Assembly: GCF_036053395.1 (NCBI RefSeq)
Contig: NZ_CP107942.1
Coordinates: 6,838,501-6,902,500, forward strand
Direction: 5' to 3'
Source: Actinoplanes sp. NBC_00393
GTDB lineage: Bacteria > Actinomycetota > Actinomycetes > Mycobacteriales > Micromonosporaceae
Length of the DNA: 64,000 bases
Every line of letters starts with the position of its first letter. Positions within the stretch are counted from its first letter, which is position 1. This document shows positions 1-64,000 of this stretch, piece by piece. Position numbers and translations under genes: made by a program. The notes under the pieces were generated by a model that ran no database searches, was not told where the DNA came from, and saw only the letters and a list, made by a program, of their open reading frames with translations.

Positions 1-377
1 ATCTGGTCCATCAGCCGCTTGTCCGGCCCGCGCACCGCGGCCACGATGCAGAACTCGGTCGCACCGGTCGCCGCGGTCTGCTTCGCCGCCTCCACCAGGG
101 AGGGAATGTCCAGCCAGACGGCGCGCACCGGGGAGGCGAACAGACCGGACTGGGAGCAGAAGTGGCAGTCCTCCGGGCAGCCGCCGGTCTTCAGCGAGAC
201 GATGCCCTCGACCTCGACCTCGGGACCGCACCACTTCATCCGGACGTCGTGCGCCAGCTGCAGCAGGGCCGGCAGATCCTCGTCGGGCAGACGCAGGATT
301 TCCAGAATGTCCGCCTCGTCGAGTCCGGCACCTGCATCGAGCACCCGGGTCCGGGCCCGGTCGAGGATCTCTGGCAT
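1..377 (-). CDS. bioB: Biotin synthase, 5' part (runs off left edge)
   Basis: Radical-SAM enzyme that inserts sulfur into dethiobiotin, the last step of biotin synthesis. The visible 125 residues contain the cluster motif CPEDCHFC (Cys67, Cys71, Cys74), the C-x3-C-x2-C that binds the [4Fe-4S] cluster, followed by SQSGLF, typical of BioB. Start is ATG at 377, placed because a TAGGGT box on the minus strand (389-384) ends 6 nt before it, suggesting a leaderless transcript. It is divergent from bioF-bioD. The 3' part is outside the window. Confidence 0.93.
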
Positions 378-383
378 GCCCGT

Positions 384-389
384 ACCCTA
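384..389 (-). promoter_or_regulatory. Putative -10 box of bioB (leaderless)
   Basis: TAGGGT on the minus strand, 6 nt upstream of the bioB ATG. No clear -35 or ribosome binding site. An inverted pair CCTAC (386-390) / GTAGG (406-410) overlaps it and could be an operator. Inferred only from sequence. Confidence 0.45.
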
Positions 390-428
390 CAGAGTTCCCA
401 GGCCGGTAGGACTGTCGGTGGTGGGTGG

Positions 429-434
429 TAGTTT
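429..434 (+). promoter_or_regulatory. Putative -10 box of bioF (leaderless)
   Basis: TAGTTT lies 9 nt before the GTG start of bioF, with no Shine-Dalgarno sequence between. This fits a leaderless bioF-bioD transcript divergent from bioB. Confidence 0.4.
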
Positions 435-443
435 GCCCTTCTC

Positions 444-1595
444 GTGATCTCTGGGGGTGTCTTGGCGGACTGGTTGGAGGCGCTCGACCGCCTGGCCCGC
501 GAGCGGGCCAAGGCGGGACTCACCCGTCAGCTGCGGCCGCGGGCCGCCGGCGATGCCGTCGTCGATCTGGCGGGCAACGACTACCTCGGCCTTTCCGGTC
601 ACCCCCGGGTGGTTGCCGCGGCACGGCAGGCGATCGAGGCGTACGGGTTGGGTGCCACCGGATCCCGTCTGGTCCGCGGTTCGACCGAGGCGCACGCCGC
701 GCTGGAGGAGACCCTCACCACCTGGATCGGTACGGAGAGCGCGCTCCTCTTCTCCTCCGGCTACCTCGCCAACCTCGCTGTCATCCGCGGTGTCGGGGCG
801 GTCTGCGACCTGGTCGTGTCGGATGCCTACAACCATGCCTCGCTGATCGACGGCTGCCGGATCTCCGGGCTGCCGGTGACGGTCGCACCGCACAACGACC
901 CGGCCGCCGTCGCCGCCATCCTGGACGCGCATCCCGGCCGCGCCGCCGTGGTGACCGAGTCGGTCTTCTCCGTCGACGGTGACCTCGCTCCCCTCGCCGA
1001 GCTCCACGCGGTGACGTCGTCGCGGGGCGCGCTGCTGATCGTCGACGACGCGCATGCGCTCGGTCTGCTCGGCCCGTCGGGTTCCGGTGGGGTGGCCGCG
1101 GCCGGCCTCGCCGGGCAGCCCGACGTGCTGGTCACCGCGACGCTGTCCAAGTCCCTGGGCGGGGCCGGTGGTGTGGTGGCCGGGCCGGCGGCGTTCGTCC
1201 GGCATCTGGTCGACACCGGCCGCACCTTCATCTACGACACCGCGCCGCCGCCGGCCGTGATCGCCGGCGTGCTCGCCGCGGTCGAGGTCACCCGGGCCGC
1301 CGACGACCTGCGGGCGGTGGTGGCCGGCCGGGGCGCCGAGATCACCGGGCGGCTGCGGGCGGCCGGCTTCGCGGTGCGGGATCCGGCGGCCGGGGTGCTC
1401 TCGGTGCCCGCTCCCGGCCCGGAGGCGGCGCTGGCGTGGGCCGGTGACTGCCGGGACCGCGGGGTCGCGGTCGGCTGCTTCCGGCCACCCTCGACACCGG
1501 ACGGCAGCTCGCGACTGCGGCTGACCTTGAACGCGGGCGTGCCCGCTACGGACTTCACCAGAGCCCTGAACGTGATCGTGGAGTGCGCACCATGA
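444..1595 (+). CDS. bioF: 8-amino-7-oxononanoate synthase
   Basis: PLP-dependent enzyme joining pimeloyl thioester and L-alanine to give 8-amino-7-oxononanoate in biotin synthesis; cytosolic. The 383 residues match the usual length. Visible motifs are AGNDYLGLSGHP near residue 43, the substrate/PLP histidine in AYNHASL (His131), DDAHALG (201-207), and the Schiff-base lysine in TATLSKSLGG (Lys236). The GTG start at 444 follows a -10-like box directly. The stop overlaps the bioD ATG (ATGA), indicating translational coupling. Confidence 0.95.
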   Translation: MISGGVLADWLEALDRLARERAKAGLTRQLRPRAAGDAVVDLAGNDYLGLSGHPRVVAAARQAIEAYGLGATGSRLVRGSTEAHAALEETLTTWIGTESALLFSSGYLANLAVIRGVGAVCDLVVSDAYNHASLIDGCRISGLPVTVAPHNDPAAVAAILDAHPGRAAVVTESVFSVDGDLAPLAELHAVTSSRGALLIVDDAHALGLLGPSGSGGVAAAGLAGQPDVLVTATLSKSLGGAGGVVAGPAAFVRHLVDTGRTFIYDTAPPPAVIAGVLAAVEVTRAADDLRAVVAGRGAEITGRLRAAGFAVRDPAAGVLSVPAPGPEAALAWAGDCRDRGVAVGCFRPPSTPDGSSRLRLTLNAGVPATDFTRALNVIVECAP

Positions 1596-2872
1596 CCGCA
1601 GACCCCCCGGAAATGTCCTATTACGCCGGTATCTCGATGGTGCCGCCGCCACGGGCGGCCCAGAGCCGTGGGCACGGGTTGCCGTTGGGGCCGCCGCCCA
1701 CAGCCAGGGAGACCGATGAGGTGGACCCGTTGCTGGCGCATGGTGGAGGGAAGCCGGCCTTGCCTGTTGCGCCTTCCTCCGTTGAGGCTGCTTTGCCCGC
1801 CGGCCCCGAGTCGCCCGCCGGGACCGATTTCCCTGCTTCGGGCACCGAGCCGACCCGGCCCGATTCGCCCGATTCGCCAGCCGGGGCCGATTCGCCCGCC
1901 GGGTCGGCGCCGCCTGCCGAGCCGGCGCCGCCCGGGCTCCCTGTCGAGCCCGCCCCGCTCGCCAATCCGACCGAGCCCATCGCGGAGCCCTTCACCGAGC
2001 CCACCGCGGAGCCCTTCACCGAGCCCACCACGGAGCCCATCGCCGAGGCCGAAGTGGACGGCGAAGCCCTGGTCGAGGAGATCGACACCGAGCTGGCCGC
2101 CCAAGCCGCCACCACCGCCACCCAGCCCGCCCCCAGCCGCCCCGAACGCGACGAATGGCACGGCATCGTCCTGGTCACCGGCACCGACACCGAGGTCGGC
2201 AAGACCATCTCCACCGCCGCCATGGCCGCCGCCGCACAGAGCGCCGGCCTCCGCGTCGCCGTGATCAAACCCGGGCAGACCGGCACCGTCACCGGCGCGC
2301 CCACCGACGCCGAGGTGATCACCCGGCTGGCCGGGCCGGCCACCGTGCGCACTCTCGCGGAGTACCCGGAGCCGCTCGCCCCACTTGCCGCCGCGAAGGT
2401 GGCCGGGGTCGCCGCGCTGGATCTGTTCGACGTGGTCGACGCGATCCGGGCCGAGGCCGAGGACCACGACCTGGTGCTGGTGGAGGGTGCCGGCGGGCTG
2501 CTCGTACCGATGGGGTTGCGCCCCTCCGGCGAACCCTGGACCTTCGCCGATCTGGCCACCACGCTCGGCGCCAACATGATCGTGGTGGCCCGTGCCGGTC
2601 TCGGCACGCTCAACCACACCGCGCTCACCCTGGAGGCGCTGAACCGGCGCGGCGTCCCGGCCCGGGTGATCCTCGGCGCCTGGCCGGCCGAGCCCGAGCT
2701 GGTGCACTGGGCCAACCTGAGCGAGCTGGTCCCGCACCTGGTCGGCGCCCTGCCGGCGGGCGCCGGGTCGATGGATCCGGGTGTGTTCCGCCGGTCCGCG
2801 CCGGGCTGGCTCACCCCGCTGCTGTACGGGGTTCTGGACAATTGGCGCGTCTGGGCGGAGGAGGCGGGTTAG
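1592..2872 (+). CDS. bioD: Dethiobiotin synthetase with proline-rich N-terminal extension
   Basis: ATP-dependent carboxylation of diaminopelargonate to dethiobiotin. The catalytic domain begins about residue 189 with the P-loop GTDTEVGKT (197-205) and continues with KPGQTG and VEGAGGLLVP, the expected BioD signature; that part alone (about 238 residues) is a full-length BioD. The first 188 residues are extra: a short conserved-looking start (MTADPPEMSYYAGISMVPPP) and a low-complexity Pro/Glu/Ala segment with TEPxxEPF repeats coming from a 24-bp DNA repeat around 1984-2030. I chose ATG 1592, which overlaps the bioF stop, over GTG 1583. A separate small gene fused to bioD is possible, but I see no internal stop. 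Confidence 0.9.
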   Translation: MTADPPEMSYYAGISMVPPPRAAQSRGHGLPLGPPPTARETDEVDPLLAHGGGKPALPVAPSSVEAALPAGPESPAGTDFPASGTEPTRPDSPDSPAGADSPAGSAPPAEPAPPGLPVEPAPLANPTEPIAEPFTEPTAEPFTEPTTEPIAEAEVDGEALVEEIDTELAAQAATTATQPAPSRPERDEWHGIVLVTGTDTEVGKTISTAAMAAAAQSAGLRVAVIKPGQTGTVTGAPTDAEVITRLAGPATVRTLAEYPEPLAPLAAAKVAGVAALDLFDVVDAIRAEAEDHDLVLVEGAGGLLVPMGLRPSGEPWTFADLATTLGANMIVVARAGLGTLNHTALTLEALNRRGVPARVILGAWPAEPELVHWANLSELVPHLVGALPAGAGSMDPGVFRRSAPGWLTPLLYGVLDNWRVWAEEAG

Positions 2873-2879
2873 GGCAACA

Positions 2880-2902
2880 CCCGGCACAATTACTGTGCCG
2901 GG
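2880..2902 (+). promoter_or_regulatory. Perfect 9-bp hairpin overlapping a ribosome binding site
   Basis: CCCGGCACA, 5-nt spacer, TGTGCCGGG. The last two G of the right arm are also the first bases of the GGAGGTGG ribosome binding site (2901-2908) of the next gene. It may be a repressor operator or an RNA hairpin limiting translation. The repeat is certain; its role is inferred. Confidence 0.5.
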
Positions 2903-2913
2903 AGGTGGTCCAC

Positions 2914-3684
2914 ATGCAGACTGGCGGCGTGGCTTTCACCCTGACGATCGATTGCGGCGGCGGCGGCATCAAAGGGTCGGTGCTGGACGAGGCCGGCACG
3001 ATGCGGGCGCACCCGATCCGAGTGCCGACACCGTATCCGTTACCGCCCGACCTCTTCGTCAAGACCTTGGTGAATCTCGGTGAACAGCTGCCGAACGCGG
3101 ATCGGGTCACGGTCGGGATGCCCGGGATGATCCGGCACGGGGTGGTGGTGGCGACCCCGCACTACGTGACCCGCAGCGGGCCGCGGACCAAGGTGGATCC
3201 GGAGTTGGTCGAGGCCTGGCGGGGCTTCGACGCGCGTACCGCGCTGGCTGATGCTTTCGGCCTGCCGACGCTGGTGCTCAACGACGCCGAGGTGCACGGC
3301 GCCGGCGTGGTCGCGGGCACCGGCTGCGAGCTGGTTCTAACGCTCGGCACCGGGCTGGGCTGCGCGCTCTTCGACGGTGGCGAGCTCGCCCCGCACCTGG
3401 AGATGTCCCAGGCCCCGGTGCGCTGGGGGATGTCCTACGACACGTACATCGGTGAGCACGAACGCCGCCGCCTGGGCGACGCGCTCTGGTCCCGCCGGGT
3501 CCGCAACGTGGTCGAGGGCCTGCGGCCGGTCTTCCTCTGGGACCGGGTCTATCTGGGCGGCGGCAACTCCCGGCTGATCACGCCGGCGCAGCTGGCCCGG
3601 ATGGGCGATGATGTCGTCGTGGTGCCGAACACCGCGGGCATCGTCGGCGGCGTCCGCGCCTGGACCCTCGGTCAGGTGCGATGA
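2914..3684 (+). CDS. ROK-family sugar kinase, polyphosphate-glucokinase-like
   Basis: 256-residue protein of the ROK/actin-like ATPase fold. It has an N-terminal phosphate loop DCGGGGIKG (variant of DIGGSGIKG), VGMPGMIRHG, the catalytic-type Asp in LNDAEVHG, and LTLGTGLGCALF followed by a YIGEHERRRLG segment near the C-terminus, which resembles actinobacterial polyphosphate/ATP glucokinases. Likely phosphorylates glucose or a related sugar; the donor is not decided by sequence. ATG 2914 has a strong GGAGGTGG 5 nt upstream. Its stop overlaps the ATG of the HAD gene (ATGA), so the two are probably translated together. Confidence 0.75.
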   Translation: MQTGGVAFTLTIDCGGGGIKGSVLDEAGTMRAHPIRVPTPYPLPPDLFVKTLVNLGEQLPNADRVTVGMPGMIRHGVVVATPHYVTRSGPRTKVDPELVEAWRGFDARTALADAFGLPTLVLNDAEVHGAGVVAGTGCELVLTLGTGLGCALFDGGELAPHLEMSQAPVRWGMSYDTYIGEHERRRLGDALWSRRVRNVVEGLRPVFLWDRVYLGGGNSRLITPAQLARMGDDVVVVPNTAGIVGGVRAWTLGQVR

Positions 3685-4397
3685 GGCCGGACGCCGTTCT
3701 GCTCGATTTCGGCGGCGTCCTGGCTGACGCCCCGTTCCGGGCCGACCCGCCCGAGCTGGTCCTGCGGCTGTACAACCTGATCCAGGGCGCGCTGACACCC
3801 GGCCAGATCCAGCGTTCGCTCATCGACGGCGCGGCCGCCTATGCCCGCTGGCGCGACGAGGACTGGCCCGACGAGCTGCCACAGGCCGAGGTCTGGGAGC
3901 GTTTCGTGATCGCCGACTGGCCTCGGCTGGCGCAGATCCGGGTGCGCGGCGCCGTACCCCGTCTCAGTTACGACTGGGCCTGGCGCGACAGCTGGACCCT
4001 GCGGCCCGGCATCGCCGAGGCGCTGACCGGCTTCGCCGAGGCCGGCATCCGGTTGGCGGTGGTCAGCAACACCCTGTGCGGGGCCGCGCACCGCGACTAC
4101 CTGACCAAGGCCGGCGTCGGCCGCCTCTTCACGACGCAGATCTACAGCGACGAGGCCGGCGTCCGCAAACCCAACCCGCAGATGATCTGGAACGCCACCG
4201 ACGTCCTCGGCGTCTCCCCCACCGCCTGCTGGTTCGTCGGTGACAGCCGCCGCCGCGACATCCTCTGCGCCCGCCGCGCCGACATCGGCAAGGCCGTCCT
4301 CATGCCGTCCGGCCGCGACGACCCGGACGCGGAATCGCCATGGCCGGCCCCGGACGCCGTCGTCATGGACGGCCACGCTCTACTCGGTCTGCTCTAA
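3681..4397 (+). CDS. HAD-superfamily hydrolase (class IA-like phosphatase)
   Basis: 238 residues. HAD motif I is LLDFGGVL (nucleophile Asp9, with Gly where many phosphatases have the second Asp), motif II is VVSNT, motif III lysine is in VRKPNP and motif IV is CWFVGDSRRRD. A helical cap lies between motifs I and II. Substrate cannot be read from sequence; coupling to a sugar kinase (ATGA overlap) suggests a sugar-phosphate phosphatase. The gene converges on the methyltransferase with a 4-bp overlap. Confidence 0.8.
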   Translation: MRPDAVLLDFGGVLADAPFRADPPELVLRLYNLIQGALTPGQIQRSLIDGAAAYARWRDEDWPDELPQAEVWERFVIADWPRLAQIRVRGAVPRLSYDWAWRDSWTLRPGIAEALTGFAEAGIRLAVVSNTLCGAAHRDYLTKAGVGRLFTTQIYSDEAGVRKPNPQMIWNATDVLGVSPTACWFVGDSRRRDILCARRADIGKAVLMPSGRDDPDAESPWPAPDAVVMDGHALLGLL

Positions 4398-5029
4398 GAA
4401 CCCGCCGTCACCTGCCAGACCGTGGTCCGGCGGACCGGGACGCTCTCCAGCTCCTCGTTGACCGGGACGTCGTAGACAGCTCGCTGAATGAGGCCGGTCG
4501 GCAGGTAGGCGCGGCCGGGGTCGCCGACCAGGACCAGGGAGCCGCGGCCGGCGGCGCGGCGCAGGAAGGGCAGGACCCGGCCGGCCATCTCGCGGCTGTA
4601 GAAGACGTCGCCGGCCAGCACCACCCCGTACCGGTCGTCGGTGTCCAGCAGGTCGGCCTCCACGGTCTCCACCTGCACGCCGTTGACCTCGGCGTTGGCT
4701 CGGGCCGCGGCCAGCGAGAACGGGTCGATGTCATTCGCGGTGACCGGCCGGGCCCCGGCGCGGGCCGCCGCGACCGCCACCAGGCCGGATCCGGTGGCCA
4801 GGTCGAGGACGCTGCGGCCGGCGACCAGGTCCGGCTCGTCGAGGATGTGCCGGGCCAGGGCCTGCCCGCCGGCCCAGGCGAATGCCCAGAACGGGGGCGG
4901 CTGCGACGTACCGCCCACCTCGGTGGCCTCCCAGAGCGCGATCGGCTCCTCGGCCTGGCGAAGAGTGATCTCCGGGACAAACGGGACCGGCGCCGGAACG
5001 GTGTGGGCGCGCACGAACTCGAGAGGCAC
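4394..5029 (-). CDS. Class I SAM-dependent methyltransferase (METTL/NNMT-like protein methyltransferase family)
   Basis: 211 residues. SAM motif I is LDLATGSGLVAVAAA, followed by an acidic end of strand beta2 (ANDIDP) and AGDVFYSREMA, the block typical of lysine-methyltransferase-like bacterial proteins related to ETFB-KMT. An N-terminal segment with PPPFWAFAWAGGQALARH precedes the fold, as in that family. The start is uncertain: GTG 5029 overlaps a GGGAGG motif, so a slightly downstream start is possible. Substrate unknown. Confidence 0.7.
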   Translation of the reverse strand: MPLEFVRAHTVPAPVPFVPEITLRQAEEPIALWEATEVGGTSQPPPFWAFAWAGGQALARHILDEPDLVAGRSVLDLATGSGLVAVAAARAGARPVTANDIDPFSLAAARANAEVNGVQVETVEADLLDTDDRYGVVLAGDVFYSREMAGRVLPFLRRAAGRGSLVLVGDPGRAYLPTGLIQRAVYDVPVNEELESVPVRRTTVWQVTAGS

Positions 5030-5111
5030 CTCCCGATTGTGCCGCTATCGCTCAGATCATTGGCTGCCGGGCCGATCAGGCCGATATCGGGGTAGCTCGG
5101 GAGGGAGCAGG

Positions 5112-8100
5112 ATGCCGACACGGTGGCCCGCCGCCCTCTTCGGCGCCTGGATGGCGGTGCTCGCCCTCGTCGTGGCCCTGCAGCCCGGCCTGGAGATTCC
5201 GCTGCGCCTGATCGCCGGGGGATCCACGGTCGCGGTGATGGCCGTCGGAATCCGCCGCAGCCGGCCCGACGACGTACGCCCATGGTGGCTGCTCGCCGCC
5301 GCGGTGGCCCTCTCCGCCGCCGGTGGCGCCGCGTCCGAGGCGCCGTCCTTCATCACGAACTGGCTGCTCTGGCTGGAACCGGCCGGCACCGCTCTGCTGC
5401 TGCTCGCGTACGTGATCCTGGCTGTCGCCCTGGCCGGCTTCGTCAGCCGCCGCACCAACTCCGCCCGGGACCACGCCGGCCTGCTGGACGCTCTCACCGT
5501 CACCTCCGGGGTGGCGCTGCTGATCTGGACGTTCGTGATCGGGCCGCGGGTGGAGGGCTCGGTCGGCGACGGCTGGACCGGCCTGGCCATGCCGGTGGCC
5601 GACCTGCTCTGCCTCGGCCTGCTGATCCGGCTGGCCACCATGCCCGGCCGGCTCGTCGCGCCCGGGCACTGGCTCGGCGCCGGCGTGTTCGCGATGCTGG
5701 TCGCCGACGTGGCCCGCCAGCCGGTGCTCGGTCACCTCGCCTTCTACGCTGCCGCCGGGCTGGCCGCGCTGATCCCGTCGATGGCCGAACTGACCCGCCC
5801 GTCCGAGGTCCCGCCTTCCGAGACCAGCCGGAGCCGGCTCGCGCTGCTCGCCGTGGCGGCGCTGGTCGCGCCGACCGTGCTGGTGGCCAAGATGTTCCGG
5901 GACGGGCAGGTCGCCGGCCTGACCACGGTGGCCGCGCTGAGCATGCTGATGCTGTTGCTGGTGCTGGCCCGGATGGCCGGCATCATGACCAGTCACCGGC
6001 AGGCGATGGCCCGGGAACGGGCCCTGCGCGGGGCGTCCGCGGCGCTGGTCTCGGCAGTCGACGCCGAGGCCGTCGGACTCGCGGTACGCACGGCGGTCGC
6101 CCAGCTTCTCCCCGGCGACGTGCCGCACGGGGTGGTGCTCGCGATCGCGATCACCCAGGTCGAGCCGCAGTCGCCGGAGGCCGTCGCGCAGGCGGCCGTG
6201 GACCGGGCCACCGGTACGGCCGCCCGGCTGGTCACCACCCGCGACGTGGACTGGGCCGTCGCGGTACGCCTCACCCAGTTCACCAAGACGCTGCGCTGCC
6301 CGATGGTGCTCATCGACCGTCCCGGCGGCGACCCGCTCGTCGGTGTCCTGCACGTCGGCGCCCCGACCTGGGCACTGCTCGAGCTGCAACGGTCGGTGGA
6401 GGTGCTGGCCGGCCAGGTCGCCCTCGCGCTGGAACGGATCGCGCTCGGTCACGAGGTGGCCCGGCGCAACAGCGAGACCTACTTCCGCACCCTGATCCAG
6501 AACACCGCGGATGTCATCCTGATCGTCGACGAGCAGGACCGGATCCGGTACGCGAGCCCGTCCGCGGTCGGCGTGTTCGGCGGCGACCCGACCGGCGCCG
6601 AACTGCCCGAGGTGATCCACCCCGGCGAACGCAACCGGCTGGCCGAGGTGCTGACCGCGGTCCGCAGCGGCGACCAGTCGCAGGAGCAGCTCGACTTCCG
6701 GGCCCGCGGGAACCGGCGTACCGAGGTGCTCCTGGAACTGCACTGCCGGGACCTGCGGGCCGAACCGACCGTGGCCGGGCTGGTCATCACCATGCGGGAC
6801 GTCACCGAGCAGCGCCGGCTCGAGCAGGAACTCATCCACCAGGCGTTCCACGACGCGATGACCGGGCTGGCGAACCGGGTGCTCTTCAACGACCGCCTCA
6901 AGCACGCCCTGGCCCGCGGCGCCCGGGACGGTTCAGTGGTAGGTGTCCTCTTCATCGACCTGGACGACTTCAAGATCGTCAACGACACGCTGGGCCACGC
7001 GGTCGGCGACCAACTGCTGATCGAGGTCGCCAACCGGATCGCCGGCGCGCTGCGGGCCGACGACACCGCGGCCCGGCTCGGCGGTGACGAGTTCGCCGCC
7101 CTGGTGGAGAACGTCAACGACCCGGGCGCGGTCGAGGAGACCGCCAACCGGATCCTGGCCGCCCTGGCCCCGCCGATCATGACCGACGCCAAGCCGCTGC
7201 ACGCGGTCGCCAGCATCGGCATCACCACCACCCCCGAGGCGAACGACGCCGACGAACTGCTCCGGCAGGCCGACCTGGCCCTGTACGTGGCCAAGGGCGC
7301 CGGCAAGAACCAGTGGCGCCGCTACCAGGCGCGCCTGCACAACGAGATGGTGGAACGGCTGGAGCTGCGCTCGGCGCTCGACCACGCGGTGAACGAGGGC
7401 CATTTCCTGCTGCACTACCAGCCGATCGTCGACCTGGCGTCCGGGATGGCGGCCGGCTTCGAGGCGCTGGTCCGCTGGCACCACCCGAAGCACGGCGTGA
7501 TCACGCCGGACCAGTTCATCGAGGTGGCCGAGGAGAGCGGCCTGATCGTGCCGATGGGCCGCTGGGTGCTGGAGGAGGCGCTGCGCACCGTCGCCGAGTG
7601 GCGGCGCATCCTGCCGCCGGGCCAAGCTCCGTACGTGAGCGTCAACGTCTCCGTCCGGCAGTTCCGGGAGAGCGGGTTCCTCGACCAGGTGCGCAACGCG
7701 CTGCAGCACACCGGGGTGCCACCGCAGGGCCTGATGCTGGAGATCACCGAGACGATGCTGGTCAAGGACGACGAGCAGGTCTGGACCAACCTCGCCACGC
7801 TGCGCGAGATGGGCATCCGCATCGCCATCGACGACTTCGGCACCGGGTACTCGTCGCTCGCCTACCTTCGCCAGCGCCCGATCGACATCGTGAAGATCGA
7901 CAAGACGTTCATCGACGACATGGTCACCAGCCAGCAGCCGTTGGCGCTGGTCAGCGGCATCGTCAGCCTGGCCCAGTCGCTCGGCCTGACCGTGGTCGCC
8001 GAGGGCATCGAAAGCACCACCCACCGCGAGCTGCTGGTCCGGATGGGCTGCCCCCTGGGCCAGGGCTACCTCTTCTCCAGCCCGCTGGGCCCCACCGAGG

Positions 8101-8141
8101 TCCTGGCCTGGATGCGCGGCCCCCAGCCCCTCGCCGTCTGA
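5112..8141 (+). CDS. Membrane PAS-GGDEF-EAL cyclic-di-GMP protein
   Basis: 1009 residues. The N-terminal ~300 residues hold about eight to ten membrane segments, then a GAF-like stretch, a PAS domain (TYFRTLIQNTADVILIVD), a GGDEF domain and an EAL domain. The cyclase site is intact (RLGGDEFAAL) with an inhibitory I-site RxxD (RADD) five residues before it. The EAL site is also intact: FEALVRW, VNVSVRQF, EITETML, the DDFGTGYSS loop, KIDKTF and VVAEGIES. Both synthesis and hydrolysis of c-di-GMP are therefore possible; which dominates cannot be read. ATG 5112 is preceded by GGGAGGGAG. Confidence 0.93.
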   Translation: MPTRWPAALFGAWMAVLALVVALQPGLEIPLRLIAGGSTVAVMAVGIRRSRPDDVRPWWLLAAAVALSAAGGAASEAPSFITNWLLWLEPAGTALLLLAYVILAVALAGFVSRRTNSARDHAGLLDALTVTSGVALLIWTFVIGPRVEGSVGDGWTGLAMPVADLLCLGLLIRLATMPGRLVAPGHWLGAGVFAMLVADVARQPVLGHLAFYAAAGLAALIPSMAELTRPSEVPPSETSRSRLALLAVAALVAPTVLVAKMFRDGQVAGLTTVAALSMLMLLLVLARMAGIMTSHRQAMARERALRGASAALVSAVDAEAVGLAVRTAVAQLLPGDVPHGVVLAIAITQVEPQSPEAVAQAAVDRATGTAARLVTTRDVDWAVAVRLTQFTKTLRCPMVLIDRPGGDPLVGVLHVGAPTWALLELQRSVEVLAGQVALALERIALGHEVARRNSETYFRTLIQNTADVILIVDEQDRIRYASPSAVGVFGGDPTGAELPEVIHPGERNRLAEVLTAVRSGDQSQEQLDFRARGNRRTEVLLELHCRDLRAEPTVAGLVITMRDVTEQRRLEQELIHQAFHDAMTGLANRVLFNDRLKHALARGARDGSVVGVLFIDLDDFKIVNDTLGHAVGDQLLIEVANRIAGALRADDTAARLGGDEFAALVENVNDPGAVEETANRILAALAPPIMTDAKPLHAVASIGITTTPEANDADELLRQADLALYVAKGAGKNQWRRYQARLHNEMVERLELRSALDHAVNEGHFLLHYQPIVDLASGMAAGFEALVRWHHPKHGVITPDQFIEVAEESGLIVPMGRWVLEEALRTVAEWRRILPPGQAPYVSVNVSVRQFRESGFLDQVRNALQHTGVPPQGLMLEITETMLVKDDEQVWTNLATLREMGIRIAIDDFGTGYSSLAYLRQRPIDIVKIDKTFIDDMVTSQQPLALVSGIVSLAQSLGLTVVAEGIESTTHRELLVRMGCPLGQGYLFSSPLGPTEVLAWMRGPQPLAV

Positions 8142-8317
8142 CCGCCGCCGCGCGCCCTCGCCGCCCGGCTTCGTTGTCGGCGGGCCTTTGCCCGGTCTCC
8201 ACGTGCCGTTTCCCGGCGGGGGCGCTGGGGCCTGGACCACCTGAGTGGTGGCTTCGTAGTGCAGGGAGGTGTAGCTGGGTTTGGGGGCGGCGTCGCGCGT
8301 ACCGGAAATGGTGGGAT

Positions 8318-9385
8318 TCAGTAGGGGTTTCCGGTGCCGGGCAGGCGGCCTCGCAGGAGACCGCCCATGCGGCCGGGCAGGTCGGGGTCGGCGCGGAGCG
8401 GCGGGCTGTCGGTGTGAGCGCGGCCGGCCAGGCCCGCGACCAGCTCGCGCAGCGCGGCCACCGCATCGGTCTGCGGGCGCCAGCCCAGCTCGGCCGCCGC
8501 ACGGTCGCAGCTCATCAGCGGCGCTTTCAGCGCCAGCCGGACCCAACCCCGATCCACCGGCTGCAGCCGCAACCACCAGCTGAGCGCGGCGGCGCCCTCG
8601 AGCAGAAGACCAGGAACAGGCAGGGGTACGCCGTGGAAAGCGTCCCCGACCACCCGCGGATCGAGCACCGGGCCGGCCGCGATGTTGAAGGCGCCCCGCA
8701 CGTCGGCCCGGAGTGCCCGCACATAGGCGTCGGCGACGTCGTCGGCGTGCACCGCCTGCATGCGCAGACCCGGATGTTGCGGCAGCAGCGGGATCCAGCC
8801 GAAGCTGAGCAACCGGGCGGGCAGCAGCGGTCCGGCGAAGTAGCGGCCGATCTCGGTGCCGGCGTCCCGCTGGAAGATCAGGCCGGGCCGCAGCCGGACC
8901 ACCCGCAGCGTCGGGTGGTCGCTCTCGATCTCGTCGAGCATCCGTTCCACGAGTGACTTGTGGCGGCTGTAGGACGATTCCGGCACGCCCGTGCGCAACC
9001 AGGTCTCCTTGACGAACGCCCACTTCGGCCCGGGCGCGTAGACACCGACCGACGAGGCGTGCATGATCGCCGGCACGCCGGCCCGCACGACAGCCCGGAA
9101 GACGGAGCGGCTGCCCAGCACGTTCGTCCGGTACAGCCGCTGCTGGTCGTGACTCGGCTGAATCTGCCAGGCCAGGTTCACCACGGCGTCCGCGCCGGCG
9201 AAGATCTCGGCGAGGCGGTCGGTGGCGTCGTCGGCGCCTACATCGACGGTGTGCCAGGGGATGCCGGGATTGTCCGGTGCGCGGCGGGACACACCGACGG
9301 GTTCGACGTCGGGTTCGGTGGCGCGGAGGCGGCGCAACAGGGCTGTACCGGCGTTGCCGCTGGCTCCCACGATCACTACACGCAT
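8318..9385 (-). CDS. NAD-dependent epimerase/dehydratase (extended SDR)
   Basis: 355 residues. Rossmann nucleotide-binding motif VGASGNAG at residues 5-12, an NLAWQ segment after strand beta4, the catalytic serine region HASSVGVYAPG, and the YxxxK motif as YSRHK. C-terminal half matches NAD-dependent sugar epimerase/dehydratase family members. Substrate unknown. Start ATG 9385 gives the MRVVIVGASG beginning expected for the fold. The upstream 741 bp have no gene that I can support. Confidence 0.82.
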   Translation of the reverse strand: MRVVIVGASGNAGTALLRRLRATEPDVEPVGVSRRAPDNPGIPWHTVDVGADDATDRLAEIFAGADAVVNLAWQIQPSHDQQRLYRTNVLGSRSVFRAVVRAGVPAIMHASSVGVYAPGPKWAFVKETWLRTGVPESSYSRHKSLVERMLDEIESDHPTLRVVRLRPGLIFQRDAGTEIGRYFAGPLLPARLLSFGWIPLLPQHPGLRMQAVHADDVADAYVRALRADVRGAFNIAAGPVLDPRVVGDAFHGVPLPVPGLLLEGAAALSWWLRLQPVDRGWVRLALKAPLMSCDRAAAELGWRPQTDAVAALRELVAGLAGRAHTDSPPLRADPDLPGRMGGLLRGRLPGTGNPY

Positions 9386-10126
9386 GGGGTTTCGCGTACC
9401 CAGCAGGGTGGGCTTGAACCGCGGTCGGCATTCTGGCCTTGGTGTGCGCGTTGCAGGTCGCCGGGTTCGGATGCCTTTTCGGCGTGCGGCGTCGATCCCA
9501 CGTTCTGCGTCCTCGCGCTGGGACGGCGTCGGCCCCGTGGTCCGCGTGCCGGTATTGCCAGGGCGGCCCTCCCGACCCAGCCCCGCGGCCCGGGGTGACC
9601 GCTTCGCGCCCACCCACCTTCTGCGACCTGGCGTTACCAAGCGGCTACACATTTCTGTGGTCCGGGGTTATCGACGGGCGGCGCCGCCTCAAGGGTTCGC
9701 GATCCGGCGTTTTTGCCTCGGCTGCGCGGCCTTCCTTCTTCTTGTTTCGGCCCCGGCCGGTCGGGTTCGGGTTTCCGCGGTTCGGGCCGGGCATGCGTTC
9801 GCGGAGTTCGCCGCCGACCGCGGCGCGTCGGTCTGATGTTTTCGGCTGCCGGCTGGATTTCGCTATCCGGCGTCCTTCGCTATCGATCCAGGTCGCTGCT
9901 GGTTTCGTGCGCCGCCGGCGTTTCCACGTCAGCCCGGCCCCGGCCTGCCCGGTTCCGCAACACGCCGGACGGCGCCGCCGGATCCGTCCCGGCGGCGCCG
10001 TCCGGCGTCGCATCTTCATTTGCTTGTTGCGTTGCGCTCGGCGCTGCCTCAGATCCGTTGCGGGCTGCGGCGTTGCGCCTGCGACTTCGATGCAGCGTCG
10101 CACCCATCGCTTGCTGCGGTGATGCG
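9386..10126. other. 741-bp stretch with no supported gene
   Basis: Lies upstream of the epimerase and downstream of lsr2 on the same strand. Open frames here read as Arg/Pro-rich low-complexity peptides and look like shadows. Base use differs from neighbouring genes: the plus strand has many TTCGG/TTTCGG runs. The only clear structure is a 20-bp hairpin at 9962-10008. Confidence 0.6.
9962..10008 (-). terminator. Very strong hairpin downstream of lsr2
   Basis: ACGCCGGACGGCGCCGCCGG, 7-nt loop ATCCGTC, then an exact 20-nt reverse complement. It begins 118 bp past the lsr2 stop codon. No T-tract on the lsr2 side; actinobacterial terminators often lack one. The plus strand continues with CATCTTCATTT, so it might also act in the other direction. 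Confidence 0.65.
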
Positions 10127-10474
10127 TTATCGCTTGCTGTGGTAGGCCTCGACGACGTGACTCGGGATCCGGCCACGCTCGGACACGTTGTGCCCGTTCT
10201 TGTTGGCCCACTCGCGGATGGCCTGGTTCTGGTCGCGGCTGGACCGGCTCGTCGCAGCCGGAGCGGCCCGCCGGGCGGCGGCCGGAGCACCACCGTTGCG
10301 GCCCAGCCGGGTCGCAGCGGAGAGGAACGGTTCCAGGGCCTTACGCAGCTTGCCGGCGTTCTTCTCGGACAGGTCGATCGTGTAGTTCACGCCGTCGAGC
10401 CCAAATTCAACGGTGCGGTCGGCTTCGCCTCCGTCGAGGTCGTCGGTGAGAAGGGTAATTATCTGCTTGGCCAT
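10127..10474 (-). CDS. lsr2: Lsr2 nucleoid-associated protein (xenogeneic silencer)
   Basis: 115 residues, the usual Lsr2 size. The N-terminal dimerisation domain starts [18 protein letters not shown], followed by the [16 protein letters not shown] strand region. An Ala/Arg linker leads to the DNA-binding domain, with [19 protein letters not shown] containing the RGR AT-hook-like minor-groove motif. Known role of the family: H-NS-like bridging and silencing of AT-rich DNA. ATG 10474 has GTAGGAGC upstream (10493-10486). Confidence 0.96.
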
Positions 10475-10902
10475 GTGTGTGTCGCTCCTACAGCGATGTC
10501 ATTCGGGTGACAGTTGCGCCCGCGCGGAGTTCTCAGCCGCGAATGGTCGTCGTCACATTCATTCTGGCGCGTTCGCGGTATCCAATGCAAATTGTGCGTT
10601 CTGGCATGTCGCAATTGCTGGGGGTGACTGATCCCCGAACTCGTTTTCAGCACCGTGAATGCGCGCCCCCTTCACCTGTACGCCGGCCGGCGCTGCCAGG
10701 CAGGGTTCGCGTTGCTACTGACAGTCAGTTCGGCTCGGCCTGTTCCGGCTGATCTCCGTTCGCACAGCCTTGCCTCGCAATCGCAAGCAGTCGAGGCACG
10801 GGCCGACGGGGAGCGGAGTCAGTGAGCGGCCAGCATCAGACGGCAGGGGCCAAGCGCAATCGCAGCGGCGTATCGCCGGGACGCCCGGACGGCTGCACTG
10901 CT

Positions 10903-10990
10903 CCCGCTATGCGCCCAGGTTCGACTCCAGTCCCGCTATCTGCCCAGGTTCGCCTCTCGGCGCGCTATCTGCCCAGGTTCCACTCCAGGC
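10903..10990. repeat. Three degenerate 29-bp tandem units
   Basis: CGCTAT starts at 10905, 10934 and 10963, each followed by (CT)GCCCAGGTTC. A more divergent copy (CCGTTATCTG) may lie near 11067. The GGTTCGACTCC in the first unit resembles a tRNA T-loop, but its flanks do not pair. Confidence 0.7.
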
Positions 10991-11118
10991 GCGCCGGATA
11001 ACAGCACTTCGGCTCCACTGTCTGCGGAGATCCGGCTCCGGGCACGCTCGGACAGCGTCCAGTCCCCGTTATCTGTCGAAATCCAGCCCGGCAGGGCAGT
11101 GGCCATCTGGCGGCGCGC

Positions 11119-11184
11119 GTCTCCTTGGAACGCGCGGTCTCCTTGGAACGCGCGGTCTCCTTGGAACGCGCGGTCTCCTTGGAA
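11119..11184. repeat. 18-bp tandem repeat, 3.7 copies
   Basis: Unit GTCTCCTTGGAACGCGCG at 11119, 11137 and 11155 without a mismatch, plus a partial copy at 11173. Perfect identity suggests recent expansion by slippage. Confidence 0.92.
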
Positions 11185-11433
11185 GAGGTCAACGCCTAGG
11201 TACTGGGTGCGGTGCCGACCTGGCTTGACCGCGAAGGGCTCGGAGATTCGTGCTGCGCCAGCACCGCCACGCTGAAGGCCGTCGCCCGAACCACGAGTCG
11301 CGCCACCCCGGCGAACGGCCGCAAGGGGCCACCCACGGCGCCTGGGTTCGCCCACTGCGAACAGCACTGTCGATCAGCTGCTGCAAGGGTGTAAGCATGT
11401 AATCAAGTAATTCAAGGGTTATGGGAGGTTGGA

Positions 11434-11985
11434 ATGCGCCTTCGAGTTGCACCGCCCGGTGGGCGGTCCGAGCCACCCAACGCTGACGACGCGGCCGCCT
11501 GGGTGACCGGTGCGGTTCCGGACGGATGGTTCACCGAGCCGCCGGAAGTCGTCGTGGATCGCGACGAGATCATCATTTGGGGCCGGCTGCCACGGCCCGA
11601 ACTGGCTGCCGATGCGACCGATGCGGATCAGGCCGCTGGTCAGGCCGGGCGGATCGCCCAGTTCCGGGAGGACACCCGCGACGCCCGGATCCGGGTCGCC
11701 CGCCAGGTCGAACACCGCTACCAGCGCAAGGTCGCCTGGGGCATCCGCTGCGGAGACGCTTCCGAACTCTTCACCCACCTCGCCGCGCCGGTGATGACCC
11801 GGCTGCGCCAGCCCGAACGGCAGATCCTCGACACGCTGGTCGACTCCGGCGTGGCCCGTTCCCGCTCGGAAGCGCTGGCCTGGTGCGTGAAGCTGGTAGG
11901 CCGGCACACCGAAGACTGGCTCGGCGAGCTACGCAGTGCCATGACCAGGGTCGACGAACTACGCAGGCAGGGCCCGAACGCCTGA
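11434..11985 (+). CDS. Hypothetical protein, possible DNA-binding C-terminus
   Basis: 183 residues, not recognised. Codon use looks genuine and GGGAGG lies about 6 nt before ATG 11434. The N-terminus is acidic and Pro-rich (VVVDRDEIIIWGRLP), the middle is charged and helical, and the end contains RQILDTLVDSGVARSRSEALAWCVKLV, which looks like a ribbon-helix-helix-type segment, by eye only. A 12-bp hairpin terminator follows 26 bp after the stop. It is monocistronic in a repeat-rich area. No function is assigned. Confidence 0.65.
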   Translation: MRLRVAPPGGRSEPPNADDAAAWVTGAVPDGWFTEPPEVVVDRDEIIIWGRLPRPELAADATDADQAAGQAGRIAQFREDTRDARIRVARQVEHRYQRKVAWGIRCGDASELFTHLAAPVMTRLRQPERQILDTLVDSGVARSRSEALAWCVKLVGRHTEDWLGELRSAMTRVDELRRQGPNA

Positions 11986-12011
11986 CCTGCCGGCATCGAG
12001 CAGAGCGGAAA

Positions 12012-12039
12012 CGCCGGCTACCGCCTTCGGTAGCCGGCG
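12012..12039 (+). terminator. Hairpin terminator after the 11434 gene
   Basis: Perfect 12-bp stem CGCCGGCTACCG / CGGTAGCCGGCG with a CCTT loop, starting 26 nt after the stop codon. No T-tract. Confidence 0.75.
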
Positions 12040-12149
12040 CCTCCGACGGCCCCGCAAGACTCCTGACAAGCCGACGGAAAGTCACGGCCCCGCGGGACCC
12101 CTGACAAGCCGACGGAAAGTCGCGGGCAGGAACGGGGCAGCGTCAGGCA

Positions 12150-12320
12150 GCACCGAGGGGTTCGGCGAAGCTCGGACGAGCAGGAACCCAGGTGACGCCG
12201 ACAGGCTCGGCGAAGCTCGGGGCCAGCAGGAACCCAGAAAGCGCCGACAGGCTCGGCGAAGCTCGGGGCCAGCAGGAACCCAGGTAACGCCGACAGGCTC
12301 GGCGAAGCTCGGGCGAGCGG
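12150..12320. repeat. 45-46-bp tandem repeats
   Basis: TCGGCGAAGCTCGG begins at 12162, 12207, 12253 and 12299, with the linker (G)CCAGCAGGAACCCAG between copies. Copies two and three are nearly identical. Confidence 0.85.
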
Positions 12321-12379
12321 AGAACATGGCTGGCGACGCCGGGTGGGCACCGGTGGGGAGCGGATGGCTGAGGCGGCCG

Positions 12380-12385
12380 TAGGGT
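12380..12385 (+). promoter_or_regulatory. Putative -10 box of the HipA-like gene (leaderless)
   Basis: TAGGGT, 7 nt before GTG 12393. This supports 12393 rather than GTG 12384 (inside the box) as the start codon. Confidence 0.45.
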
Positions 12386-12392
12386 GATCTAC

Positions 12393-13118
12393 GTGCTGCG
12401 TGAGGTCACCGCTATTCGGTATGTCACCCCGCTTCGGGAAGGGGGCTCGCTTCCCGGCGTCGTCGAGGCTGACGACTTCGGGACGTATGTGGTGAAGTTC
12501 CGCGGGGCCGGGCAAGGGCCGCGGGCTCTGGTGGCGGAAGTGATCGCCGGGGAGCTGGCGCGGCGGCTCGGGCTGCCGGTTCCGGAGCTGGCCCGGGTGG
12601 AGCTCGATCCGGTGGTGGCGCGGGCTGAGCCGGACGAAGAGGTTCAGGAGCTGATCAAGGCCAGCGCCGGCGGGAATCTGGGCATGGATTTCCTGCCGGG
12701 GGCGCTCGGGTACGACCCGAACGCACACCCCGTCGAAGCGGGGCTGGCCAGCCGGGTGCTGGCGTTCGACGCCTTCGTCGAGAACGTGGACCGCAGCTGG
12801 CGTAACCCGAACCTGCTGATCTGGCACGGCGACCTCTGGCTCATCGACCACGGGGCGACCCTCTACTTTCATCACAACTGGCCGCGGGCGGCGACCGCGG
12901 TGCACAGGGCGTATCGCTGGGATGATCATGTGTTGAAGCCCTACGCCACACGGCTGGCCGAAGAGGGCCCGGCCCTGGCGGCGCGGATCACGCCGGCGCT
13001 CCTCGAGGAGGTCCTCGCGCTCGTTCCCGACGAGTGGCTGGATGACGAGGGCACCCGGGACGCATATCTGAACCACCTGTCGCAGCGCGCGGCCCAGCCG
13101 GAAGCGTGGTTGCCGTGA
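12393..13118 (+). CDS. HipA-like kinase-domain protein (HipA_2 family)
   Basis: 241 residues. It begins MLREVTAIRYVTPLREGGSLP, followed by VVKFRGAGQGPRALVAEVIAGELARRLG (nucleotide-binding lysine region), and a kinase-like core with FDAFVENVDRSWRNPNLLIW and WLIDHGATL, which correspond to the catalytic-loop Asp/Asn and metal-binding Asp of HipA-fold kinases. It lacks a HipB-type partner; the next gene is DUF3037, which overlaps by 1 nt (TGATG). Known as a conserved actinobacterial pair of unknown function; a kinase role is inferred from the fold. Confidence 0.78.
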   Translation: MLREVTAIRYVTPLREGGSLPGVVEADDFGTYVVKFRGAGQGPRALVAEVIAGELARRLGLPVPELARVELDPVVARAEPDEEVQELIKASAGGNLGMDFLPGALGYDPNAHPVEAGLASRVLAFDAFVENVDRSWRNPNLLIWHGDLWLIDHGATLYFHHNWPRAATAVHRAYRWDDHVLKPYATRLAEEGPALAARITPALLEEVLALVPDEWLDDEGTRDAYLNHLSQRAAQPEAWLP

Positions 13119-13483
13119 TGGCGCCCTACGAGTACGCGATCATCCAGGCCGTCCCACGGATCGAGCGCGGTGAGCTGATCAACGTTGGCGTGTTGCTCTA
13201 CTGCCAGCGGCATGAATTCCTCTCTGCCCGCACCCATCTGGACGAGGACCGGCTGCGCGCGCTGGACCCGGCCGCCGATGTGCCGGCCATCCGGGCCGCC
13301 CTGGAGTCCTGGGCGCGGACCTGCGCCGGTGGCGGCGCCTCCGAGCAGATGCGGCTGGGCGAACGCTTCCGCTGGCTGGTCGCGCCGCGCAGCACAGTGC
13401 TTCGCGCCGGGCCGGTCCACATGGGCCTGGCAGCGGACCCGGCCGCCGAGTTGGAGAGGCTCGTGGACCTGCTGGTCCGCTGA
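13118..13483 (+). CDS. DUF3037 family protein
   Basis: 121 residues. Matches DUF3037: starts with YEYAIIQAVPRIERGELINVGVLLYC, then FLSARTHLDEDRLRALDP and RFRWLVAPRSTVLRAGPVH. Function unknown. The family commonly sits next to HipA-like kinase-domain genes, as here, with a TGATG start/stop overlap, so the two products are probably made in fixed ratio and may interact. Confidence 0.82.
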   Translation: MAPYEYAIIQAVPRIERGELINVGVLLYCQRHEFLSARTHLDEDRLRALDPAADVPAIRAALESWARTCAGGGASEQMRLGERFRWLVAPRSTVLRAGPVHMGLAADPAAELERLVDLLVR

Positions 13484-13536
13484 CCACCAAACGGAAGCCG
13501 AGCCAAAGCCGCCCACGGAACAAAGCACGAGCGACA

Positions 13537-13690
13537 AAGGCCAAGGTGGCGAGCCCAGGGCGACAAGGCTCAGGTGGCAAGCCCAAGGTGAAAAGGCCCA
13601 GGTGGCGAGGCCCAGGTGGCGAGCCCAGGTTGAAAAGGCCCAGGTGGCGAGCCCAGGATGGCAAGGCCAAAATGGCGACGCCAAGGTGCC
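13537..13690. repeat. Degenerate GGTGGCGAGCCCAGG repeat array
   Basis: At least five imperfect copies of (CA)GGTGGCGAGCCCAGG, spaced irregularly by AAGG/TGAAAAGGC linkers, directly after the DUF3037 gene and before the convergent transglutaminase gene. Reading frames across it give Gly/Ala/Trp or Lys/Arg repeats and are not convincing genes. Confidence 0.8.
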
Positions 13691-13749
13691 TAACGAGACA
13701 ACGCGGCCAGGGCCGATGGCTGGGCGCAGAAACGTCAGCGCGCCCAATG

Positions 13750-14682
13750 TCAGGACATGGTCGAGGTGCGCCGGACCAGGTTGACCGAGGCCCGGACGCC
13801 GCGGGGCGAATGGCAGACGACCGCATCACCCGGGTGGAGCCGCGGGTCCTCGGTATAGCGGACCACCAGCTTCTCCTCAGCGACCCGGTCCCCCGCGTCC
13901 GCCGCCAGCAACAGCTCCGCGAGCTCGTCCACCAAAGCCAGCTCGACCGGCTGCCACGGCGGCAGATGCGACCAGGCGTCCTCGAACGACCGCCCGGCCA
14001 TCTGATCGGCCAGGTCAGCTGTGTAGCCCCACGTGTCCCAAAGCAGCAACTCGTCGCCCATCCGGTGGGCCAGCTCGGTCAGCACATACTGACCGATCAT
14101 GCGGGAGCCGCCGATGGGATGACCGGGCCCCACCCCGTACGTCGAGGGGTCGTCACCACCGCGGCAGGCCAGCCAGGACTGCGCCGCCGTGCGCAGGCCG
14201 CCGGAGCCGAGTGGGACGTCCGCGACGTCCACCGGGAAGCCGGCCGCGGGGTCCAGTTGGGCGTCGACGGCGACCCATCGGGCACCGTCGTGATACTCCG
14301 CGATCACGTGGTCGGTGTGGAAGCCCTCATCCAGGTAGTCGGCGAAACCGACCCGGCTGCGCGCCGGCACGCCGTGAGCCCGCAGGGCCGCCACGGTCAG
14401 CAGCGTGAAGTCCCGGCAGCAGCCGACGATCCGCTGCTCCGCCGGCCGGGGCGCGTCGAGCGGCGCGGTGAACCGGGAAGCGTCCGCGTCGAGCATGCGA
14501 TCGACCCAGCGGCTGTCGATCTCGGCGAGCCGGGCGGGGGAAAACGGCAGGCCGGAGGCCCGATAGTGCACGACGAGGTTGCGGACCACGGCCGCGATCC
14601 CGTTGACGTCGTCGGGCAGAGCGGTGAGCCGGGCGAGATGGTGCCGCGGATCGGAGTAGGCGGTCTGTCGCGTGTAGTCCAT
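13750..14682 (-). CDS. Transglutaminase-like (papain-fold) protein
   Basis: 310 residues, no signal peptide. The catalytic Cys is in QRIVGCCRDFTLL, followed by LRAHGVPARSRVGF; the histidine lies in DHVIAEYH and the aspartate in WVAVDAQLD, the Cys-His-Asp order of transglutaminase-like proteins. Closest role would be a bacterial cysteine peptidase or amidase, substrate unknown. ATG 14682 lies 5 nt after the MerR-family stop, so it is the second gene of a two-gene operon and may be controlled by that regulator. Confidence 0.8.
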   Translation of the reverse strand: MDYTRQTAYSDPRHHLARLTALPDDVNGIAAVVRNLVVHYRASGLPFSPARLAEIDSRWVDRMLDADASRFTAPLDAPRPAEQRIVGCCRDFTLLTVAALRAHGVPARSRVGFADYLDEGFHTDHVIAEYHDGARWVAVDAQLDPAAGFPVDVADVPLGSGGLRTAAQSWLACRGGDDPSTYGVGPGHPIGGSRMIGQYVLTELAHRMGDELLLWDTWGYTADLADQMAGRSFEDAWSHLPPWQPVELALVDELAELLLAADAGDRVAEEKLVVRYTEDPRLHPGDAVVCHSPRGVRASVNLVRRTSTMS

Positions 14683-14687
14683 GAACT

Positions 14688-15509
14688 TCACCCTTCGATC
14701 GGTTGTGCGACGTGCGCGAACGGGTCGCTTCCGCTGAGCCGCTCCCACGAGTCGAGGTAGATCTCCCGCGGCGAGGCGGCGAGAAGGTGACCGGCCGCGG
14801 AGACGTGCGCCCAGACGGCCTCATAGGCCTGGGCGATCCGCGGGAAGAAGCAGTCGTCCCGGATCACCACGGCGTAGGCCATCAGCTGCTCCGGCTCCAT
14901 CCGGATGGTGAGCCGGCCGACCGGCTCGACCGACCCCGAATACGGCACGCAGACCTCGATGGCCGTCTCACCGTCCGGAGTGACCGGAGCCGGATAGATC
15001 ACCCAGTGCTCGCCGGTGGCGGTCGCGCCCTGCTCCTCGAGGTGCCGGCGGATCTCCCACTCGGCCGAGCCCATGGCGGTGACCAGATTCGGCTGGTCGA
15101 CAACGATCTGGAGGGTGGCCACCTTCTGTGCGGGCCGCAGGGCGATGTGCACCGGGTAATCCCGGTCGGGCTCGTTGCCGTGCACCAGACGGGTGCGCAA
15201 CCAGGTGTAACTCTCCCGCCGGGCGGCGACCGCCGCCTCCTCGGTGGCCCACCAGCGATCAAGTCGCTGCGCCGCCTCGGCGTCGGGCAGGTCGATCAGC
15301 TCGGTGATGACCGCGAGCGGCATGCCGAGCCGGCGCAGCAGGCTGATCCGCCCGGCCCGCTCCAACTGGTCGGCCGAATATCGCCGGTAGTTGCTGTCGG
15401 CATCCACCTCGGCGGGTGGGAGCAGGCCGGAGACGTCATAGAGCCGGAGCGCCTTGATGGACAGACCGGCCCGGCGGCCGAACTCGCTGATCGTCATCGA
15501 CATGCACAT
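14688..15509 (-). CDS. MerR-family regulator with GyrI-like effector domain
   Basis: 273 residues. N-terminal winged helix MTISEFGRRAGLSIKALRLYDVSGLLPPAEVD, then a coiled-coil and a C-terminal domain (about 120-260) resembling the GyrI/BmrR effector-binding fold, ending IYLDSWERLSG. Such proteins bind hydrophobic drugs or metabolites. Several in-frame ATGs (15509, 15503, 15497) are close together; I give the longest. Likely autoregulates the operon with the transglutaminase-like gene. Confidence 0.82.
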   Translation of the reverse strand: MCMSMTISEFGRRAGLSIKALRLYDVSGLLPPAEVDADSNYRRYSADQLERAGRISLLRRLGMPLAVITELIDLPDAEAAQRLDRWWATEEAAVAARRESYTWLRTRLVHGNEPDRDYPVHIALRPAQKVATLQIVVDQPNLVTAMGSAEWEIRRHLEEQGATATGEHWVIYPAPVTPDGETAIEVCVPYSGSVEPVGRLTIRMEPEQLMAYAVVIRDDCFFPRIAQAYEAVWAHVSAAGHLLAASPREIYLDSWERLSGSDPFAHVAQPIEG

Positions 15510-15587
15510 GATGGTGAGGCCTGCCCCAGGGGCCGAGTAAAGACCTAAGGGGCTTCCGGAAACGCGGATAAAGGGCAGACTGAGCGG

Positions 15588-16655
15588 ATGCAGCTGCCGC
15601 TCAACCCACCGGTCAAGCCGATGCTCGCCAAGCCCGTCGCCGACATCCCGCCCGGGCAGATCTACGAGCCCAAATGGGACGGGTTCCGGTCGATCATCTT
15701 CCGGGACGGCGACGAGGTGGAGATCGGGAGTCGCAACGAGAAGCCGATGACCCGCTACTTCCCCGAGGTGGTCGAGGCGGTTCTGGCCAACTTCCCGGAA
15801 CGGGTGGTGATCGACGGGGAGATCATCGTCGCCGACACCGAGCGCAACACGCTCGATTTCGAGGCCCTCCAGCAGCGCATCCATCCGGCGGCCAGCCGGG
15901 TCAAGCTGCTCTCCGAGCAGACTCCGGCCGGCTTCGTCGCCTTCGACCTGCTGGCGATCGGCGACGAGGATCTCAGCGAGCTGCCGTTCGGCGAGCGCCG
16001 CGATCGTCTGGTGGAGACCCTGAAGAACGCGAAACCACCGGTGTACGTCACTCCCGCGACCGACGACCTGGACACCGCCCGGCGCTGGTTCGACGAGTTC
16101 GAGGGCGCCGGCCTGGACGGGTTGATCGCGAAGGCCCGCGACCTCACCTACCAGCCGGACAAGCGGGTGATGACCAAGATCAAGCACAAGCGGACCGCCG
16201 ACTGCGTGGTGGCCGGCTACCGCGTGCACAAGTCGGCGGAGAACCGGATCGGTTCGCTGCTGCTCGGCCTCTACGACGAGCGCGACATCCTGGTCAGCGT
16301 CGGGGTGATCGGCTCGTTCCCGATCAAGGTCCGGGAGGAGCTGTTCGAGGAGCTCCAGCCGCTGGTCACCTCCTTCGAGGGCCACCCGTGGGACTGGGCG
16401 GCGCACATGCAGGGCGAGCGCACCCCACGGAAGAACGAGGTCAGCCGGTGGAACAACGGCAAGGACCTCTCGTTCACCCCGCTGCGGCCGGAGCGGGTGG
16501 TGGAGGTCCGCTACGACTACATGGAGGGCATCCGGTTCCGGCACACCGCGCAGTTCGAGCGGTGGCGTCCCGACCGCGACCCCCACACCTGCACTTACGA
16601 GCAGCTGGAGCGCCCGGTCCGGTTCGACCTCGCCGAGGTGCTGACCGGTCGATGA
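15588..16655 (+). CDS. ligC: ATP-dependent DNA ligase, LigC type
   Basis: 355 residues, the size of stand-alone LigC. The AMP-acceptor lysine is in EPKWDGFR (motif I), followed by VVIDGEIIV (motif III), FVAFDLLAIG (IIIa), LDGLIAKARDLTYQPDKR (IV) and MTKIKHKRTADCVV (V), with an OB-fold C-terminus. Seals nicks in base-excision or end-joining repair. A LigD-type polymerase gene lies 2.5 kb downstream on the other strand; no Ku gene is in the window. Confidence 0.9.
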   Translation: MQLPLNPPVKPMLAKPVADIPPGQIYEPKWDGFRSIIFRDGDEVEIGSRNEKPMTRYFPEVVEAVLANFPERVVIDGEIIVADTERNTLDFEALQQRIHPAASRVKLLSEQTPAGFVAFDLLAIGDEDLSELPFGERRDRLVETLKNAKPPVYVTPATDDLDTARRWFDEFEGAGLDGLIAKARDLTYQPDKRVMTKIKHKRTADCVVAGYRVHKSAENRIGSLLLGLYDERDILVSVGVIGSFPIKVREELFEELQPLVTSFEGHPWDWAAHMQGERTPRKNEVSRWNNGKDLSFTPLRPERVVEVRYDYMEGIRFRHTAQFERWRPDRDPHTCTYEQLERPVRFDLAEVLTGR

Positions 16656-16668
16656 CCGGATGACCGGA

Positions 16669-16674
16669 TAGGGT
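16669..16674 (+). promoter_or_regulatory. Putative -10 box of the aminopeptidase gene (leaderless)
   Basis: TAGGGT, 6 nt before GTG 16681, inside a duplicated GATGACCGGA sequence after the ligC stop. Confidence 0.4.
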
Positions 16675-16680
16675 CGTCTC

Positions 16681-18234
16681 GTGCAGAGACGTCTGGCCGC
16701 CGCACTCGTCACCGCGTTGACCCTGTTCGCCTCCGGGTGCACGCTGCCCGCCTTCGCGCCGAACGGCGCCGCCGAGCCGGCCAAGCCGGGTGGCGCGGCG
16801 AGCACCGCGGGCGCCCCGGCGCAGTGGCAGCCCTGCCCTGCCGTGCCGGAGAAGCTGGTCGGCCGGGCCGCGGGCGGTATGACGTACGAGTGCGCCTCGG
16901 TCGCCGTGCCGCGGGACTGGGCCGCGCCGAGCAGCGGCGAGACCTATGAGATCGAGATGATCCGGATCCGGTCGAAGGCCCAGCAGAACCGGATCGGGTC
17001 GCTGCTGCTCAACCCGGGTGGTCCGGGCGGCTCGGGCATCGACACCGCGGTTTATCTGTCGTTCGGCCAGGCGCTGGGCGGCCTGCCCACCGCGGTCACC
17101 GACCGGTTCGACATCGTCGGGTTCGACCCGCGCGGGGTGGGCCGGTCCAGCCCGGTGAAGTGCATCGACAACGACGATCAGGACGCCAACTTCGGCAGCG
17201 ATCCGGACCCGGTGGACCAGGCCGACTTCGACCAGGTCGCCGCGCTGAACAAGAAGATCGCGGACGGCTGCGCCGAGAAGTACGGTCCGCAGCTGCCCTT
17301 CTTCTCGACCGAGCAGGCCGCCCGCGACCTGGACGCGCTGCGTGCCGCGGTCGGCGACCCCAAGCTGACCTACCTGGGTTACTCGTACGGGACGTTGCTC
17401 GGCGCCACGTACGCCCAGCTCTTCCCGCAGAACGTGCGGGCCCTCGTGCTCGACGGCGCGGTCGACCCCACGGAGAACTACGTGCAGGGTTCGGAGGCGC
17501 AGGCCAAGGGTTTCGAGCGGGCGTTCACCAACTTCACGAAGTGGTGCGAGCAGACGCCGGGCAAGTGCCCGATCGCCCCGGACGCGCGCGGCGCCGTGAC
17601 CGACGCCCTGGCCAAGGCCGAGGCCTCCCCGGTGAAGGGTGCGGACGGCCGGGACGCCACCCCGGGCTGGATCTTCTACGGGCTGATCTCGTCGCTCTAC
17701 ACCGAGTCCGGCTGGGCCAGCGTGGCCGCCGCGATCGACGATCTGCAGCGCAGTGACGCGTCCGGCATCTTCGCCCTCGCCGACCAGTACGCGGAACGCA
17801 AACCGGACGGCAGCTACTCCAACCTCTTCGACGCGAACATGGCGGTGAACTGCGCGGACACCGACGACGCCCCGACCGTGGAGGAGATCCGCCGGCTGCA
17901 GTCCGAGTGGCGCGCGAAGTATCCGCTGTTCGGCGCGCCGCTCGCGATGGGCATGCTGGGCTGTTCGTACTGGACCGGCAAGCGCGACCCCTATCCGACC
18001 GGCCCGGCGACCGGCGCACCCCCGATCCTCGTGGTCGGCACCACCGGTGACCCCGCCACGCCGTACGAGAACACCGCCGACCTGGCGAAGATGCTGGGCG
18101 GGGGCCGGGTGCTGACGTGGGAGGGCGAGGGGCACACGGCGTACCCGTCGACCGCCTGCATCCGCGACGCGGTGGACGGCTATCTCATCGATCTGACGTT
18201 GCCTCAGGAGGGGCTGCGCTGTCCGGCACGCTGA
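16681..18234 (+). CDS. Secreted alpha/beta hydrolase, tripeptidyl-aminopeptidase family lipoprotein
   Basis: 517 residues. A signal sequence (MQRRLAAALVTALTLFASGC) ends in a plausible lipobox Cys, so the protein is probably anchored outside the membrane. The oxyanion region is LLNPGGPGGSG, the nucleophile GYSYGTLLG, the Asp in VVGTTGDPATPYE, and the His in EGEGHTAYP. Related to Streptomyces tripeptidyl aminopeptidases that trim N-terminal tripeptides from proteins. Its 3' end overlaps the convergent K+ channel gene by 50 bp. Confidence 0.88.
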   Translation: MQRRLAAALVTALTLFASGCTLPAFAPNGAAEPAKPGGAASTAGAPAQWQPCPAVPEKLVGRAAGGMTYECASVAVPRDWAAPSSGETYEIEMIRIRSKAQQNRIGSLLLNPGGPGGSGIDTAVYLSFGQALGGLPTAVTDRFDIVGFDPRGVGRSSPVKCIDNDDQDANFGSDPDPVDQADFDQVAALNKKIADGCAEKYGPQLPFFSTEQAARDLDALRAAVGDPKLTYLGYSYGTLLGATYAQLFPQNVRALVLDGAVDPTENYVQGSEAQAKGFERAFTNFTKWCEQTPGKCPIAPDARGAVTDALAKAEASPVKGADGRDATPGWIFYGLISSLYTESGWASVAAAIDDLQRSDASGIFALADQYAERKPDGSYSNLFDANMAVNCADTDDAPTVEEIRRLQSEWRAKYPLFGAPLAMGMLGCSYWTGKRDPYPTGPATGAPPILVVGTTGDPATPYENTADLAKMLGGGRVLTWEGEGHTAYPSTACIRDAVDGYLIDLTLPQEGLRCPAR

Positions 18235-18643
18235 CGCCCTGCCGGGCGGCCATCTCTTCGAGCAACTCGCGGACGTGGCGCAGGTTCGCTTTGAGCTCCT
18301 CCTGCTCCTCGTGGCGGAACGCGTCGTTGTCGACGATCAGCCGGCTGGCGAACTGAGCGGTGATCAACGGGATCACCAGGAGCACCATCACCGAGATGAG
18401 CACAGCGGCGATCACCCGCGCCTGCCAGGTCTCCGGAGAGATGTCGCCGTAGCCCACGGTGGAAGCGGTGACCACGGCCCACCAGACCGCGTCGCCGACG
18501 GAGGTGTCCGGCTCGAAATAGTGGTAGAGGGTGCCGCACAACACGATCAGAAGCAGGTACGAGAGGATCAGCGTCTTCGGCGAGTTGGCCAGCCAGACCA
18601 GCCTGCGGTAGAACCACCGAGGCAGCATGAGCAGCGCGTTCAT
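18185..18643 (-). CDS. Two-transmembrane potassium channel
   Basis: 152 residues. TM1 (LILSYLLLIVLCGTLYHYF), pore helix, selectivity filter TVGYGD, TM2 (VIAAVLISVMVLLVIPLITAQFA), then a short helical cytoplasmic tail with no RCK domain. This is the minimal KcsA-like layout. Conducts K+ across the cytoplasmic membrane. ATG 18643. Confidence 0.88.
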   Translation of the reverse strand: MNALLMLPRWFYRRLVWLANSPKTLILSYLLLIVLCGTLYHYFEPDTSVGDAVWWAVVTASTVGYGDISPETWQARVIAAVLISVMVLLVIPLITAQFASRLIVDNDAFRHEEQEELKANLRHVRELLEEMAARQGVSVPDSAAPPEATSDR

Positions 18644-18699
18644 GCGGTCATCGTGCCCGAGACGAGCGCCGCGCGACAGCCCGTGACAGGCTTTCGATC

Positions 18700-19143
18700 A
18701 TGCAGATCCGGATCGCCACCCGCGCCGACGTTCCCGCAATCCTCGCCCTGCTGGCCGATGACGACATCACCCGCGATCGCGCTCACCGAACCGAAGAGAC
18801 CGCCGTGTACGCCGCCTTCGAGGCGATCGCCGCCGACGACCGCAACGAGCTGATCGTCGCGACCGACGGCGACGAGGTGATCGGCACCTGCCAGCTGACC
18901 TTCATCCCCGGGCTCAGCCGCGGCGGCGCGGAGCGGATGCTGATCGAGGCCGTCCGGGTCCGCTCCGACCAGCGCGGACGCGGGCGTGGCGGTGAGCTGA
19001 TCCGGTGGGCCGTCGAGCGGGCCCGGGAGCGCGGTTGCAAGATCGTCCAGCTCACCACGGACAAGCGCCGCACCGACGCGCAGCGGTTTTACGCAGCGCT
19101 CGGCTTCGTCGCCTCGCACGAGGGCATGAAGCTAGCGCTGTGA
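18700..19143 (+). CDS. GNAT-family N-acetyltransferase
   Basis: 147 residues. Acetyl-CoA-binding loop VRSDQRGRGRGGELIRWA and C-terminal FYAALGFVASHEGMKL are typical of GNAT enzymes. Substrate unknown. Overlaps the 3' end of the convergent LigD-polymerase gene by 12 bp. Confidence 0.85.
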   Translation: MQIRIATRADVPAILALLADDDITRDRAHRTEETAVYAAFEAIAADDRNELIVATDGDEVIGTCQLTFIPGLSRGGAERMLIEAVRVRSDQRGRGRGGELIRWAVERARERGCKIVQLTTDKRRTDAQRFYAALGFVASHEGMKLAL

Positions 19144-20148
19144 CTTGAGGTCACGGTCCTTCGACGGCTGCACCCGTTTCGGCTCGCCGGGCATCTTGGG
19201 GTGATCCGGCGGGTACGGCATGTCGCCGAGACCGTCCCGCTCATACCACTCCAGCAGCGGGGTCAGATCGTGCTCGATCTCGTCGATGGCGGCGTGCGCG
19301 TCCCCGGTCGACGCGATGCGCTGCGGCACCGTCCGCAAATCGAAGTCGTCCGGCTCGACCCGGGTGAGCTCGTCCCACGTGACCGGGGTGGAGACGGTGG
19401 CCCGGGCGTTGGCCCGCAGCGAGTAGGCGCACGCGATGGTCCGGTCCCGGGCCATCTGGTTGAAGTCGATGAACACCTTGTCGCCCCGCTCCTCCTTCCA
19501 CCACGCGGTGGTGATGGCCGAGGGGTTGCGCCGCTCCACCGCGCGGGCCAGCGCGATCGCGGCGTGGCGGACCTGCACGAAATCCCAGCGCGGGGCGATC
19601 CGGATGTAGACGTGCACGCCGCGGCCGCCAGAGGTCTTCGGGAAGCCGACCCAGCCCAGCTCGTCGAGCACCTCGTGCACCACCGCGGCCGCGGCTGTCA
19701 CGTCGCCGAAGCCGAGGCCGGGTTGCGGGTCCAGGTCGATGCGCAACTCGTCCGGGTTGTCCGGCGCGGCGCCGCGCACCGGCCAGGGGTGGAAGACCAC
19801 GGTGCCCATCTGCGCCGCCCATGCGACGTGGGCCAGATCGGCGGGGCAGAGCTCGTCCGCCGTACGCATGCTGGGGAATTTGATCTTCGCGGTCTTGATC
19901 CAATCGGGCACGCCGCGGGTCGGGATGCGCTTCTGGAAGAACGCCTCGCCCTCGATGCCGTCCGGGAAGCGCTGCAGCGTGGTGGGACGGTCACGCAGTG
20001 CTCGCATGATGCCGTCACCGACCGCCACGTAATACTCGAAGACGTCACGCTTCGTGTAGCCCGGCCCCGGGAACACGATCTTGTCCGGGCTGGACAGGCG
20101 CACGGTGTGGCCGGCGATCTCGAGCTCTTCCGCGGCGGCTTTCGGCAT
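19132..20148 (-). CDS. ligD: LigD-type non-homologous end-joining polymerase (primase-like)
   Basis: 338 residues: a stand-alone polymerase domain without ligase or nuclease domains. Opens with SSPDKIVFPGPGYTKRDVFEYY; catalytic carboxylates are in LRIDLDPQPG, the nucleotide-binding histidine in KTSGGRGVHVYIRI, and the third aspartate region in VFIDFNQMARDRT. In the family it extends and gap-fills broken ends with ribonucleotides for Ku/ligase repair. The end is basic (KRVQPSKDRDLKSQR). LigC is encoded nearby. Confidence 0.9.
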   Translation of the reverse strand: MPKAAAEELEIAGHTVRLSSPDKIVFPGPGYTKRDVFEYYVAVGDGIMRALRDRPTTLQRFPDGIEGEAFFQKRIPTRGVPDWIKTAKIKFPSMRTADELCPADLAHVAWAAQMGTVVFHPWPVRGAAPDNPDELRIDLDPQPGLGFGDVTAAAAVVHEVLDELGWVGFPKTSGGRGVHVYIRIAPRWDFVQVRHAAIALARAVERRNPSAITTAWWKEERGDKVFIDFNQMARDRTIACAYSLRANARATVSTPVTWDELTRVEPDDFDLRTVPQRIASTGDAHAAIDEIEHDLTPLLEWYERDGLGDMPYPPDHPKMPGEPKRVQPSKDRDLKSQR

Positions 20149-20174
20149 GCCCCGACCCTATGCCCACGAACGCC

Positions 20175-20206
20175 GAAGGGCCGCCCGGCGAACCGGACGG
20201 CCCTTC
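20175..20206 (-). terminator. Hairpin terminator between the LPVTG gene and ligD
   Basis: 14-bp stem GAAGGGCCGCCCGG / CCGGACGGCCCTTC with one mismatch and a CGAA loop, 8 nt past the stop of the surface-protein gene. Confidence 0.75.
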
Positions 20207-20214
20207 ACAAATCC

Positions 20215-20721
20215 TCAGGCGCTGCGACGCCGGCGGGTGTAGTAGACCGCCGTGACGCCCGCCGCGACGAGCAGGCCACCGAACACCAGGGTGCCGGTGA
20301 GCGGCGCGCCGGTGACCGGCAGCGTGCTGCCGGAGCTGACGCCGGCGCCGTGGGTGGTCACGGCCGGAGCCGGCGTCTCGGTCTCCGACTGAACCCCACC
20401 CGGCGGTACGGAGGCCACGTTGCCGGTCGGAACGCTGCTGCTGGGCGTGGGGGTGGCGCTCGGGCTCTCCCCGCCGTAACCGGGGTTGCCCCGGGTGGGC
20501 GCGGTCGTGGTCGAGGTCACGCCGGGCACCTCGGCCGCGGTGCCCCCGTAGCCCGCGTTGCCCCGGGTATCGCCCGGGTCCGGGCTGGTCATGACGGCCG
20601 GATAGCCACCCTGGCCCGCAGGCTCGGCGGCGGCCGCGGGCGCTCCGGTGAGGGCCAGGGCGGCGAAAAGGGTCACGCCGGCCGCGGGAAGTCCGGCGGC
20701 CAACCGACGCGAGAAGCTCAT
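20215..20721 (-). CDS. LPXTG-type surface protein with RGNxGYGG repeats
   Basis: 168 residues. A Sec signal peptide with Ala-rich cleavage region (GAPAAAAEP) leads into a Pro/Ser/Thr-rich stalk, then a sortase motif LPVTG, a hydrophobic helix and RRRRSA tail: the complete cell-wall anchoring signal. Two copies of RGN(A/P)GYGG preceded by Thr occur about 25 residues apart. No enzymatic domain is visible. Probably sorted to peptidoglycan by a sortase encoded elsewhere. Confidence 0.8.
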   Translation of the reverse strand: MSFSRRLAAGLPAAGVTLFAALALTGAPAAAAEPAGQGGYPAVMTSPDPGDTRGNAGYGGTAAEVPGVTSTTTAPTRGNPGYGGESPSATPTPSSSVPTGNVASVPPGGVQSETETPAPAVTTHGAGVSSGSTLPVTGAPLTGTLVFGGLLVAAGVTAVYYTRRRRSA

Positions 20722-20820
20722 GAGGAGTATCCGTTCTGTTGCTGAAGGTACGGTTCCATGGTCGCACGGGAGCTTAACGCTGATTGCCCGATTTACCCGG
20801 AAACATCCCTCGGCGGGTCA

Positions 20821-21309
20821 TCAACTCGGAAGACCACCAAAACGGTGACTACGCCACAAATGCGACAAAGCGAACAGTTTGAGCTCAAACTGCGGGTCAG
20901 CTGCGAAAAGTCCCCCGCTGTAGGGCGCGTGCAGCTGCACACTGGTCCCCGATTCGAGGTACACCGAGATCACCGTCCGCCGGCCGCGACGCTCCGCCCG
21001 CAGGTCCACGACCTGGTTCCAGGGCGCCACCCCCTCGTCGAAGACCGACGACGTACGAATCCCGCCGTCACCCACCTCGACACCGGTCCGCCGGCCCGCC
21101 ACCAGGCCGATCATCGCGCCCAGCAGCAGCGGCGCCAGGGTCAGCAGCGGCCACATCCATCCCGGCGGCCCGCCCTCCCTCGGCCAGGCGAGCTCCACCA
21201 GAAGACCGGTGGTGACACTCGCCACGGCGCAGAGCGCGCCGAGGTACAGACCGTGGCCGAGGACCTGCTGCCAGGTCGGCCGGAACGTCGCCGGGGATGC
21301 AGCTTCCAT
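20821..21309 (-). CDS. Membrane protein with C-terminal PH-like domain
   Basis: 162 residues from ATG 21309. Two hydrophobic helices (LGALCAVASVTTGLLVELAW and WPLLTLAPLLLGAMIGLVAG) precede a beta-rich domain (VEVGDGGIRTSSVFDEGVAPW, RRTVISVYLESGTSV) resembling bacterial PH domains. An alternative ATG at 21360 adds a Cys-rich segment and would overlap the msrB promoter, so I prefer the shorter form. Function unknown. Confidence 0.65.
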   Translation of the reverse strand: MEAASPATFRPTWQQVLGHGLYLGALCAVASVTTGLLVELAWPREGGPPGWMWPLLTLAPLLLGAMIGLVAGRRTGVEVGDGGIRTSSVFDEGVAPWNQVVDLRAERRGRRTVISVYLESGTSVQLHAPYSGGLFAADPQFELKLFALSHLWRSHRFGGLPS

Positions 21310-21370
21310 AGAAGGCTCAACGGGCGTCGCACACGCGCCGGCGCACCCTCGGTGCGACATGTCTCCGACG

Positions 21371-21376
21371 TACGGT
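21371..21376 (+). promoter_or_regulatory. Putative -10 box of msrB (leaderless)
   Basis: TACGGT, 6 nt before ATG 21383; no ribosome binding site between. Confidence 0.4.
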
Positions 21377-21382
21377 TGAGGC

Positions 21383-21790
21383 ATGGCAACCGATGAGACC
21401 ACCCTGCCCACCACCGAGGAAGAGTGGCGGATCCGCCTCAGCCCGGCCGAGTTCCGGGTCCTGCGGGAGGCGGGCACGGAGGCGCCGTTCAGCGGCGAGT
21501 ACGTGAACACCAAGACCGAAGGCATCTACAACTGCCGTGCCTGCGGCGCCCAGCTCTACCCGAGCGACACCAAGTTCGACTCGCACTGCGGGTGGCCGTC
21601 CTTCGACGACGCCATCCCGGGCGCGGTCAAGGAGATCGAGGACCGCAGCCTCGGGATGCTTCGCGTCGAGATCAGGTGCGCGCGCTGCGACTCGCACCTG
21701 GGCCACGTGTTCCGCGGCGAGGGCTTCACCGCGAAGAACACCCGGCACTGCGTGAACAGCCTGTCGATCAGGCTGGACCCGAAGCAGTGA
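21383..21790 (+). CDS. msrB: Peptide-methionine (R)-S-oxide reductase
   Basis: 135 residues. Reduces methionine-R-sulfoxide in proteins. Structural zinc pairs CRAC and CARC, the resolving-type Cys in FDSHCGWPSF, and the catalytic Cys in [13 protein letters not shown] are all present. The 3' end overlaps the convergent folA by 23 bp. Confidence 0.95.
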   Translation: MATDETTLPTTEEEWRIRLSPAEFRVLREAGTEAPFSGEYVNTKTEGIYNCRACGAQLYPSDTKFDSHCGWPSFDDAIPGAVKEIEDRSLGMLRVEIRCARCDSHLGHVFRGEGFTAKNTRHCVNSLSIRLDPKQ

Positions 21791-22247
21791 CCAGGTCCTC
21801 CACCAGGTAACGCTGGCCGTCCGGCGCGGTCAGCCAGCCCGAGGTGGCGGAGACCGTCCACTCCGGGCCGAGCTCCGGGGCGTACGTGTCGCCCGCCACC
21901 TCGAGGTCCACGATCGTCCGGACGAGGTGCGTGGCCCGCGGCAGGAAGGCCTGATAGACCGCGGCCCCACCGATCACCCAGAACTCGTCGTCGGCGACCT
22001 CCTCGGCGGAGTGCGCCACGATCGCACCGTCGGCCTTCCAGTCCGGATCGCGGGTGAGAACCACGTTGCGCCGGCCGGGGAGCGGGCGCAGCGGCAGCGA
22101 GTCCCAGGTGGCCCGCCCCATCACGACGGTGGCGCCCATGGTCCGTTCCTTGAACAGCTTCTGCTCGCCCGGGACCCGCCAGGGGATCGACCCGTCCGCG
22201 CCGATCACCCCGTTGCGGGCCTGCGCCCAGATCATGTGGATGGTCAC
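21768..22247 (-). CDS. folA: Dihydrofolate reductase
   Basis: 159 residues. Regenerates tetrahydrofolate from the dihydrofolate made by ThyA. N-terminal [23 protein letters not shown] contains the Trp and active-site region; [12 protein letters not shown] and [15 protein letters not shown] are the NADPH-binding blocks. The catalytic acid position (usually Asp/Glu) is in the FKERTMG region. GTG 22247 overlaps the thyA stop (GTGA), so the two are translationally coupled. Confidence 0.93.
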
Positions 22248-23044
22248 ACCGCCACCGGGGCCCGCAGCAGCGGGTGGTGCTCGTAGTTCACCACGGTGAA
22301 GTCGCTGTACTCGTAGTCGAAGAGGCTGGGCCGGTCCGCGATCTCCAACTGCGGGAACGGGTACGGCTCCCGGGTCAGCTGCTCGGTGACCTGCTCGACG
22401 TGGTTGTTGTAGATGTGGCAGTCGCCACCCACCCAGATGAAGTCGCCCGGCGCCAGCCCGACCTGCGCCGCGATCATCCGGGTCAGCAGGGCGTAGCTGG
22501 CGATGTTGAACGGCACGCCGAGGAAGAGGTCGGCGCTGCGCTGGTAGAGCTGGCAGGAGAGCTTGCCGTCGGCCACGTAGAACTGGAACAGCGCGTGACA
22601 CGGCGCCAGGGCCATCTCCGGAATGTCAGATACGTTCCAAGCGGAGACGATCATCCGGCGGGAGTCGGGGTCCCGGCGCAGCGTGTCGAGCAGCTCGGTG
22701 ATCTGATCCACATGGCCGCCATCCCGAGTCGGCCAGGACCGCCACTGCGCGCCGTAGACCGGCCCCAACTCGCCCGACGGGGAAGCCCACTCGTCCCAGA
22801 TGGTGACGCCCTGGTCGCGCATCCAGGCGACGTTCGTCTCGCCGCGGAGGAACCAGAGCAACTCCACGGCGATCGACTTGAAGTGCACCCGCTTCGTGGT
22901 GATCAGTGGGAAGCCCTGGGACAGGTCGTAACGCAGGCGCTCACCGAAGAGGCTGCGCGTACCCGTACCGGTGCGGTCGCTCTTCTCGATGCCGGAGTGC
23001 AGAACTCTGCGGAGCAGGTCTTCGTACTGGGTGTCGACGGGCAT
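22244..23044 (-). CDS. thyA: Thymidylate synthase
   Basis: 266 residues. Methylates dUMP to dTMP with methylene-tetrahydrofolate. Catalytic Cys in [31 protein letters not shown], and the folate-binding C-terminal half [10 protein letters not shown] are conserved. Leads a coupled thyA-folA operon; folD and dut in the same window serve the same pathway. Confidence 0.97.
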
Positions 23045-23053
23045 GCGGAAACG

Positions 23054-23656
23054 TTAGCGGAGCTTCCCCGCGATGCCCACGATGCGGCGGGCGAGGTGGT
23101 CGAGCGCGGCGAACTGCACCTCGGTGAGCGGAGCGTCGTTGCTGCCGCCGGTCACGTGCGAGACCCCGTACGGGTTGCCGTCCGCGAACTTCAGCGGGTC
23201 GGTGTACCCGGGCGCCACGACCACGCCACCGAAGTGGTAGATCGTGTTGTAGAGGGCCAGCAGCGTGGACTCCTGCCCGCCGTGCTCGGTCATCGTCGCG
23301 GTGAACCCGGCGTACGCCTTATTCGCCAGCAGACCCTGCGCCCACTGCGGCCCGAGCGTGTCCAGGAACTGCTTGAGCTGGCTCGCCACGTTGCCGTACC
23401 GGGTAGGTGTGCCGAAGAGCACCGCGTCGGCCCAGACGACGTCGTCGGCGGTCGCCCTCGGTTCGTTCTTGGTCCGGTCGAAGTGCTGGCTCCACGCCGC
23501 GTTCGAGGCGATCGCCTCGTTGGGGGCGAGTTCCGCGACCTGGCGTACGCGTACCTCCGCGCCGGCCTTCTCCCCCGCCTCCCGCAGCCGCTCGGCCATG
23601 CCGTGCACGGTTCCGGTGGACGAGTAGTAGATGATCGCCAGCTTGACGTCGCCCAC
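23054..23656 (-). CDS. wrbA: NAD(P)H:quinone oxidoreductase, WrbA family
   Basis: 200 residues, the family length. Flavodoxin-like FMN loop YYSSTGTVHGMA, then FGTPTRYGNVASQLKQFLD and the WrbA-specific PGYTDP / GNPYGVSHVTG segment. Two-electron reduction of quinones to limit oxidative damage. GTG 23656 is chosen because it gives the normal N-terminus and has a purine-rich GAAGGGGG upstream. Confidence 0.92.
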   Translation of the reverse strand: MGDVKLAIIYYSSTGTVHGMAERLREAGEKAGAEVRVRQVAELAPNEAIASNAAWSQHFDRTKNEPRATADDVVWADAVLFGTPTRYGNVASQLKQFLDTLGPQWAQGLLANKAYAGFTATMTEHGGQESTLLALYNTIYHFGGVVVAPGYTDPLKFADGNPYGVSHVTGGSNDAPLTEVQFAALDHLARRIVGIAGKLR

Positions 23657-23723
23657 GGTTCCCCCTTCGGGAAGATTCACCTGACGGATCAAGCAAATCT
23701 CCTCGGCGGACGCGGTGAAACCT

Positions 23724-23999
23724 TTATAGACGGAGTTCGCTGCCGCGCGGACCGACGCCGTCAGCCTCCTCGTCGTCCAGCCAGACGCCGTCGGTGGCCA
23801 GGTAACGGAACGCGTAATGGCCCGGCTCGAGCGGGACACTCACGGTACGCGTGCCGTTGCGCCGAACCTGGAGCTCGTGCCGGCCCGGCTGCCAGTCGTT
23901 GAAGTCGCCGACCACACTGACCGTGCCGGCCGGCCGGTCCGCCGGGAGGCTGAACGTCACCCGGGTCTTGTTGCCGAACAGCTTGCTGCGCTTGATCAT
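23724..23999 (-). CDS. Small stand-alone CBM48/isoamylase early-set protein
   Basis: 91 residues, a single glycogen-binding early-set domain: VTFSLPADRPAGTVSVVGDFNDWQPG and GHYAFRYLATDGVWLDDEEA, as in CBM48 and AMPK-beta domains. No catalytic domain is attached. Likely binds glycogen or maltodextrin, or serves as a partner subunit; unknown here. Confidence 0.8.
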   Translation of the reverse strand: MIKRSKLFGNKTRVTFSLPADRPAGTVSVVGDFNDWQPGRHELQVRRNGTRTVSVPLEPGHYAFRYLATDGVWLDDEEADGVGPRGSELRL

Positions 24000-24070
24000 G
24001 ACGTCCTCCACGGTCGGGCCCTTCAATCGGTATAACGGCAGGACCCGCCCGAAGGTGAGGACACGCCGCG

Positions 24071-24076
24071 TATGTT
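24071..24076 (+). promoter_or_regulatory. Putative -10 box of the ElaA-like gene (leaderless)
   Basis: TATGTT, 6 nt before ATG 24083. This spacing favours 24083 over the in-frame GTG at 24077. Confidence 0.4.
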
Positions 24077-24082
24077 GTGTCG

Positions 24083-24538
24083 ATGCATCCGGAACCACAC
24101 GACGAGATACGAGTCGCCTCGTTCCGTGACCTGGACACCACAACGCTCTACGGCATCCTCAAGCTGCGTTCCGACGTCTTCGTGGTCGAGCAGAACTGTG
24201 TCTACCCGGATCTGGACGGCCGGGACAACGAGCCCGGCACCCGGCACCTCTGGGTGGAAAACGACGGAAATATCCGGGCATACCTTCGCATCCTGAGTAA
24301 CGGCCCGGAGGAACGCATCGGCCGGGTCGTCACCGCACCGGACGCCCGGGGCGACGGGCTGGCGGGCCGGCTGCTCGAAAAAGCGCTCATCGTCATCGGC
24401 AACCGGCCCACCGTGCTGCACGCCCAGGCCCACCTGAAGGCCTTCTACGCCCGTTACGGCTTCGAGCAGACCGGCCCGGAGTACGTGGAGGACGGCATCC
24501 CCCACGTGCCTATGGCAAATTCGCCACGATCTCGGTGA
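24083..24538 (+). CDS. ElaA-family GNAT acetyltransferase
   Basis: 151 residues. Begins with the ElaA pattern: [28 protein letters not shown], then [25 protein letters not shown] (acetyl-CoA loop) and [11 protein letters not shown]. Substrate unknown. Ends 29 bp inside the convergent chdC gene. Confidence 0.85.
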
Positions 24539-25214
24539 CCGAGCGGCGCCGCCCGGTGTAGAACGGCACCTCCTCGCGCACGTGCCGCCGCGCGCCGGAG
24601 GCCCGCAGGTCCCGCATCAGGTCGACGATGCGGTGCAGCTCGTCCGCCTCGAAGGCGAGCATCCACTCGTAGTCGCCGAGCGCGAACGACGCGACCGTGT
24701 TGGCCCGCACGTCCGGATACGGCCGGGCCATCTTGCCGTGCTCGGCGAGCAGCTGGCGGCGCTCCGCGTCGGGCAGCAGGTACCACTCGTAGGAGCGGAC
24801 GAACGGGTAGACGCAGATGTACCTGCGGGGCTCCTCGTCGGCGAGGAACGCCGGCAGGTGGCTCTTGTTGAACTCGGCCGGCCGGTGCAGCGCCATCTGC
24901 GACCAGACCGGCTCCAGGTGGCGGCCCAGCGCGGTCCGGCGGAACAGTCCGTACGCGTCCTGCAGCGCGTCCGACGAGGCGGAGTGCCACCAGATCATCA
25001 CGTCGGCGTCGGCCCGCAGCCCGGACACGTCGTAGGTGCCGCGGATCGTCACATCCTTGCCGGACAGCTGCTCGAAGAGCGCGTCGACCTCACCGGCCAG
25101 TTCGTCGCGGAGCGCCGGCAGTGGCGATGAGGCCCGGAACACCGACCACATCGTGTACCGGATGGTCGCGTTCAGCTCGTTGATCCGGGACGCGTTGCTC
25201 TGCTGCTCGCTCAT
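24510..25214 (-). CDS. chdC: Coproheme decarboxylase (HemQ/ChdC)
   Basis: 234 residues of the chlorite-dismutase-like superfamily. Converts coproheme III to protoheme in the coproporphyrin-dependent pathway. [18 protein letters not shown] carries the Tyr of the decarboxylase mechanism, and [15 protein letters not shown] the proximal heme histidine. ATG 25214 overlaps the cgoX stop (ATGA). Confidence 0.93.
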
Positions 25215-26602
25215 AGCTCCTCCAAGTACTTGCACACATGGTCCGCCGCACGCTCACCGCTGGCCACACACACCGGGATGCCGACCCCGTCGAACGCCGC
25301 ACCGGCCAGCGCCAGCCCCGGCGGCAGACTTTCGCGCGCCGACGCCACCCGGTCAGCGTGCCCGGGCGCGTACTGCGGCAGGCCACCACCCCAGCGCTGG
25401 ATCCAGAATCCGTCCGGCTCCGGCAGCGCCTGCCCGGCCAGCGCGCCCAGCTCGGCATGCGCCTGCGCGAACAGGGTCCGGTCGCTCAGCTGAAGCCGCT
25501 CCTCCTCACCGGCCCGGCCCAGCGACGCCCGCACGATCACCGGGCCGTCCGGGGCGGCCAGATGCGGCCACTTGCGCGTGAGAAAGGTGGCGGCCTTGAC
25601 CAGCGTGCCCTCTCCGGGCGGCACGAGGAAGCCCGACAGCTCCGGCAGCCGCGTCCCGGCCGGCAGGGCCATCGCGGCCAGCGCGACACTCGCGTACTCC
25701 AGCGCGCCGACCGCCTGCGCCGCCACCGGCGCGGCATCCGCCAGCAGCCGGGCGGCCGGCTTCGCCGGAACCGCCAGAACCACGGCATCCACGTCATCGG
25801 TCTGCGGGGCCGGCGCCGGGCCGAGGGTCAGATGAAAACCATGCCGGGTACGCGTGAGCTCGCGCACCGGAAGCCCCAGGCTGATCCGAGCGCCGCTGGC
25901 CGACGCCGCAGCCGCCACGAAACGGCTCATCCCACCGTCCACAGCCGCGAAGACCGGCCGGCCGGGCACCCGCTTCGACAGGGCCTGCGCGGCCCGGACC
26001 GCCCCGCGCAGGGTGTGTTCGGTCTCGGCGGCGCGGGCCAGCTGCGGCATCGTGACGCGCAGCGAGAGCTGGTCGGCGCGGCCCGCGTACACCCCGCCGA
26101 GCATCGGGTCGACCAGCCGGTCCACCACCTGGGCGCCGTACCTGTCGCGGACCAGTGCGCCGACCGCGACGTCCTGGCCCGGGGCGAGCAGCGGGCGGCC
26201 CTCGTCCCGGTCCGCGTCGCTCTCCGGCAGCGCCACGCCGTCCAGGGTCGACAGATCACCGGGGACGCCGACCAGGGTGCCGGCCGGGATCGGGGTGAGC
26301 CGGCCGCCGATCGCCAGCGCGGCCGGCTGCGGGGCCGGGTGCACCAGCGCGCCGCCCAGACCGAGCCGCCGGGCCAGGGACACCGCCGCGGACTCGCCAC
26401 CGTCCGGAGCACCGAACAGCAGCGACTCGGCGCCCTGCTCGACCGGCACACCGGCCAGCTCACCGGTTCGCAGCTTGCCGCCGAGGGCGCCGCTCTGCTC
26501 GTACACAATGATCTCGGTGTCGGCGGGGACGCGATCCCGCAGCCGCACGGCAGCCGCCAGGCCGGCGATGCCGCCGCCGATGATCGCGATCCGCTTCCGC
26601 AC
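25211..26602 (-). CDS. cgoX: Coproporphyrinogen III oxidase (CgoX/HemY-type FAD enzyme)
   Basis: 463 residues. FAD-binding [22 protein letters not shown] at the N-terminus, a second cofactor segment at the C-terminus ([27 protein letters not shown]). Oxidises coproporphyrinogen III to coproporphyrin III; often annotated hemG/hemY. GTG 26602 is chosen over 26611 because GGGAGG lies 9 nt before it. Coupled to chdC. Confidence 0.9.
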
Positions 26603-26690
26603 GTTCCTCACCCTCCCAGGCCCCGCGGCCACCCATCCACCGGGGTCCACAGTTGTGAACTTCGGCCGGCGCGCACAGGGCCGAAAGACC

Positions 26691-27725
26691 TCAGCGTGCG
26701 GAGATCTCGTGCACCAGGGCGACCAGACGGGTCAGGACGTCCGGCTCGGTCTCCGGCATCACGCCGTGACCCAGGTTGAACACGTGCCCCGGCGCGGCCC
26801 GGCCCTGCTCGACGACCCGGCGAGCCTCGCGCTCCACCACGTCCCAGCCGGCGAACAGGATCGCCGGGTCCAGGTTGCCCTGCACCGCCCGGTCCGGCCC
26901 GATCCGCTTGGTGGCGATGTCCAGCGGCGTACGCCAGTCGACCCCCACCACGTCCGCCCCGGCCTGGCCCATCGCCTCCAGCAACACAGCCGTGCCGACA
27001 CCGAAGTGGATCCGCGGCACCCCGGCGTCCTGCAGGCCCCGCAGCACGGTCGCCGAGTGCGGGAGCACATAGTGCCGGTAGTCCGCCTCGGAGAGCGCGC
27101 CGGCCCACGAGTCGAAGAGCTGCACGGCGCTGACCCCGGCGTCCACCTGGGTGCGCAGGAAGGTCAGCGTGATCTCGGCGAGGCGGGAGAGCAGGGCGTT
27201 CCAGAGGTCGGGCGCCCCGTACATCATCGCCTTGGTCTTCAGATAGGTCCGGGACGGACCGCCCTCGATCAGGTAGCTGGCCAGCGTGAACGGAGCACCG
27301 GCGAAACCGATCAGCGGGGTGGCGCCGAGCTCGCCGACCAGCAGCTTCACCGACTCGGCGACGAAGTCCACATCGTCCGCGGTGATCGTGCGCAGGCGCT
27401 GGAGGTCGGCCTCGGCGCGGATCGGCTCGGCCACCACCGGACCGGTGCCGGCCACGATGTCCAGATCGATCCCGGCCGCCGCGATCGGCACCACGATGTC
27501 GCTGAACAGGATCGCCGCGTCCACACCGTGCCGGCGCACCGGCTGCAGGGTGATCTCGGTGACCAGATCGGGCCGCCGGCACGACTCGAGCATGCCGATC
27601 CCCTCGCGGATCTTGCGGTACTCGGGCAGCGAGCGCCCGGCCTGCCGCATGAACCAGACCGGCGTGTGCGGCCCGTCGAGCCGCCGGCACGCCCGGACAA
27701 AGGGGGAATCCTCGAGAACGGTCAC
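26691..27725 (-). CDS. hemE: Uroporphyrinogen decarboxylase
   Basis: 344 residues. Removes four acetate carboxyls from uroporphyrinogen [19 protein letters not shown], the substrate-binding Asp in [27 protein letters not shown] and [13 protein letters not shown] are characteristic. GTG 27725 gives the usual [11 protein letters not shown] start; the nearby ATG is out of frame. First gene of hemE-cgoX-chdC, with an 88-bp gap to cgoX. Confidence 0.95.
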
Positions 27726-27795
27726 CGACTCATGGTGACACGTGAGTGAACCGGCCCGGCGGCGCGGCGACCACGGACCGGACGGTAGATCGGCA

Positions 27796-27801
27796 TAGTC
27801 T
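27796..27801 (+). promoter_or_regulatory. Putative -10 box of the DUF3000 gene (leaderless)
   Basis: TAGTCT, 6 nt before ATG 27808. Confidence 0.4.
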
Positions 27802-27807
27802 GCCTCC

Positions 27808-28380
27808 ATGGCGTCCCCTTCCGCTCCCCCCGAGGCGTTCACCCGCGCCGTGGCCGGGTTGCGCGCGGAGTCGCCGCGGCCGGAGATCCTCCTCGAGGAG
27901 ATCGCCGCGCCTCAGCGGCTCGCGCCGTACTCGTTCGCACTCAGCGCCACCGTGCTCCGCGGCGGCGACGAGGTGGCCAGCGGTCGGCTGATCCTGCTGC
28001 ACGAACCCGACGGCCACGAGGCCTGGCGCGGTGACCTGCGGCTGGTCACGCTCGTCACCGCCGAACTCGAGGCCGACCTCGCCACCGACCCGCTGCTGCC
28101 GGCAGTCGCCTGGACCTGGCTCACCGACGGCCTGGAGCAGCACGCGGCGGCGTACACCGCGATCGGCGGCACGATCACCCAGACCGCCTCCACCCGCTTC
28201 GGCGAACTGGCCGGCCCGGCCCCCACCGCCGACCTGGAGGTACGCGCCTCCTGGACGCCGACCTCCACCGAGTTCGGCGCCCACCTGCGCGGCTGGTGCG
28301 CGATGCTGGCCTCCACCGCGGGCCTACCCCCGCCCGGCGTGTCCTCCCTTACCGACCGGCACCGGGCCCCCGCCTCTTAA
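27808..28380 (+). CDS. DUF3000 family protein
   Basis: 190 residues. Matches actinobacterial DUF3000: [23 protein letters not shown]-like [27 protein letters not shown] and [19 protein letters not shown]. The family is usually found between hemE and a ribonuclease-D-like gene, and that order is seen here. Function unknown. Confidence 0.85.
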
Positions 28381-28519
28381 CCCGCAGCATCCGCGTTCCG
28401 TGCCTCACCGGCGGCCCAACCCACCCAGCCGCCACCCACTCAGCCCAGCGCGGGAAGCAGCTCGGCGGGACGGGCACGGCTTCGCGGGACGGGCGCGCCA
28501 ACCCCGTACATCGGAGGAG

Positions 28520-29584
28520 TTAATTGTTGGCGCAGACCTTGAGGGTGCTGCAGGCGGTCTCGATCGGGATGGCGAGGCCGATGCCCTCGGCGTCGCGCGC
28601 CTTAGCGGTGGCGATGCCGACCACCTGCCGGCTGGAGTTGACCACCGGGCCGCCGGAGTTGCCCGGGTTGATCGGGGCGTCGAACTGGATGGTCGGGCCC
28701 TCCGCGCTGCCCTTGCGGAAGGCGCTGATCACGCCGGTGGTGACCGAGTCCTCCAGGCCGAGCGGCGCGCCGACCACGACCACCTGCTGGCCGGACTTGA
28801 CCTCGCCGGGCGCCGGCGTCAGCGCCTTGATGTCCTGGTCGGCGCGGAGCAGGGCCAGGTCGCGGCCCTCGTTGACCCGGACGATGGTGGCTTCGATGCG
28901 GGTCTCGCCGCGTTCCAGGGTGACCTTGCGGTCGCCGCCGGCGAAGACCTCCTCGACCACGTGGTAGTTGGTGAACAGGTTGGTGTCGCCGCCGTCGGTC
29001 TTGCCGACCGCGAACGCGGTGCCGGTGAAGTCGCCGGCGCGGACCCGGAAGACGCTGGGGAGCACGGCCGAGGAGATGCCCTCCGGGTCGAAGACGGTGG
29101 CGAGCTGCTTCTCGAGTTCCTGGGTGCGGCCCTGTTCCGCGGTGACCGCCGAGGCCAGGTCGGAGCTGCTCTTGATCATGCTTTCCACCCGGAACGCCTG
29201 CCAGGCGGAGACCGCCAGCAGCGCTGCCACCAGGGCGATGATCATGACGCGACCGCGGCCGGTGCGCCCGGTGGCCGACGCGGCCGGGGAGGCGAGCTGC
29301 GGTTCGGGTACGGCCCACTGCTGCTGCTGCGGAGCCGGCCACTGCGGCTCCGGCTGCTGCTGGGAAGCCCACTGCTGCTGCTGCGGCCACTGCTCGTACT
29401 GCTGATACTGCGGCTGCTCGTACTGGGCCTGCTGCTGCGAATAGGACCAGCGTGGCTCCTCCTGGACCGGTGCCGAGTTCCAGGCCGGTTCGCCGTTCCA
29501 GCGCTCGTCCGCACGCCGCCGCCCACCGGATCGGTAGTGATCGGATCCGTTGGCAGGGGTGAAGGGCTCATAGCTTGCGGACAT
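28520..29584 (-). CDS. Membrane-anchored trypsin-like serine protease without PDZ
   Basis: 354 residues. Cytoplasmic N-terminus (1-110) rich in Gln, Tyr and Pro, one TM helix (VMIIALVAALLAVSAWQAF), a short coiled segment, then a trypsin-fold domain outside. Triad visible: His in FTNYHVVEEV, Asp in EGRDLALLRAD, Ser in NPGNSGGPVV. The protein ends right after the protease domain, so no PDZ. HtrA-like but simpler; perhaps envelope protein quality control. Confidence 0.85.
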   Translation of the reverse strand: MSASYEPFTPANGSDHYRSGGRRRADERWNGEPAWNSAPVQEEPRWSYSQQQAQYEQPQYQQYEQWPQQQQWASQQQPEPQWPAPQQQQWAVPEPQLASPAASATGRTGRGRVMIIALVAALLAVSAWQAFRVESMIKSSSDLASAVTAEQGRTQELEKQLATVFDPEGISSAVLPSVFRVRAGDFTGTAFAVGKTDGGDTNLFTNYHVVEEVFAGGDRKVTLERGETRIEATIVRVNEGRDLALLRADQDIKALTPAPGEVKSGQQVVVVGAPLGLEDSVTTGVISAFRKGSAEGPTIQFDAPINPGNSGGPVVNSSRQVVGIATAKARDAEGIGLAIPIETACSTLKVCANN

Positions 29585-29712
29585 CGGGCGCGGCCTCCCC
29601 AGGTCTCGGCGCTGACAAGTGATACGCAGCGGAACGCTCTCCGGATGAACTCCGAGCAAGATCGAAATGACGCGCCGGACCCCGGCTGCGCACAGCAGGG
29701 GTGCCACCCCCG

Positions 29713-29718
29713 TACGGT
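29713..29718 (+). promoter_or_regulatory. Putative -10 box of the RNase D gene (leaderless)
   Basis: TACGGT, 6 nt before GTG 29725. Confidence 0.4.
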
Positions 29719-29724
29719 TACGGA

Positions 29725-31032
29725 GTGACCGACGATGCACCCCTGCGCCGTCGGGACTCGCCGGACACAGCAGGGGACGGACCGCACCCAGTGCCGCCCG
29801 GCCCGAATTCTGGCGGCCCCGAGGCAACACCACTGACCGCACCCCGCGACGGCACCCCGCGTCCGGTGGAGACCGCGGCCGAGCTGGCCGACGTCGTCTC
29901 CCGGATGACCTCGGGCTCCGGCCCGGTCGCTGTGGACGCCGAACGCGCCTCCGGCTATCGCTACACGCAACGCGCCTACCTGGTACAACTGCGCCGCGCC
30001 GGGTCCGGCACGGTGCTGCTCGACCCGCTTCCGCTGGACGATCTGCGCACCCTGGACCTGGCTCTCGCGGACACCGAGTGGGTGCTGCACGCCGCCAGCC
30101 AGGACCTGCCGTGCCTGGCCGAGCTCGGCATGAAACCGCGCCGGCTGTTCGACACCGAGCTGGCCGCGCGCCTGGCCGGGTTCGAGCGGGTGGGGCTGGC
30201 CGCGCTGACCGAGCAGCTGCTCGGCTATTCGCTGGAGAAGCACCACTCGGCGGCGGACTGGTCGACCCGGCCGCTGCCGGAGTCGTGGCTGACCTACGCC
30301 GCGCTCGACGTGGAGCTGCTCACCGACCTGCGCGACGTGCTCGCGGCCGAGCTGGACCGGCAGGGCAAGACCGAGTGGGCGGCCGAGGAGTTCGCGGCCC
30401 TGGTGGCCGGCGCCGACCGGCCGCCCAAGGTCCGCCCCGATCCCTGGCGCCGTACCTCCGGCATACACCGGGTGCGCGGTGCGCGGGCCCAGTCACGGGT
30501 GCGCGCCCTCTGGTACGCGCGGGACGGCATCGCCGCCCGCCGGGATTCCGCGCCAGGCCGGGTGCTGCCCGACTCGGCGATCGTCGCGGCGGCCGAGGCC
30601 GATCCGAAGGACGAGCGCACCCTGCTCGGCATCCCCGGCTTCGGTGGCCGGTCGGTACGCCGGCTGGCCCGGATCTGGCTGGACGCGCTCGACCAGGCCC
30701 GGTCGCTGCCGGACGAGGCGCTGCCGGTGAACCAGCCGGTGGACGGTCCGCCCCCGCCGCATCGATGGGCCGAGCGTGACCCGGTCGCCGCGGCCCGGCT
30801 GGCGAGGTGCCGGCAGATCGTGGTGGGCACCGCCGAGAAGCACAACCTGCCGCCGGAGAATCTGATCAGCCCGGACTTCGTACGCCGCCTGGCCTGGTCG
30901 CCGCCGGATGAGATCACCGACCGGACGGTCGGCGACACGCTGCTCGGTTTCGGCGCCCGCAACTGGCAGGTGGGCCTGCTGGCCGCCCAGCTCAGCGAGG
31001 TGCTGCCGGACCCGGCACCAGGTCCCGCATAA
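29725..31032 (+). CDS. rnd: Ribonuclease D-like 3'-5' exonuclease with HRDC domain
   Basis: 435 residues. DEDDy exonuclease motifs: VAVDAERASGYRY (Exo I), LHAASQDLPCLAELG (Exo II) and LTYAALDVELLTDL (Exo III), then an HRDC domain (about 220-300) and a C-terminal helical part. Trims 3' ends of structured RNA. A Pro/Gly-rich leader of about 45 residues precedes the core. GTG 29725 is preferred over a frame opening at 29701 because of the -10 box. Confidence 0.87.
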   Translation: MTDDAPLRRRDSPDTAGDGPHPVPPGPNSGGPEATPLTAPRDGTPRPVETAAELADVVSRMTSGSGPVAVDAERASGYRYTQRAYLVQLRRAGSGTVLLDPLPLDDLRTLDLALADTEWVLHAASQDLPCLAELGMKPRRLFDTELAARLAGFERVGLAALTEQLLGYSLEKHHSAADWSTRPLPESWLTYAALDVELLTDLRDVLAAELDRQGKTEWAAEEFAALVAGADRPPKVRPDPWRRTSGIHRVRGARAQSRVRALWYARDGIAARRDSAPGRVLPDSAIVAAAEADPKDERTLLGIPGFGGRSVRRLARIWLDALDQARSLPDEALPVNQPVDGPPPPHRWAERDPVAAARLARCRQIVVGTAEKHNLPPENLISPDFVRRLAWSPPDEITDRTVGDTLLGFGARNWQVGLLAAQLSEVLPDPAPGPA

Positions 31033-31083
31033 GGGGATGTGACCAATTCGCGGATGCCCTGGCAGCCTCTAGTTACTGGCGAG

Positions 31084-31089
31084 TAGCAT
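31084..31089 (+). promoter_or_regulatory. Putative -10 box of the fadA-fadB operon
   Basis: TAGCAT, 40 nt upstream of the fadA GTG, leaving a short leader that contains AAGGAGG (31117-31123). No good -35 is visible. Confidence 0.35.
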
Positions 31090-31129
31090 TGCCGACACAT
31101 TTGGGTTCACGCCCGCAAGGAGGCTTGCT

Positions 31130-32323
31130 GTGCCCCGTGAAGTACGCGAGGTCGTCTTCGTCGACGGCGTCCGCACCCCGTTCGGCAAGGCGGGCGGCAT
31201 GTACGCCGAGACCCGCGCCGACGACCTGGTGATCCGCTGCATGCGAGAGCTGCTCAAGCGGAACCCCAACCTCCCGCCGGAGAAGGTGGAGGAGGTCGCG
31301 ATCGCGGCCACCACGCAGATCGGCGACCAGGGCCTGACCCTCGGCCGGACCGCCGCGCTGCTCTCCGGTCTGCCCAAGACCACCCCGGGCTACTCCGTCG
31401 ACCGGATGTGCGCGGGCGCCATGACCGCGGTCACCAATGTGGCCGGCGGCATCGCGATGGGTGCGTACGACATCGCCATCGCCGGTGGCGTCGAGCACAT
31501 GGGCCGGCACCCGATGGGTGAAGGCGTCGACCCCAACCCGCGGATCCTGGCGGAGAAGCTGGTCGACCCGTCCGCCCTGGTGATGGGCTCGACCGCGGAG
31601 AACCTGCACGACCGCCTGCCGCACATCACCAAGGAGCGGGCCGACAAGTACGGCCTGAACTCCCAGGTCAAGACCGCCAAGGCGTACGCCGACGGCAAGA
31701 TCCAGCCGGACCTGGTGCCGGTCGCGATCCGCAGCGCCGAGCAGGGCTGGGGCCTGGCCACGGTCGACGAGGCTCCGCGCCAGACGTCGCTGGAGAAGCT
31801 GGCCACGCTGAAGACCCCGTTCCGCCCGCACGGCCGGGTCACCGCGGGTAACGCGGCCGGCCTGAACGACGGTGCGACCGCGGCGATCCTGGCCGACGAG
31901 AAGACCGCCCGTGCGCTGGGCCTGCCGGTCGCCATGCGCCTGGTGTCCTACGCGTTCGTCGGCGTCGAGCCGGAGATCATGGGTTACGGCCCGATCCCGT
32001 CGACCGAGAAGGCGCTGAAGAAGGCCGGCCTTACCATCGACGACATCGGCCTGTTCGAGCTGAACGAGGCTTTCGCCGTCCAGGTCCTCGCCTTCCTCGA
32101 CCACTACGGCATCGCCGACGACGACCCGCGGGTCAACCCGTGGGGCGGCGCGATCGCCATCGGTCACCCGCTGGCGTCCTCGGCCATCCGCCTGATGACG
32201 CAGCTCGCCCGGCAGTTCGCCGAGCGCCCCGACGTCCGTTACGGCATCAATGCCATGTGCATCGGTATCGGCATGGGCGGCACCGTGATCTGGGAGAACC
32301 CGTACTGGGAAGGCGCGAAGTGA
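31130..32323 (+). CDS. fadA: Acetyl-CoA C-acyltransferase (3-ketoacyl-CoA thiolase)
   Basis: 397 residues. Last step of beta-oxidation. The nucleophilic Cys is in SVDRMCAGAM, the catalytic His in GGAIAIGHPLASSA, and the second Cys in NAMCIGIGMGG. GTG 31130 follows a strong AAGGAGG at 31117-31123. Its stop overlaps the fadB GTG (GTGA). Confidence 0.94.
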   Translation: MPREVREVVFVDGVRTPFGKAGGMYAETRADDLVIRCMRELLKRNPNLPPEKVEEVAIAATTQIGDQGLTLGRTAALLSGLPKTTPGYSVDRMCAGAMTAVTNVAGGIAMGAYDIAIAGGVEHMGRHPMGEGVDPNPRILAEKLVDPSALVMGSTAENLHDRLPHITKERADKYGLNSQVKTAKAYADGKIQPDLVPVAIRSAEQGWGLATVDEAPRQTSLEKLATLKTPFRPHGRVTAGNAAGLNDGATAAILADEKTARALGLPVAMRLVSYAFVGVEPEIMGYGPIPSTEKALKKAGLTIDDIGLFELNEAFAVQVLAFLDHYGIADDDPRVNPWGGAIAIGHPLASSAIRLMTQLARQFAERPDVRYGINAMCIGIGMGGTVIWENPYWEGAK

Positions 32324-34380
32324 TCGAGAACCCGAACGAGGTAGTGACCAAGGCGATCGTCCGCCTGGTCCAGGTGCCGGGGCTCGAGAAGCCCGCGGCC
32401 CTCATCACGCTGGACAACGGCTTCGACCACAAGAAGCCGAACAGCTTCGGCCCGGCCGGCCTGAAGTCGCTCGACGAGGCGATCACCGCGGCCACCGAGG
32501 CGAACCCGGCGTTCATCGCGGTGACCGGCAAGCCGTACATCTTCTGCGTCGGCGCGGACATCACCGGCATGCCGCTGATCTCCTCGCGGGACCAGGCCGT
32601 GGCGCTCGGCGAGCTCGGCCACCGGGTCTTCGCCCGCCTCAAGAACAGCGAGATCCCGACCTTCGCGTTCGTGAACGGCGCGGCGCTCGGCGGCGGCCTC
32701 GAGGTCGCCCTGCACTGCCACTACCGCACGGTCTCCACCGGCGCGGCGGCGCTCGGCCTGCCCGAGGTCGCGATCGGCCTGATCCCCGGCTGGGGCGGCA
32801 GCCAGATCCTGCCGAACCTGATCGGCATCGCCGGCGCGGCGCAGGTCATCCTGCAGAACCCGCTGACCCAGAAGGTGCTGCGCCCGAAGCAGGCCAGGGA
32901 GATGGGTGTCGCGGACGCCCTCTTCGAGGCGGCCGACTTCCTCGAGGACTCGCTCGCCTGGGCGGCCGGCGTGGTGCAGGGCAAGGTCACCGTCGAGCGT
33001 CCCGAGATCGATCGGGAGATGTGGGACGGCGTGCTCTGGTTCGCCAAGCAGCAGCTCGACGAGAAGCTGCACGGCGCTGTCCCGTCGGCCAACAAGGCGA
33101 TCGAGTTGCTCGCGCTGGCCAAGGAGGCGTCGTTCGAGGACGGCACCGCGGCCGAGACCGAGGCGCTCGCCGACCTGATCATGGGTGACGAGTCGCGCGC
33201 CAGCCTGTACTCGTTCGACCTGGTGCAGCGCCGGGCGAAGCGGCCGGTGGGCGTACCCGACAAGTCCCTGGCCCGGAAGGTCACCAAGGTCGGCATCGTC
33301 GGCGCCGGCCTGATGGCCTCGCAGCTGGCGCTGCTCTTCCTGCGCCGCCTGCAGGTGCCGGTGGTCCTCACCGACCTGGACCAGACGCGGGTCGACAAGG
33401 GCGTCGCCTACGTCACCGACCAGATCGACAAGCTGGTCGCCAAGCGCCGGATGGACGAGGGCACCGCGGCCAAGCTGCGCCTGCTGATCAGCGGCTCGGT
33501 GGACAAGTCGGTCTTCGCCGACGCCGACTTCGTGATCGAGGCGGTCTTCGAGAACCTCGACCTGAAGAAGCAGATCTGGGCCGAGTTCGAGAAGATCGTC
33601 TCCCCGGAGGCGATCCTCGCGACCAACACGAGCTCGCTGTCGATCACCGAGATGGCGGCCGACCTGGAGCACCCGGAGCGGGTCGTCGGCTTCCACTTCT
33701 TCAACCCGGTCGCGGTCCTCCCGCTCCTGGAGATCATCCGGGGCGAGCGGACCGACGACGCCACGCTGGCCACCGCCTTCGAGGTCGGCAAGCAGCTGAA
33801 GAAGTCGTCGGTGCTGGTCAAGGACGCCCCGGCGTTCGTGGTCAACCGCCTGCTCACCCGGGTCACCAGCGAGATCTTCCAGGCCGTCGACGCGGGCACC
33901 CCGCTGGACGTGGTGAACGTGGCGATGGACCCGCTGGGTCTGCCGATGCGCCCGATCGCGCTGCTCCAGCTGGTCGGCCCGGCGGTCGCCTACCACGTGG
34001 GCGAGACGCTGCACGCGGCGTTCCCGGACCGGTTCAAGGACAGCCCCAACCTCAAGAAGATCGTCGACGCCGGCCTGCCGGTCATGGTCGACGACGAGAT
34101 CAACCCCGAGGTGGTCGCGCTTCTGGAGACCGGCTCGGCGCCGTTGACCGCCGATGAGGTACGCCAGAAGGCGCTCGACGCCCTGGCCGAGGAGATCCGC
34201 CTGATGCTGGACGAGGGCGTGGTCGCCGAGGCGCAGGACATCGACCTGTGCATGATCCTCGGCGCCGGCTACCCGTTCCACCTGGGTGGCGTCACGGCGT
34301 ACCTGGACCGCAGCGGCACCGCCGAGCGGGTCACCGGCAAGCGTTTCCTGCCGAACGGTGTGGCGAACGTCCGCGCCTGA
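32320..34380 (+). CDS. fadB: Fatty-acid oxidation multifunctional protein (enoyl-CoA hydratase / 3-hydroxyacyl-CoA dehydrogenase)
   Basis: 686 residues. The N-terminal crotonase domain has VNGAALGGGLEVALHCHYR (oxyanion hole) and LPEVAIGLIPGWGGSQ with the catalytic Glu. The dehydrogenase half starts with KVGIVGAGLMASQLALL (NAD loop) and has the catalytic His in GFHFFNPVAVLPLLEI. Coupled to fadA by a GTGA overlap, so the pair forms the beta-oxidation complex. A terminator follows at 34397. Confidence 0.94.
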   Translation: MIENPNEVVTKAIVRLVQVPGLEKPAALITLDNGFDHKKPNSFGPAGLKSLDEAITAATEANPAFIAVTGKPYIFCVGADITGMPLISSRDQAVALGELGHRVFARLKNSEIPTFAFVNGAALGGGLEVALHCHYRTVSTGAAALGLPEVAIGLIPGWGGSQILPNLIGIAGAAQVILQNPLTQKVLRPKQAREMGVADALFEAADFLEDSLAWAAGVVQGKVTVERPEIDREMWDGVLWFAKQQLDEKLHGAVPSANKAIELLALAKEASFEDGTAAETEALADLIMGDESRASLYSFDLVQRRAKRPVGVPDKSLARKVTKVGIVGAGLMASQLALLFLRRLQVPVVLTDLDQTRVDKGVAYVTDQIDKLVAKRRMDEGTAAKLRLLISGSVDKSVFADADFVIEAVFENLDLKKQIWAEFEKIVSPEAILATNTSSLSITEMAADLEHPERVVGFHFFNPVAVLPLLEIIRGERTDDATLATAFEVGKQLKKSSVLVKDAPAFVVNRLLTRVTSEIFQAVDAGTPLDVVNVAMDPLGLPMRPIALLQLVGPAVAYHVGETLHAAFPDRFKDSPNLKKIVDAGLPVMVDDEINPEVVALLETGSAPLTADEVRQKALDALAEEIRLMLDEGVVAEAQDIDLCMILGAGYPFHLGGVTAYLDRSGTAERVTGKRFLPNGVANVRA

Positions 34381-34396
34381 CCTGCGTAGTTCCTCC

Positions 34397-34430
34397 CGGA
34401 TGCCCCGTGCCGTCAGGTGCGGGGCATCCG
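34397..34430 (+). terminator. Intrinsic terminator after fadB
   Basis: Perfect 11-bp stem CGGATGCCCCG / CGGGGCATCCG, 12-nt loop, followed by TTTGTGT. Confidence 0.85.
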
Positions 34431-34450
34431 TTTGTGTCGGTCCGGGCCGG

Positions 34451-34456
34451 TAGGAT
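34451..34456 (+). promoter_or_regulatory. Putative -10 box of the PYAQQQ gene
   Basis: TAGGAT, about 28 nt before ATG 34485 and just after the fadB terminator. Confidence 0.35.
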
Positions 34457-34484
34457 CCACCGACTTCACAGCTACGGAGCTTCG

Positions 34485-35279
34485 ATGACCTACCCCCCGC
34501 CCCCGGGCGAGCCTCAGCCCTACCATCCGCCGCAGCCTTACGCTCAGCCGCAGCAGCCCTACGGGCAGCAGCCCTATGCGCAGCAGCAGCCCTACGCGCA
34601 GCAGCAGCCTTACGCGCAGCAGCAGCCCTACGCCCAGCCGCAGCAGCAGCCGCACCCGCAGTACGGCCCGCCCGGATACCCGCTCCCGCCGCCTCCACCT
34701 CCGAAGCAGAAGTCGCGGGTCCTGCCGATCGTGCTGATCTCGGTGGGCATCGTCTTGGTGCTCTGCATCGGTGGCGTCACCGCCGCCGTCCTGTTCGCCC
34801 GCAACACCGTGGAGGACGCCGGCGCCGAGGCGGCGAAGATCGCCATCGCCGAGCCGGCGACGCTCGGCGGTCTGGCCAAGCTGGAAAGCGCGGAGTTCGA
34901 CAAGCTCGCGCAGCAGATGGAGGACGGCCTGGCCTCGATGCCGGGCGCCAAGGACTCGTTCGCCGGCTTCTGGGGCGACCCCGAGAAGGACATGATCGCC
35001 GCCCTGGCCACCCGGGCCACGGTCATCTCGCCGCGAGCCGAGCTGACCGCCTCGTTCCGCGAGTTCGGCGACGTCAAGGACGTGACCGCGGTCGAGACCG
35101 GTTCGCTGGGCGGCGTCGCGGAGTGCGGCACCAGCTCCGACCCGGACGGCGACCTGGCTGTCTGCGGCTGGGCCGACGCAGGCAGCGTCGGCATGATCAT
35201 CTTCTACGGCAAGACGGCACCCGACGTGCTCGCCGACTTCCCGGAGCTACGCGCCGAGATCGAGACGAGAAGCAGCTAG
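34485..35279 (+). CDS. Membrane protein with Gln/Pro/Tyr-rich repeat tail
   Basis: 264 residues. Residues 1-75 are PYAQQQ-type repeats, followed by one TM helix (VLPIVLISVGIVLVLCIGGVTAAVLF) and an extracellular domain of about 150 residues with two Cys likely to form a disulfide (AECGTSS and AVCGWA). No known enzymatic motif. The tail resembles that of the serine protease at 28520. Function unknown. Its stop overlaps that of the convergent histidine kinase. Confidence 0.7.
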   Translation: MTYPPPPGEPQPYHPPQPYAQPQQPYGQQPYAQQQPYAQQQPYAQQQPYAQPQQQPHPQYGPPGYPLPPPPPPKQKSRVLPIVLISVGIVLVLCIGGVTAAVLFARNTVEDAGAEAAKIAIAEPATLGGLAKLESAEFDKLAQQMEDGLASMPGAKDSFAGFWGDPEKDMIAALATRATVISPRAELTASFREFGDVKDVTAVETGSLGGVAECGTSSDPDGDLAVCGWADAGSVGMIIFYGKTAPDVLADFPELRAEIETRSS

Positions 35280-36496
35280 GAACGCACACGCGGCACGCTG
35301 GCGGTCGCGGCGACCACCGGGGTGGTGTCCGCGGCCGGCAGCGAGACGGTGACCTCCAGGCCGCCGCCCTCGATGGCCACCGCGGAGACCGTGCCGCCGT
35401 GCGCGTCGCAGACCGCGCGGACGATCGACAGCCCGAGCCCGGAGCCGCGCGACCCGGTCCGTTCCCAGCCGCCCCGCTGGAACGGCTCGAACAGACCGGG
35501 TACGTCGGCCGGCTCCACCTCGTATCCGGTGTTCCCGACCACCAGCTGGGCCTGCCCGTTCACCGACCCGGTGCGCAGCCACAGGCTGCCCAGCAGGTGG
35601 TTGTAGCGGATCGCATTCTCGATCAGGTTGCCGGCCAGCCGGTCCAGCAGGCTCGGGTCGCCGACCACCGGCGCCGGTTCCAGCTCGGTGCTGACGTCCA
35701 GTTTCATCCGCTCGGCCTCGGCCTTCACCGCGGAGAGCGCGTTGTAGACGCTGGTCGCCAGGTCGGCCGGCACTTTGCGGACCAGCCGCCGCCCGGACTG
35801 CGCCTCGGACCGGGCCAGGACGAGCAGCGCGTCCACCAGCCCGTTGGCCCGCTCCGACGCGTTGCGGACCACCTTGGCCATCCGCCGGTACTCGGCCACG
35901 TCCGCCTCGTCGTCGCTGAGCGTCACGTCGATCTCGGTACGCATCACGGCGAGTGGGGTCCGCAGCTCGTGCGAGGCGTTCGCGACGAACCTCTTCTGCG
36001 ACTCGAACGCGGCCGCCAACCGGTCCAGCATCGCGTCGAAGGTGCGGGCCAGCTCGGCCACCTCGTCGTCCGCTCCGGAGTAGCGGATCCGCTGGTCGAG
36101 GGTCTCCTCGCCGAGCCTCTGCGCGGTCTGGGTCACGCTGTGCAGTGGTCGCAGGGCCCGGCCGGCCACCGCGTACGCCCCGGCGATCCCGATGATGCCG
36201 ACGGCGACCAGCGCGCTCAGGCCCTTGAGCAGCAGCTCCTGGGAGGCCCGCGCAACCATGTCGGTCTGCCAGCCGAGCGCCTCCCGCGGGCTGCCGTCGG
36301 CCAGGGTCACCATGGACCCGGCCTTCAGCTCGTCGACCGGGTGCAGCGACTCGCTGACCAGCAGCCAGGCCAGCAGCACCAGCGCCACCCCGGCGCCGAC
36401 CAGCAGGATGCCGTTGAGCAGGGTGAGCCGCAGCCGGAGCGTGGGCCGCAGCTGGAGCCGCAGCGGCCGGCGGGTCCGCCCGAGGTAGACGGTCAC
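35276..36496 (-). CDS. Sensor histidine kinase (CutS-like)
   Basis: 406 residues. Two TM helices enclose a short (about 50-residue) extracellular loop without cysteines, then HAMP, HisKA with SHELRTPLAVM (phospho-His), and HATPase with NLIENAIRYN and GSGLGLSIV. Partner of the response regulator just upstream (GTGA overlap). Resemblance of the regulator to Streptomyces CutR suggests CutRS; the missing sensor cysteines would argue against redox sensing. Confidence 0.88.
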   Translation of the reverse strand: MTVYLGRTRRPLRLQLRPTLRLRLTLLNGILLVGAGVALVLLAWLLVSESLHPVDELKAGSMVTLADGSPREALGWQTDMVARASQELLLKGLSALVAVGIIGIAGAYAVAGRALRPLHSVTQTAQRLGEETLDQRIRYSGADDEVAELARTFDAMLDRLAAAFESQKRFVANASHELRTPLAVMRTEIDVTLSDDEADVAEYRRMAKVVRNASERANGLVDALLVLARSEAQSGRRLVRKVPADLATSVYNALSAVKAEAERMKLDVSTELEPAPVVGDPSLLDRLAGNLIENAIRYNHLLGSLWLRTGSVNGQAQLVVGNTGYEVEPADVPGLFEPFQRGGWERTGSRGSGLGLSIVRAVCDAHGGTVSAVAIEGGGLEVTVSLPAADTTPVVAATASVPRVRS

Positions 36497-37167
36497 GAGG
36501 CCACGACCGGTTCGGGAACCCGGTAGCCGGCGCCGACGACGGTCTCGATCAGCGGCGGATCACCGATCTTCTTGCGCAGGGTGTTGATGGTGACCCGCAC
36601 GGTCGTGGTGAACGGGTCGGTGTTGGCGTCCCAGACCCGCTCCAGCAGCTCCTCGCTGGACACCACCCCGCCGCGGGCCTTGAGCAGCTCCTCCAGCACC
36701 CCGAACTCCTTGTTGGTGAGGTCGACCGGCGCACCGGCCCGGGTCACCACCCGGCGGGTCTGGTCGAGCACCAGGTTGCCGACGGTGAGCACCGGTGGCG
36801 CGGCCGGGGTGGCCCGCCGGCCCAGCGCCTGCACCCGGGCCACCAGCTCCTCGAAGGCGAACGGCTTGGCCAGGTAGTCGTCGGCGCCCAGCTCGAGGCC
36901 CTCGACCCGGTCGGCGACGGTGCTGCTCGCGGTGAGCATCAGCACCCGGGTCAGGGTGCCGGACTCGACCAGCGCCGCACAGATGTCGTCGCCGTGCATG
37001 CCGGGCAGGTCCCGGTCGAGCACCACCACGTCGTAGCGGGTCACGTACGCCATCTCGTGGCCCTCGAGACCGTCGTACGCCACATCGACGGCCATACCCT
37101 TGCGGCGCAGGCCACGCGCGATCGCGTCGGCCAGGTTCCGCTCGTCCTCCACCACCAGCACCCGCAT
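36493..37167 (-). CDS. OmpR-family response regulator (CutR-like)
   Basis: 224 residues. Receiver domain with VVEDERNLADA and phospho-Asp in VVLDRDLPGMHGDD, then a winged-helix DNA-binding domain (KEFGVLEELLKARGG, TTTVRVTINTLRKKI, VVGAGYRVP). Sequence resembles CutR of Streptomyces. ATG 37167 lies 7 nt from a TAGCCT box (37180-37175), indicating a leaderless transcript starting inside the 3' end of the upstream propeller gene. Confidence 0.9.
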   Translation of the reverse strand: MRVLVVEDERNLADAIARGLRRKGMAVDVAYDGLEGHEMAYVTRYDVVVLDRDLPGMHGDDICAALVESGTLTRVLMLTASSTVADRVEGLELGADDYLAKPFAFEELVARVQALGRRATPAAPPVLTVGNLVLDQTRRVVTRAGAPVDLTNKEFGVLEELLKARGGVVSSEELLERVWDANTDPFTTTVRVTINTLRKKIGDPPLIETVVGAGYRVPEPVVAS

Positions 37168-37174
37168 ACGTGAA

Positions 37175-37180
37175 AGGCTA
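37175..37180 (-). promoter_or_regulatory. Putative -10 box of the response regulator (leaderless)
   Basis: TAGCCT on the minus strand, 7 nt before ATG 37167; overlaps the last codons of the propeller gene. Confidence 0.4.
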
Positions 37181-38470
37181 CCGAAGGCGCCACACCCCGA
37201 CCGAGGCGTCGATCCGCCGGCAGACCAGCACCCCGACGGTGAAGTGGCAGTCGCCGGCGACGCGGTCGGCCGACCCGAGCACGCGGATCCGGTGCCGGTC
37301 CAGCAGCAGTACGCCGTACCAGAGCCGGTCCTCGCCACTGACCGTGCGCCGCACGTAGGCCGTCCCGGGCTCCGGACCTGGACCGGCGCTCTGCCAGAGC
37401 CCCATGTCGGCGAGCACGTCACCGGTCTGCGCGTCGAGGACGTAGAGCCTCGGGTACGCGGTGTCCGGCATCCCGGTCAGCAGGTGCGCGCCGATCCGCT
37501 CGGCGAAGTCCCACCGGTCCGACGACCAGCGTTCGCGCCCGGACACCGGGTCGATCACCAGGATGCCGCGCTGCGGCAGGAACGCGCAGATCAGGTCCCC
37601 GCACTGGGACGGCCCGCGGTACCAGCTCAGGTTCATGCCGGTGTGCCAGCTCGGCGCCAGCCCGTCGGTGATGTCGTATCCCGTGGTCCCGGACCCGCCG
37701 GCACCGATCAGCACGAGGTCTCCGGCCGGCCAGAGCGAGGTGGTCGTGTCCCGGCGCTCCGGCACGTGCGCCTCGGCCACCACCCGCCCGGTACGCGCGT
37801 CGCGGGCCACCAGCCGCCCGTCCCCGGTCAGCACGTACAGCCACTGCGGGTAGGCGCCGTCGTAGCGGGACACCGCGACGTCGTCCCGGTCGCCCTGGTG
37901 GACCGTCCAGCGCACCGTCCCGGTCCGCAGGTCGACGCCGTGCCAGTCGGCGTCACCGAAGGCCGCGCCCTCCTCGCGGACCAGCGCCAGCCCGTCGGCC
38001 ACCGAGACACCCTGCAACCGGGCCGGCCGCTGCCAGAGCGGCTCATCCGCGCCGGGCCGCAGCGCGATCGTGCCGAACGTGATGGTCCGCTCGTCCTGCA
38101 CGGTCACCAGCAGCAGGTCCCCGGCCGAGCTGACGCCGAGCACGTCGCCGTGGACCGTGACGGTGTGCCGGGACAGCAGGGTCACGTCGGGCAGCGCGTA
38201 CGTCCGGATGGTCCGCCGGCCCTCCACCTCGGAGCGGCTGATCACGAAAAGCCGGTCGCCCGCCACTCGCATGGTGTCGCCGAGCACGGCCGGAACGATC
38301 ACCGGCCGGACCGGATCGGCGTGGGCCGCGGATCCGGCGAGCGAGATCAGGAGCAGGACGGAGAGAAACGCCAGCAGCAGGCGGTAGGGCACGGGAGGCG
38401 CGACGGTCTCGGCCGCCGCCTGTGACTCCCGGCGCGCCACATCACCTAGGTCGATCAGGACACCGCTCAC
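37178..38470 (-). CDS. PQQ-like beta-propeller membrane protein, paralog 1
   Basis: 430 residues. Short cytoplasmic start SGVLIDLGDVARRE, one TM helix (LLLAFLSVLLLISLAG), then an extracellular 7-8-bladed PQQ-like propeller with repeating (V)ARDARTGRVV, VIDPVSGRERW and VLDAQTGDVLA blades. C-terminal disulfide candidates (DCHFTVGVLVCRR). GTG 38470 has GGGAGG six bases upstream. Paralogous to the next two genes. Binding partner unknown. Confidence 0.78.
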   Translation of the reverse strand: MSGVLIDLGDVARRESQAAAETVAPPVPYRLLLAFLSVLLLISLAGSAAHADPVRPVIVPAVLGDTMRVAGDRLFVISRSEVEGRRTIRTYALPDVTLLSRHTVTVHGDVLGVSSAGDLLLVTVQDERTITFGTIALRPGADEPLWQRPARLQGVSVADGLALVREEGAAFGDADWHGVDLRTGTVRWTVHQGDRDDVAVSRYDGAYPQWLYVLTGDGRLVARDARTGRVVAEAHVPERRDTTTSLWPAGDLVLIGAGGSGTTGYDITDGLAPSWHTGMNLSWYRGPSQCGDLICAFLPQRGILVIDPVSGRERWSSDRWDFAERIGAHLLTGMPDTAYPRLYVLDAQTGDVLADMGLWQSAGPGPEPGTAYVRRTVSGEDRLWYGVLLLDRHRIRVLGSADRVAGDCHFTVGVLVCRRIDASVGVWRLR

Positions 38471-38506
38471 CGCAAGCCTCCCGGCCCTCATTCTGCCGGG
38501 AGAGGG

Positions 38507-39856
38507 TCAGATGCGGTACGCCCAGATTCGCAGCCCCGCTTCGTCCCGGCAGACCAGGTGATGCTCGTCGGCGGCGCACTCCTCCGGCGCCACCTCGGCG
38601 GTGCCCAGCAGGCGTACCTCGGGATGTCCGGGCAGCACCACGCCGAACGTCTGGCCGCCGGCCGCCCCGCCCCGTCGCAGCAGCAGCGGCCCGTCCTCGG
38701 TGGCGCCGCCGACCTCCTCGGCCCAGCCCTCCAGGTCGACCCGGCTCGCCCCGGTCCGCGGGTCCACCAGGCGCACCGGCGCACCGGTCGCCGCGTCCGT
38801 CTCCAGCAGATAGCCTGCCCGCCGGTAGAGCCGGTCGGCCTCGGTCACCGGCCAGACCGGACGGCCGGTCGCCGGATCCAGCACCCAGGTCTCGCCGCCG
38901 TCCGCCGAGCACAGGACGTCCTGACAGTCCACCGCGTCCGGCAGCATCGGGGAGATTTCGCGCTGCCAGATCCGGCGCAGTGTCCGGGCCTCGTAGACCA
39001 GTTCCCGGGCGGCCTCCTGGTATTCGACGAGCACCACGTCACCGACGACCGAGGCGCTGGTCGGCCAGGCGCCGTCGATCCGGACCAGCTCGGTCTCGGC
39101 CAGCACGTCACCGGTGGCCACGGCGCGCAGGGTCAGCCGGTCGGAGGAGGTGATCAACAGGGCGGCCGGCGTGCCCGGCGCCGGGTCGACCGTCGCCGCA
39201 CCGGCCGCCGCGTACGCCCACAGCTGCTTGCCGGTCGCCAGGTCCACCCCGCGCAACTCGGTGCGGACCGGCGGCTCGGTGTGCGCCTCCCCGTCCGCGG
39301 AGAAGTAGAGCGCGCCCGGGTCGCCGGAGCTCTCGTCGTAGGCGGTGCCGGGCCGGAAGATCCATCCGACCGTGTACCCGACGCCGCCGGCGACCGTGAT
39401 CCGGACCGGCGAGGTCCACCGGGTCCGGCCGGTGGCGGTATCCACGGCCGTGGTGGCCAGGCTCTCGGAGAGCAGCACGAGGTCGCCGCTGCGCTGCACC
39501 CTGATCGAGCCGAAGATGCTCTGCGCCGGGTCGTGTCCCCGGGTCATCGGCACCTGGACGGTCCACAAGCGCCGGGCCGGCTGCGTCATCTCCCAGGCGG
39601 TCACCGCGCGTTCCCGGCCGGTCGAGGTGACCGTGTAGAGCCGGCCGCCGGCCAGTTGGATCGGGCTCACCGCGTCCTTCGCGTCGATCGCGCCGAGATA
39701 GCGCCAGAGCACCGCGGGTCCGGGCGCCGCGCCGCCGAGCGCGATCAGCAGCACCGCCACCACCAGCAGGCCGGCATGCCGGTACCGCCAGGGCGGTGGG
39801 CGCCGGCCGGCCTCCGGGTCGAGCGGGGCGTCGCGGTCCAGCTCGATCAGCGTCAC
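38507..39856 (-). CDS. PQQ-like beta-propeller membrane protein, paralog 2
   Basis: 449 residues. N-terminus TLIELDRDAPLD, TM helix (AGLLVVAVLLIALGGAAPG), propeller blades such as AVDTATGRTRW, GVDLATGKQLWAY, VLDPATGRPVW and a Cys-bearing end. GTG start 39856. Same architecture as its neighbours; sequence identity looks low, indicating old duplications. Confidence 0.78.
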   Translation of the reverse strand: MTLIELDRDAPLDPEAGRRPPPWRYRHAGLLVVAVLLIALGGAAPGPAVLWRYLGAIDAKDAVSPIQLAGGRLYTVTSTGRERAVTAWEMTQPARRLWTVQVPMTRGHDPAQSIFGSIRVQRSGDLVLLSESLATTAVDTATGRTRWTSPVRITVAGGVGYTVGWIFRPGTAYDESSGDPGALYFSADGEAHTEPPVRTELRGVDLATGKQLWAYAAAGAATVDPAPGTPAALLITSSDRLTLRAVATGDVLAETELVRIDGAWPTSASVVGDVVLVEYQEAARELVYEARTLRRIWQREISPMLPDAVDCQDVLCSADGGETWVLDPATGRPVWPVTEADRLYRRAGYLLETDAATGAPVRLVDPRTGASRVDLEGWAEEVGGATEDGPLLLRRGGAAGGQTFGVVLPGHPEVRLLGTAEVAPEECAADEHHLVCRDEAGLRIWAYRI

Positions 39857-39880
39857 GCCCCACCCTTCACCGGTACGCGG

Positions 39881-41188
39881 TCAGCCCGCTCCCCTCGTCC
39901 GGTAGGTCCAGACGAGCAGTTCGCCGTACATCGACCGGCAGACCAGCCGGTCCGGGGCGGTCTGACAGTCCCCGGTGCCCGGCGGGAGCTCGGCCAGCAG
40001 CCGCGGACGATCAAGGTCCGGGGCGACGACCGCGACCATGGTACGCGGACCCGGCCCGATCTCCCTGGTGACCAGTAGTTCGCCGCCGGCGGTCCGGCCG
40101 GGGACCGGGGTCCACCCGGTCAGGTCGGCGAGGATCCGGCCGGTCGCCGGGTCGATCACGGCGACCGGGTCGCTGGTGTTGCTGGACGAGAAGGCGACCA
40201 CGCGGGTGCCGTACTGCTCGACGCCGTGCCAGCCGGCCTGCCGCCAGCGCTCGGCGCCGGTGACCGGGTCGACGGCCCGGATGCCGTCCGGCCCGATCAG
40301 GCAGGCCAGCTTGCCGCACGGCTTGACCCGCTGGACGTTCGGGGTGCGCACGCTCCACAGCAGCTGCAGCGTCGCCGGGTCGTACGCGGAGACCCGGATC
40401 GAGCCCCGCCCGGGATGCCGGAGGAGCACCGCGCCGCCGGCCACCACCGGGTTCTCCGGGTCGTAGTCGGCGACCGGGAACTTCTGGCTGGCCAGATGGG
40501 CGCCGGTCGGCACGTCGTACAGGTCGGCGGTCTGGTCGTCGCGGACCAGCATGATCCGGGACAGCGAACCGGGCACGCTGAGCAGCACCGCGGTGTTGGG
40601 CACCTCGACCCGCCAGCGGGCCAGGCCGACGTGCGGGTCGAGCACCTCGACCGTGTTCTGCACCCGCCGGCCGCTGCCGGAGTTGCTGCGGACGCCCTCC
40701 ACGGCGAAGAGCAGCCCGGTCCCGGGGAAGGAGACGACGTTGCGGGCGTTGTGCCACTCCCGGGCGCCGGTGTCGAGCGAGATCGCCGTGGTGCCGCGTT
40801 CTTCCCGGCCGGTGTTCCACGGCCGCAGGAGCAGCACGCCGCCGCCGATCCGCAGCCGGTAGACCGGCTGGTCCTGCGCGATCTGCCAGACCCGTTCACC
40901 GTCCGCCAGCCGGTACGAGCTGAGCTGCCCGGTCGACTGGACCAGCAGACGGTCGGCATCGATGGTGTACGGGTCGCCCGGTCCGATCGGCACCCGCAGC
41001 ACCTCGGTGAGCAGCGGCGGAGCCGGCGGAACCGACGTGGTCAGGCCGAAGAGCGCCAGGACCGCGACGATCGCCGGGCCGAACCAGGGCGACGTGGTGC
41101 GCCGCCCTGGCCGGTGATACGACTCGGGTTCACCGCGTTCCAGACCGAGATCGATGACGATGGTCTGGCCGTACGACTCCGCACCCAT
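39881..41188 (-). CDS. PQQ-like beta-propeller membrane protein, paralog 3
   Basis: 435 residues. N-terminus includes QTIVIDLGLERGE, a TM helix (FGPAIVAVLALFGLTTSV), and propeller blades including EVLDPHVGLARW, AYDPATLQLLW, AVDPVTGAERW and VIDPATGRILADL. First gene of the three on this strand; a TACCTT box ends 6 nt before its ATG. Confidence 0.78.
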   Translation of the reverse strand: MGAESYGQTIVIDLGLERGEPESYHRPGRRTTSPWFGPAIVAVLALFGLTTSVPPAPPLLTEVLRVPIGPGDPYTIDADRLLVQSTGQLSSYRLADGERVWQIAQDQPVYRLRIGGGVLLLRPWNTGREERGTTAISLDTGAREWHNARNVVSFPGTGLLFAVEGVRSNSGSGRRVQNTVEVLDPHVGLARWRVEVPNTAVLLSVPGSLSRIMLVRDDQTADLYDVPTGAHLASQKFPVADYDPENPVVAGGAVLLRHPGRGSIRVSAYDPATLQLLWSVRTPNVQRVKPCGKLACLIGPDGIRAVDPVTGAERWRQAGWHGVEQYGTRVVAFSSSNTSDPVAVIDPATGRILADLTGWTPVPGRTAGGELLVTREIGPGPRTMVAVVAPDLDRPRLLAELPPGTGDCQTAPDRLVCRSMYGELLVWTYRTRGAG

Positions 41189-41194
41189 ACCTCA

Positions 41195-41200
41195 AAGGTA
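41195..41200 (-). promoter_or_regulatory. Putative -10 box of the propeller gene cluster (leaderless)
   Basis: TACCTT on the minus strand, 6 nt before ATG 41188. A small dyad ACGG-TT-CCGT lies just upstream. Confidence 0.4.
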
Positions 41201-41232
41201 ACGGTTCCGTAACGAAAGCGCGCGACGGGGCC

Positions 41233-43176
41233 TCAGAGCGTGGTCTGCGGCTCCTCAACCGGCACTGCGGCCTCCTGACGGGACACCCACTCGGTCACGT
41301 CCCGCGCCACGTCCTGCGCGGTCAGGCCCAGCGAGGAGAGGATCTCCGCGCGGGTGCCGTGCGGGTGGAAGCCGACCGGCACGCCGAAGTCGCGCAGCGG
41401 GACGGTCACCCCGGCGTCGCGCAGCGCGCTCGCCACCGCGTCACCCACGCCACCGGCACGCACGCCGTCCTCGAGGGTGACCACGAACCGGTGCGCGGCG
41501 GCCAGGCCGGTCAGCTCGATCGGCACCGGACGGACCCAGCGCGGGTCGACGACCGTCACGCCGTACCCCTGCTCGGCGATGCGCTCCGCAACGTCCAGCC
41601 CCAGGCCCGCGAACGAGCCCACCGCGACGACCAGCACGTCCTTGCGGCCGCCCTTGTCGGGCCCAGTCTCGCGCAGCACGTCGACCTGCCCCACCCGGCG
41701 CAGCGCCGGGGTGTCCGGCGCGACCGAACCGGTCGGGAACCGCACGATCGTCGGGCCGTCCTCCACCGCGACCGCCTCACGCAGCTCCTCGCGCAGCGTC
41801 GCGGCGTCGCGCGGCGCGGCGATCCGCAGGCCGGGCACCACACCGAAGACGCTCATGTCCCACATGCCGTAGTGGCTCGGCCCGTCCGGCCCGGTGATCC
41901 CGGCCCGGTCCAGCACGAAGGTCACCGGCAGGTTGTGCATCGCCACGTCCAGCAGGACCTGGTCGAACGCCCGGTTCAGGAAGGTCGCGTAGACCGCCAC
42001 CACCGGGTGCAGCCCGCCCATCGCCAGGCCGGCCGCGCTCGTCGCCGCGTGCTGCTCGGCGATGCCCACGTCGTAGGTCCGCTCCGGGTACTTCTGGGCG
42101 AGCGCGGCGATGCCGGTCGGCTCGGCCATCGCGGCGGTGATGCCGACCACGTCCGGACGCTCGTCGGCGATCTTCACGAGCTCCTCGGAGAAGACCTTCG
42201 TCCACTTCAGCGACGGCTTGGCGGTCAGCGCGCCGGTCTGCGGGTCGAACGCGCCCGGACCGTGCAGGCAGTCCGCCTCGTCCTGCTCGGCCGGCCGGTA
42301 GCCGTACCCCTTCTTGGTGACCGCGTGCACGATGACCGGGGCGTTGAAGCCCTTGGCCCGGCGCAGCGCGGACTCCATCGCCAGCTGGTCGTGGCCGTCC
42401 ACCGGGCCGATGTACTTCAGGCCCAGGTCCTCGAACATCGGCTGCGGGCTGACCGCGTCCTTGATGCCCTTCTTGACCGCGTGCAGCACCTCGAAGACCG
42501 GCTTGCCCACCACCGGGGTCTGCCCCAGCGCGTCCTTGACCAGGTCGAGCACCCGCTCGTAGCCCGGGTTGAGGCGCAGCGTGGAGAGGTGGTCGGCGAG
42601 ACCGCCGATGGTCGGCGCGTACGACCTACCGTTGTCGTTGACCACGATGACCAGCTTGTTGCGGGTGGCCGCGATGTTGTTCAGCGCCTCCCAGCACATG
42701 CCACCGGTCAGCGCGCCGTCACCGACGACCGCGACCACGTGCCGGTCCTCGCCGCGCAGCGTGAACGCCTTGGCGAGGCCGTCCGCGTACGACAGGGCGG
42801 TGGAGGCGTGCGAGTTCTCGATCAGGTCGTGCTCGCTCTCCGCCTGACTCGGATACCCGGTGAGACCGCCGCGCTGGCGAAGGAGGTCGAAGCCGTCCTG
42901 CCGGCCGGTAACGATCTTGTGTACGTAAGCCTGGTGGCCGGTGTCGAACAGGATCCGGTCGCGTGGCGAGTCGAACACCCGGTGCAGGGCGAGGGTCATC
43001 TCGACCACACCGAGGTTCGGACCGAGGTGCCCGCCGGTACGCGAGACCTTGGCCACGAGGAAGTCACGAATCTCGGCCGCGAGCAGGGACAACTGCTCTG
43101 GGGTCAGTCGCTTCAGCTCACCGGGAGCGGTGATGCTGGACAGCAGGCCGGCCGAGGTCGAGGGGGAGTCGCTCAT
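41233..43176 (-). CDS. dxs: 1-deoxy-D-xylulose-5-phosphate synthase
   Basis: 647 residues. First step of the MEP isoprenoid pathway, condensing pyruvate and glyceraldehyde 3-phosphate. [15 protein letters not shown], the TPP motif [31 protein letters not shown], the catalytic Glu/His region [17 protein letters not shown], and [15 protein letters not shown] are all present. Start ATG 43176. Divergent from folD. Confidence 0.96.
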
Positions 43177-43260
43177 GAGCGTGGAGTCTATCCGGGCCTC
43201 GCTTTTCCGCGACTGGAGCGAACGGGCAGAGCCGATCCTCCACACAACCCTCACATCCCC

Positions 43261-43287
43261 CGTCCGGCCACCCCGGTTGGCCGGACG
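43261..43287 (+). other. Perfect 10-bp hairpin in the folD leader
   Basis: CGTCCGGCCA, 7-nt loop, TGGCCGGACG, shortly before the ZTP riboswitch. May be a leader element or stop transcription arriving from upstream; role unknown. Confidence 0.55.
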
Positions 43288-43309
43288 AGCCCGCCGTCCG
43301 GCATCCTGG

Positions 43310-43386
43310 GAGGCAAGCAGCGACTGGCGGCACGGGGATGGTCGAACCATCGGGGAGCGCGTCACGAGGAGTCGACCGCCTGGGCT
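43310..43386 (+). promoter_or_regulatory. ZTP (pfl-type) riboswitch upstream of folD
   Basis: Contains the conserved blocks of the ZTP/pfl RNA: GCGACTGGCGG (43321-43330), a 6-bp hairpin GATGGT-CGA-ACCATC, ATCGGGGAGCG (43349-43359), and GTCGACCGCCTGGGC (43371-43385). GGCGG at 43326-43330 pairs with CCGCC at 43376-43380. Known family: senses the purine/folate intermediate ZTP (ZMP), made when 10-formyl-THF is short, and is typically found before folD. folD follows directly, with its GAGGAG site at 43395-43400. Confidence 0.9.
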
Positions 43387-43406
43387 CCCCGGTTGAGGAG
43401 TCGCAC

Positions 43407-44264
43407 ATGTCTGCCCGTTTGCTTCCCGGCGCCCCGGTCGCCGAGTCCGTGCTCACCGACGTCAAGGCGCGGGTCACCGCGCTCAAGGAGCGCGGTGTCC
43501 AGCCCAGCCTGGCCACCATCCTGGTCGGCGACGACGACGCCAGTGCCGGCTACATCCGGATCAAGCAGAAGCAGGCCGCCGAGCTCGGTTTCGCCTCGCC
43601 GCACCAGCACCTCAGCGGCGACGTCACGCAGGCCGACCTGCTCAAGGTGATCGCCGAGTTCAACGACGACAAGAACGTGCACGGCGTCCTGATCCAGTAC
43701 CCGATCCCGGCCCACCTGGACTACGACGCCGCCCTGCAGACCCTCGACCCGGACAAGGACGTCGACGGGATGCACCCGCTCAACATGGGCCGGCTCGCGG
43801 TCGGCCTGCCCGGCCCGCTGCCCTGCACCCCGGCCGGCATCGAGGCGCTGCTCGCCTTCCACGAGATCGAGGTCTCCGGCCGGGAGGTGGTCATCCTGGG
43901 CCGCGGCGCCACCCTGGGCCGGCCGCTCGCCATGCTGCTGGCCCAGAAGCGGCCGACCGCCAACGCCGCGGTCACCGTCGTGCACACCGGGGTGAAGGAC
44001 TGGCCGCGCTACACCCAGCGCGCCGAGATCCTGATCGCCGCCGCCGGCGTTCCGGGCATCATCCAGCCCGAGCACGTCAAGCCCGGCGCGGTCGTGATCG
44101 GCGCCGGCGTCCGCTACGAGGGCCGCCGCCTGCTGCCGGACGTCGACGAGTCCTGCGCCGAGGTGGCCGGCGCGATCACCCCGCGGGTCGGCGGCGTCGG
44201 CCCGACCACGGTTGCGATGCTGTTCCGCAACGCCGTCACCGCGGCCGAGCGCGCCACCGCCTGA
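43407..44264 (+). CDS. folD: Methylenetetrahydrofolate dehydrogenase / methenyl-THF cyclohydrolase
   Basis: 285 residues. Bifunctional enzyme making 10-formyl-THF. Catalytic Lys in [30 protein letters not shown] (normally PxKDVDGxH), NADP-binding [16 protein letters not shown], and [11 protein letters not shown] at the end. ATG 43407 lies 6 nt after GAGGAG. Under a ZTP riboswitch. Confidence 0.96.
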
Positions 44265-44286
44265 CCGCTCCGCGGCCCGGTCGAGC

Positions 44287-45360
44287 TCAGGCGGCGTACT
44301 GGTACGCCGGATACGTCAGGTAGCCGGCGTCACCACCCTGGTAGTACGTCGCCTCCTCGACCGGGGCCAGCGGCAGGCCGATCCGCAGCCGCTCCACGAG
44401 ATCCGGGTTGGCGACGAACGCCCGCCCGAAACTGATCAGATCCGCGCCCAGCCCGAGCCAGTGCTCGGCCTCGGTCCGGCCGGTCTGCTTCGGCCCCATC
44501 GGCAGCACCGGGTTCATGATCAGCACGCCTGGCCAGGCCCGCCGGAGCTCGATCAGCACCTCCTCGTCCGCGGTCGCCTCCAGATGCACGTAGGCGATCT
44601 CCAGCCGGGCCAGCTCGCGCAGCAACGCCGCGTACATCTCCGGAATGTCGGACTCCTGGACGCCCCAGAAAGTGCCCGCGGGGGACAGCCGGATACCGGT
44701 CCGCGCTGCGCCGACCGCATCGACGGCCGCCTCCACCGCCTCGACGGCGAACCGGATCCGGTTCGCCACCGGCCCGCCGTAGCGGTCCGTGCGCAGGTTC
44801 GCGTTCGACGACAGGAACTGCGAGATCAGGTACCCGTTGGCGCCGTGCAGCTCGACCCCGTCGAATCCGGCCTCGACGGCCCGCCGCGCGGCCGACCCGT
44901 AGGATTCGGCCTGCTCCGGCACCTCCTCGAGCGCCAGCGCCCGCGGCACCGGCGCCGGCTGCGGCCCGCTCGGCGTGAACACGTCACCGATCGCCGGAAC
45001 GGCCGACGGCCCGACTGGCTGCAGCCCGGTGGTGTCCGGATGTGACACCCGGCCACCGTGCATCACCTGGGCGAAGATCCGGCCGCCGCTGGCGTGCACG
45101 GCATCGGTCACCGGCCGCCAGGCGGCCACCTGGGCATCGGTGTGCAGGCCCGGCGTGCCCGGATTGGACTGCCCGACGGCGTTGGGCTGCACGCCCTCGC
45201 TCACGATCAGGCCGGCGGTGGCGCGCTGCGCGTAGTAGGCGGCCATGGACGGGGTGGCGAGACCACCGGCGGCGGCACGGACCCGCGTCATCGGGGCCAT
45301 CACGATCCGGTTGGGCAGCGACAGGTTGCCGAGCGGGAACCCGCTGAAGAGCTTCGTCAT
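44287..45360 (-). CDS. Old-yellow-enzyme family ene-reductase (NADH:flavin oxidoreductase)
   Basis: 357 residues. FMN-binding TIM barrel: LPNRIVMAPMTRVRA, QVMHGGRVSHP, GFDGVELHGANGYLISQFLS, NRIRFAVEAVEA and LISFGRAFVANPDL. The HGAN motif holds the His/Asn pair binding the substrate. NemA/XenB-like; reduces activated alkenes such as N-ethylmaleimide or quinones. Divergent MerR-family gene 57 bp upstream probably regulates it. Confidence 0.93.
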   Translation of the reverse strand: MTKLFSGFPLGNLSLPNRIVMAPMTRVRAAAGGLATPSMAAYYAQRATAGLIVSEGVQPNAVGQSNPGTPGLHTDAQVAAWRPVTDAVHASGGRIFAQVMHGGRVSHPDTTGLQPVGPSAVPAIGDVFTPSGPQPAPVPRALALEEVPEQAESYGSAARRAVEAGFDGVELHGANGYLISQFLSSNANLRTDRYGGPVANRIRFAVEAVEAAVDAVGAARTGIRLSPAGTFWGVQESDIPEMYAALLRELARLEIAYVHLEATADEEVLIELRRAWPGVLIMNPVLPMGPKQTGRTEAEHWLGLGADLISFGRAFVANPDLVERLRIGLPLAPVEEATYYQGGDAGYLTYPAYQYAA

Positions 45361-45366
45361 GCGGCT

Positions 45367-45372
45367 ACGCTA
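45367..45372 (-). promoter_or_regulatory. -10 box of the ene-reductase gene
   Basis: TAGCGT on the minus strand, 6 nt before ATG 45360 (leaderless). Confidence 0.45.
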
Positions 45373-45398
45373 AAACCTCACACTGACGTCAGAGGCAA
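45367..45398 (-). promoter_or_regulatory. Putative MerR-type promoter/operator of the ene-reductase
   Basis: Minus strand: TTGCCT (-35, 45398-45393), 20-bp spacer, TAGCGT (-10, 45372-45367), 6 nt before the ATG. Long spacers of 19-20 bp are typical of MerR-activated promoters. The region holds the palindrome CTGACGTCAG (45383-45392) and the wider dyad CCTC-N2-AC-N4-GT-N2-GAGG (45376-45395). Confidence 0.55.
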
Positions 45399-45417
45399 GG
45401 TTACGGAGGCCACAGAA

Positions 45418-45813
45418 TTGCGCATCGGTGAGCTCGCGGCCCGGGCCGGCGTCAGCGTCCGCTCGGTCCGCTACTACGAGGAGCAGGGCCTGTTGTCCAG
45501 CGTGCGCAGCCCGAGCGGCCAGCGGCTCTACGGCGACAAGGAAGTCGAGCGGGTGGAGTTCATCCAGCGGCTCTACGCGGCCGGCCTGTCCAGCCGGACC
45601 ATCGCCGACCTGATGCCCTGCGTCGAGTCCCCCAGCGAGGAGAACTCGGACGCCGCCCTGGACCGGATGGCCCTGGAACGCGACCGGCTCTCCCGGCACA
45701 TCGACGAGCTGGCCCGCACCCGGGACACCCTGGACCGCCTGATCGTGGTGGCTCAGCGGGCGCGCGAGGAGCTGACCTCCGGCTCCAGCAGCGCCACGCA
45801 CTCCACGTGCTGA
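45418..45813 (+). CDS. MerR-family transcriptional regulator
   Basis: 131 residues. N-terminal helix-turn-helix RIGELAARAGVSVRSVRYYEEQGLL, wing RLYGDKEVERVEFIQRL, then a dimerisation helix (ALERDRLSRHIDELARTRDTLDRLI). No effector domain; one Cys at the helix turn (LMPCVES) and one near the end. TTG start at 45418 is chosen because GGAGG lies 8 nt before it and no other start fits. Divergent to the ene-reductase; overlaps the rRNA methyltransferase gene by 61 bp. Confidence 0.85.
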   Translation: MRIGELAARAGVSVRSVRYYEEQGLLSSVRSPSGQRLYGDKEVERVEFIQRLYAAGLSSRTIADLMPCVESPSEENSDAALDRMALERDRLSRHIDELARTRDTLDRLIVVAQRAREELTSGSSSATHSTC

Positions 45814-47042
45814 GTCATCGGGAAGCAGTCGAAGGCCCGGATCCCGGTGGCGGTGTAACCCTCGGCCCGGAACGTCTTCAAGTCCCGGGCCAGGGCCGCC
45901 GGGTCGCACGCCACATAGGCGATCGCGCGCGGCCCGGCCGCCGCCACCGCCTTGACCACCTTCGCGCCGGCGCCGGCCCGCGGCGGGTCCAGCACCACCA
46001 GGTCGACCGGGCCGGTGACCCGCCGCCGGCTCAGCGCGGCATCCACCTTGGCGGTGACGATCTCCACGTTCGGCAGGCCGCCGAGGTTGGCACGGGCCGC
46101 GGCCACCCCGATCGAGGAGGACTCGACCACTGTGGTCCGGGCGCCGGTGCGAGCGGCCAGGGCCGCCGCGAACAGCCCGGCGCCGCCGTACAGGTCCCAC
46201 GCGACCTCGCCTTCGGCGGGCCGCAACATCTTCAGCACCACACCGACAAGCGTGTCGGCGGCGGCCGGGTGCACCTGCCAGAAACCTTCCGGGGGTACGT
46301 GCCAAGCACGCCCACCGGCCACCTCGGTGACCTCCTCGGGCCCGGAGAGCCGGACCAGTCCCCCACCCGACGGGGCATCGGTGAGATCGTCCCCGGTCAG
46401 CGGTGACCGGCTGGCGAGCACCGCCACCTCACCGCCGGTGCTCGCGACCGCCTGCAGACCGTCCGCCTCCGGCCAGGTCCGCTTGAGCAGGTCGAGCTCC
46501 TGGATGGCCGGGTGCGCGATCCGGCACCGGTCGATCGCCACCACCTCGTGGGAGCGGTGCTTGAGCAGGCCCGGGCGGTCCGCGGCGTCCACCGAGTAGC
46601 GGATCCGGCTGCGCCAGCCCAGCAGCCGATCGGGTCCGGACGGGCCGGGGAGCGGCTCCACGCGTACGAAAATCCGGTCCTGATCCTCCGGGCTGAGCCC
46701 GGCCAGCCGTCCCAGCTGTTCCCGGACCACCGCGGTCTTCCACCGCAGCTGCGCGTCCTCGGTGGCATGCTGGAGGTCGCAGCCGCCGCAACCACCCGGA
46801 TGGGCGAACGGGCAGGGCGGGGTGACCCGGTCCGGGGAGGCCTCGTGGATCTCCACCGCGTCGGCCCGCAGATAGCCGCGGTGCAACTCGGTGATCTCGG
46901 CGGTGACCCGCTCGCCGGGCAGCGCGTGCCGGACGAAGATCACCCGGCCGTGCGGTCCGCCGATCCGGGCCACGCAGTGCCCACCGTGGGCGGGCGCGCC
47001 CACGGTCACCTCGACCCGGTCGCCCTCGACCAGCTCGGTCAT
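45753..47042 (-). CDS. TrmA/RlmD-type RNA uracil-C5 methyltransferase with [4Fe-4S] motif
   Basis: 429 residues. N-terminal TRAM RNA-binding domain (VEGDRVEVTVGAPAHGGHCVAR), cluster motif CPFAHPGGCGGC, SAM-binding DLYGGAGLFAAALA, DPPRAGAG, and the catalytic Cys in YVACDPAALARD. Methylates a uracil in rRNA or tRNA; the target is not decided. ATG 47042 overlaps the stop of the KimA-like gene (ATGA), so both are cotranslated. Confidence 0.88.
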   Translation of the reverse strand: MTELVEGDRVEVTVGAPAHGGHCVARIGGPHGRVIFVRHALPGERVTAEITELHRGYLRADAVEIHEASPDRVTPPCPFAHPGGCGGCDLQHATEDAQLRWKTAVVREQLGRLAGLSPEDQDRIFVRVEPLPGPSGPDRLLGWRSRIRYSVDAADRPGLLKHRSHEVVAIDRCRIAHPAIQELDLLKRTWPEADGLQAVASTGGEVAVLASRSPLTGDDLTDAPSGGGLVRLSGPEEVTEVAGGRAWHVPPEGFWQVHPAAADTLVGVVLKMLRPAEGEVAWDLYGGAGLFAAALAARTGARTTVVESSSIGVAAARANLGGLPNVEIVTAKVDAALSRRRVTGPVDLVVLDPPRAGAGAKVVKAVAAAGPRAIAYVACDPAALARDLKTFRAEGYTATGIRAFDCFPMTQHVECVALLEPEVSSSRAR

Positions 47043-49072
47043 GACGGCTCCCTGTCGTTGCCGAACGGTTCGGCCTCCTCGGCCCGGTTGCGCGGGCCGC
47101 GGGCCGGTGCCCGGCTCAGACCGCGGTCCAGCCGCTCCAGATCGCGGTCCTGGCTGGAGCGCAGCTGCCACGGCACGCTGGTGACCATCACGCCCGGCTC
47201 GAAGAGCAGCCGGCCCTTGATCCGCAGCGCGCTCTGGTTGTGCAGCAGGTTCTCCCACCAGCGGCCGACCACGTATTCCGGCACGAAGACGGTGACCACG
47301 TCGCGCGGCGAGGAGCGGCGCACGCCCTTCACGAAGTCGATGATCGGCCGGGTGATCTCCCGGTACGGCGAGTCGACCACGGTCAGCGGCACCGGCACCT
47401 GACGCCGCTCCCACTCCTCCTGGATGTTGCGGGTGTCGTTGTCGTCCACGTTCACCGTCACCGCGGTCAGCGTGTCCGGCCGGGTCGCCTGCGCGTACGC
47501 GATGGCCCGCAGCGTCGGCATGTGCACCTTGCTGACCAGCACCACCGCGTGGTTGCGGGAGGGCAGCACGGGCCGCTCGTCGGTCGGCTTCAGCTCCTCG
47601 GCGACCCGGGTGTAGTGCCGGTGGATGGCCACCATGAGCCCGTAGATCACCACCATGGCGGCGATCGCGATCCAGGCGCCGAGCAGGAACTTGGTGATCA
47701 GCACGATGATCAGTACTGCCCCGGTAAGTCCCATTCCGAACGTGTTGATGGCCCGCGACCGGATCATGCGGCGCCGGCGTTCCGGGTCCCGCTGGGTGCG
47801 CAGCAGCCGGTTCCAGTGCCGGATCATGCCGGCCTGGGACAGCGTGAACGAGACGAAGACGCCGACGATGTAGAGCTGGATCAGCTTGGTGACCTCGGCC
47901 TCGAACGCCACGATCAGCACGAGCGCGGCGACCGCGAGGAACAGGATGCCGTTGCTGAAGGCCAGCCGGTCGCCGCGGGTGTGCAGCTGCCGGGGCAGGT
48001 ACCGGTCCTGGGCGAGGATCGAGCCGAGCACCGGGAAGCCGTTGAACGCGGTGTTCGCGGCCAGGAAGAGGATCATCGCGGTCACCGCGCCGACCACGAT
48101 GAACAGCACCGAGCCGGAGCCGAACACCGTCTCGGCGAGCTGGGTGGTCACCGTCTTCTGTACGTAGTTCGGTGGGCCGGCGAGGATCTGCAGGCTCTCG
48201 TTCTCCACGTACTGCAGGTGGGTGGCCCGGGCCAGCAGGATGATGCCGGAGAGCATGACGATCGCCAGACCGCCGAGCAGCATCAGCGTGGTGGCGGCGT
48301 TCCTGCTCTTCGGCGGCTTGAACGCGGGCACGCCGTTGGAGATGGCCTCGACACCGGTCAGCGCCGCACAGCCGGACGAGAACGTCCGTAACAGCAGGAA
48401 GACGAAGCCGATCTGGGTGAGGTGGTGCTCCTCGGCGTCGATCACCAGGTCGGCGCTGGGCGCCCGCAGGTCGTCACCGAGGATGAAGACCCGGACCAGC
48501 CCGGTGAGGATCATCCCGACGATCACGATGATGAACAGGTAGGTCGGCACCGCGAAGGCGGTCCCGGACTCGCGCAGTCCCCGCAGGTTGAGGGCGCTCA
48601 ACAGGACCACCGCGGCGATCGCCACGCCGATCTTGTGCTCGGCCACCCAGGGCACCACCGAGCCGAGGTTGCTGACTCCGGAGGAGACCGAGACGGCGAC
48701 GGTCAGGATGTAGTCCACCAGCAGGGCACTGGCCACCCCGAGCCCGAACTTCGGCCCCAGGTTGACCGTGGCCACCTCGTAGTCGCCACCGCCGGACGGG
48801 TACGCGTGCACGTTCTGCCGGTAGCTCGCGACCACCGTCACCATCACCACCGCGACGGCGAGCGTCACCCAGGGCGAATACACGTAGGCGGCGGCACCGG
48901 CGATCGAGAGGGTCAGCAGGATCTCGTCCGGCGCGTACGCCACGCTGGAGAGCGCGTCGCTGGCGAAGACCGGCAGTGCGATCCGCTTCGGCAGCAGCGT
49001 GTGTTTCAGCTTGTCCGAGCGGAACGGACGGCCGAGAAGCAGCCGTTTGGCGAGGGAGGTGGTACTGGCCAC
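47039..49072 (-). CDS. KimA-like APC-superfamily K+ transporter
   Basis: 677 residues from GTG 49072. Twelve TM helices followed by a cytoplasmic tail. Matches Bacillus KimA (YdaO) in FASDALSSVAY, SYRQNVHAYPSGGGDYEV, LLVDYILTVAVSVSSG, LNLRGLRESG, FSSGCAALTGVEAISN, LAANTAFNGFPVLGSILAQDRYLPR and RGDRLAFSNGI. That family imports K+ with H+. An alternative GTG at 49123 adds 17 residues but would run through a dyad at 49084-49109. Two RCK-type genes are divergent next to it; the rRNA methyltransferase is coupled downstream. Confidence 0.82.
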   Translation of the reverse strand: MASTTSLAKRLLLGRPFRSDKLKHTLLPKRIALPVFASDALSSVAYAPDEILLTLSIAGAAAYVYSPWVTLAVAVVMVTVVASYRQNVHAYPSGGGDYEVATVNLGPKFGLGVASALLVDYILTVAVSVSSGVSNLGSVVPWVAEHKIGVAIAAVVLLSALNLRGLRESGTAFAVPTYLFIIVIVGMILTGLVRVFILGDDLRAPSADLVIDAEEHHLTQIGFVFLLLRTFSSGCAALTGVEAISNGVPAFKPPKSRNAATTLMLLGGLAIVMLSGIILLARATHLQYVENESLQILAGPPNYVQKTVTTQLAETVFGSGSVLFIVVGAVTAMILFLAANTAFNGFPVLGSILAQDRYLPRQLHTRGDRLAFSNGILFLAVAALVLIVAFEAEVTKLIQLYIVGVFVSFTLSQAGMIRHWNRLLRTQRDPERRRRMIRSRAINTFGMGLTGAVLIIVLITKFLLGAWIAIAAMVVIYGLMVAIHRHYTRVAEELKPTDERPVLPSRNHAVVLVSKVHMPTLRAIAYAQATRPDTLTAVTVNVDDNDTRNIQEEWERRQVPVPLTVVDSPYREITRPIIDFVKGVRRSSPRDVVTVFVPEYVVGRWWENLLHNQSALRIKGRLLFEPGVMVTSVPWQLRSSQDRDLERLDRGLSRAPARGPRNRAEEAEPFGNDREPS

Positions 49073-49083
49073 GAGTGCCAAGA

Positions 49084-49109
49084 GTACGGGCGGGCGACCA
49101 CGCCCGTAC
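49084..49109. promoter_or_regulatory. 9-bp inverted repeat between the KimA-like and RCK genes
   Basis: GTACGGGCG, 8-bp spacer, CGCCCGTAC, perfect. Sits just upstream of GTG 49072 and between the two divergent transcription units; a candidate operator. Confidence 0.5.
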
Positions 49110-49185
49110 CCCGCCCCGGACACCGTCGGCTAGAAGCGCATGGCAGGCTCACACTGGTCCGTAGTGATTCGGGAGGGCACGAACC

Positions 49186-49851
49186 GTGCACGTGGTGATC
49201 ATGGGGTGCGGCCGGCTCGGTTCGACGCTGGCACAGAAGCTCGACGCGCAGGGTCATCACGTGGCCGTGATCGACCGCGACGCCGAGTCCTTCCGGCGGC
49301 TGGGCTCGGAGTTCGGCGGCGTGACGGTGAACGGGATCGGCTTCGACCGGGACGTGCTGCAGGCCGCCGGCATCGAACGGGCGGATGCGTTCGCAGCGGT
49401 CTCCAGCGGCGACAACTCCAACATCATCTCGGCCCGGCTGGCCCGCGAGACGTTCGGCGTGAGCCGCGTCGTGGCCCGAATCTACGACTCCCGGCGGGCC
49501 CAGGTCTACGAGCGGCTCGGCATCCCCACGATCGCGACGATCCGGTGGGCCGCCGACCGGATGTTCCGCTACCTGGTGCCGGAGGACCGCGTCGAGGTGT
49601 TCCGTGACCCGACCAGCGTGGTCAGCATCGTGGAGGCGCCGCTGCACCGGGACTGGATCGGCCGGCCGGTGAAGTCGCTGGAGGAGCGGACCGGCGCGCG
49701 GGTGGCGTACCTGACCCGGTTCGGGATGGGCCTGCTCGCCCAGCCCTCCACCGTCCTCCAGGACGGCGATCAGGTCTTCCTGCTGGTGACCGACGAGACC
49801 GTCGGCACGGCACTGGACATCTGCGAGCGCGCCGACAAGGAGGGCAACTGA
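49186..49851 (+). CDS. trkA: TrkA/RCK-type K+ regulatory protein 1
   Basis: 221 residues. RCK_N Rossmann domain with GCGRLGSTLAQKLDAQGHHVAVID (GxGxxG and acidic end), Asn-rich NSNIISARLARE, then RCK_C (about 140-221). Cytosolic gating/regulatory subunit of K+ transporters; RCK_C in relatives binds c-di-AMP. GTG 49186 has GGGAGGG 9 nt upstream. One base separates it from the next gene. Confidence 0.88.
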   Translation: MHVVIMGCGRLGSTLAQKLDAQGHHVAVIDRDAESFRRLGSEFGGVTVNGIGFDRDVLQAAGIERADAFAAVSSGDNSNIISARLARETFGVSRVVARIYDSRRAQVYERLGIPTIATIRWAADRMFRYLVPEDRVEVFRDPTSVVSIVEAPLHRDWIGRPVKSLEERTGARVAYLTRFGMGLLAQPSTVLQDGDQVFLLVTDETVGTALDICERADKEGN

Positions 49852-49852
49852 C

Positions 49853-50533
49853 ATGCGCATCGCCATCGCCGGCGCCGGCAACGTGGGCCGGTCCATCGCG
49901 CAGGAGCTGATCGGCAACGGGCACGACGTGATGCTGATCGAGCGGCAACCCCGTCAGCTCTGCCCGGAACGGGTGCCGCAGGCCCAGTGGGTGCTCGCCG
50001 ACGCCTGCGAGCTCAGCAGCCTGGAGGAGGCCGACCTGGCGTCCTGCGACGTCGTGGTGGCGGCCACCGGCGACGACAAGGCCAACCTCGTGGTGTCGCT
50101 GCTCGCCAAGACCGAGTTCGCGGTGGCCCGGGTGGTGGCCCGGGTGAACCGCGCCGAGAACGAGTGGCTGTTCACCGAGCAGTGGGGCGTGGACGTCGCG
50201 GTGAGCAAGCCCCGCCTGATGGCCGCCCTGGTCGAGGAGGCGGTCACGGTCGGCGACCTGGTCCGGCTGATGACCTTCCGCCAGGGCGAGGCGAACCTCG
50301 TCGAGATCACCCTCCCGCGCGACGCGCCGTACGAGGGGAAGCCGCTCCGCTCGGTGCCGATGCCCCGGGACGCCGCCCTGGTCGCCATCCTGCGCGGCAA
50401 ACGGGTCCTGGTGCCCACCCCGGACGACCCGCTCGAGGCCGGCGACGAGCTGATCTTCGTGTGCACCAGCGACGTCGAGGATCAGATCCGCGCCGTGGTG
50501 CTAGGCGACGGCGGCCTCCCGGCGCTGGGCTGA
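49853..50533 (+). CDS. TrkA/RCK-type K+ regulatory protein 2
   Basis: 226 residues. GAGNVGRSIAQELIGNGHDVMLIE nucleotide loop, ATGDDKANLVVSLLAKTEF, and an RCK_C domain (LVEITLPRDAPYEGKPLRSVPMP). Second of a pair that may form a hetero-oligomeric ring. The gene converges on DUF3159 with a 33-bp overlap. Confidence 0.88.
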   Translation: MRIAIAGAGNVGRSIAQELIGNGHDVMLIERQPRQLCPERVPQAQWVLADACELSSLEEADLASCDVVVAATGDDKANLVVSLLAKTEFAVARVVARVNRAENEWLFTEQWGVDVAVSKPRLMAALVEEAVTVGDLVRLMTFRQGEANLVEITLPRDAPYEGKPLRSVPMPRDAALVAILRGKRVLVPTPDDPLEAGDELIFVCTSDVEDQIRAVVLGDGGLPALG

Positions 50534-51271
50534 CGTCACCCGGTGGATCGCCCAGGCGGTGAACGCGAACGTGCCCGCGTAGATCGGCCAGCTCACCAGG
50601 ATCCGCACGATGCCGAGCGCGTTGGCCTCACCGATGGCGTACAGGTACGCCTGGATGCCGGCCCGCACGCACAGTGAGGCCACCCAGAGCAGGGTCAGCC
50701 ACTGGAAGGTCCGGAACAGCCGGGTGTTGCCGAACCAGTCCTGGCGGCCCTTGTTGGCCATGATGCCCCAGGCGTACCCGATCAGCGGCTTGCGGAAGAC
50801 CACCGAGAGCAGCAGCACCGCGGCCTGACCGAAGGTCAGCAGGATGCCGGGCAGGTAGAAGTTCTTGGCATCCCCGGTACGCCACGCCAGCCAGGCGCCG
50901 ATCGCGATGCCGAACAGGCCGTTCACCGCGTGTCGCACCGGCTGCCGGCGGATCAGCCGGACCGCGCCGATGCCCACCGCCGAGCCGACCGAGCCGATGA
51001 TCGCCCAGAGCAGCGCCTCACGCTTCTCCAGGCCCACCACCGACTCGCCGAGCAGCACGTTGAGCACCACGAAGGCGAGCACCGGGAGGCTGGACTCGAT
51101 CAGCCCGCGGACCCCGCCGAGCTGCTCGGAGATCTGCTCGCTCATCGACGGGAGCGGCTCGTCCTCATCGTCCTTGCGGACCTGATGAAGCTCCAGCTCC
51201 TCGACGACCTCCTCGGCGATCCGCTCCTCGACCGACTCGTGCGCGGCGTGGCGCGGCTCGCTGCCACTCAC
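50501..51271 (-). CDS. DUF3159 family membrane protein
   Basis: 256 residues. Acidic N-terminus (VEERIAEEVVEELELHQ), then about six TM segments with SLPVLAFVVLNVLLG, AIIGSVGSAVGIGAVRLIRRQ, RKPLIGYAWGIMANK and the NTRLFRTFQWLTLLWVA stretch typical of DUF3159. Function unknown. GTG 51271 overlaps the OB-fold gene stop (GTGA). Confidence 0.87.
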   Translation of the reverse strand: MSGSEPRHAAHESVEERIAEEVVEELELHQVRKDDEDEPLPSMSEQISEQLGGVRGLIESSLPVLAFVVLNVLLGESVVGLEKREALLWAIIGSVGSAVGIGAVRLIRRQPVRHAVNGLFGIAIGAWLAWRTGDAKNFYLPGILLTFGQAAVLLLSVVFRKPLIGYAWGIMANKGRQDWFGNTRLFRTFQWLTLLWVASLCVRAGIQAYLYAIGEANALGIVRILVSWPIYAGTFAFTAWAIHRVTSAQRREAAVA

Positions 51272-51645
51272 CGGGGCGCCTCCAGCTCGTAGTACGGGTT
51301 GTAGATCACCTTACGGTCGTCGCGGACCGCGATCCGGCCGCGCGCGGTGAGCTGGCGTCCCGGCTCGATGCCGGGGATCGACCGGCGTCCCAGGAAGACC
51401 AACGTGACCACGTCGCTGCCGTCGTAGAGGTCGGCCTCCAGCGTCGGCAGGTTGGTGCGTGGAGTGTACGCCACCGTCCGCAGTCGCCCTGACACCGAAA
51501 CGACCTGACCCCGCTGACACTCCCCAGCCGGGACGGCGCCGCACTTGGCGCTGTCCCGCTGCAACTGCTCCGCGTCCAGCTCCGCCTCGGTCGCTGTCAA
51601 CCGGTTGAGGAACCTGCGCAGACCGGTGCGCTCTTCGGTCGTCAT
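51268..51645 (-). CDS. OB-fold nucleic-acid-binding protein
   Basis: 125 residues. Single OB-fold: GQVVSVSGRLRTVAYTP, LEADLYDGSDVVTLVFLGRRSIPGIEPGRQLTARGRI. Short N-terminal helix RTGLRRFLNRLTATEAEL. The family is conserved in the dut-DUF3710 operon of actinobacteria, role unknown, perhaps ssDNA or RNA binding. Confidence 0.82.
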   Translation of the reverse strand: MTTEERTGLRRFLNRLTATEAELDAEQLQRDSAKCGAVPAGECQRGQVVSVSGRLRTVAYTPRTNLPTLEADLYDGSDVVTLVFLGRRSIPGIEPGRQLTARGRIAVRDDRKVIYNPYYELEAPR

Positions 51646-51731
51646 GACTCCGCTGTCACCTTCCTCGACGCCATGCGGGTCTCGGGTCCACGGTACGCCC
51701 GATGGATCGTGGTGACATGGATCACTCCCGG

Positions 51732-52376
51732 CTATTCGGCCTGTTGACCCTGCTCGGCCATCTCCCGCGGCAGGCGCAACGGCAGCGGCTCGCGGACCGG
51801 CCGGGGCTCGTTGTCCCGGATCACCACCAGGCCGGACAGCACCTCGCCGAGCACGCCCTCGCGGCCCGGGTCGGAGGCGGCCGCACCCTGGTACAGCGCC
51901 CGGACCATCCAGCGGGGGCCGTCGACACCGACGAACCGCACGTCGGCCGGCCCGTCCGGGGTGTTCACCCGGGCCGCCAGCTCGATCCCGTACTTCCCGG
52001 TGAGCTCCTGCGGGCTGACCCCGTCGGCGGCCATCGCCTCGGCGATCTCGGCGCGCACCTCGTCCCAGATGCCCTCGGTCTTCGGCGCCGCGAAGACTCC
52101 CAGCTGCAGGGCGCTCTCGCCGTCCACCAGCACGATCTGCTCGACGCCGCCGTCCGGGTTGGCCTGCACCCGCACCTCGACGCCCTCGACCGCCGGGATC
52201 TGCAGGCTGCCCAGGTCGAGTCGCTGCACCCCGCCCGGCGCGTGCTTGGCGTCCCACGGGCCGAACTCGGGCGCCGGCGCGTCCCCGCCGGAGGCCAGGC
52301 TGTCGGCGAGCGCCTTCGAGGGCGGCGCGTCGGCCGCACGAACGTGCTTAGCGGCATCGCGCTTACGGGAGAACAT
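51732..52376 (-). CDS. DUF3710 family protein
   Basis: 214 residues. LDLGSLQIPAVEGVEVRVQ, QLGVFAAPKTEGIWDEVRAEIAEA and GVDGPRWMVRALYQGAA match DUF3710, conserved next to dut. Charged N-terminus (MFSRKRDAAKHVR). No catalytic motif. Function unknown. Confidence 0.87.
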   Translation of the reverse strand: MFSRKRDAAKHVRAADAPPSKALADSLASGGDAPAPEFGPWDAKHAPGGVQRLDLGSLQIPAVEGVEVRVQANPDGGVEQIVLVDGESALQLGVFAAPKTEGIWDEVRAEIAEAMAADGVSPQELTGKYGIELAARVNTPDGPADVRFVGVDGPRWMVRALYQGAAASDPGREGVLGEVLSGLVVIRDNEPRPVREPLPLRLPREMAEQGQQAE

Positions 52377-52392
52377 CACTGCCACCTTCCGT

Positions 52393-52860
52393 TTAGTTCT
52401 GCTGCTCGGGCAGCGCTGCGTGGCCGCCGGTCGAACCGTGCCCGCCTGCCCCGCGCGCGGTGTCGTCGAGCATCTCCACCACGTCGAAGACGGCCCGCTC
52501 CACACGCTGAACCACGAGTTGGGCGATCCGGTCGCCCCGAGAAATCTTGACGGTGTTCCCCGGATCGTGATTGATCAGGATCACCATAATCTCGCCGCGG
52601 TAACCGGCGTCGACCGTACCGGGCGCGTTGAGCACCGTCACGCCGAGGCGAGCGGCCAGCCCCGAACGCGGATGCACCAGGCCCACGTACCCCTCGGGCA
52701 GAGCGATCGCCAGACCGGTCCGGACCTTGGCGCGGCCGCCGGGGGCGATCTCCACCTCCTCCGCGGCGAACAGATCCGCGCCGGCGTCACCGGGATGGGC
52801 GTACGCCGGCAGAGGCAGGTCCGGGTCGAGCCGGCGGACCTGGATGACCACATCGCTCAC
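52393..52860 (-). CDS. dut: dUTP diphosphatase
   Basis: 155 residues. Hydrolyses dUTP to dUMP, feeding ThyA and keeping uracil out of DNA. The five trimeric dUTPase motifs are visible: [13 protein letters not shown] (I), [10 protein letters not shown] (II), [11 protein letters not shown] (III), [11 protein letters not shown] (IV) and the flexible Gly-rich end [10 protein letters not shown] (V). GTG start 52860. Likely in one operon with DUF3710, OB-fold and DUF3159. Confidence 0.96.
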
Positions 52861-52942
52861 AACGAGGATTCCTCACCGGTACGGGTACTGCGGGCGGCAC
52901 CTACCCTGCCATCCTGCCGTGCCGGGCAGCGGAGGCGCGCCG

Positions 52943-52948
52943 TACCCT
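52943..52948 (+). promoter_or_regulatory. Putative -10 box of the DUF3093 gene (leaderless)
   Basis: TACCCT, 6 nt before GTG 52955. Confidence 0.42.
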
Positions 52949-52954
52949 TCGAGG

Positions 52955-53452
52955 GTGACACCCGAGTCCCCGGCGCGCACGGATGCGACCCACCGAGAAC
53001 GGCTCAGCCTGCCGTGGTGGGCCTGGCCCGCCACCCTCACCGCCGGCGCGATCATCGCCACCGAGCTGGTCCTCGGCCTGCCCGACGTGCCCGGCTGGCT
53101 GCCGTACGCGGTGCTGCTCCCGCTCTCCGTGCTGCTGCTGATCCCGGCCGGCCGGCTCCGGGTGGCGGTCACCGCCGACGAGTTCCAGGTCGACGACGCC
53201 CGGCTGCCGGTCTCGGTGATCTCGGACGTGGTCGCGCTCGACGCCGCCGGCAAGCGCGAGGCGCTGGGCATCGGCGCGCACCCGCTCGCCTTCGTGGTCC
53301 AGCGGGCCTGGATCGGGCCGGCGGTGCAGGTGCTCCTGGACGATCCGGAGGACCCGACGCCGTACTGGGTGGTCAGCACCCGGCGCCCGGTCGAGCTCGC
53401 CACCGCGCTGCTCGAGGTCAGCCGTCGAGAACGCGCTGCCCGCTCGAACTGA
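52955..53452 (+). CDS. DUF3093 family membrane protein
   Basis: 165 residues. ERLSLPWWAWPATLTAGAIIATE and WLPYAVLLPLSVLLLIPAG form two membrane helices, then a beta-rich cytoplasmic part (LRVAVTADEFQVDDARLPV, VLLDDPEDPTPYWVVSTRRP). Matches DUF3093, an actinobacterial family next to dut. Function unknown. Overlaps the convergent gene by 35 bp. Confidence 0.85.
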   Translation: MTPESPARTDATHRERLSLPWWAWPATLTAGAIIATELVLGLPDVPGWLPYAVLLPLSVLLLIPAGRLRVAVTADEFQVDDARLPVSVISDVVALDAAGKREALGIGAHPLAFVVQRAWIGPAVQVLLDDPEDPTPYWVVSTRRPVELATALLEVSRRERAARSN

Positions 53453-54236
53453 GCTGCTTGCGCAGGTCCTCGCGGACCTTGTCGCCCACCGCCCGGGTCG
53501 CCCGGCGGTTCAGGTAACTGGCGACCGCCGCGCCGGTGAGCATCGGCCCCAGCGTGGTGAGGTTGCGCCCGAACCGCTTCAGCAGCGTCTTCTGCAGATC
53601 CTTGCGGGCCGCCGTGCCGAGCACCGCCGCGACACCCACGCCCGGGATCATCGGGTTCACCCCGCGCTGCCCGGACCAGGACTCGACCAGCTTCAGGGCA
53701 CGCTCCGGCGCGCCGCCGGTGATCGGCTGCCGGTAGACCTCGTGCAGCTCCCCGATCAGTTTGATCTCGATCGCCACCACGGCGACCGTCTCGCTGGCCA
53801 GCAGCACCGGCGCCGAGAGCAGGGTCGGGGTCGCCACCCACTCGACCGACGCGATCCCGCCGCCGGCCGCACCCACCCCGGCGGTGGCCCGGGTGGCGTT
53901 GCGGATCAGCCGCTCGGCCAGCTCCTCGTCGTCCAGGCCGGGAAAGTGCCGGCGCAGCGTCTCGAGGTCACGCACCGGGACGTGCGGAGCCACGTCCCCC
54001 ACCAGGTCGGCCATCCAGCGCAGCGCCGCCTTGGGGCGGAACAGCCGGCCGATGCCGCGGGCCCGGACGTCGCTGATGAGCCGCACCACCCGCCGCCGGC
54101 GCTCGGCCGGCTCGAGGTCGTCGGCGGTGACGGCCACGACGGCACGGCCCAGCTCCGGGTCGGCCTGGGCAGGCTTCAGCTCGCTACCCGGCGCGGACTC
54201 GGCACCGGGCTCGGTCACCCGATCGGCGTGGTTCAT
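53418..54236 (-). CDS. Conserved membrane-associated protein of unknown function
   Basis: 272 residues, not recognised as a named family. Basic helical N-half (AERRRRVVRLISDVRARGIGRLFRPKAALRWMADL), a hydrophobic middle (ASVEWVATPTLLSAPVLLASETVAVVAIEIKLIGELHEVY), and a basic helical C-terminus. Ends with RRATRAVGDKVREDLRKQL. Starts at ATG 54236; codon use looks genuine. Confidence 0.65.
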   Translation of the reverse strand: MNHADRVTEPGAESAPGSELKPAQADPELGRAVVAVTADDLEPAERRRRVVRLISDVRARGIGRLFRPKAALRWMADLVGDVAPHVPVRDLETLRRHFPGLDDEELAERLIRNATRATAGVGAAGGGIASVEWVATPTLLSAPVLLASETVAVVAIEIKLIGELHEVYRQPITGGAPERALKLVESWSGQRGVNPMIPGVGVAAVLGTAARKDLQKTLLKRFGRNLTTLGPMLTGAAVASYLNRRATRAVGDKVREDLRKQLSSSGQRVLDG

Positions 54237-54370
54237 CGTCGTCCTCCCCAGCGGCGGTCACCGGTATCTGTGCCCGGTCACGCCTCAGGGTCAAACCCCG
54301 TTTTCCATCCCCGTGGCGAACGCCGTACGCCCGACCGCGGGATCCGCGATCGGGTGGTGGCGCGCTGCGC

Positions 54371-54394
54371 GCGAGTGCGCTCAGGCGCACTCGC
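54371..54394 (-). terminator. Hairpin overlapping the DUF4193 stop codon
   Basis: 10-bp perfect stem GCGAGTGCGC / GCGCACTCGC with a TCAG loop; the loop contains the stop codon (TGA on the minus strand) of the DUF4193 gene, so the gene's last codons form one arm. Confidence 0.6.
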
Positions 54395-54677
54395 GGCAGA
54401 TCAGCTCCCCGTTGCGCTCCACAGCCAGCTGGCTGCGGTGGTGCACCAGGAAACAGCGGGCGCAACGGAACTCGTCGGTCTGCATCGGCAGCACCTTGAC
54501 GGTCAGCTCCTCGTCGGCCAGGTCGGCGCCGGGCAGCTCGAAGCTCTCCGCCACCTCGACCTCGTCGACGTCCACTGCGCCCGACTGCGAGTCGGCGCGA
54601 CGGGCCTTGAGCTCCTCGAGGCTGTCCTCGCCGAGGTCGACCTCATCGCGACGCGGGGCGTCGTAGTCGGTGGCCAT
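54381..54677 (-). CDS. DUF4193 family small zinc-ribbon-like protein
   Basis: 98 residues. Starts MATDYDAPRRDEVDLGEDSL and has an acidic middle, then a C-terminal Cys pair set: FRCARCFLVHHRSQLA and LICRECA, a likely zinc ribbon. Matches DUF4193, conserved in actinobacteria; function unknown. GGAGAG lies before the ATG. Confidence 0.87.
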   Translation of the reverse strand: MATDYDAPRRDEVDLGEDSLEELKARRADSQSGAVDVDEVEVAESFELPGADLADEELTVKVLPMQTDEFRCARCFLVHHRSQLAVERNGELICRECA

Positions 54678-55011
54678 CGGTCTTCACTCTCCTGTATCGA
54701 TGTGTCGCTTGGCGTTAGTAACGCTTGCGACAAGGTTTCGGTTCCCGGTTCCGCTGGACGATTTCTGACACCCGGATCTACCCCGGCGAGCGCGGAACCT
54801 TACCGCTGCTGCGGCAGGGTTGTACGCGTTCCGGCGGCACATTGTTCCCGATGTGACTGAGGCGACATCAAAGTAGGGGCACCAGCGTCTGGATCATTGT
54901 CAACGCGCCGGAAGCATTCCCTGTTTCCGCGCGCCTGGCGGACAGACGCTAACCTCTCGACAAGTCCGGCGATGCCACCCGGGTCCGCCGTCCGATCCTG
55001 GAGCAAGCCCC
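54678..55011. other. 334-bp intergenic region between DUF4193 and the LytR_C gene
   Basis: Divergent promoters. On the DUF4193 side lies a nested dyad at 54703-54732: TGTCG / CGACA outside and GCGTTA-G-TAACGC inside, one base off common centre, which fits an operator better than an RNA hairpin. I see nothing else clear in it. Confidence 0.55.
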
Positions 55012-55560
55012 ATGAGCTTTGCGCGCGTCCGAGCGCTGGTCGTCGTCGGAGTGCTCGCCGTCGCCGCGCTGGTCTTCGTCGTCGTGGCTCTCGTGCGTGA
55101 CTCACAGCGCGACGCCGCGAACGGCGGCGACTGCCCGGCCGGCGCCCCGCTGGCCGACGTCCGGCTGCCGGACGACCCGGGCGAGGTCACCCTCAAGGTC
55201 CTCAACGGCACCAGCAAGGCCGGCCTGGCCGAGCAGGTCACCGAGCAGTTCAAGAACCGCCGCTTCACCGTCCAGGACCCGGCCAAGAGCAAGACCAAGT
55301 TCAAGGGCGTCGCGGAGATCCGCTTCGGGCCGGAGGCGGTCGGCAAGGCACAGCTGCTGCGGGCGTATTTCCTGGCCCAGGCCGAGATGGTGTACAGCCC
55401 GAAGCGCAAGGGCGACGCCATCGAGGTCGTGATCGGCAACGAGTACCAGCAGCTGGCCACCACGACCGAGGTCAACCAGTCGCTGGTCGCGGTCGGCAAC
55501 CCCACCCTGCCGCCGGGCGCCTGCCTCAAGCCGGTCGACGCGAAGGCCAAGGCCGACTGA
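55012..55560 (+). CDS. LytR_C-domain secreted/membrane protein
   Basis: 182 residues. N-terminal TM/signal anchor (ALVVVGVLAVAALVFVVVAL) followed by a LytR_C domain: EVTLKVLNGTSKAGLAEQVTEQFKNRRFTV, IRFGPEAVGKAQLLRAYFL. Cys pair (GGDCPAG and GACLKP) may bond. The domain usually occurs at the end of LytR-CpsA-Psr wall-polymer ligases; here it is alone, likely in the envelope. Function unknown. Confidence 0.82.
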   Translation: MSFARVRALVVVGVLAVAALVFVVVALVRDSQRDAANGGDCPAGAPLADVRLPDDPGEVTLKVLNGTSKAGLAEQVTEQFKNRRFTVQDPAKSKTKFKGVAEIRFGPEAVGKAQLLRAYFLAQAEMVYSPKRKGDAIEVVIGNEYQQLATTTEVNQSLVAVGNPTLPPGACLKPVDAKAKAD

Positions 55561-55574
55561 GCCGCCGGCCCGTC

Positions 55575-56396
55575 CTACGGGCCACCGGCGGCGTCCAGCT
55601 CCACCAGGGCGTCGTGCAGCGCCGGGAAGATCGCCGGTGGCGCCGCGACCAGCATCTGTTTGCCGGCCGGCGCACCGGAGAGTCCGGCGACCGTGAGTCC
55701 GGCCTCCGCCGCGATCAGGCCTCCGGCCGCGTGGTCCCACAGGTTCAGGCCCTTCTCGTAGTAGGCGTCCAGCATGCCCTCGGCGACCAGGCAGAGGTCG
55801 AGGGCCGCCGCGCCGAGCCGCCGGATGTCACGCACTCGGGTGATCAATCGGGCCAGTACGGCCCCCTGATGCTCCCGGCGCCGCGGGTCGTAGCCGAATC
55901 CGGTGCCGACGAGTGTCTGGTCCAGCGTGGTCCGGGCCGAGCCGGTCAGCCGGCGGCCGTCACGCCACGCCCCGCCGCCCCGGGTGGCCGTCCACTCGTC
56001 GCCGGTGGCGGCGTTGCAGACCACCCCGGCAACCACCTCTCCGTCCCGCTCAGCGGCCAGTGAGACCGCGTACTGGGGCAGGCCGTAGAGGTAGTTCACC
56101 GTGCCGTCGATCGGGTCCAGGATCCACCGCACGGCGCCGGGCGCGACCGTCACGGAGTCCCCGTACTCCTCCCCCAGCACGCCGTCGCCGGGCCGTTCGG
56201 CCAGCAGCGCGTCCACCACCTGCCGCTCGACCGCCTTGTCGGCCGCCGTGACGACGTCGGTGTCGGTGCTCTTGGTCTGCACGTCGCCGATCGCCTCGTC
56301 GCGCATCCGCCGGGCCGTGGCAGCCGCCTGCCGGGCCACCCGGACAGCCACGGCCAGCAACTCGTCGGGCGTCGATACCGTCGAAATCTCGTTCAC
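55575..56396 (-). CDS. suhB: Inositol monophosphatase family protein
   Basis: 273 residues. Metal-binding motifs: GEEYGDS (Glu), WILDPIDGTVNYLYGLP (DPIDGT), and LWDHAAGGLIAAEAG (WDxAAG). Hydrolyses inositol-1-phosphate or a related sugar phosphate. GTG start 56396 with GGAAAGGA upstream. Lies convergent with the LytR_C gene and divergent from sigA. Confidence 0.92.
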   Translation of the reverse strand: MNEISTVSTPDELLAVAVRVARQAAATARRMRDEAIGDVQTKSTDTDVVTAADKAVERQVVDALLAERPGDGVLGEEYGDSVTVAPGAVRWILDPIDGTVNYLYGLPQYAVSLAAERDGEVVAGVVCNAATGDEWTATRGGGAWRDGRRLTGSARTTLDQTLVGTGFGYDPRRREHQGAVLARLITRVRDIRRLGAAALDLCLVAEGMLDAYYEKGLNLWDHAAGGLIAAEAGLTVAGLSGAPAGKQMLVAAPPAIFPALHDALVELDAAGGP

Positions 56397-56499
56397 GTAT
56401 GGGTCCTTTCCACCGTTAGCATTGTCGCGTCGACCGTCTCTGACGAGGTCGTCGGGCTCTAGCGGCGTGCTGGAGGCGGAGGATCTCGGTCGGCGGCGC

Positions 56500-56505
56500 T
56501 ACAAT
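56500..56505 (+). promoter_or_regulatory. Putative -10 box of sigA
   Basis: TACAAT, close to the consensus TATAAT-like form, about 145 nt before GTG 56651. No good -35 at 17-18 nt. Would leave a leader of about 140 nt. Confidence 0.4.
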
Positions 56506-56650
56506 TCACCCCTGCCCACGCTTCACGGACACTCACCTGCGGGACGGTCCGTGTCCCGAGGGCCCCCAAACCGACTCCAGCAAGCCTCGCCCCCGCGTGC
56601 TGCGCTGGATCCTGGCCGTGCCCAACCTCATCGCCTCCGGAAGGTCATTC

Positions 56651-58207
<1,557 letters not shown>

Positions 58208-58453
58208 GGCCGATTAGTCAACATTACGTGTCCATTTGGTCACCACCCGTACATCAACGGGTGGTGATCAGACCGTTGTGCAGAAGTGATCGTTGACGTG
58301 GCACCCTTGGATCACGGCACACTAGCCAGACCAGCGTGTGACTTCGGTCCCCCCGGGGCACTCTGGGAAGGCTGCAACGGTGCAGGGTGTTGCACGATGT
58401 GTGAGCAGTAGCCGAGGAACATGTTCATCGGTGACGAACAGAGGAGGAAGGCG
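58208..58453. other. 246-bp region between sigA and DUF7455
   Basis: Holds the sigA terminator (58240-58267) and probably a promoter: TTGACG at 58293-58298 with CACACT 19 nt later. No gene. Confidence 0.45.
58240..58267 (+). terminator. Hairpin terminator after sigA
   Basis: 11-bp perfect stem TCACCACCCGT / ACGGGTGGTGA, loop ACATCA, 32 nt past the stop; no T-tract. Confidence 0.8.
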
Positions 58454-58696
58454 ATGACCCCGACCCTCACGCCGCCGGCGGGAAGCCTGGCCGGCCCAGC
58501 AGCCGATGAACGGTGCGACCGCTGCAATGCAGCAGGGAAGCTCCGTTTGACCCTGGCAGGCGGTGGCGAGCTCGTGTTCTGCGGCCACCACGCCAACCGG
58601 TATGCCGAGGACCTGGTGAAGATCGCGGTGCAGTATTCCGCTGACCCGGACTTCACCTGGCGCGGCGCGGTCAAGATGTCGAACTCCACCAACTAG
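58454..58696 (+). CDS. DUF7455 family small zinc-binding-like protein
   Basis: 80 residues. C-x2-C at ERCDRCNAAG and CGHH at VFCGHHANRYAEDLVK suggest a zinc site. Small protein commonly found after the primary sigma gene in actinobacteria; function unknown. ATG 58454 has GGAGGAAG 3-5 nt upstream; an in-frame ATG at 58421 lacks one. Confidence 0.82.
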   Translation: MTPTLTPPAGSLAGPAADERCDRCNAAGKLRLTLAGGGELVFCGHHANRYAEDLVKIAVQYSADPDFTWRGAVKMSNSTN

Positions 58697-58730
58697 CAAC
58701 AGCAGCGGTCCCCCGACTGAGGCGTCAGAA

Positions 58731-58760
58731 GAAGGGGCGCTCCTCCTGGAGCGCCCCTTC
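58731..58760. terminator. Bidirectional hairpin terminator
   Basis: Perfect 13-bp stem GAAGGGGCGCTCC / GGAGCGCCCCTTC with TCCT loop, between the convergent DUF7455 and XRE genes; serves both. Confidence 0.85.
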
Positions 58761-58772
58761 TGCATGCCTGAT

Positions 58773-59006
58773 TCAGCCCCAGAGCTCCTCAACGGGCGCA
58801 CCCAGGGCCCGGGCCACCTTGATGGCCAGATAGACCGAGGGGGCGTAATCGCCGGTCTCCATCGCGATGATGGTCTGCCGGCTGACCTCGACCGCCGAGG
58901 CGAGACCCTGCTGGGTCAGCCCGGCCTCCTTGCGGGCCACCCGGATCCGCCCGCCGGCCGCTCCACCCGCCTCAGGGGCCCGCACCGGGCCGGAGACCGG
59001 GGACAT
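58773..59006 (-). CDS. XRE-family helix-turn-helix regulator
   Basis: 77 residues. One HTH domain (RIRVARKEAGLTQQGLASAVEVSRQTIIAMETGDYAPSVYLAIKVARALGAPVEELW) after a Pro/Gly leader. Second gene of an operon with the membrane protein (TGATG overlap). Short regulators of this kind often repress their own operon; the 38-bp palindrome at 59518 is the obvious binding site. Confidence 0.85.
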   Translation of the reverse strand: MSPVSGPVRAPEAGGAAGGRIRVARKEAGLTQQGLASAVEVSRQTIIAMETGDYAPSVYLAIKVARALGAPVEELWG

Positions 59007-59506
59007 CAGTTCTCCTCGTCCTCGACGATCTCGGCTTCCTTACCCCGGCGGCGGCGCGTCTCCCAGGTCACGAAGCCGACCGCCACCAGTCCGCCGATGG
59101 CGCCGCCGATCACCGCTCCGGTGAGGCCGTTCCCCTCCGGGCCGCGGAAGGCGAAGACTGCGCCGAAGACGAAGAGCAGCAACGGCAGGCCGCTGAGGAC
59201 CGAGAGACCGAACTGTTTGCGGGTCCGGATCTGGGTCCGCGGCCTGATCCCGCGGCGGCTCAGGTAGGCCGTGCTGATCAGGAACGGCAACTGGAACGCC
59301 ACGAGCATGACGCCCAGCGGCAGCACCGCGGGCCGGCCCAGGGTCCAGACCAGGACCGCCGCGACCCACGGCAACAGCAGGATCTGCAGCGAGGACGCCA
59401 CGGCGAGCCCTTCGTACCACCGGAAGCGCTCGTGTTCGTCGCCGTAGATGTCGCCGTCGAGATCCAGGTTCCAGCGCACCACCCGATCGAGCATCGTCGT
59501 CGTCAT
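59006..59506 (-). CDS. Four-TM membrane protein paired with the XRE regulator
   Basis: 166 residues. Acidic soluble start (VVRWNLDLDGDIYGDEHERFRW), four hydrophobic helices (e.g. [62 protein letters not shown]) and a charged tail (RRRRGKEAEIVEDEEN). No known family recognised. Coupled to XRE regulator downstream. Start ATG 59506, probably leaderless. Confidence 0.78.
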   Translation of the reverse strand: MTTTMLDRVVRWNLDLDGDIYGDEHERFRWYEGLAVASSLQILLLPWVAAVLVWTLGRPAVLPLGVMLVAFQLPFLISTAYLSRRGIRPRTQIRTRKQFGLSVLSGLPLLLFVFGAVFAFRGPEGNGLTGAVIGGAIGGLVAVGFVTWETRRRRGKEAEIVEDEEN

Positions 59507-59512
59507 GCATCC

Positions 59513-59518
59513 ATCTTG
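59513..59518 (-). promoter_or_regulatory. Putative -10 box of the membrane/XRE operon
   Basis: CAAGAT on the minus strand, 6 nt before ATG 59506, with TTGACG (59538-59533) 14 nt upstream of... measured from the hexamer ends, 17-18 bp away less the overlap with the palindrome edge. A weak match; the -35-like TTGACG lies at the centre of the palindrome. Confidence 0.35.
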
Positions 59519-59555
59519 ATGTTAAGTCCACTTGACGTCAAGTGGACTTAACATC
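59518..59555. promoter_or_regulatory. 38-bp perfect palindrome (candidate operator)
   Basis: Uninterrupted palindrome; each half is GATGTTAAGTCCACTTGAC and its complement, centre between 59536 and 59537. It contains two smaller dyads AAGT-N2-ACTT (59524-59533 and 59540-59549, centres 16 bp apart) and TTGACGTCAA at the middle. Starts 12 bp upstream of the membrane-protein ATG and ends 8 bp from the helicase stop. Confidence 0.8.
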
Positions 59556-59562
59556 GGCGGCG

Positions 59563-61293
59563 TCAGAACGTCTGGATCGTGGCGATCCGCTCCTCGAGCT
59601 GCTCGATCGTGGCCTGGGCGCTCGGCGGCCCCCCGCAAAGCCGCCGCAACTCCGCGTGGATCTTGCCGTGCGGCAGGTTGGTCCGGTGGTGGTGGGCCGC
59701 GACCAGCGTGTTCAGCTGCCGGCGCAGGCTGTTGCGCCGCTCCCCGGCGCTCATCGGCACGACCGCCTCCCGCTGCGCGGGCACCTCGTTGCGGGTCTGC
59801 TCCGCTTGCTGCCGCTTCTGCGACGCCATCTGGTCGGCCTGCCGCTTGTTCAGCAGGGTGGTCACCTGGTCCGGGGTGAGCAGGCCGGGCAGGCCGAGAT
59901 AGTCGGCCTCCTCGGCGGTCCCGGTACGCGCGCCGGTCCCGAACGACGTCCCGTCGTAGATGACCTGGTCCAGCTCGGCGATCGAGGACAGCGCCTCGAA
60001 CTTCTTGTCCAGCTCACCGAGCGCGTCCTCGGCCTTCTGCGCCCGCTCGATCAGCTCGTCGTCGAGCCCGTCCTTCTCCTTCGGCGCGCCCAGGACGTGG
60101 TTGCGCTGCGCCTCCATCTCGCTGGCCAGGCCGAGCAGGTGCGGGACGCTGGGCAGGAACACGGTCGCCGTCTCGCCCTCGCGCCGGGCCCGGACGAACC
60201 GGCCGATCGCCTGCGCGAAGTAGAGCGGGGTGGAGGCGCTGGTGGCGTAGACCCCGACGGCCAGCCGCGGGATGTCGACCCCCTCGGACACCATCCGGAC
60301 CGCGACCATCCAGCGCTTCTCCGAGTTGGCGAACTCGGCGATCCGGCCGGAGGCGCCCTCGTCGTCGGAGAGGACGATGGTGGCCGGCTCACCGGTCAGG
60401 TCGTGCAGCAGTTTCGCGTACGCCCGGGCGGAGGTCTGGTCGCTCGCGATGACCAGACCGCCGGCGTCCGGCATGCCGTGCTCGCGGATCTTCGTGAGCC
60501 GGGCGTCGGCGGCCCGCATCACCTGGGGCATCCAGTCGCCGCGGTGGTCCAGGGCGGTCCGCCAGGCCTGGGCGATCAGGTCCTTGGTCATCGGCTCGCC
60601 CAGGCGGGCGGCCAGCTCGTCACCGGCGCTGGTCCGCCACCGGGTCTCGCCGGAGTACGCCATGAAGAGCACCGGGCGCACGACCCGGTCCTGCAGCGCG
60701 TCGGCGTAGCCGTAGATCGAGTCGGCCCGGGACCGCTGGATGCCGTCCTGGCCCCGCTCGTACGTCACGAACGGGATCGGGTTCTCGTCCGACCGGAACG
60801 GTGTGCCGGTGAGCAGGAGGCGGCGTACGGCGGGCTCGAAGGCGTCCTTGACCCCGTCCCCCCAGGTACGCGAGTCGCCGGCGTGGTGGATCTCGTCGAG
60901 GATGACGAACGTGCGCCGGGTGATGGTCCGCCGCTTGTGCACCTGCGGCGCCATGCCGACCTGCGCGTACGTCAGGACCGCGCCGTGGAAGTCGCGGGAC
61001 GAGTGCACGTCGGAGTTGCGGAACTGCGGGTCGAGCTGGATGCCGACCCGGGCCGCCGCGAGCGCCCACTGGGTCTTGAGGTGCTCGGTCGGGCAGACCA
61101 CGGTCACCGCGTCGCAGGTGCCGTCGACGAGCATCTCGGCGGCGATCCGCAGGGCGAACGTGGTCTTGCCCGCGCCGGGCGTCGCCACCGCCATGAAGTC
61201 GTCGGAACGGCGGCGCAGGTACGTCACCATCGCCTTACGCTGCCAATCCCGCAGGGGCGGGAAGATCTCCAGGTTCGGCAGTGACGGGCTCAA
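59563..61293 (-). CDS. DEAD/DEAH-box helicase (superfamily 2)
   Basis: 576 residues. RDWQRKAM (Q-like), Walker A ATPGAGKT (37-44), LDEIH (motif II), LLTGTP (III), and VRMVSEGVDIPRL / QAIGRFVRARR (V and VI). The C-terminus is a helical region with many Gln/Arg (KRQADQMASQKRQQAEQ). Resembles an actinobacterial SF2 helicase of unassigned pathway, often linked to DNA repair. TTG start 61293 gives MSPSLPNLEIF. Confidence 0.85.
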   Translation of the reverse strand: MSPSLPNLEIFPPLRDWQRKAMVTYLRRRSDDFMAVATPGAGKTTFALRIAAEMLVDGTCDAVTVVCPTEHLKTQWALAAARVGIQLDPQFRNSDVHSSRDFHGAVLTYAQVGMAPQVHKRRTITRRTFVILDEIHHAGDSRTWGDGVKDAFEPAVRRLLLTGTPFRSDENPIPFVTYERGQDGIQRSRADSIYGYADALQDRVVRPVLFMAYSGETRWRTSAGDELAARLGEPMTKDLIAQAWRTALDHRGDWMPQVMRAADARLTKIREHGMPDAGGLVIASDQTSARAYAKLLHDLTGEPATIVLSDDEGASGRIAEFANSEKRWMVAVRMVSEGVDIPRLAVGVYATSASTPLYFAQAIGRFVRARREGETATVFLPSVPHLLGLASEMEAQRNHVLGAPKEKDGLDDELIERAQKAEDALGELDKKFEALSSIAELDQVIYDGTSFGTGARTGTAEEADYLGLPGLLTPDQVTTLLNKRQADQMASQKRQQAEQTRNEVPAQREAVVPMSAGERRNSLRRQLNTLVAAHHHRTNLPHGKIHAELRRLCGGPPSAQATIEQLEERIATIQTF

Positions 61294-61403
61294 GCTCCGG
61301 TGATCCCTTCATTCAAGACAAGGCTCGTCCAAGACAAAGCCTCCGCGATTTCGGGGCGCGGAGGCAGGGCCCCAGCATAGCCGCGAACCGTTGCGAATCG
61401 GGG

Positions 61404-62018
61404 CTACGGCATCGCCACCGGGACCGACCAGCGACGGTAGAGCGCGATGAGGCGTACCCCGGTCATCAAGCTCGCCGCGGTGATCAGCGGAACCGGCCCG
61501 GTGAAGCCCATCCGCTCCGCGACGGTGACCAGGACCGCGCCGCCCAGGGCGACCACCGCGTAGATCTCGCGCTGCAGCACCACCGGGATCTCCCCGGTCA
61601 GCAGGTCGCGGGCCAGCCCTCCGCCGATCGCGGTGAGCATGCCGAGCAGGCACGCGCCGACCGGTGGAACGCCGGCGTCGAGGGCTTTCAGGGTGCCGGT
61701 CGCGGTGAACAGTCCCAGGCCGGCCGCGTCCAGCAGCAGCACGGTCCGGCGGACCCGGTTCAGTCTCGGGTGCAGCCAGAAGACCGCGACCGAGGCGAGG
61801 ACCGCGGTCACCGCATATCGCCAGTCGGCGAACGCCAGCGGTGGAACCGCGCCGATGGCCAGGTCACGCAGAATGCCGCCACCCAGCGCGGCCACGAAGC
61901 CGACGAACGCCACCCCGAACAGGTCGAGGCGTTTGGCGACGCCGGCCGAGGCGCCGGAGGCGGCGAAGACCGCCACACCGATCAGGTCCGCGACGAGCAG
62001 TGCGTCTCCGCTCGTCAC
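61404..62018 (-). CDS. TRIC-type / UPF0126 membrane channel protein
   Basis: 204 residues. Two homologous halves, each with a Gly-rich motif, GGGILRDLAIG and GGGLARDLLTGE, as in prokaryotic TRIC trimeric cation channels; about seven TM helices. GTG 62018. Probably a monovalent cation channel. Confidence 0.85.
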   Translation of the reverse strand: MTSGDALLVADLIGVAVFAASGASAGVAKRLDLFGVAFVGFVAALGGGILRDLAIGAVPPLAFADWRYAVTAVLASVAVFWLHPRLNRVRRTVLLLDAAGLGLFTATGTLKALDAGVPPVGACLLGMLTAIGGGLARDLLTGEIPVVLQREIYAVVALGGAVLVTVAERMGFTGPVPLITAASLMTGVRLIALYRRWSVPVAMP

Positions 62019-62025
62019 GCCTTGA

Positions 62026-62244
62026 TCAGACCTTCATGGCTTCGTAGATCTCCTTGCACTGCGGGCACACCGGTGAGCCGGGCTTGGGCGCCTTGGTCAC
62101 CGGGAACTTCTCGCCGCAGAGGGCCACCACGAAGGTGCCCATGACCGCGCTCTCCGCGATCTTCTCCTTGCGAACGTAGTGGAACATCTCCGGACCGGTG
62201 TCGGCATCCTTGGTCTCCGGACGCTCCAGGATCTGGGTGCTCAC
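62026..62244 (-). CDS. DUF3039 family protein
   Basis: 72 residues. Matches DUF3039: FHYVRKEKIAESAVMGTFVVALCGEKFPVTKAPKPGSPVCPQCKEIYEAM; Cys in CGE and CPQC may bind zinc. Function unknown. Confidence 0.88.
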   Translation of the reverse strand: MSTQILERPETKDADTGPEMFHYVRKEKIAESAVMGTFVVALCGEKFPVTKAPKPGSPVCPQCKEIYEAMKV

Positions 62245-62361
62245 GGTTTATCTACCCTTCGCAGAATCAATGCTCATGCCATGGCGGAGTCACAGCTCCA
62301 GCCGCCAAGTCTGACAGCTCACGCCTGGTCGGTCCAACGACAACGCAGGTCGTGAGCGCCG

Positions 62362-62367
62362 TACCGT
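62362..62367 (+). promoter_or_regulatory. Putative -10 box of psuG (leaderless)
   Basis: TACCGT, 7 nt before GTG 62375. Confidence 0.42.
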
Positions 62368-62374
62368 AGCGGGC

Positions 62375-63325
62375 GTGACTGACTTCGCAATTCGATACGG
62401 CGAGCACGTGACCCGGGCCCGCCGGGACGGCCGTCCGGTGGTGGCCCTGGAGAGCACGATCATCTCGCACGGCCTGCCGCACCCCGACAACCTCCGGGTG
62501 GCGCGCGAGATCGAGCAGACCGTCCGGGACAACGGGGCGGTGCCGGCGACCATCGGCATGATCGGCGGAGAGGTCGTCGTCGGCCTGGACGACGCGCAGG
62601 TCGAGCACCTGGCGCTCGCCGGGGACGTGGCGAAACTCTCGGTCCGGGATCTCGCGATCGCCGCGGCCCGGCGTGCCGACGGCGCCACCACGGTCGCCGC
62701 CACCAGCGCGATCGCGGACGCCGCGGGCATCGGGGTGTTCGCCACCGGTGGGCTGGGCGGGGTGCACCGGGAGGCGAACATCACGTACGACGAGTCGGCC
62801 GACCTGACCGCGCTGGCGCGGACGCCGATCGTGGTGGTCTGCGCCGGCGTCAAGTCGATCCTCGACGTGGGCGCCACCCTGGAGCGGATGGAGACCCTCG
62901 GTGTGTCGGTGGCCGGTTACCGGACCCGGCGGTTCCCCGGCTTCTTCATCACCGACGGCGGCTTCGACGTCGACTGGGAGCTGGACTCGCCGGAGCAGGT
63001 GGCCGACTTCATCCGGGCCCGCGCCGAGCAGGGCGTCAGCGAGGGCGCCCTGGTGCTGGCGAACCCGCTGCCCACCGACGAGCAGCTCGACCCGGGGCTG
63101 CACGACCGGACCCTGGCGGCCGGACTGAACCTGCTGGCCGAGCAGAACATCACCGGCAAGGCGGTCACCCCCTTCCTGCTGGGCCACTTCCACGCCAGCA
63201 CCGAGGGCAAGAGCCTCGAGGTGAACATCCGGATCATCCTGCGCAACTCCGCCCTGGCGGCCCGGATCGCGGCGGCGGCCAACACCGGCGCGGCCGCGCC
63301 GGTGGGCTTCGCAGCGCCCGCATGA
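62375..63325 (+). CDS. psuG: Pseudouridine-5'-phosphate glycosidase
   Basis: 316 residues. Splits pseudouridine 5'-phosphate into uracil and ribose 5-phosphate. Catalytic Glu26 in VVALESTIISHGLPHP, GGLGGVHREAN, the Lys in VVVCAGVKSILDVGATLE (Schiff-base lysine of the family) and GKAVTPFLLGHFHAST are present. Its last codons end in the 15-bp repeat, and the stop overlaps the mini-ORF ATG. Confidence 0.94.
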   Translation: MTDFAIRYGEHVTRARRDGRPVVALESTIISHGLPHPDNLRVAREIEQTVRDNGAVPATIGMIGGEVVVGLDDAQVEHLALAGDVAKLSVRDLAIAAARRADGATTVAATSAIADAAGIGVFATGGLGGVHREANITYDESADLTALARTPIVVVCAGVKSILDVGATLERMETLGVSVAGYRTRRFPGFFITDGGFDVDWELDSPEQVADFIRARAEQGVSEGALVLANPLPTDEQLDPGLHDRTLAAGLNLLAEQNITGKAVTPFLLGHFHASTEGKSLEVNIRIILRNSALAARIAAAANTGAAAPVGFAAPA

Positions 63326-63380
63326 ACAGCGCCCGCATGAACAGCGCCCGCATGGACAGCGCCCGTATGAACAGCGCGCG
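63312..63380. repeat. 15-bp tandem repeat at the psuG-psuK junction
   Basis: Unit ATGAACAGCGCCCGC with few changes, about four copies at 63322-63381, preceded by a matching CAGCGCCCGC in the psuG end. Confidence 0.9.
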
Positions 63381-63399
63381 CGTGGGCAACTCACGATGA
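63322..63399 (+). CDS. 25-codon repeat mini-ORF linking psuG and psuK
   Basis: ATG 63322 overlaps the psuG stop (ATGA) and its own TGA (63397-63399) overlaps the psuK ATG 63396 (ATGA). It reads MNSAR, MNSAR, MDSAR, MNSAR, then VGNSR. It comes from a 15-bp tandem repeat, so every unit opens with an ATG. It may be a translated coupling peptide or just a repeat expansion that moved psuK away from psuG. Expression is unproven. Confidence 0.55.
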   Translation: MNSARMNSARMDSARMNSARVGNSR

Positions 63400-64000
63400 T
63401 CGTTGTCGGGGACCTGGTCACGGACGTCCTGGTCGAGCAGAACGGGCCGATCCAGGTCGGATCGGACACCGATGCCGCGATCCGGGTCGCCGGCGGAGGT
63501 CAGGCCGCGAACACGGCGGCCTGGCTGGCCCACGCCCGGCAGCCGGTGACGCTGGTCGCCGCGGTCGGTGACGACGCGGCCGGCCGGGAGCGGGTCGCGG
63601 AACTCGAGTCGGTGGGCGTGCGCTGCGCGGTGCACGTCCACCCGGGCGCCGTCACCGGCAGCGTGGTGGTCCTCACCGGCCCGGCCGAGCGCACCATGAT
63701 CACTGATCGGGGCGCCTCGCTGCTGCTCGACCCGGACCACGTGACCGCGGTGGTCTCCGCCGCTCCGGCCGGCAGCCACCTGCACCTCTCCGGCTATCCG
63801 CTGCTGCATGCCGGGTCACGTCCGGCGGGCCTCGCGGCCCTCACCGCCGCGGCAGGACGAGGAATCACGGTGAGCGTCGATGCGGCCTCGGCAGCCCCGT
63901 TGCGCGCCGCCGGTGCGCAGGCTTTCCTGGATTGGGTACGCGACGCCGACCTGCTCCTGTGCAACCAGGACGAGGCCGACGTGCTCGCCGGTCCGGGCAG
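63396..64000 (+). CDS. psuK: PfkB-family kinase, likely pseudouridine kinase (cut by right edge)
   Basis: First 201 residues of a ribokinase-like kinase: IVVVGDLVTDVLV start, GGGQAANTAAWLAH (substrate/Gly-rich motif), LVAAVGDDAAGRE and LLLCNQDEADVL. Position after psuG indicates phosphorylation of pseudouridine to feed PsuG. The C-terminal ATP-binding DTxGAGD motif lies outside the window. Confidence 0.82.
   Translation, partial: MIVVGDLVTDVLVEQNGPIQVGSDTDAAIRVAGGGQAANTAAWLAHARQPVTLVAAVGDDAAGRERVAELESVGVRCAVHVHPGAVTGSVVVLTGPAERTMITDRGASLLLDPDHVTAVVSAAPAGSHLHLSGYPLLHAGSRPAGLAALTAAAGRGITVSVDAASAAPLRAAGAQAFLDWVRDADLLLCNQDEADVLAGPG

Follow-up and report, generated by a model that had tools for sequence, protein, structure and literature searches.

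The window examined here, a contiguous stretch of 64,000 nucleotides, belongs to the genome of a soil-dwelling Actinoplanes, assembled as one contig of 11,433,213 bases. Its closest named relatives are all Actinoplanes, and in the nearest of these, A. aureus NEAU-A11, psuG is 94% identical. Two plus-strand genes lie at the end of the window. The upstream gene, psuG (62375..63325), codes for a pseudouridine-5'-phosphate glycosidase of 316 aa, which matches Pfam family PF04227 (E 4e-113) as well as the solved pseudouridine-5'-phosphate glycosidases (E 5e-73). The downstream gene, psuK (63396..64000), continues beyond the window end; its complete ORF (L039:3397-4272) codes for 291 aa in all, and the part within the window matches PF00294 (E 2e-22). 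The psuK product is surely a PfkB-family kinase. Its designation as a pseudouridine kinase is only presumptive, since the match to the solved pseudouridine kinase (E 1.8e-5) is weaker than that to other sugar kinases (E 2.5e-15).

Between the two genes, the ORF list contains a bridging mini-ORF of 25 codons, (MNSAR)n (63322..63399, plus strand), with the translation MNSARMNSARMDSARMNSARVGNSR and no match in Pfam. psuG, the mini-ORF and psuK occupy three different reading frames. The mini-ORF ATG (63322-63324) overlaps the psuG TGA (63323-63325), and the mini-ORF TGA (63397-63399) overlaps the psuK ATG (63396-63398), such that each joint is an ATGA with a -4 overlap (63322..63325 and 63396..63399, both on the plus strand). 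The first-pass annotation had described a 25-codon frame joined by ATGA to both the psuG stop and the psuK start, and inspection of the sequence confirms this arrangement.

The mini-ORF coincides with a tandem array, which Tandem Repeats Finder (TRF) places at 63312-63381 with a period of 15, 4.7 copies, 90% matches and a score of 119. Counted by units, the series begins with the last 15 nt of psuG itself (unit 0, 63311..63325, plus strand; four codons and the stop) and proceeds through four 15-nt copies to a final 14-nt copy ending in the psuK ATGA (63326..63399, plus strand). In order from the psuG end, the units read GCAGCGCCCGCATGA (the last four psuG codons and stop), ACAGCGCCCGCATGA, ACAGCGCCCGCATGG, ACAGCGCCCGTATGA and ACAGCGCGCGCGTGG, and the last unit, containing the psuK start, reads GCAACTCACGATGA. 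The repeat unit is the final 15 nt of psuG with one base changed, and intact copies therefore bring along the stop/start module. Tandem copying of the psuG/psuK overlap, ATGA module included, thus gave rise to the array. Each unit had been thought to add an in-frame ATG; four such ATGs are indeed present (63322, 63337, 63352 and 63367), but the fifth start is a GTG (63382). The psuG-frame TGA is turned into TGG in units 2 and 4, and the stops left in this frame between the two genes are at 63338 and 63368. The psuK frame contains neither start nor stop from 63324 to 63395. A longer psuK begun within the array is thereby ruled out, and an in-frame psuK extension of the type seen in G015 and L090 is unavailable here.

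A dispersed element was rejected as the source of the array: a pattern of two units, allowing as many as 3 mismatches, finds 5 matches in the 11.43 Mb genome, 4 of them in the array and one isolated elsewhere with 3 mismatches. An assembly artefact seems unlikely as well, as assemblies of other species show arrays at the psuG-psuK joint as well. In the nearest relative (L010/L045) there is just a short extra intergenic stretch, which by eye resembles that species' own psuG end and could perhaps represent the seed of the amplification. G020 (L090) carries an array made of the last 15 nt of its own psuG, GCCGCGCCCGCGTGA, with a period of 15, 5.8 copies and a score of 146. In this species, the start lying over the psuG stop shares the psuK frame, and the array would be translated as an N-terminal (VSRAR)n extension. 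Many array-free species separate L090 from the window species on the tree, and the two amplifications are therefore taken as independent.

The psuK start of the window lies 70 nt beyond the psuG stop. Its pairing with the ribosomal RNA end amounts to -2.9 kcal/mol, as compared to a median of -3.6 for 1000 random positions, the best 5% of which are below -9.5. By this measure, the window psuK has no Shine-Dalgarno match. The 70-nt distance, together with the weak pairing, predicts that psuK would be poorly translated without the mini-ORF; the weak pairing is indirect support for a dependence of psuK on the frame before it. According to PMC10666635, reinitiation drops steeply with distance, and about 20 nt nearly abolishes coupling; -4 is the commonest overlap, followed by -1 and -8. 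In two E. coli pairs reported there, 15 nt from the end of the upstream gene were enough, and one of these pairs could also bridge a 15-nt gap.

We propose that ribosomes finishing psuG at 63323-63325 would reinitiate at the mini-ORF ATG (63322), which overlaps that stop, read the 25-codon repeat frame to its own stop at 63397-63399 and there reinitiate a second time, at the overlapping psuK ATG (63396). The mini-ORF would thus serve as a translational relay, by which psuK stays coupled to psuG across 70 nt. The relay would be preserved with any number of 15-bp units, so the coupling would survive growth of the minisatellite. Judging from sequence comparisons, we place the probability at roughly 0.6 that the mini-ORF is such a relay, derived from the amplified psuG/psuK overlap and keeping psuK coupled to psuG. 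We infer that reinitiation takes place at both joints and is kept by selection.

The psuG-psuK junction was surveyed across the family, with one genome per species, using the following samples. psuG is present in all 67 Actinoplanes genomes searched, and 66 junctions of this genus were measured; G032, whose psuK motif is masked, was dropped (by eye, its junction is CTGA). For the other genera of the family, 63 loci were submitted and 61 measured; L164, which ends before psuK, and L181, which has a variant motif, were left out. Sixty of these 63 loci were taken nearly in rank order and are not a random sample, one genus being heavily represented, and three were added separately; in the genome list behind this sample, 271 of 300 had a match. 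The psuG stop on one side and the conserved GD(L/V)(V/I)TD motif near the psuK N-terminus on the other fixed the reading frames, such that no choice of start enters.

Among the 127 junctions, 106 have an A or G before the psuG TGA, and hence a start codon over the stop, and 21 have a C (CTGA). All 106 junctions with an overlapping start provide an unbroken translation path to psuK. The overlapping start is in the psuK frame in 94 of them, every one open to psuK, and the other 12, where it is out of the psuK frame, are all complete mini-ORF relays. Eleven of the 12 relays run through one mini-ORF, whereas L160 runs through two in series, each joined by -4. The relay ends on the psuK start by a -4 overlap in ten cases and by a -8 overlap in L107. 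The relay mini-ORFs range from 5 to 27 codons; that of L104 includes 19 masked bases, which were counted as containing no stop. The psuK start has a fair to strong pairing with the ribosomal RNA end in five of the 12 relays (-8.3 to -12.2 kcal/mol in L103, L105, L142, L160 and L179), and in these the start may manage without a relay. The pairing is -5.1 to -5.7 kcal/mol in L016, L027, L093 and L110, and -1.7 and -2.1 kcal/mol in L104 and L107, respectively.

Long junctions, with at least 30 nt from the psuG stop to the motif, account for 27 of the 106, of which 17 are in the psuK frame; the two remaining frames account for 8 and 2. As a null model, the spacer interiors were resampled at random length, preserving their dinucleotide composition. 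All 27 long junctions are complete, as opposed to 11.8 expected, but much of this excess is to be expected if the overlapping codon simply is the psuK start. The out-of-frame junctions offer a fairer test, in which 12 of 12 are complete versus 5.3 expected (P 2.6e-5 if independent). The junction counts include related species; by hand-picked separate lineages, P is 2e-4 (9 junctions) or 6e-4 (8 junctions). The relay state requires at least nine changes on the FastTree tree. The earlier proposal that expansion of the repeat would keep the genes coupled thus finds support in the comparison, where the out-of-frame relays are complete beyond expectation.

The 21 CTGA junctions lack a start over the psuG stop. 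Several of them have long spacers, and tight coupling at the psuG stop is therefore not universal. When their C is read as A, a path is found in 12 of the 21, and 6 of the 9 failures are neighbouring tips of the tree. In two CTGA junctions, L111 and L030, a GTG located 0 and 3 nt past the psuG stop, respectively, opens a frame that by eye ends in a GTGA over the psuK start. These look as if a relay operated there too, and were left out of the relay count since no start lies over the psuG stop.

Two further observations concern the spacers themselves. An insert resembling GAGCGCAGCGAGG is common to L142, L160 and L179, three tree-neighbouring genomes of other family genera, and carries its own Shine-Dalgarno match and an ATGA start before psuK. 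In several Actinoplanes (L090, L094, L019, L031, L012 and L108), the open psuK frame extends back to the psuG stop or to within a few bases of it, which would give predicted N-terminal extensions that are long, species-specific and mostly repetitive.

TRF was run on junctions of at least 26 nt. Arrays with a score of at least 50 occur in six junctions, and their periods are divisible by three in all six: 15 in L009, 15/30 in L019, 18/54 in L030, 15 in L090, 24/48 in L094 and 9 in L108. A weaker period-15 array (score 43) is found in L031, and the remaining matches scoring under 50 repeat every 5 to 12 nt, for the most part not a multiple of three, and some of them lie within the psuG tail. As a background, 39 arrays (period at least 9, at least 2.8 copies, score at least 80), including that of the window, were identified in 464 kb of the host genome. 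According to a crude gene caller, 12 of these are in coding ORFs, all 12 with periods divisible by three, and 27 are elsewhere, 16 of them divisible. The 15-bp array is far beyond chance as a repeat, yet repeats are common in the host genome; the divisible-by-three periods at the joint fit translated sequence without proving it.

Other arrays of the same genome can be mentioned in this regard. The window itself has several more (periods 18, 28, 29, 38, 42, 46 and 70) at 10905-12313 and 13538-13688, outside the ORFs of the crude gene caller. On the minus strand of L197 (6807-7151), an 18-bp array of 14.2 copies forms an (MAEAAR)n frame of 112 codons. An 8-nt overlap (ATGGCTGA) joins its ATG to the stop of ORF 7138-8808; at the other end, it enters ORF 6010-6864 in a different reading frame and covers 58 nt of it. 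Here, too, a stop/start module has been amplified, but no clean relay results, which counts against the relay reading.

Copy number had been considered irrelevant to the path on the grounds that 15 is divisible by three. In idealised arrays the path is indeed kept at all 8 copy numbers examined, from 0 to 12, but divisibility is only part of the reason, as each intact unit supplies the psuG frame with a stop and the mini-ORF frame with a start, the third frame leading into psuK. Idealised arrays with one shortened unit keep the path for 14 of 15 unit lengths; we relied instead on a test with the real sequence. Of 68 one-base deletions in the real array, 40 leave a path, as do 41 of 68 two-base insertions, compared to 13% and 14%, respectively, for resampled spacers that initially had a path. 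One-base insertions and two-base deletions leave the path in 64 and 68 of 68 cases, respectively (81% and 83% in the resampled spacers). The array retains its path after many frame-breaking indels because its intact units hold both stop and start, and repeat numbers that break the frame would therefore be a weaker refutation of coupling than appears. Tentatively, the 15-bp unit may be regarded as a frame-catching cassette, in which an upstream stretch of a reportedly sufficient length is combined with a stop and a start, such that coupling survives changes in copy number and many indels. Such repeats, or repeats divisible by three, could then represent a general route to spacers, N-terminal extensions and small ORFs without an uncoupled state, a route repeated at the psuG-psuK junction of the Micromonosporaceae. 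We consider this broader view possible but doubtful.

The relay has to be weighed against a neutral origin, in which slippage copied the GC-rich psuG end as a minisatellite, the mini-ORF is a by-product and psuK starts alone. Tandem arrays are common in the host genome (the 39 in 464 kb), the nearest relative has no separate mini-ORF, and a bridging ORF is near-automatic once the frame-2 ATGA is copied in stop-poor DNA: when frame-2 spacers of the window are resampled, a fraction of 0.88 are complete. Nevertheless, we regard a purely neutral array as rather unlikely, in view of the 12 complete out-of-frame junctions against 5.3 expected, which include one -8 and one two-mini-ORF case, and of the window psuK with no Shine-Dalgarno match. 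The periods at the joint (6/6 divisible by three at a score of at least 50) point in the same direction, though 16 of the 27 arrays called noncoding are divisible likewise.

Two functional alternatives to the relay are less probable. If the array were a contingency locus, changes in copy number would tune the PsuG:PsuK ratio; tandem arrays can alter in length, and the length of the junction varies widely among species. Any copy number, however, gives an identical relay path, so little change in output is expected, and such tuning, also raised in the first-pass annotation, is unsupported and appears improbable. The mini-ORF might alternatively encode a functional peptide, as its frame is open and the differences between units include two that leave its peptide unchanged and one by which an ATG becomes a GTG. 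This suggestion of the first-pass annotation was not borne out: the peptide has no Pfam match, the bridging frames of relatives (5 to 27 codons) look unrelated by eye and differ from MNSAR in both sequence and length, and a separate frame of this kind is missing from the nearest relative. A peptide function is thus very improbable.

The distance limit given in PMC10666635 implies that inserts between coupled genes should uncouple them. The psuG-psuK joint would be a natural way round this limit, repeated within one family, in which the insert is translatable, either fused to psuK or as a relay mini-ORF. The junctions of the family form a natural set for measuring the survival of ribosomes over none, one or two extra reinitiation steps. 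By the same reading, unannotated mini-ORFs lying between the genes of an operon may in some cases serve to conduct ribosomes rather than to encode peptides.

A limited body of open-licence literature, in itself weak evidence of absence, yielded neither a psuG-psuK array nor a relay made from a copied gene end. Several known systems are nevertheless comparable. Termination-reinitiation at ATGA overlaps is the subject of PMC6728339 and PMC10666635, and -4 and -8 are among its commonest joints according to the latter. Like such junctions, both joints of the window are -4, and all 12 relays among the 127 measured junctions use -4 or -8. In addition, the upstream stretch of 15 nt reported as sufficient in PMC10666635 has the length of the psuG-psuK unit. 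Unlike the single two-gene overlaps of those pairs, the overlap is here multiplied and a mini-ORF is interposed. Bicistronic designs with a short leader ORF (PMC5995908 and PMC12548453) likewise use a short ORF to bring ribosomes to a downstream start; these are engineered and stand at the front of the transcript, whereas the psuG-psuK joint is natural and lies between two operon genes.

The closest parallel is provided by the mycobacterial interspersed repetitive units (MIRUs), which PMC12548453 describes as repeats, apparently mobile, whose insertion sites are start codons and whose ORF is coupled at -4; this coupling likely limits harm to expression, and MIRUs are found in many mycobacteria. 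Like a MIRU, the psuG-psuK array is an intergenic repeat with a short ORF that overlaps the next gene by -4 (63396-63399; also 63322-63325 at the psuG side). Unlike a MIRU, its unit is home-grown from the end of the host gene and occupies one genomic place, the pattern search giving just one isolated match outside the array. The MIRU unit comprises several tens of bases, as opposed to a period of 15 bp at psuG-psuK. The array would work on the MIRU principle, yet it is not a MIRU, as it is confined to one locus, has a 15-bp unit and is built from the host gene. The working principle of the proposed psuG-psuK relay is thus already known from MIRUs, and what differs is a self-made 15-bp unit taken from the end of the host gene.
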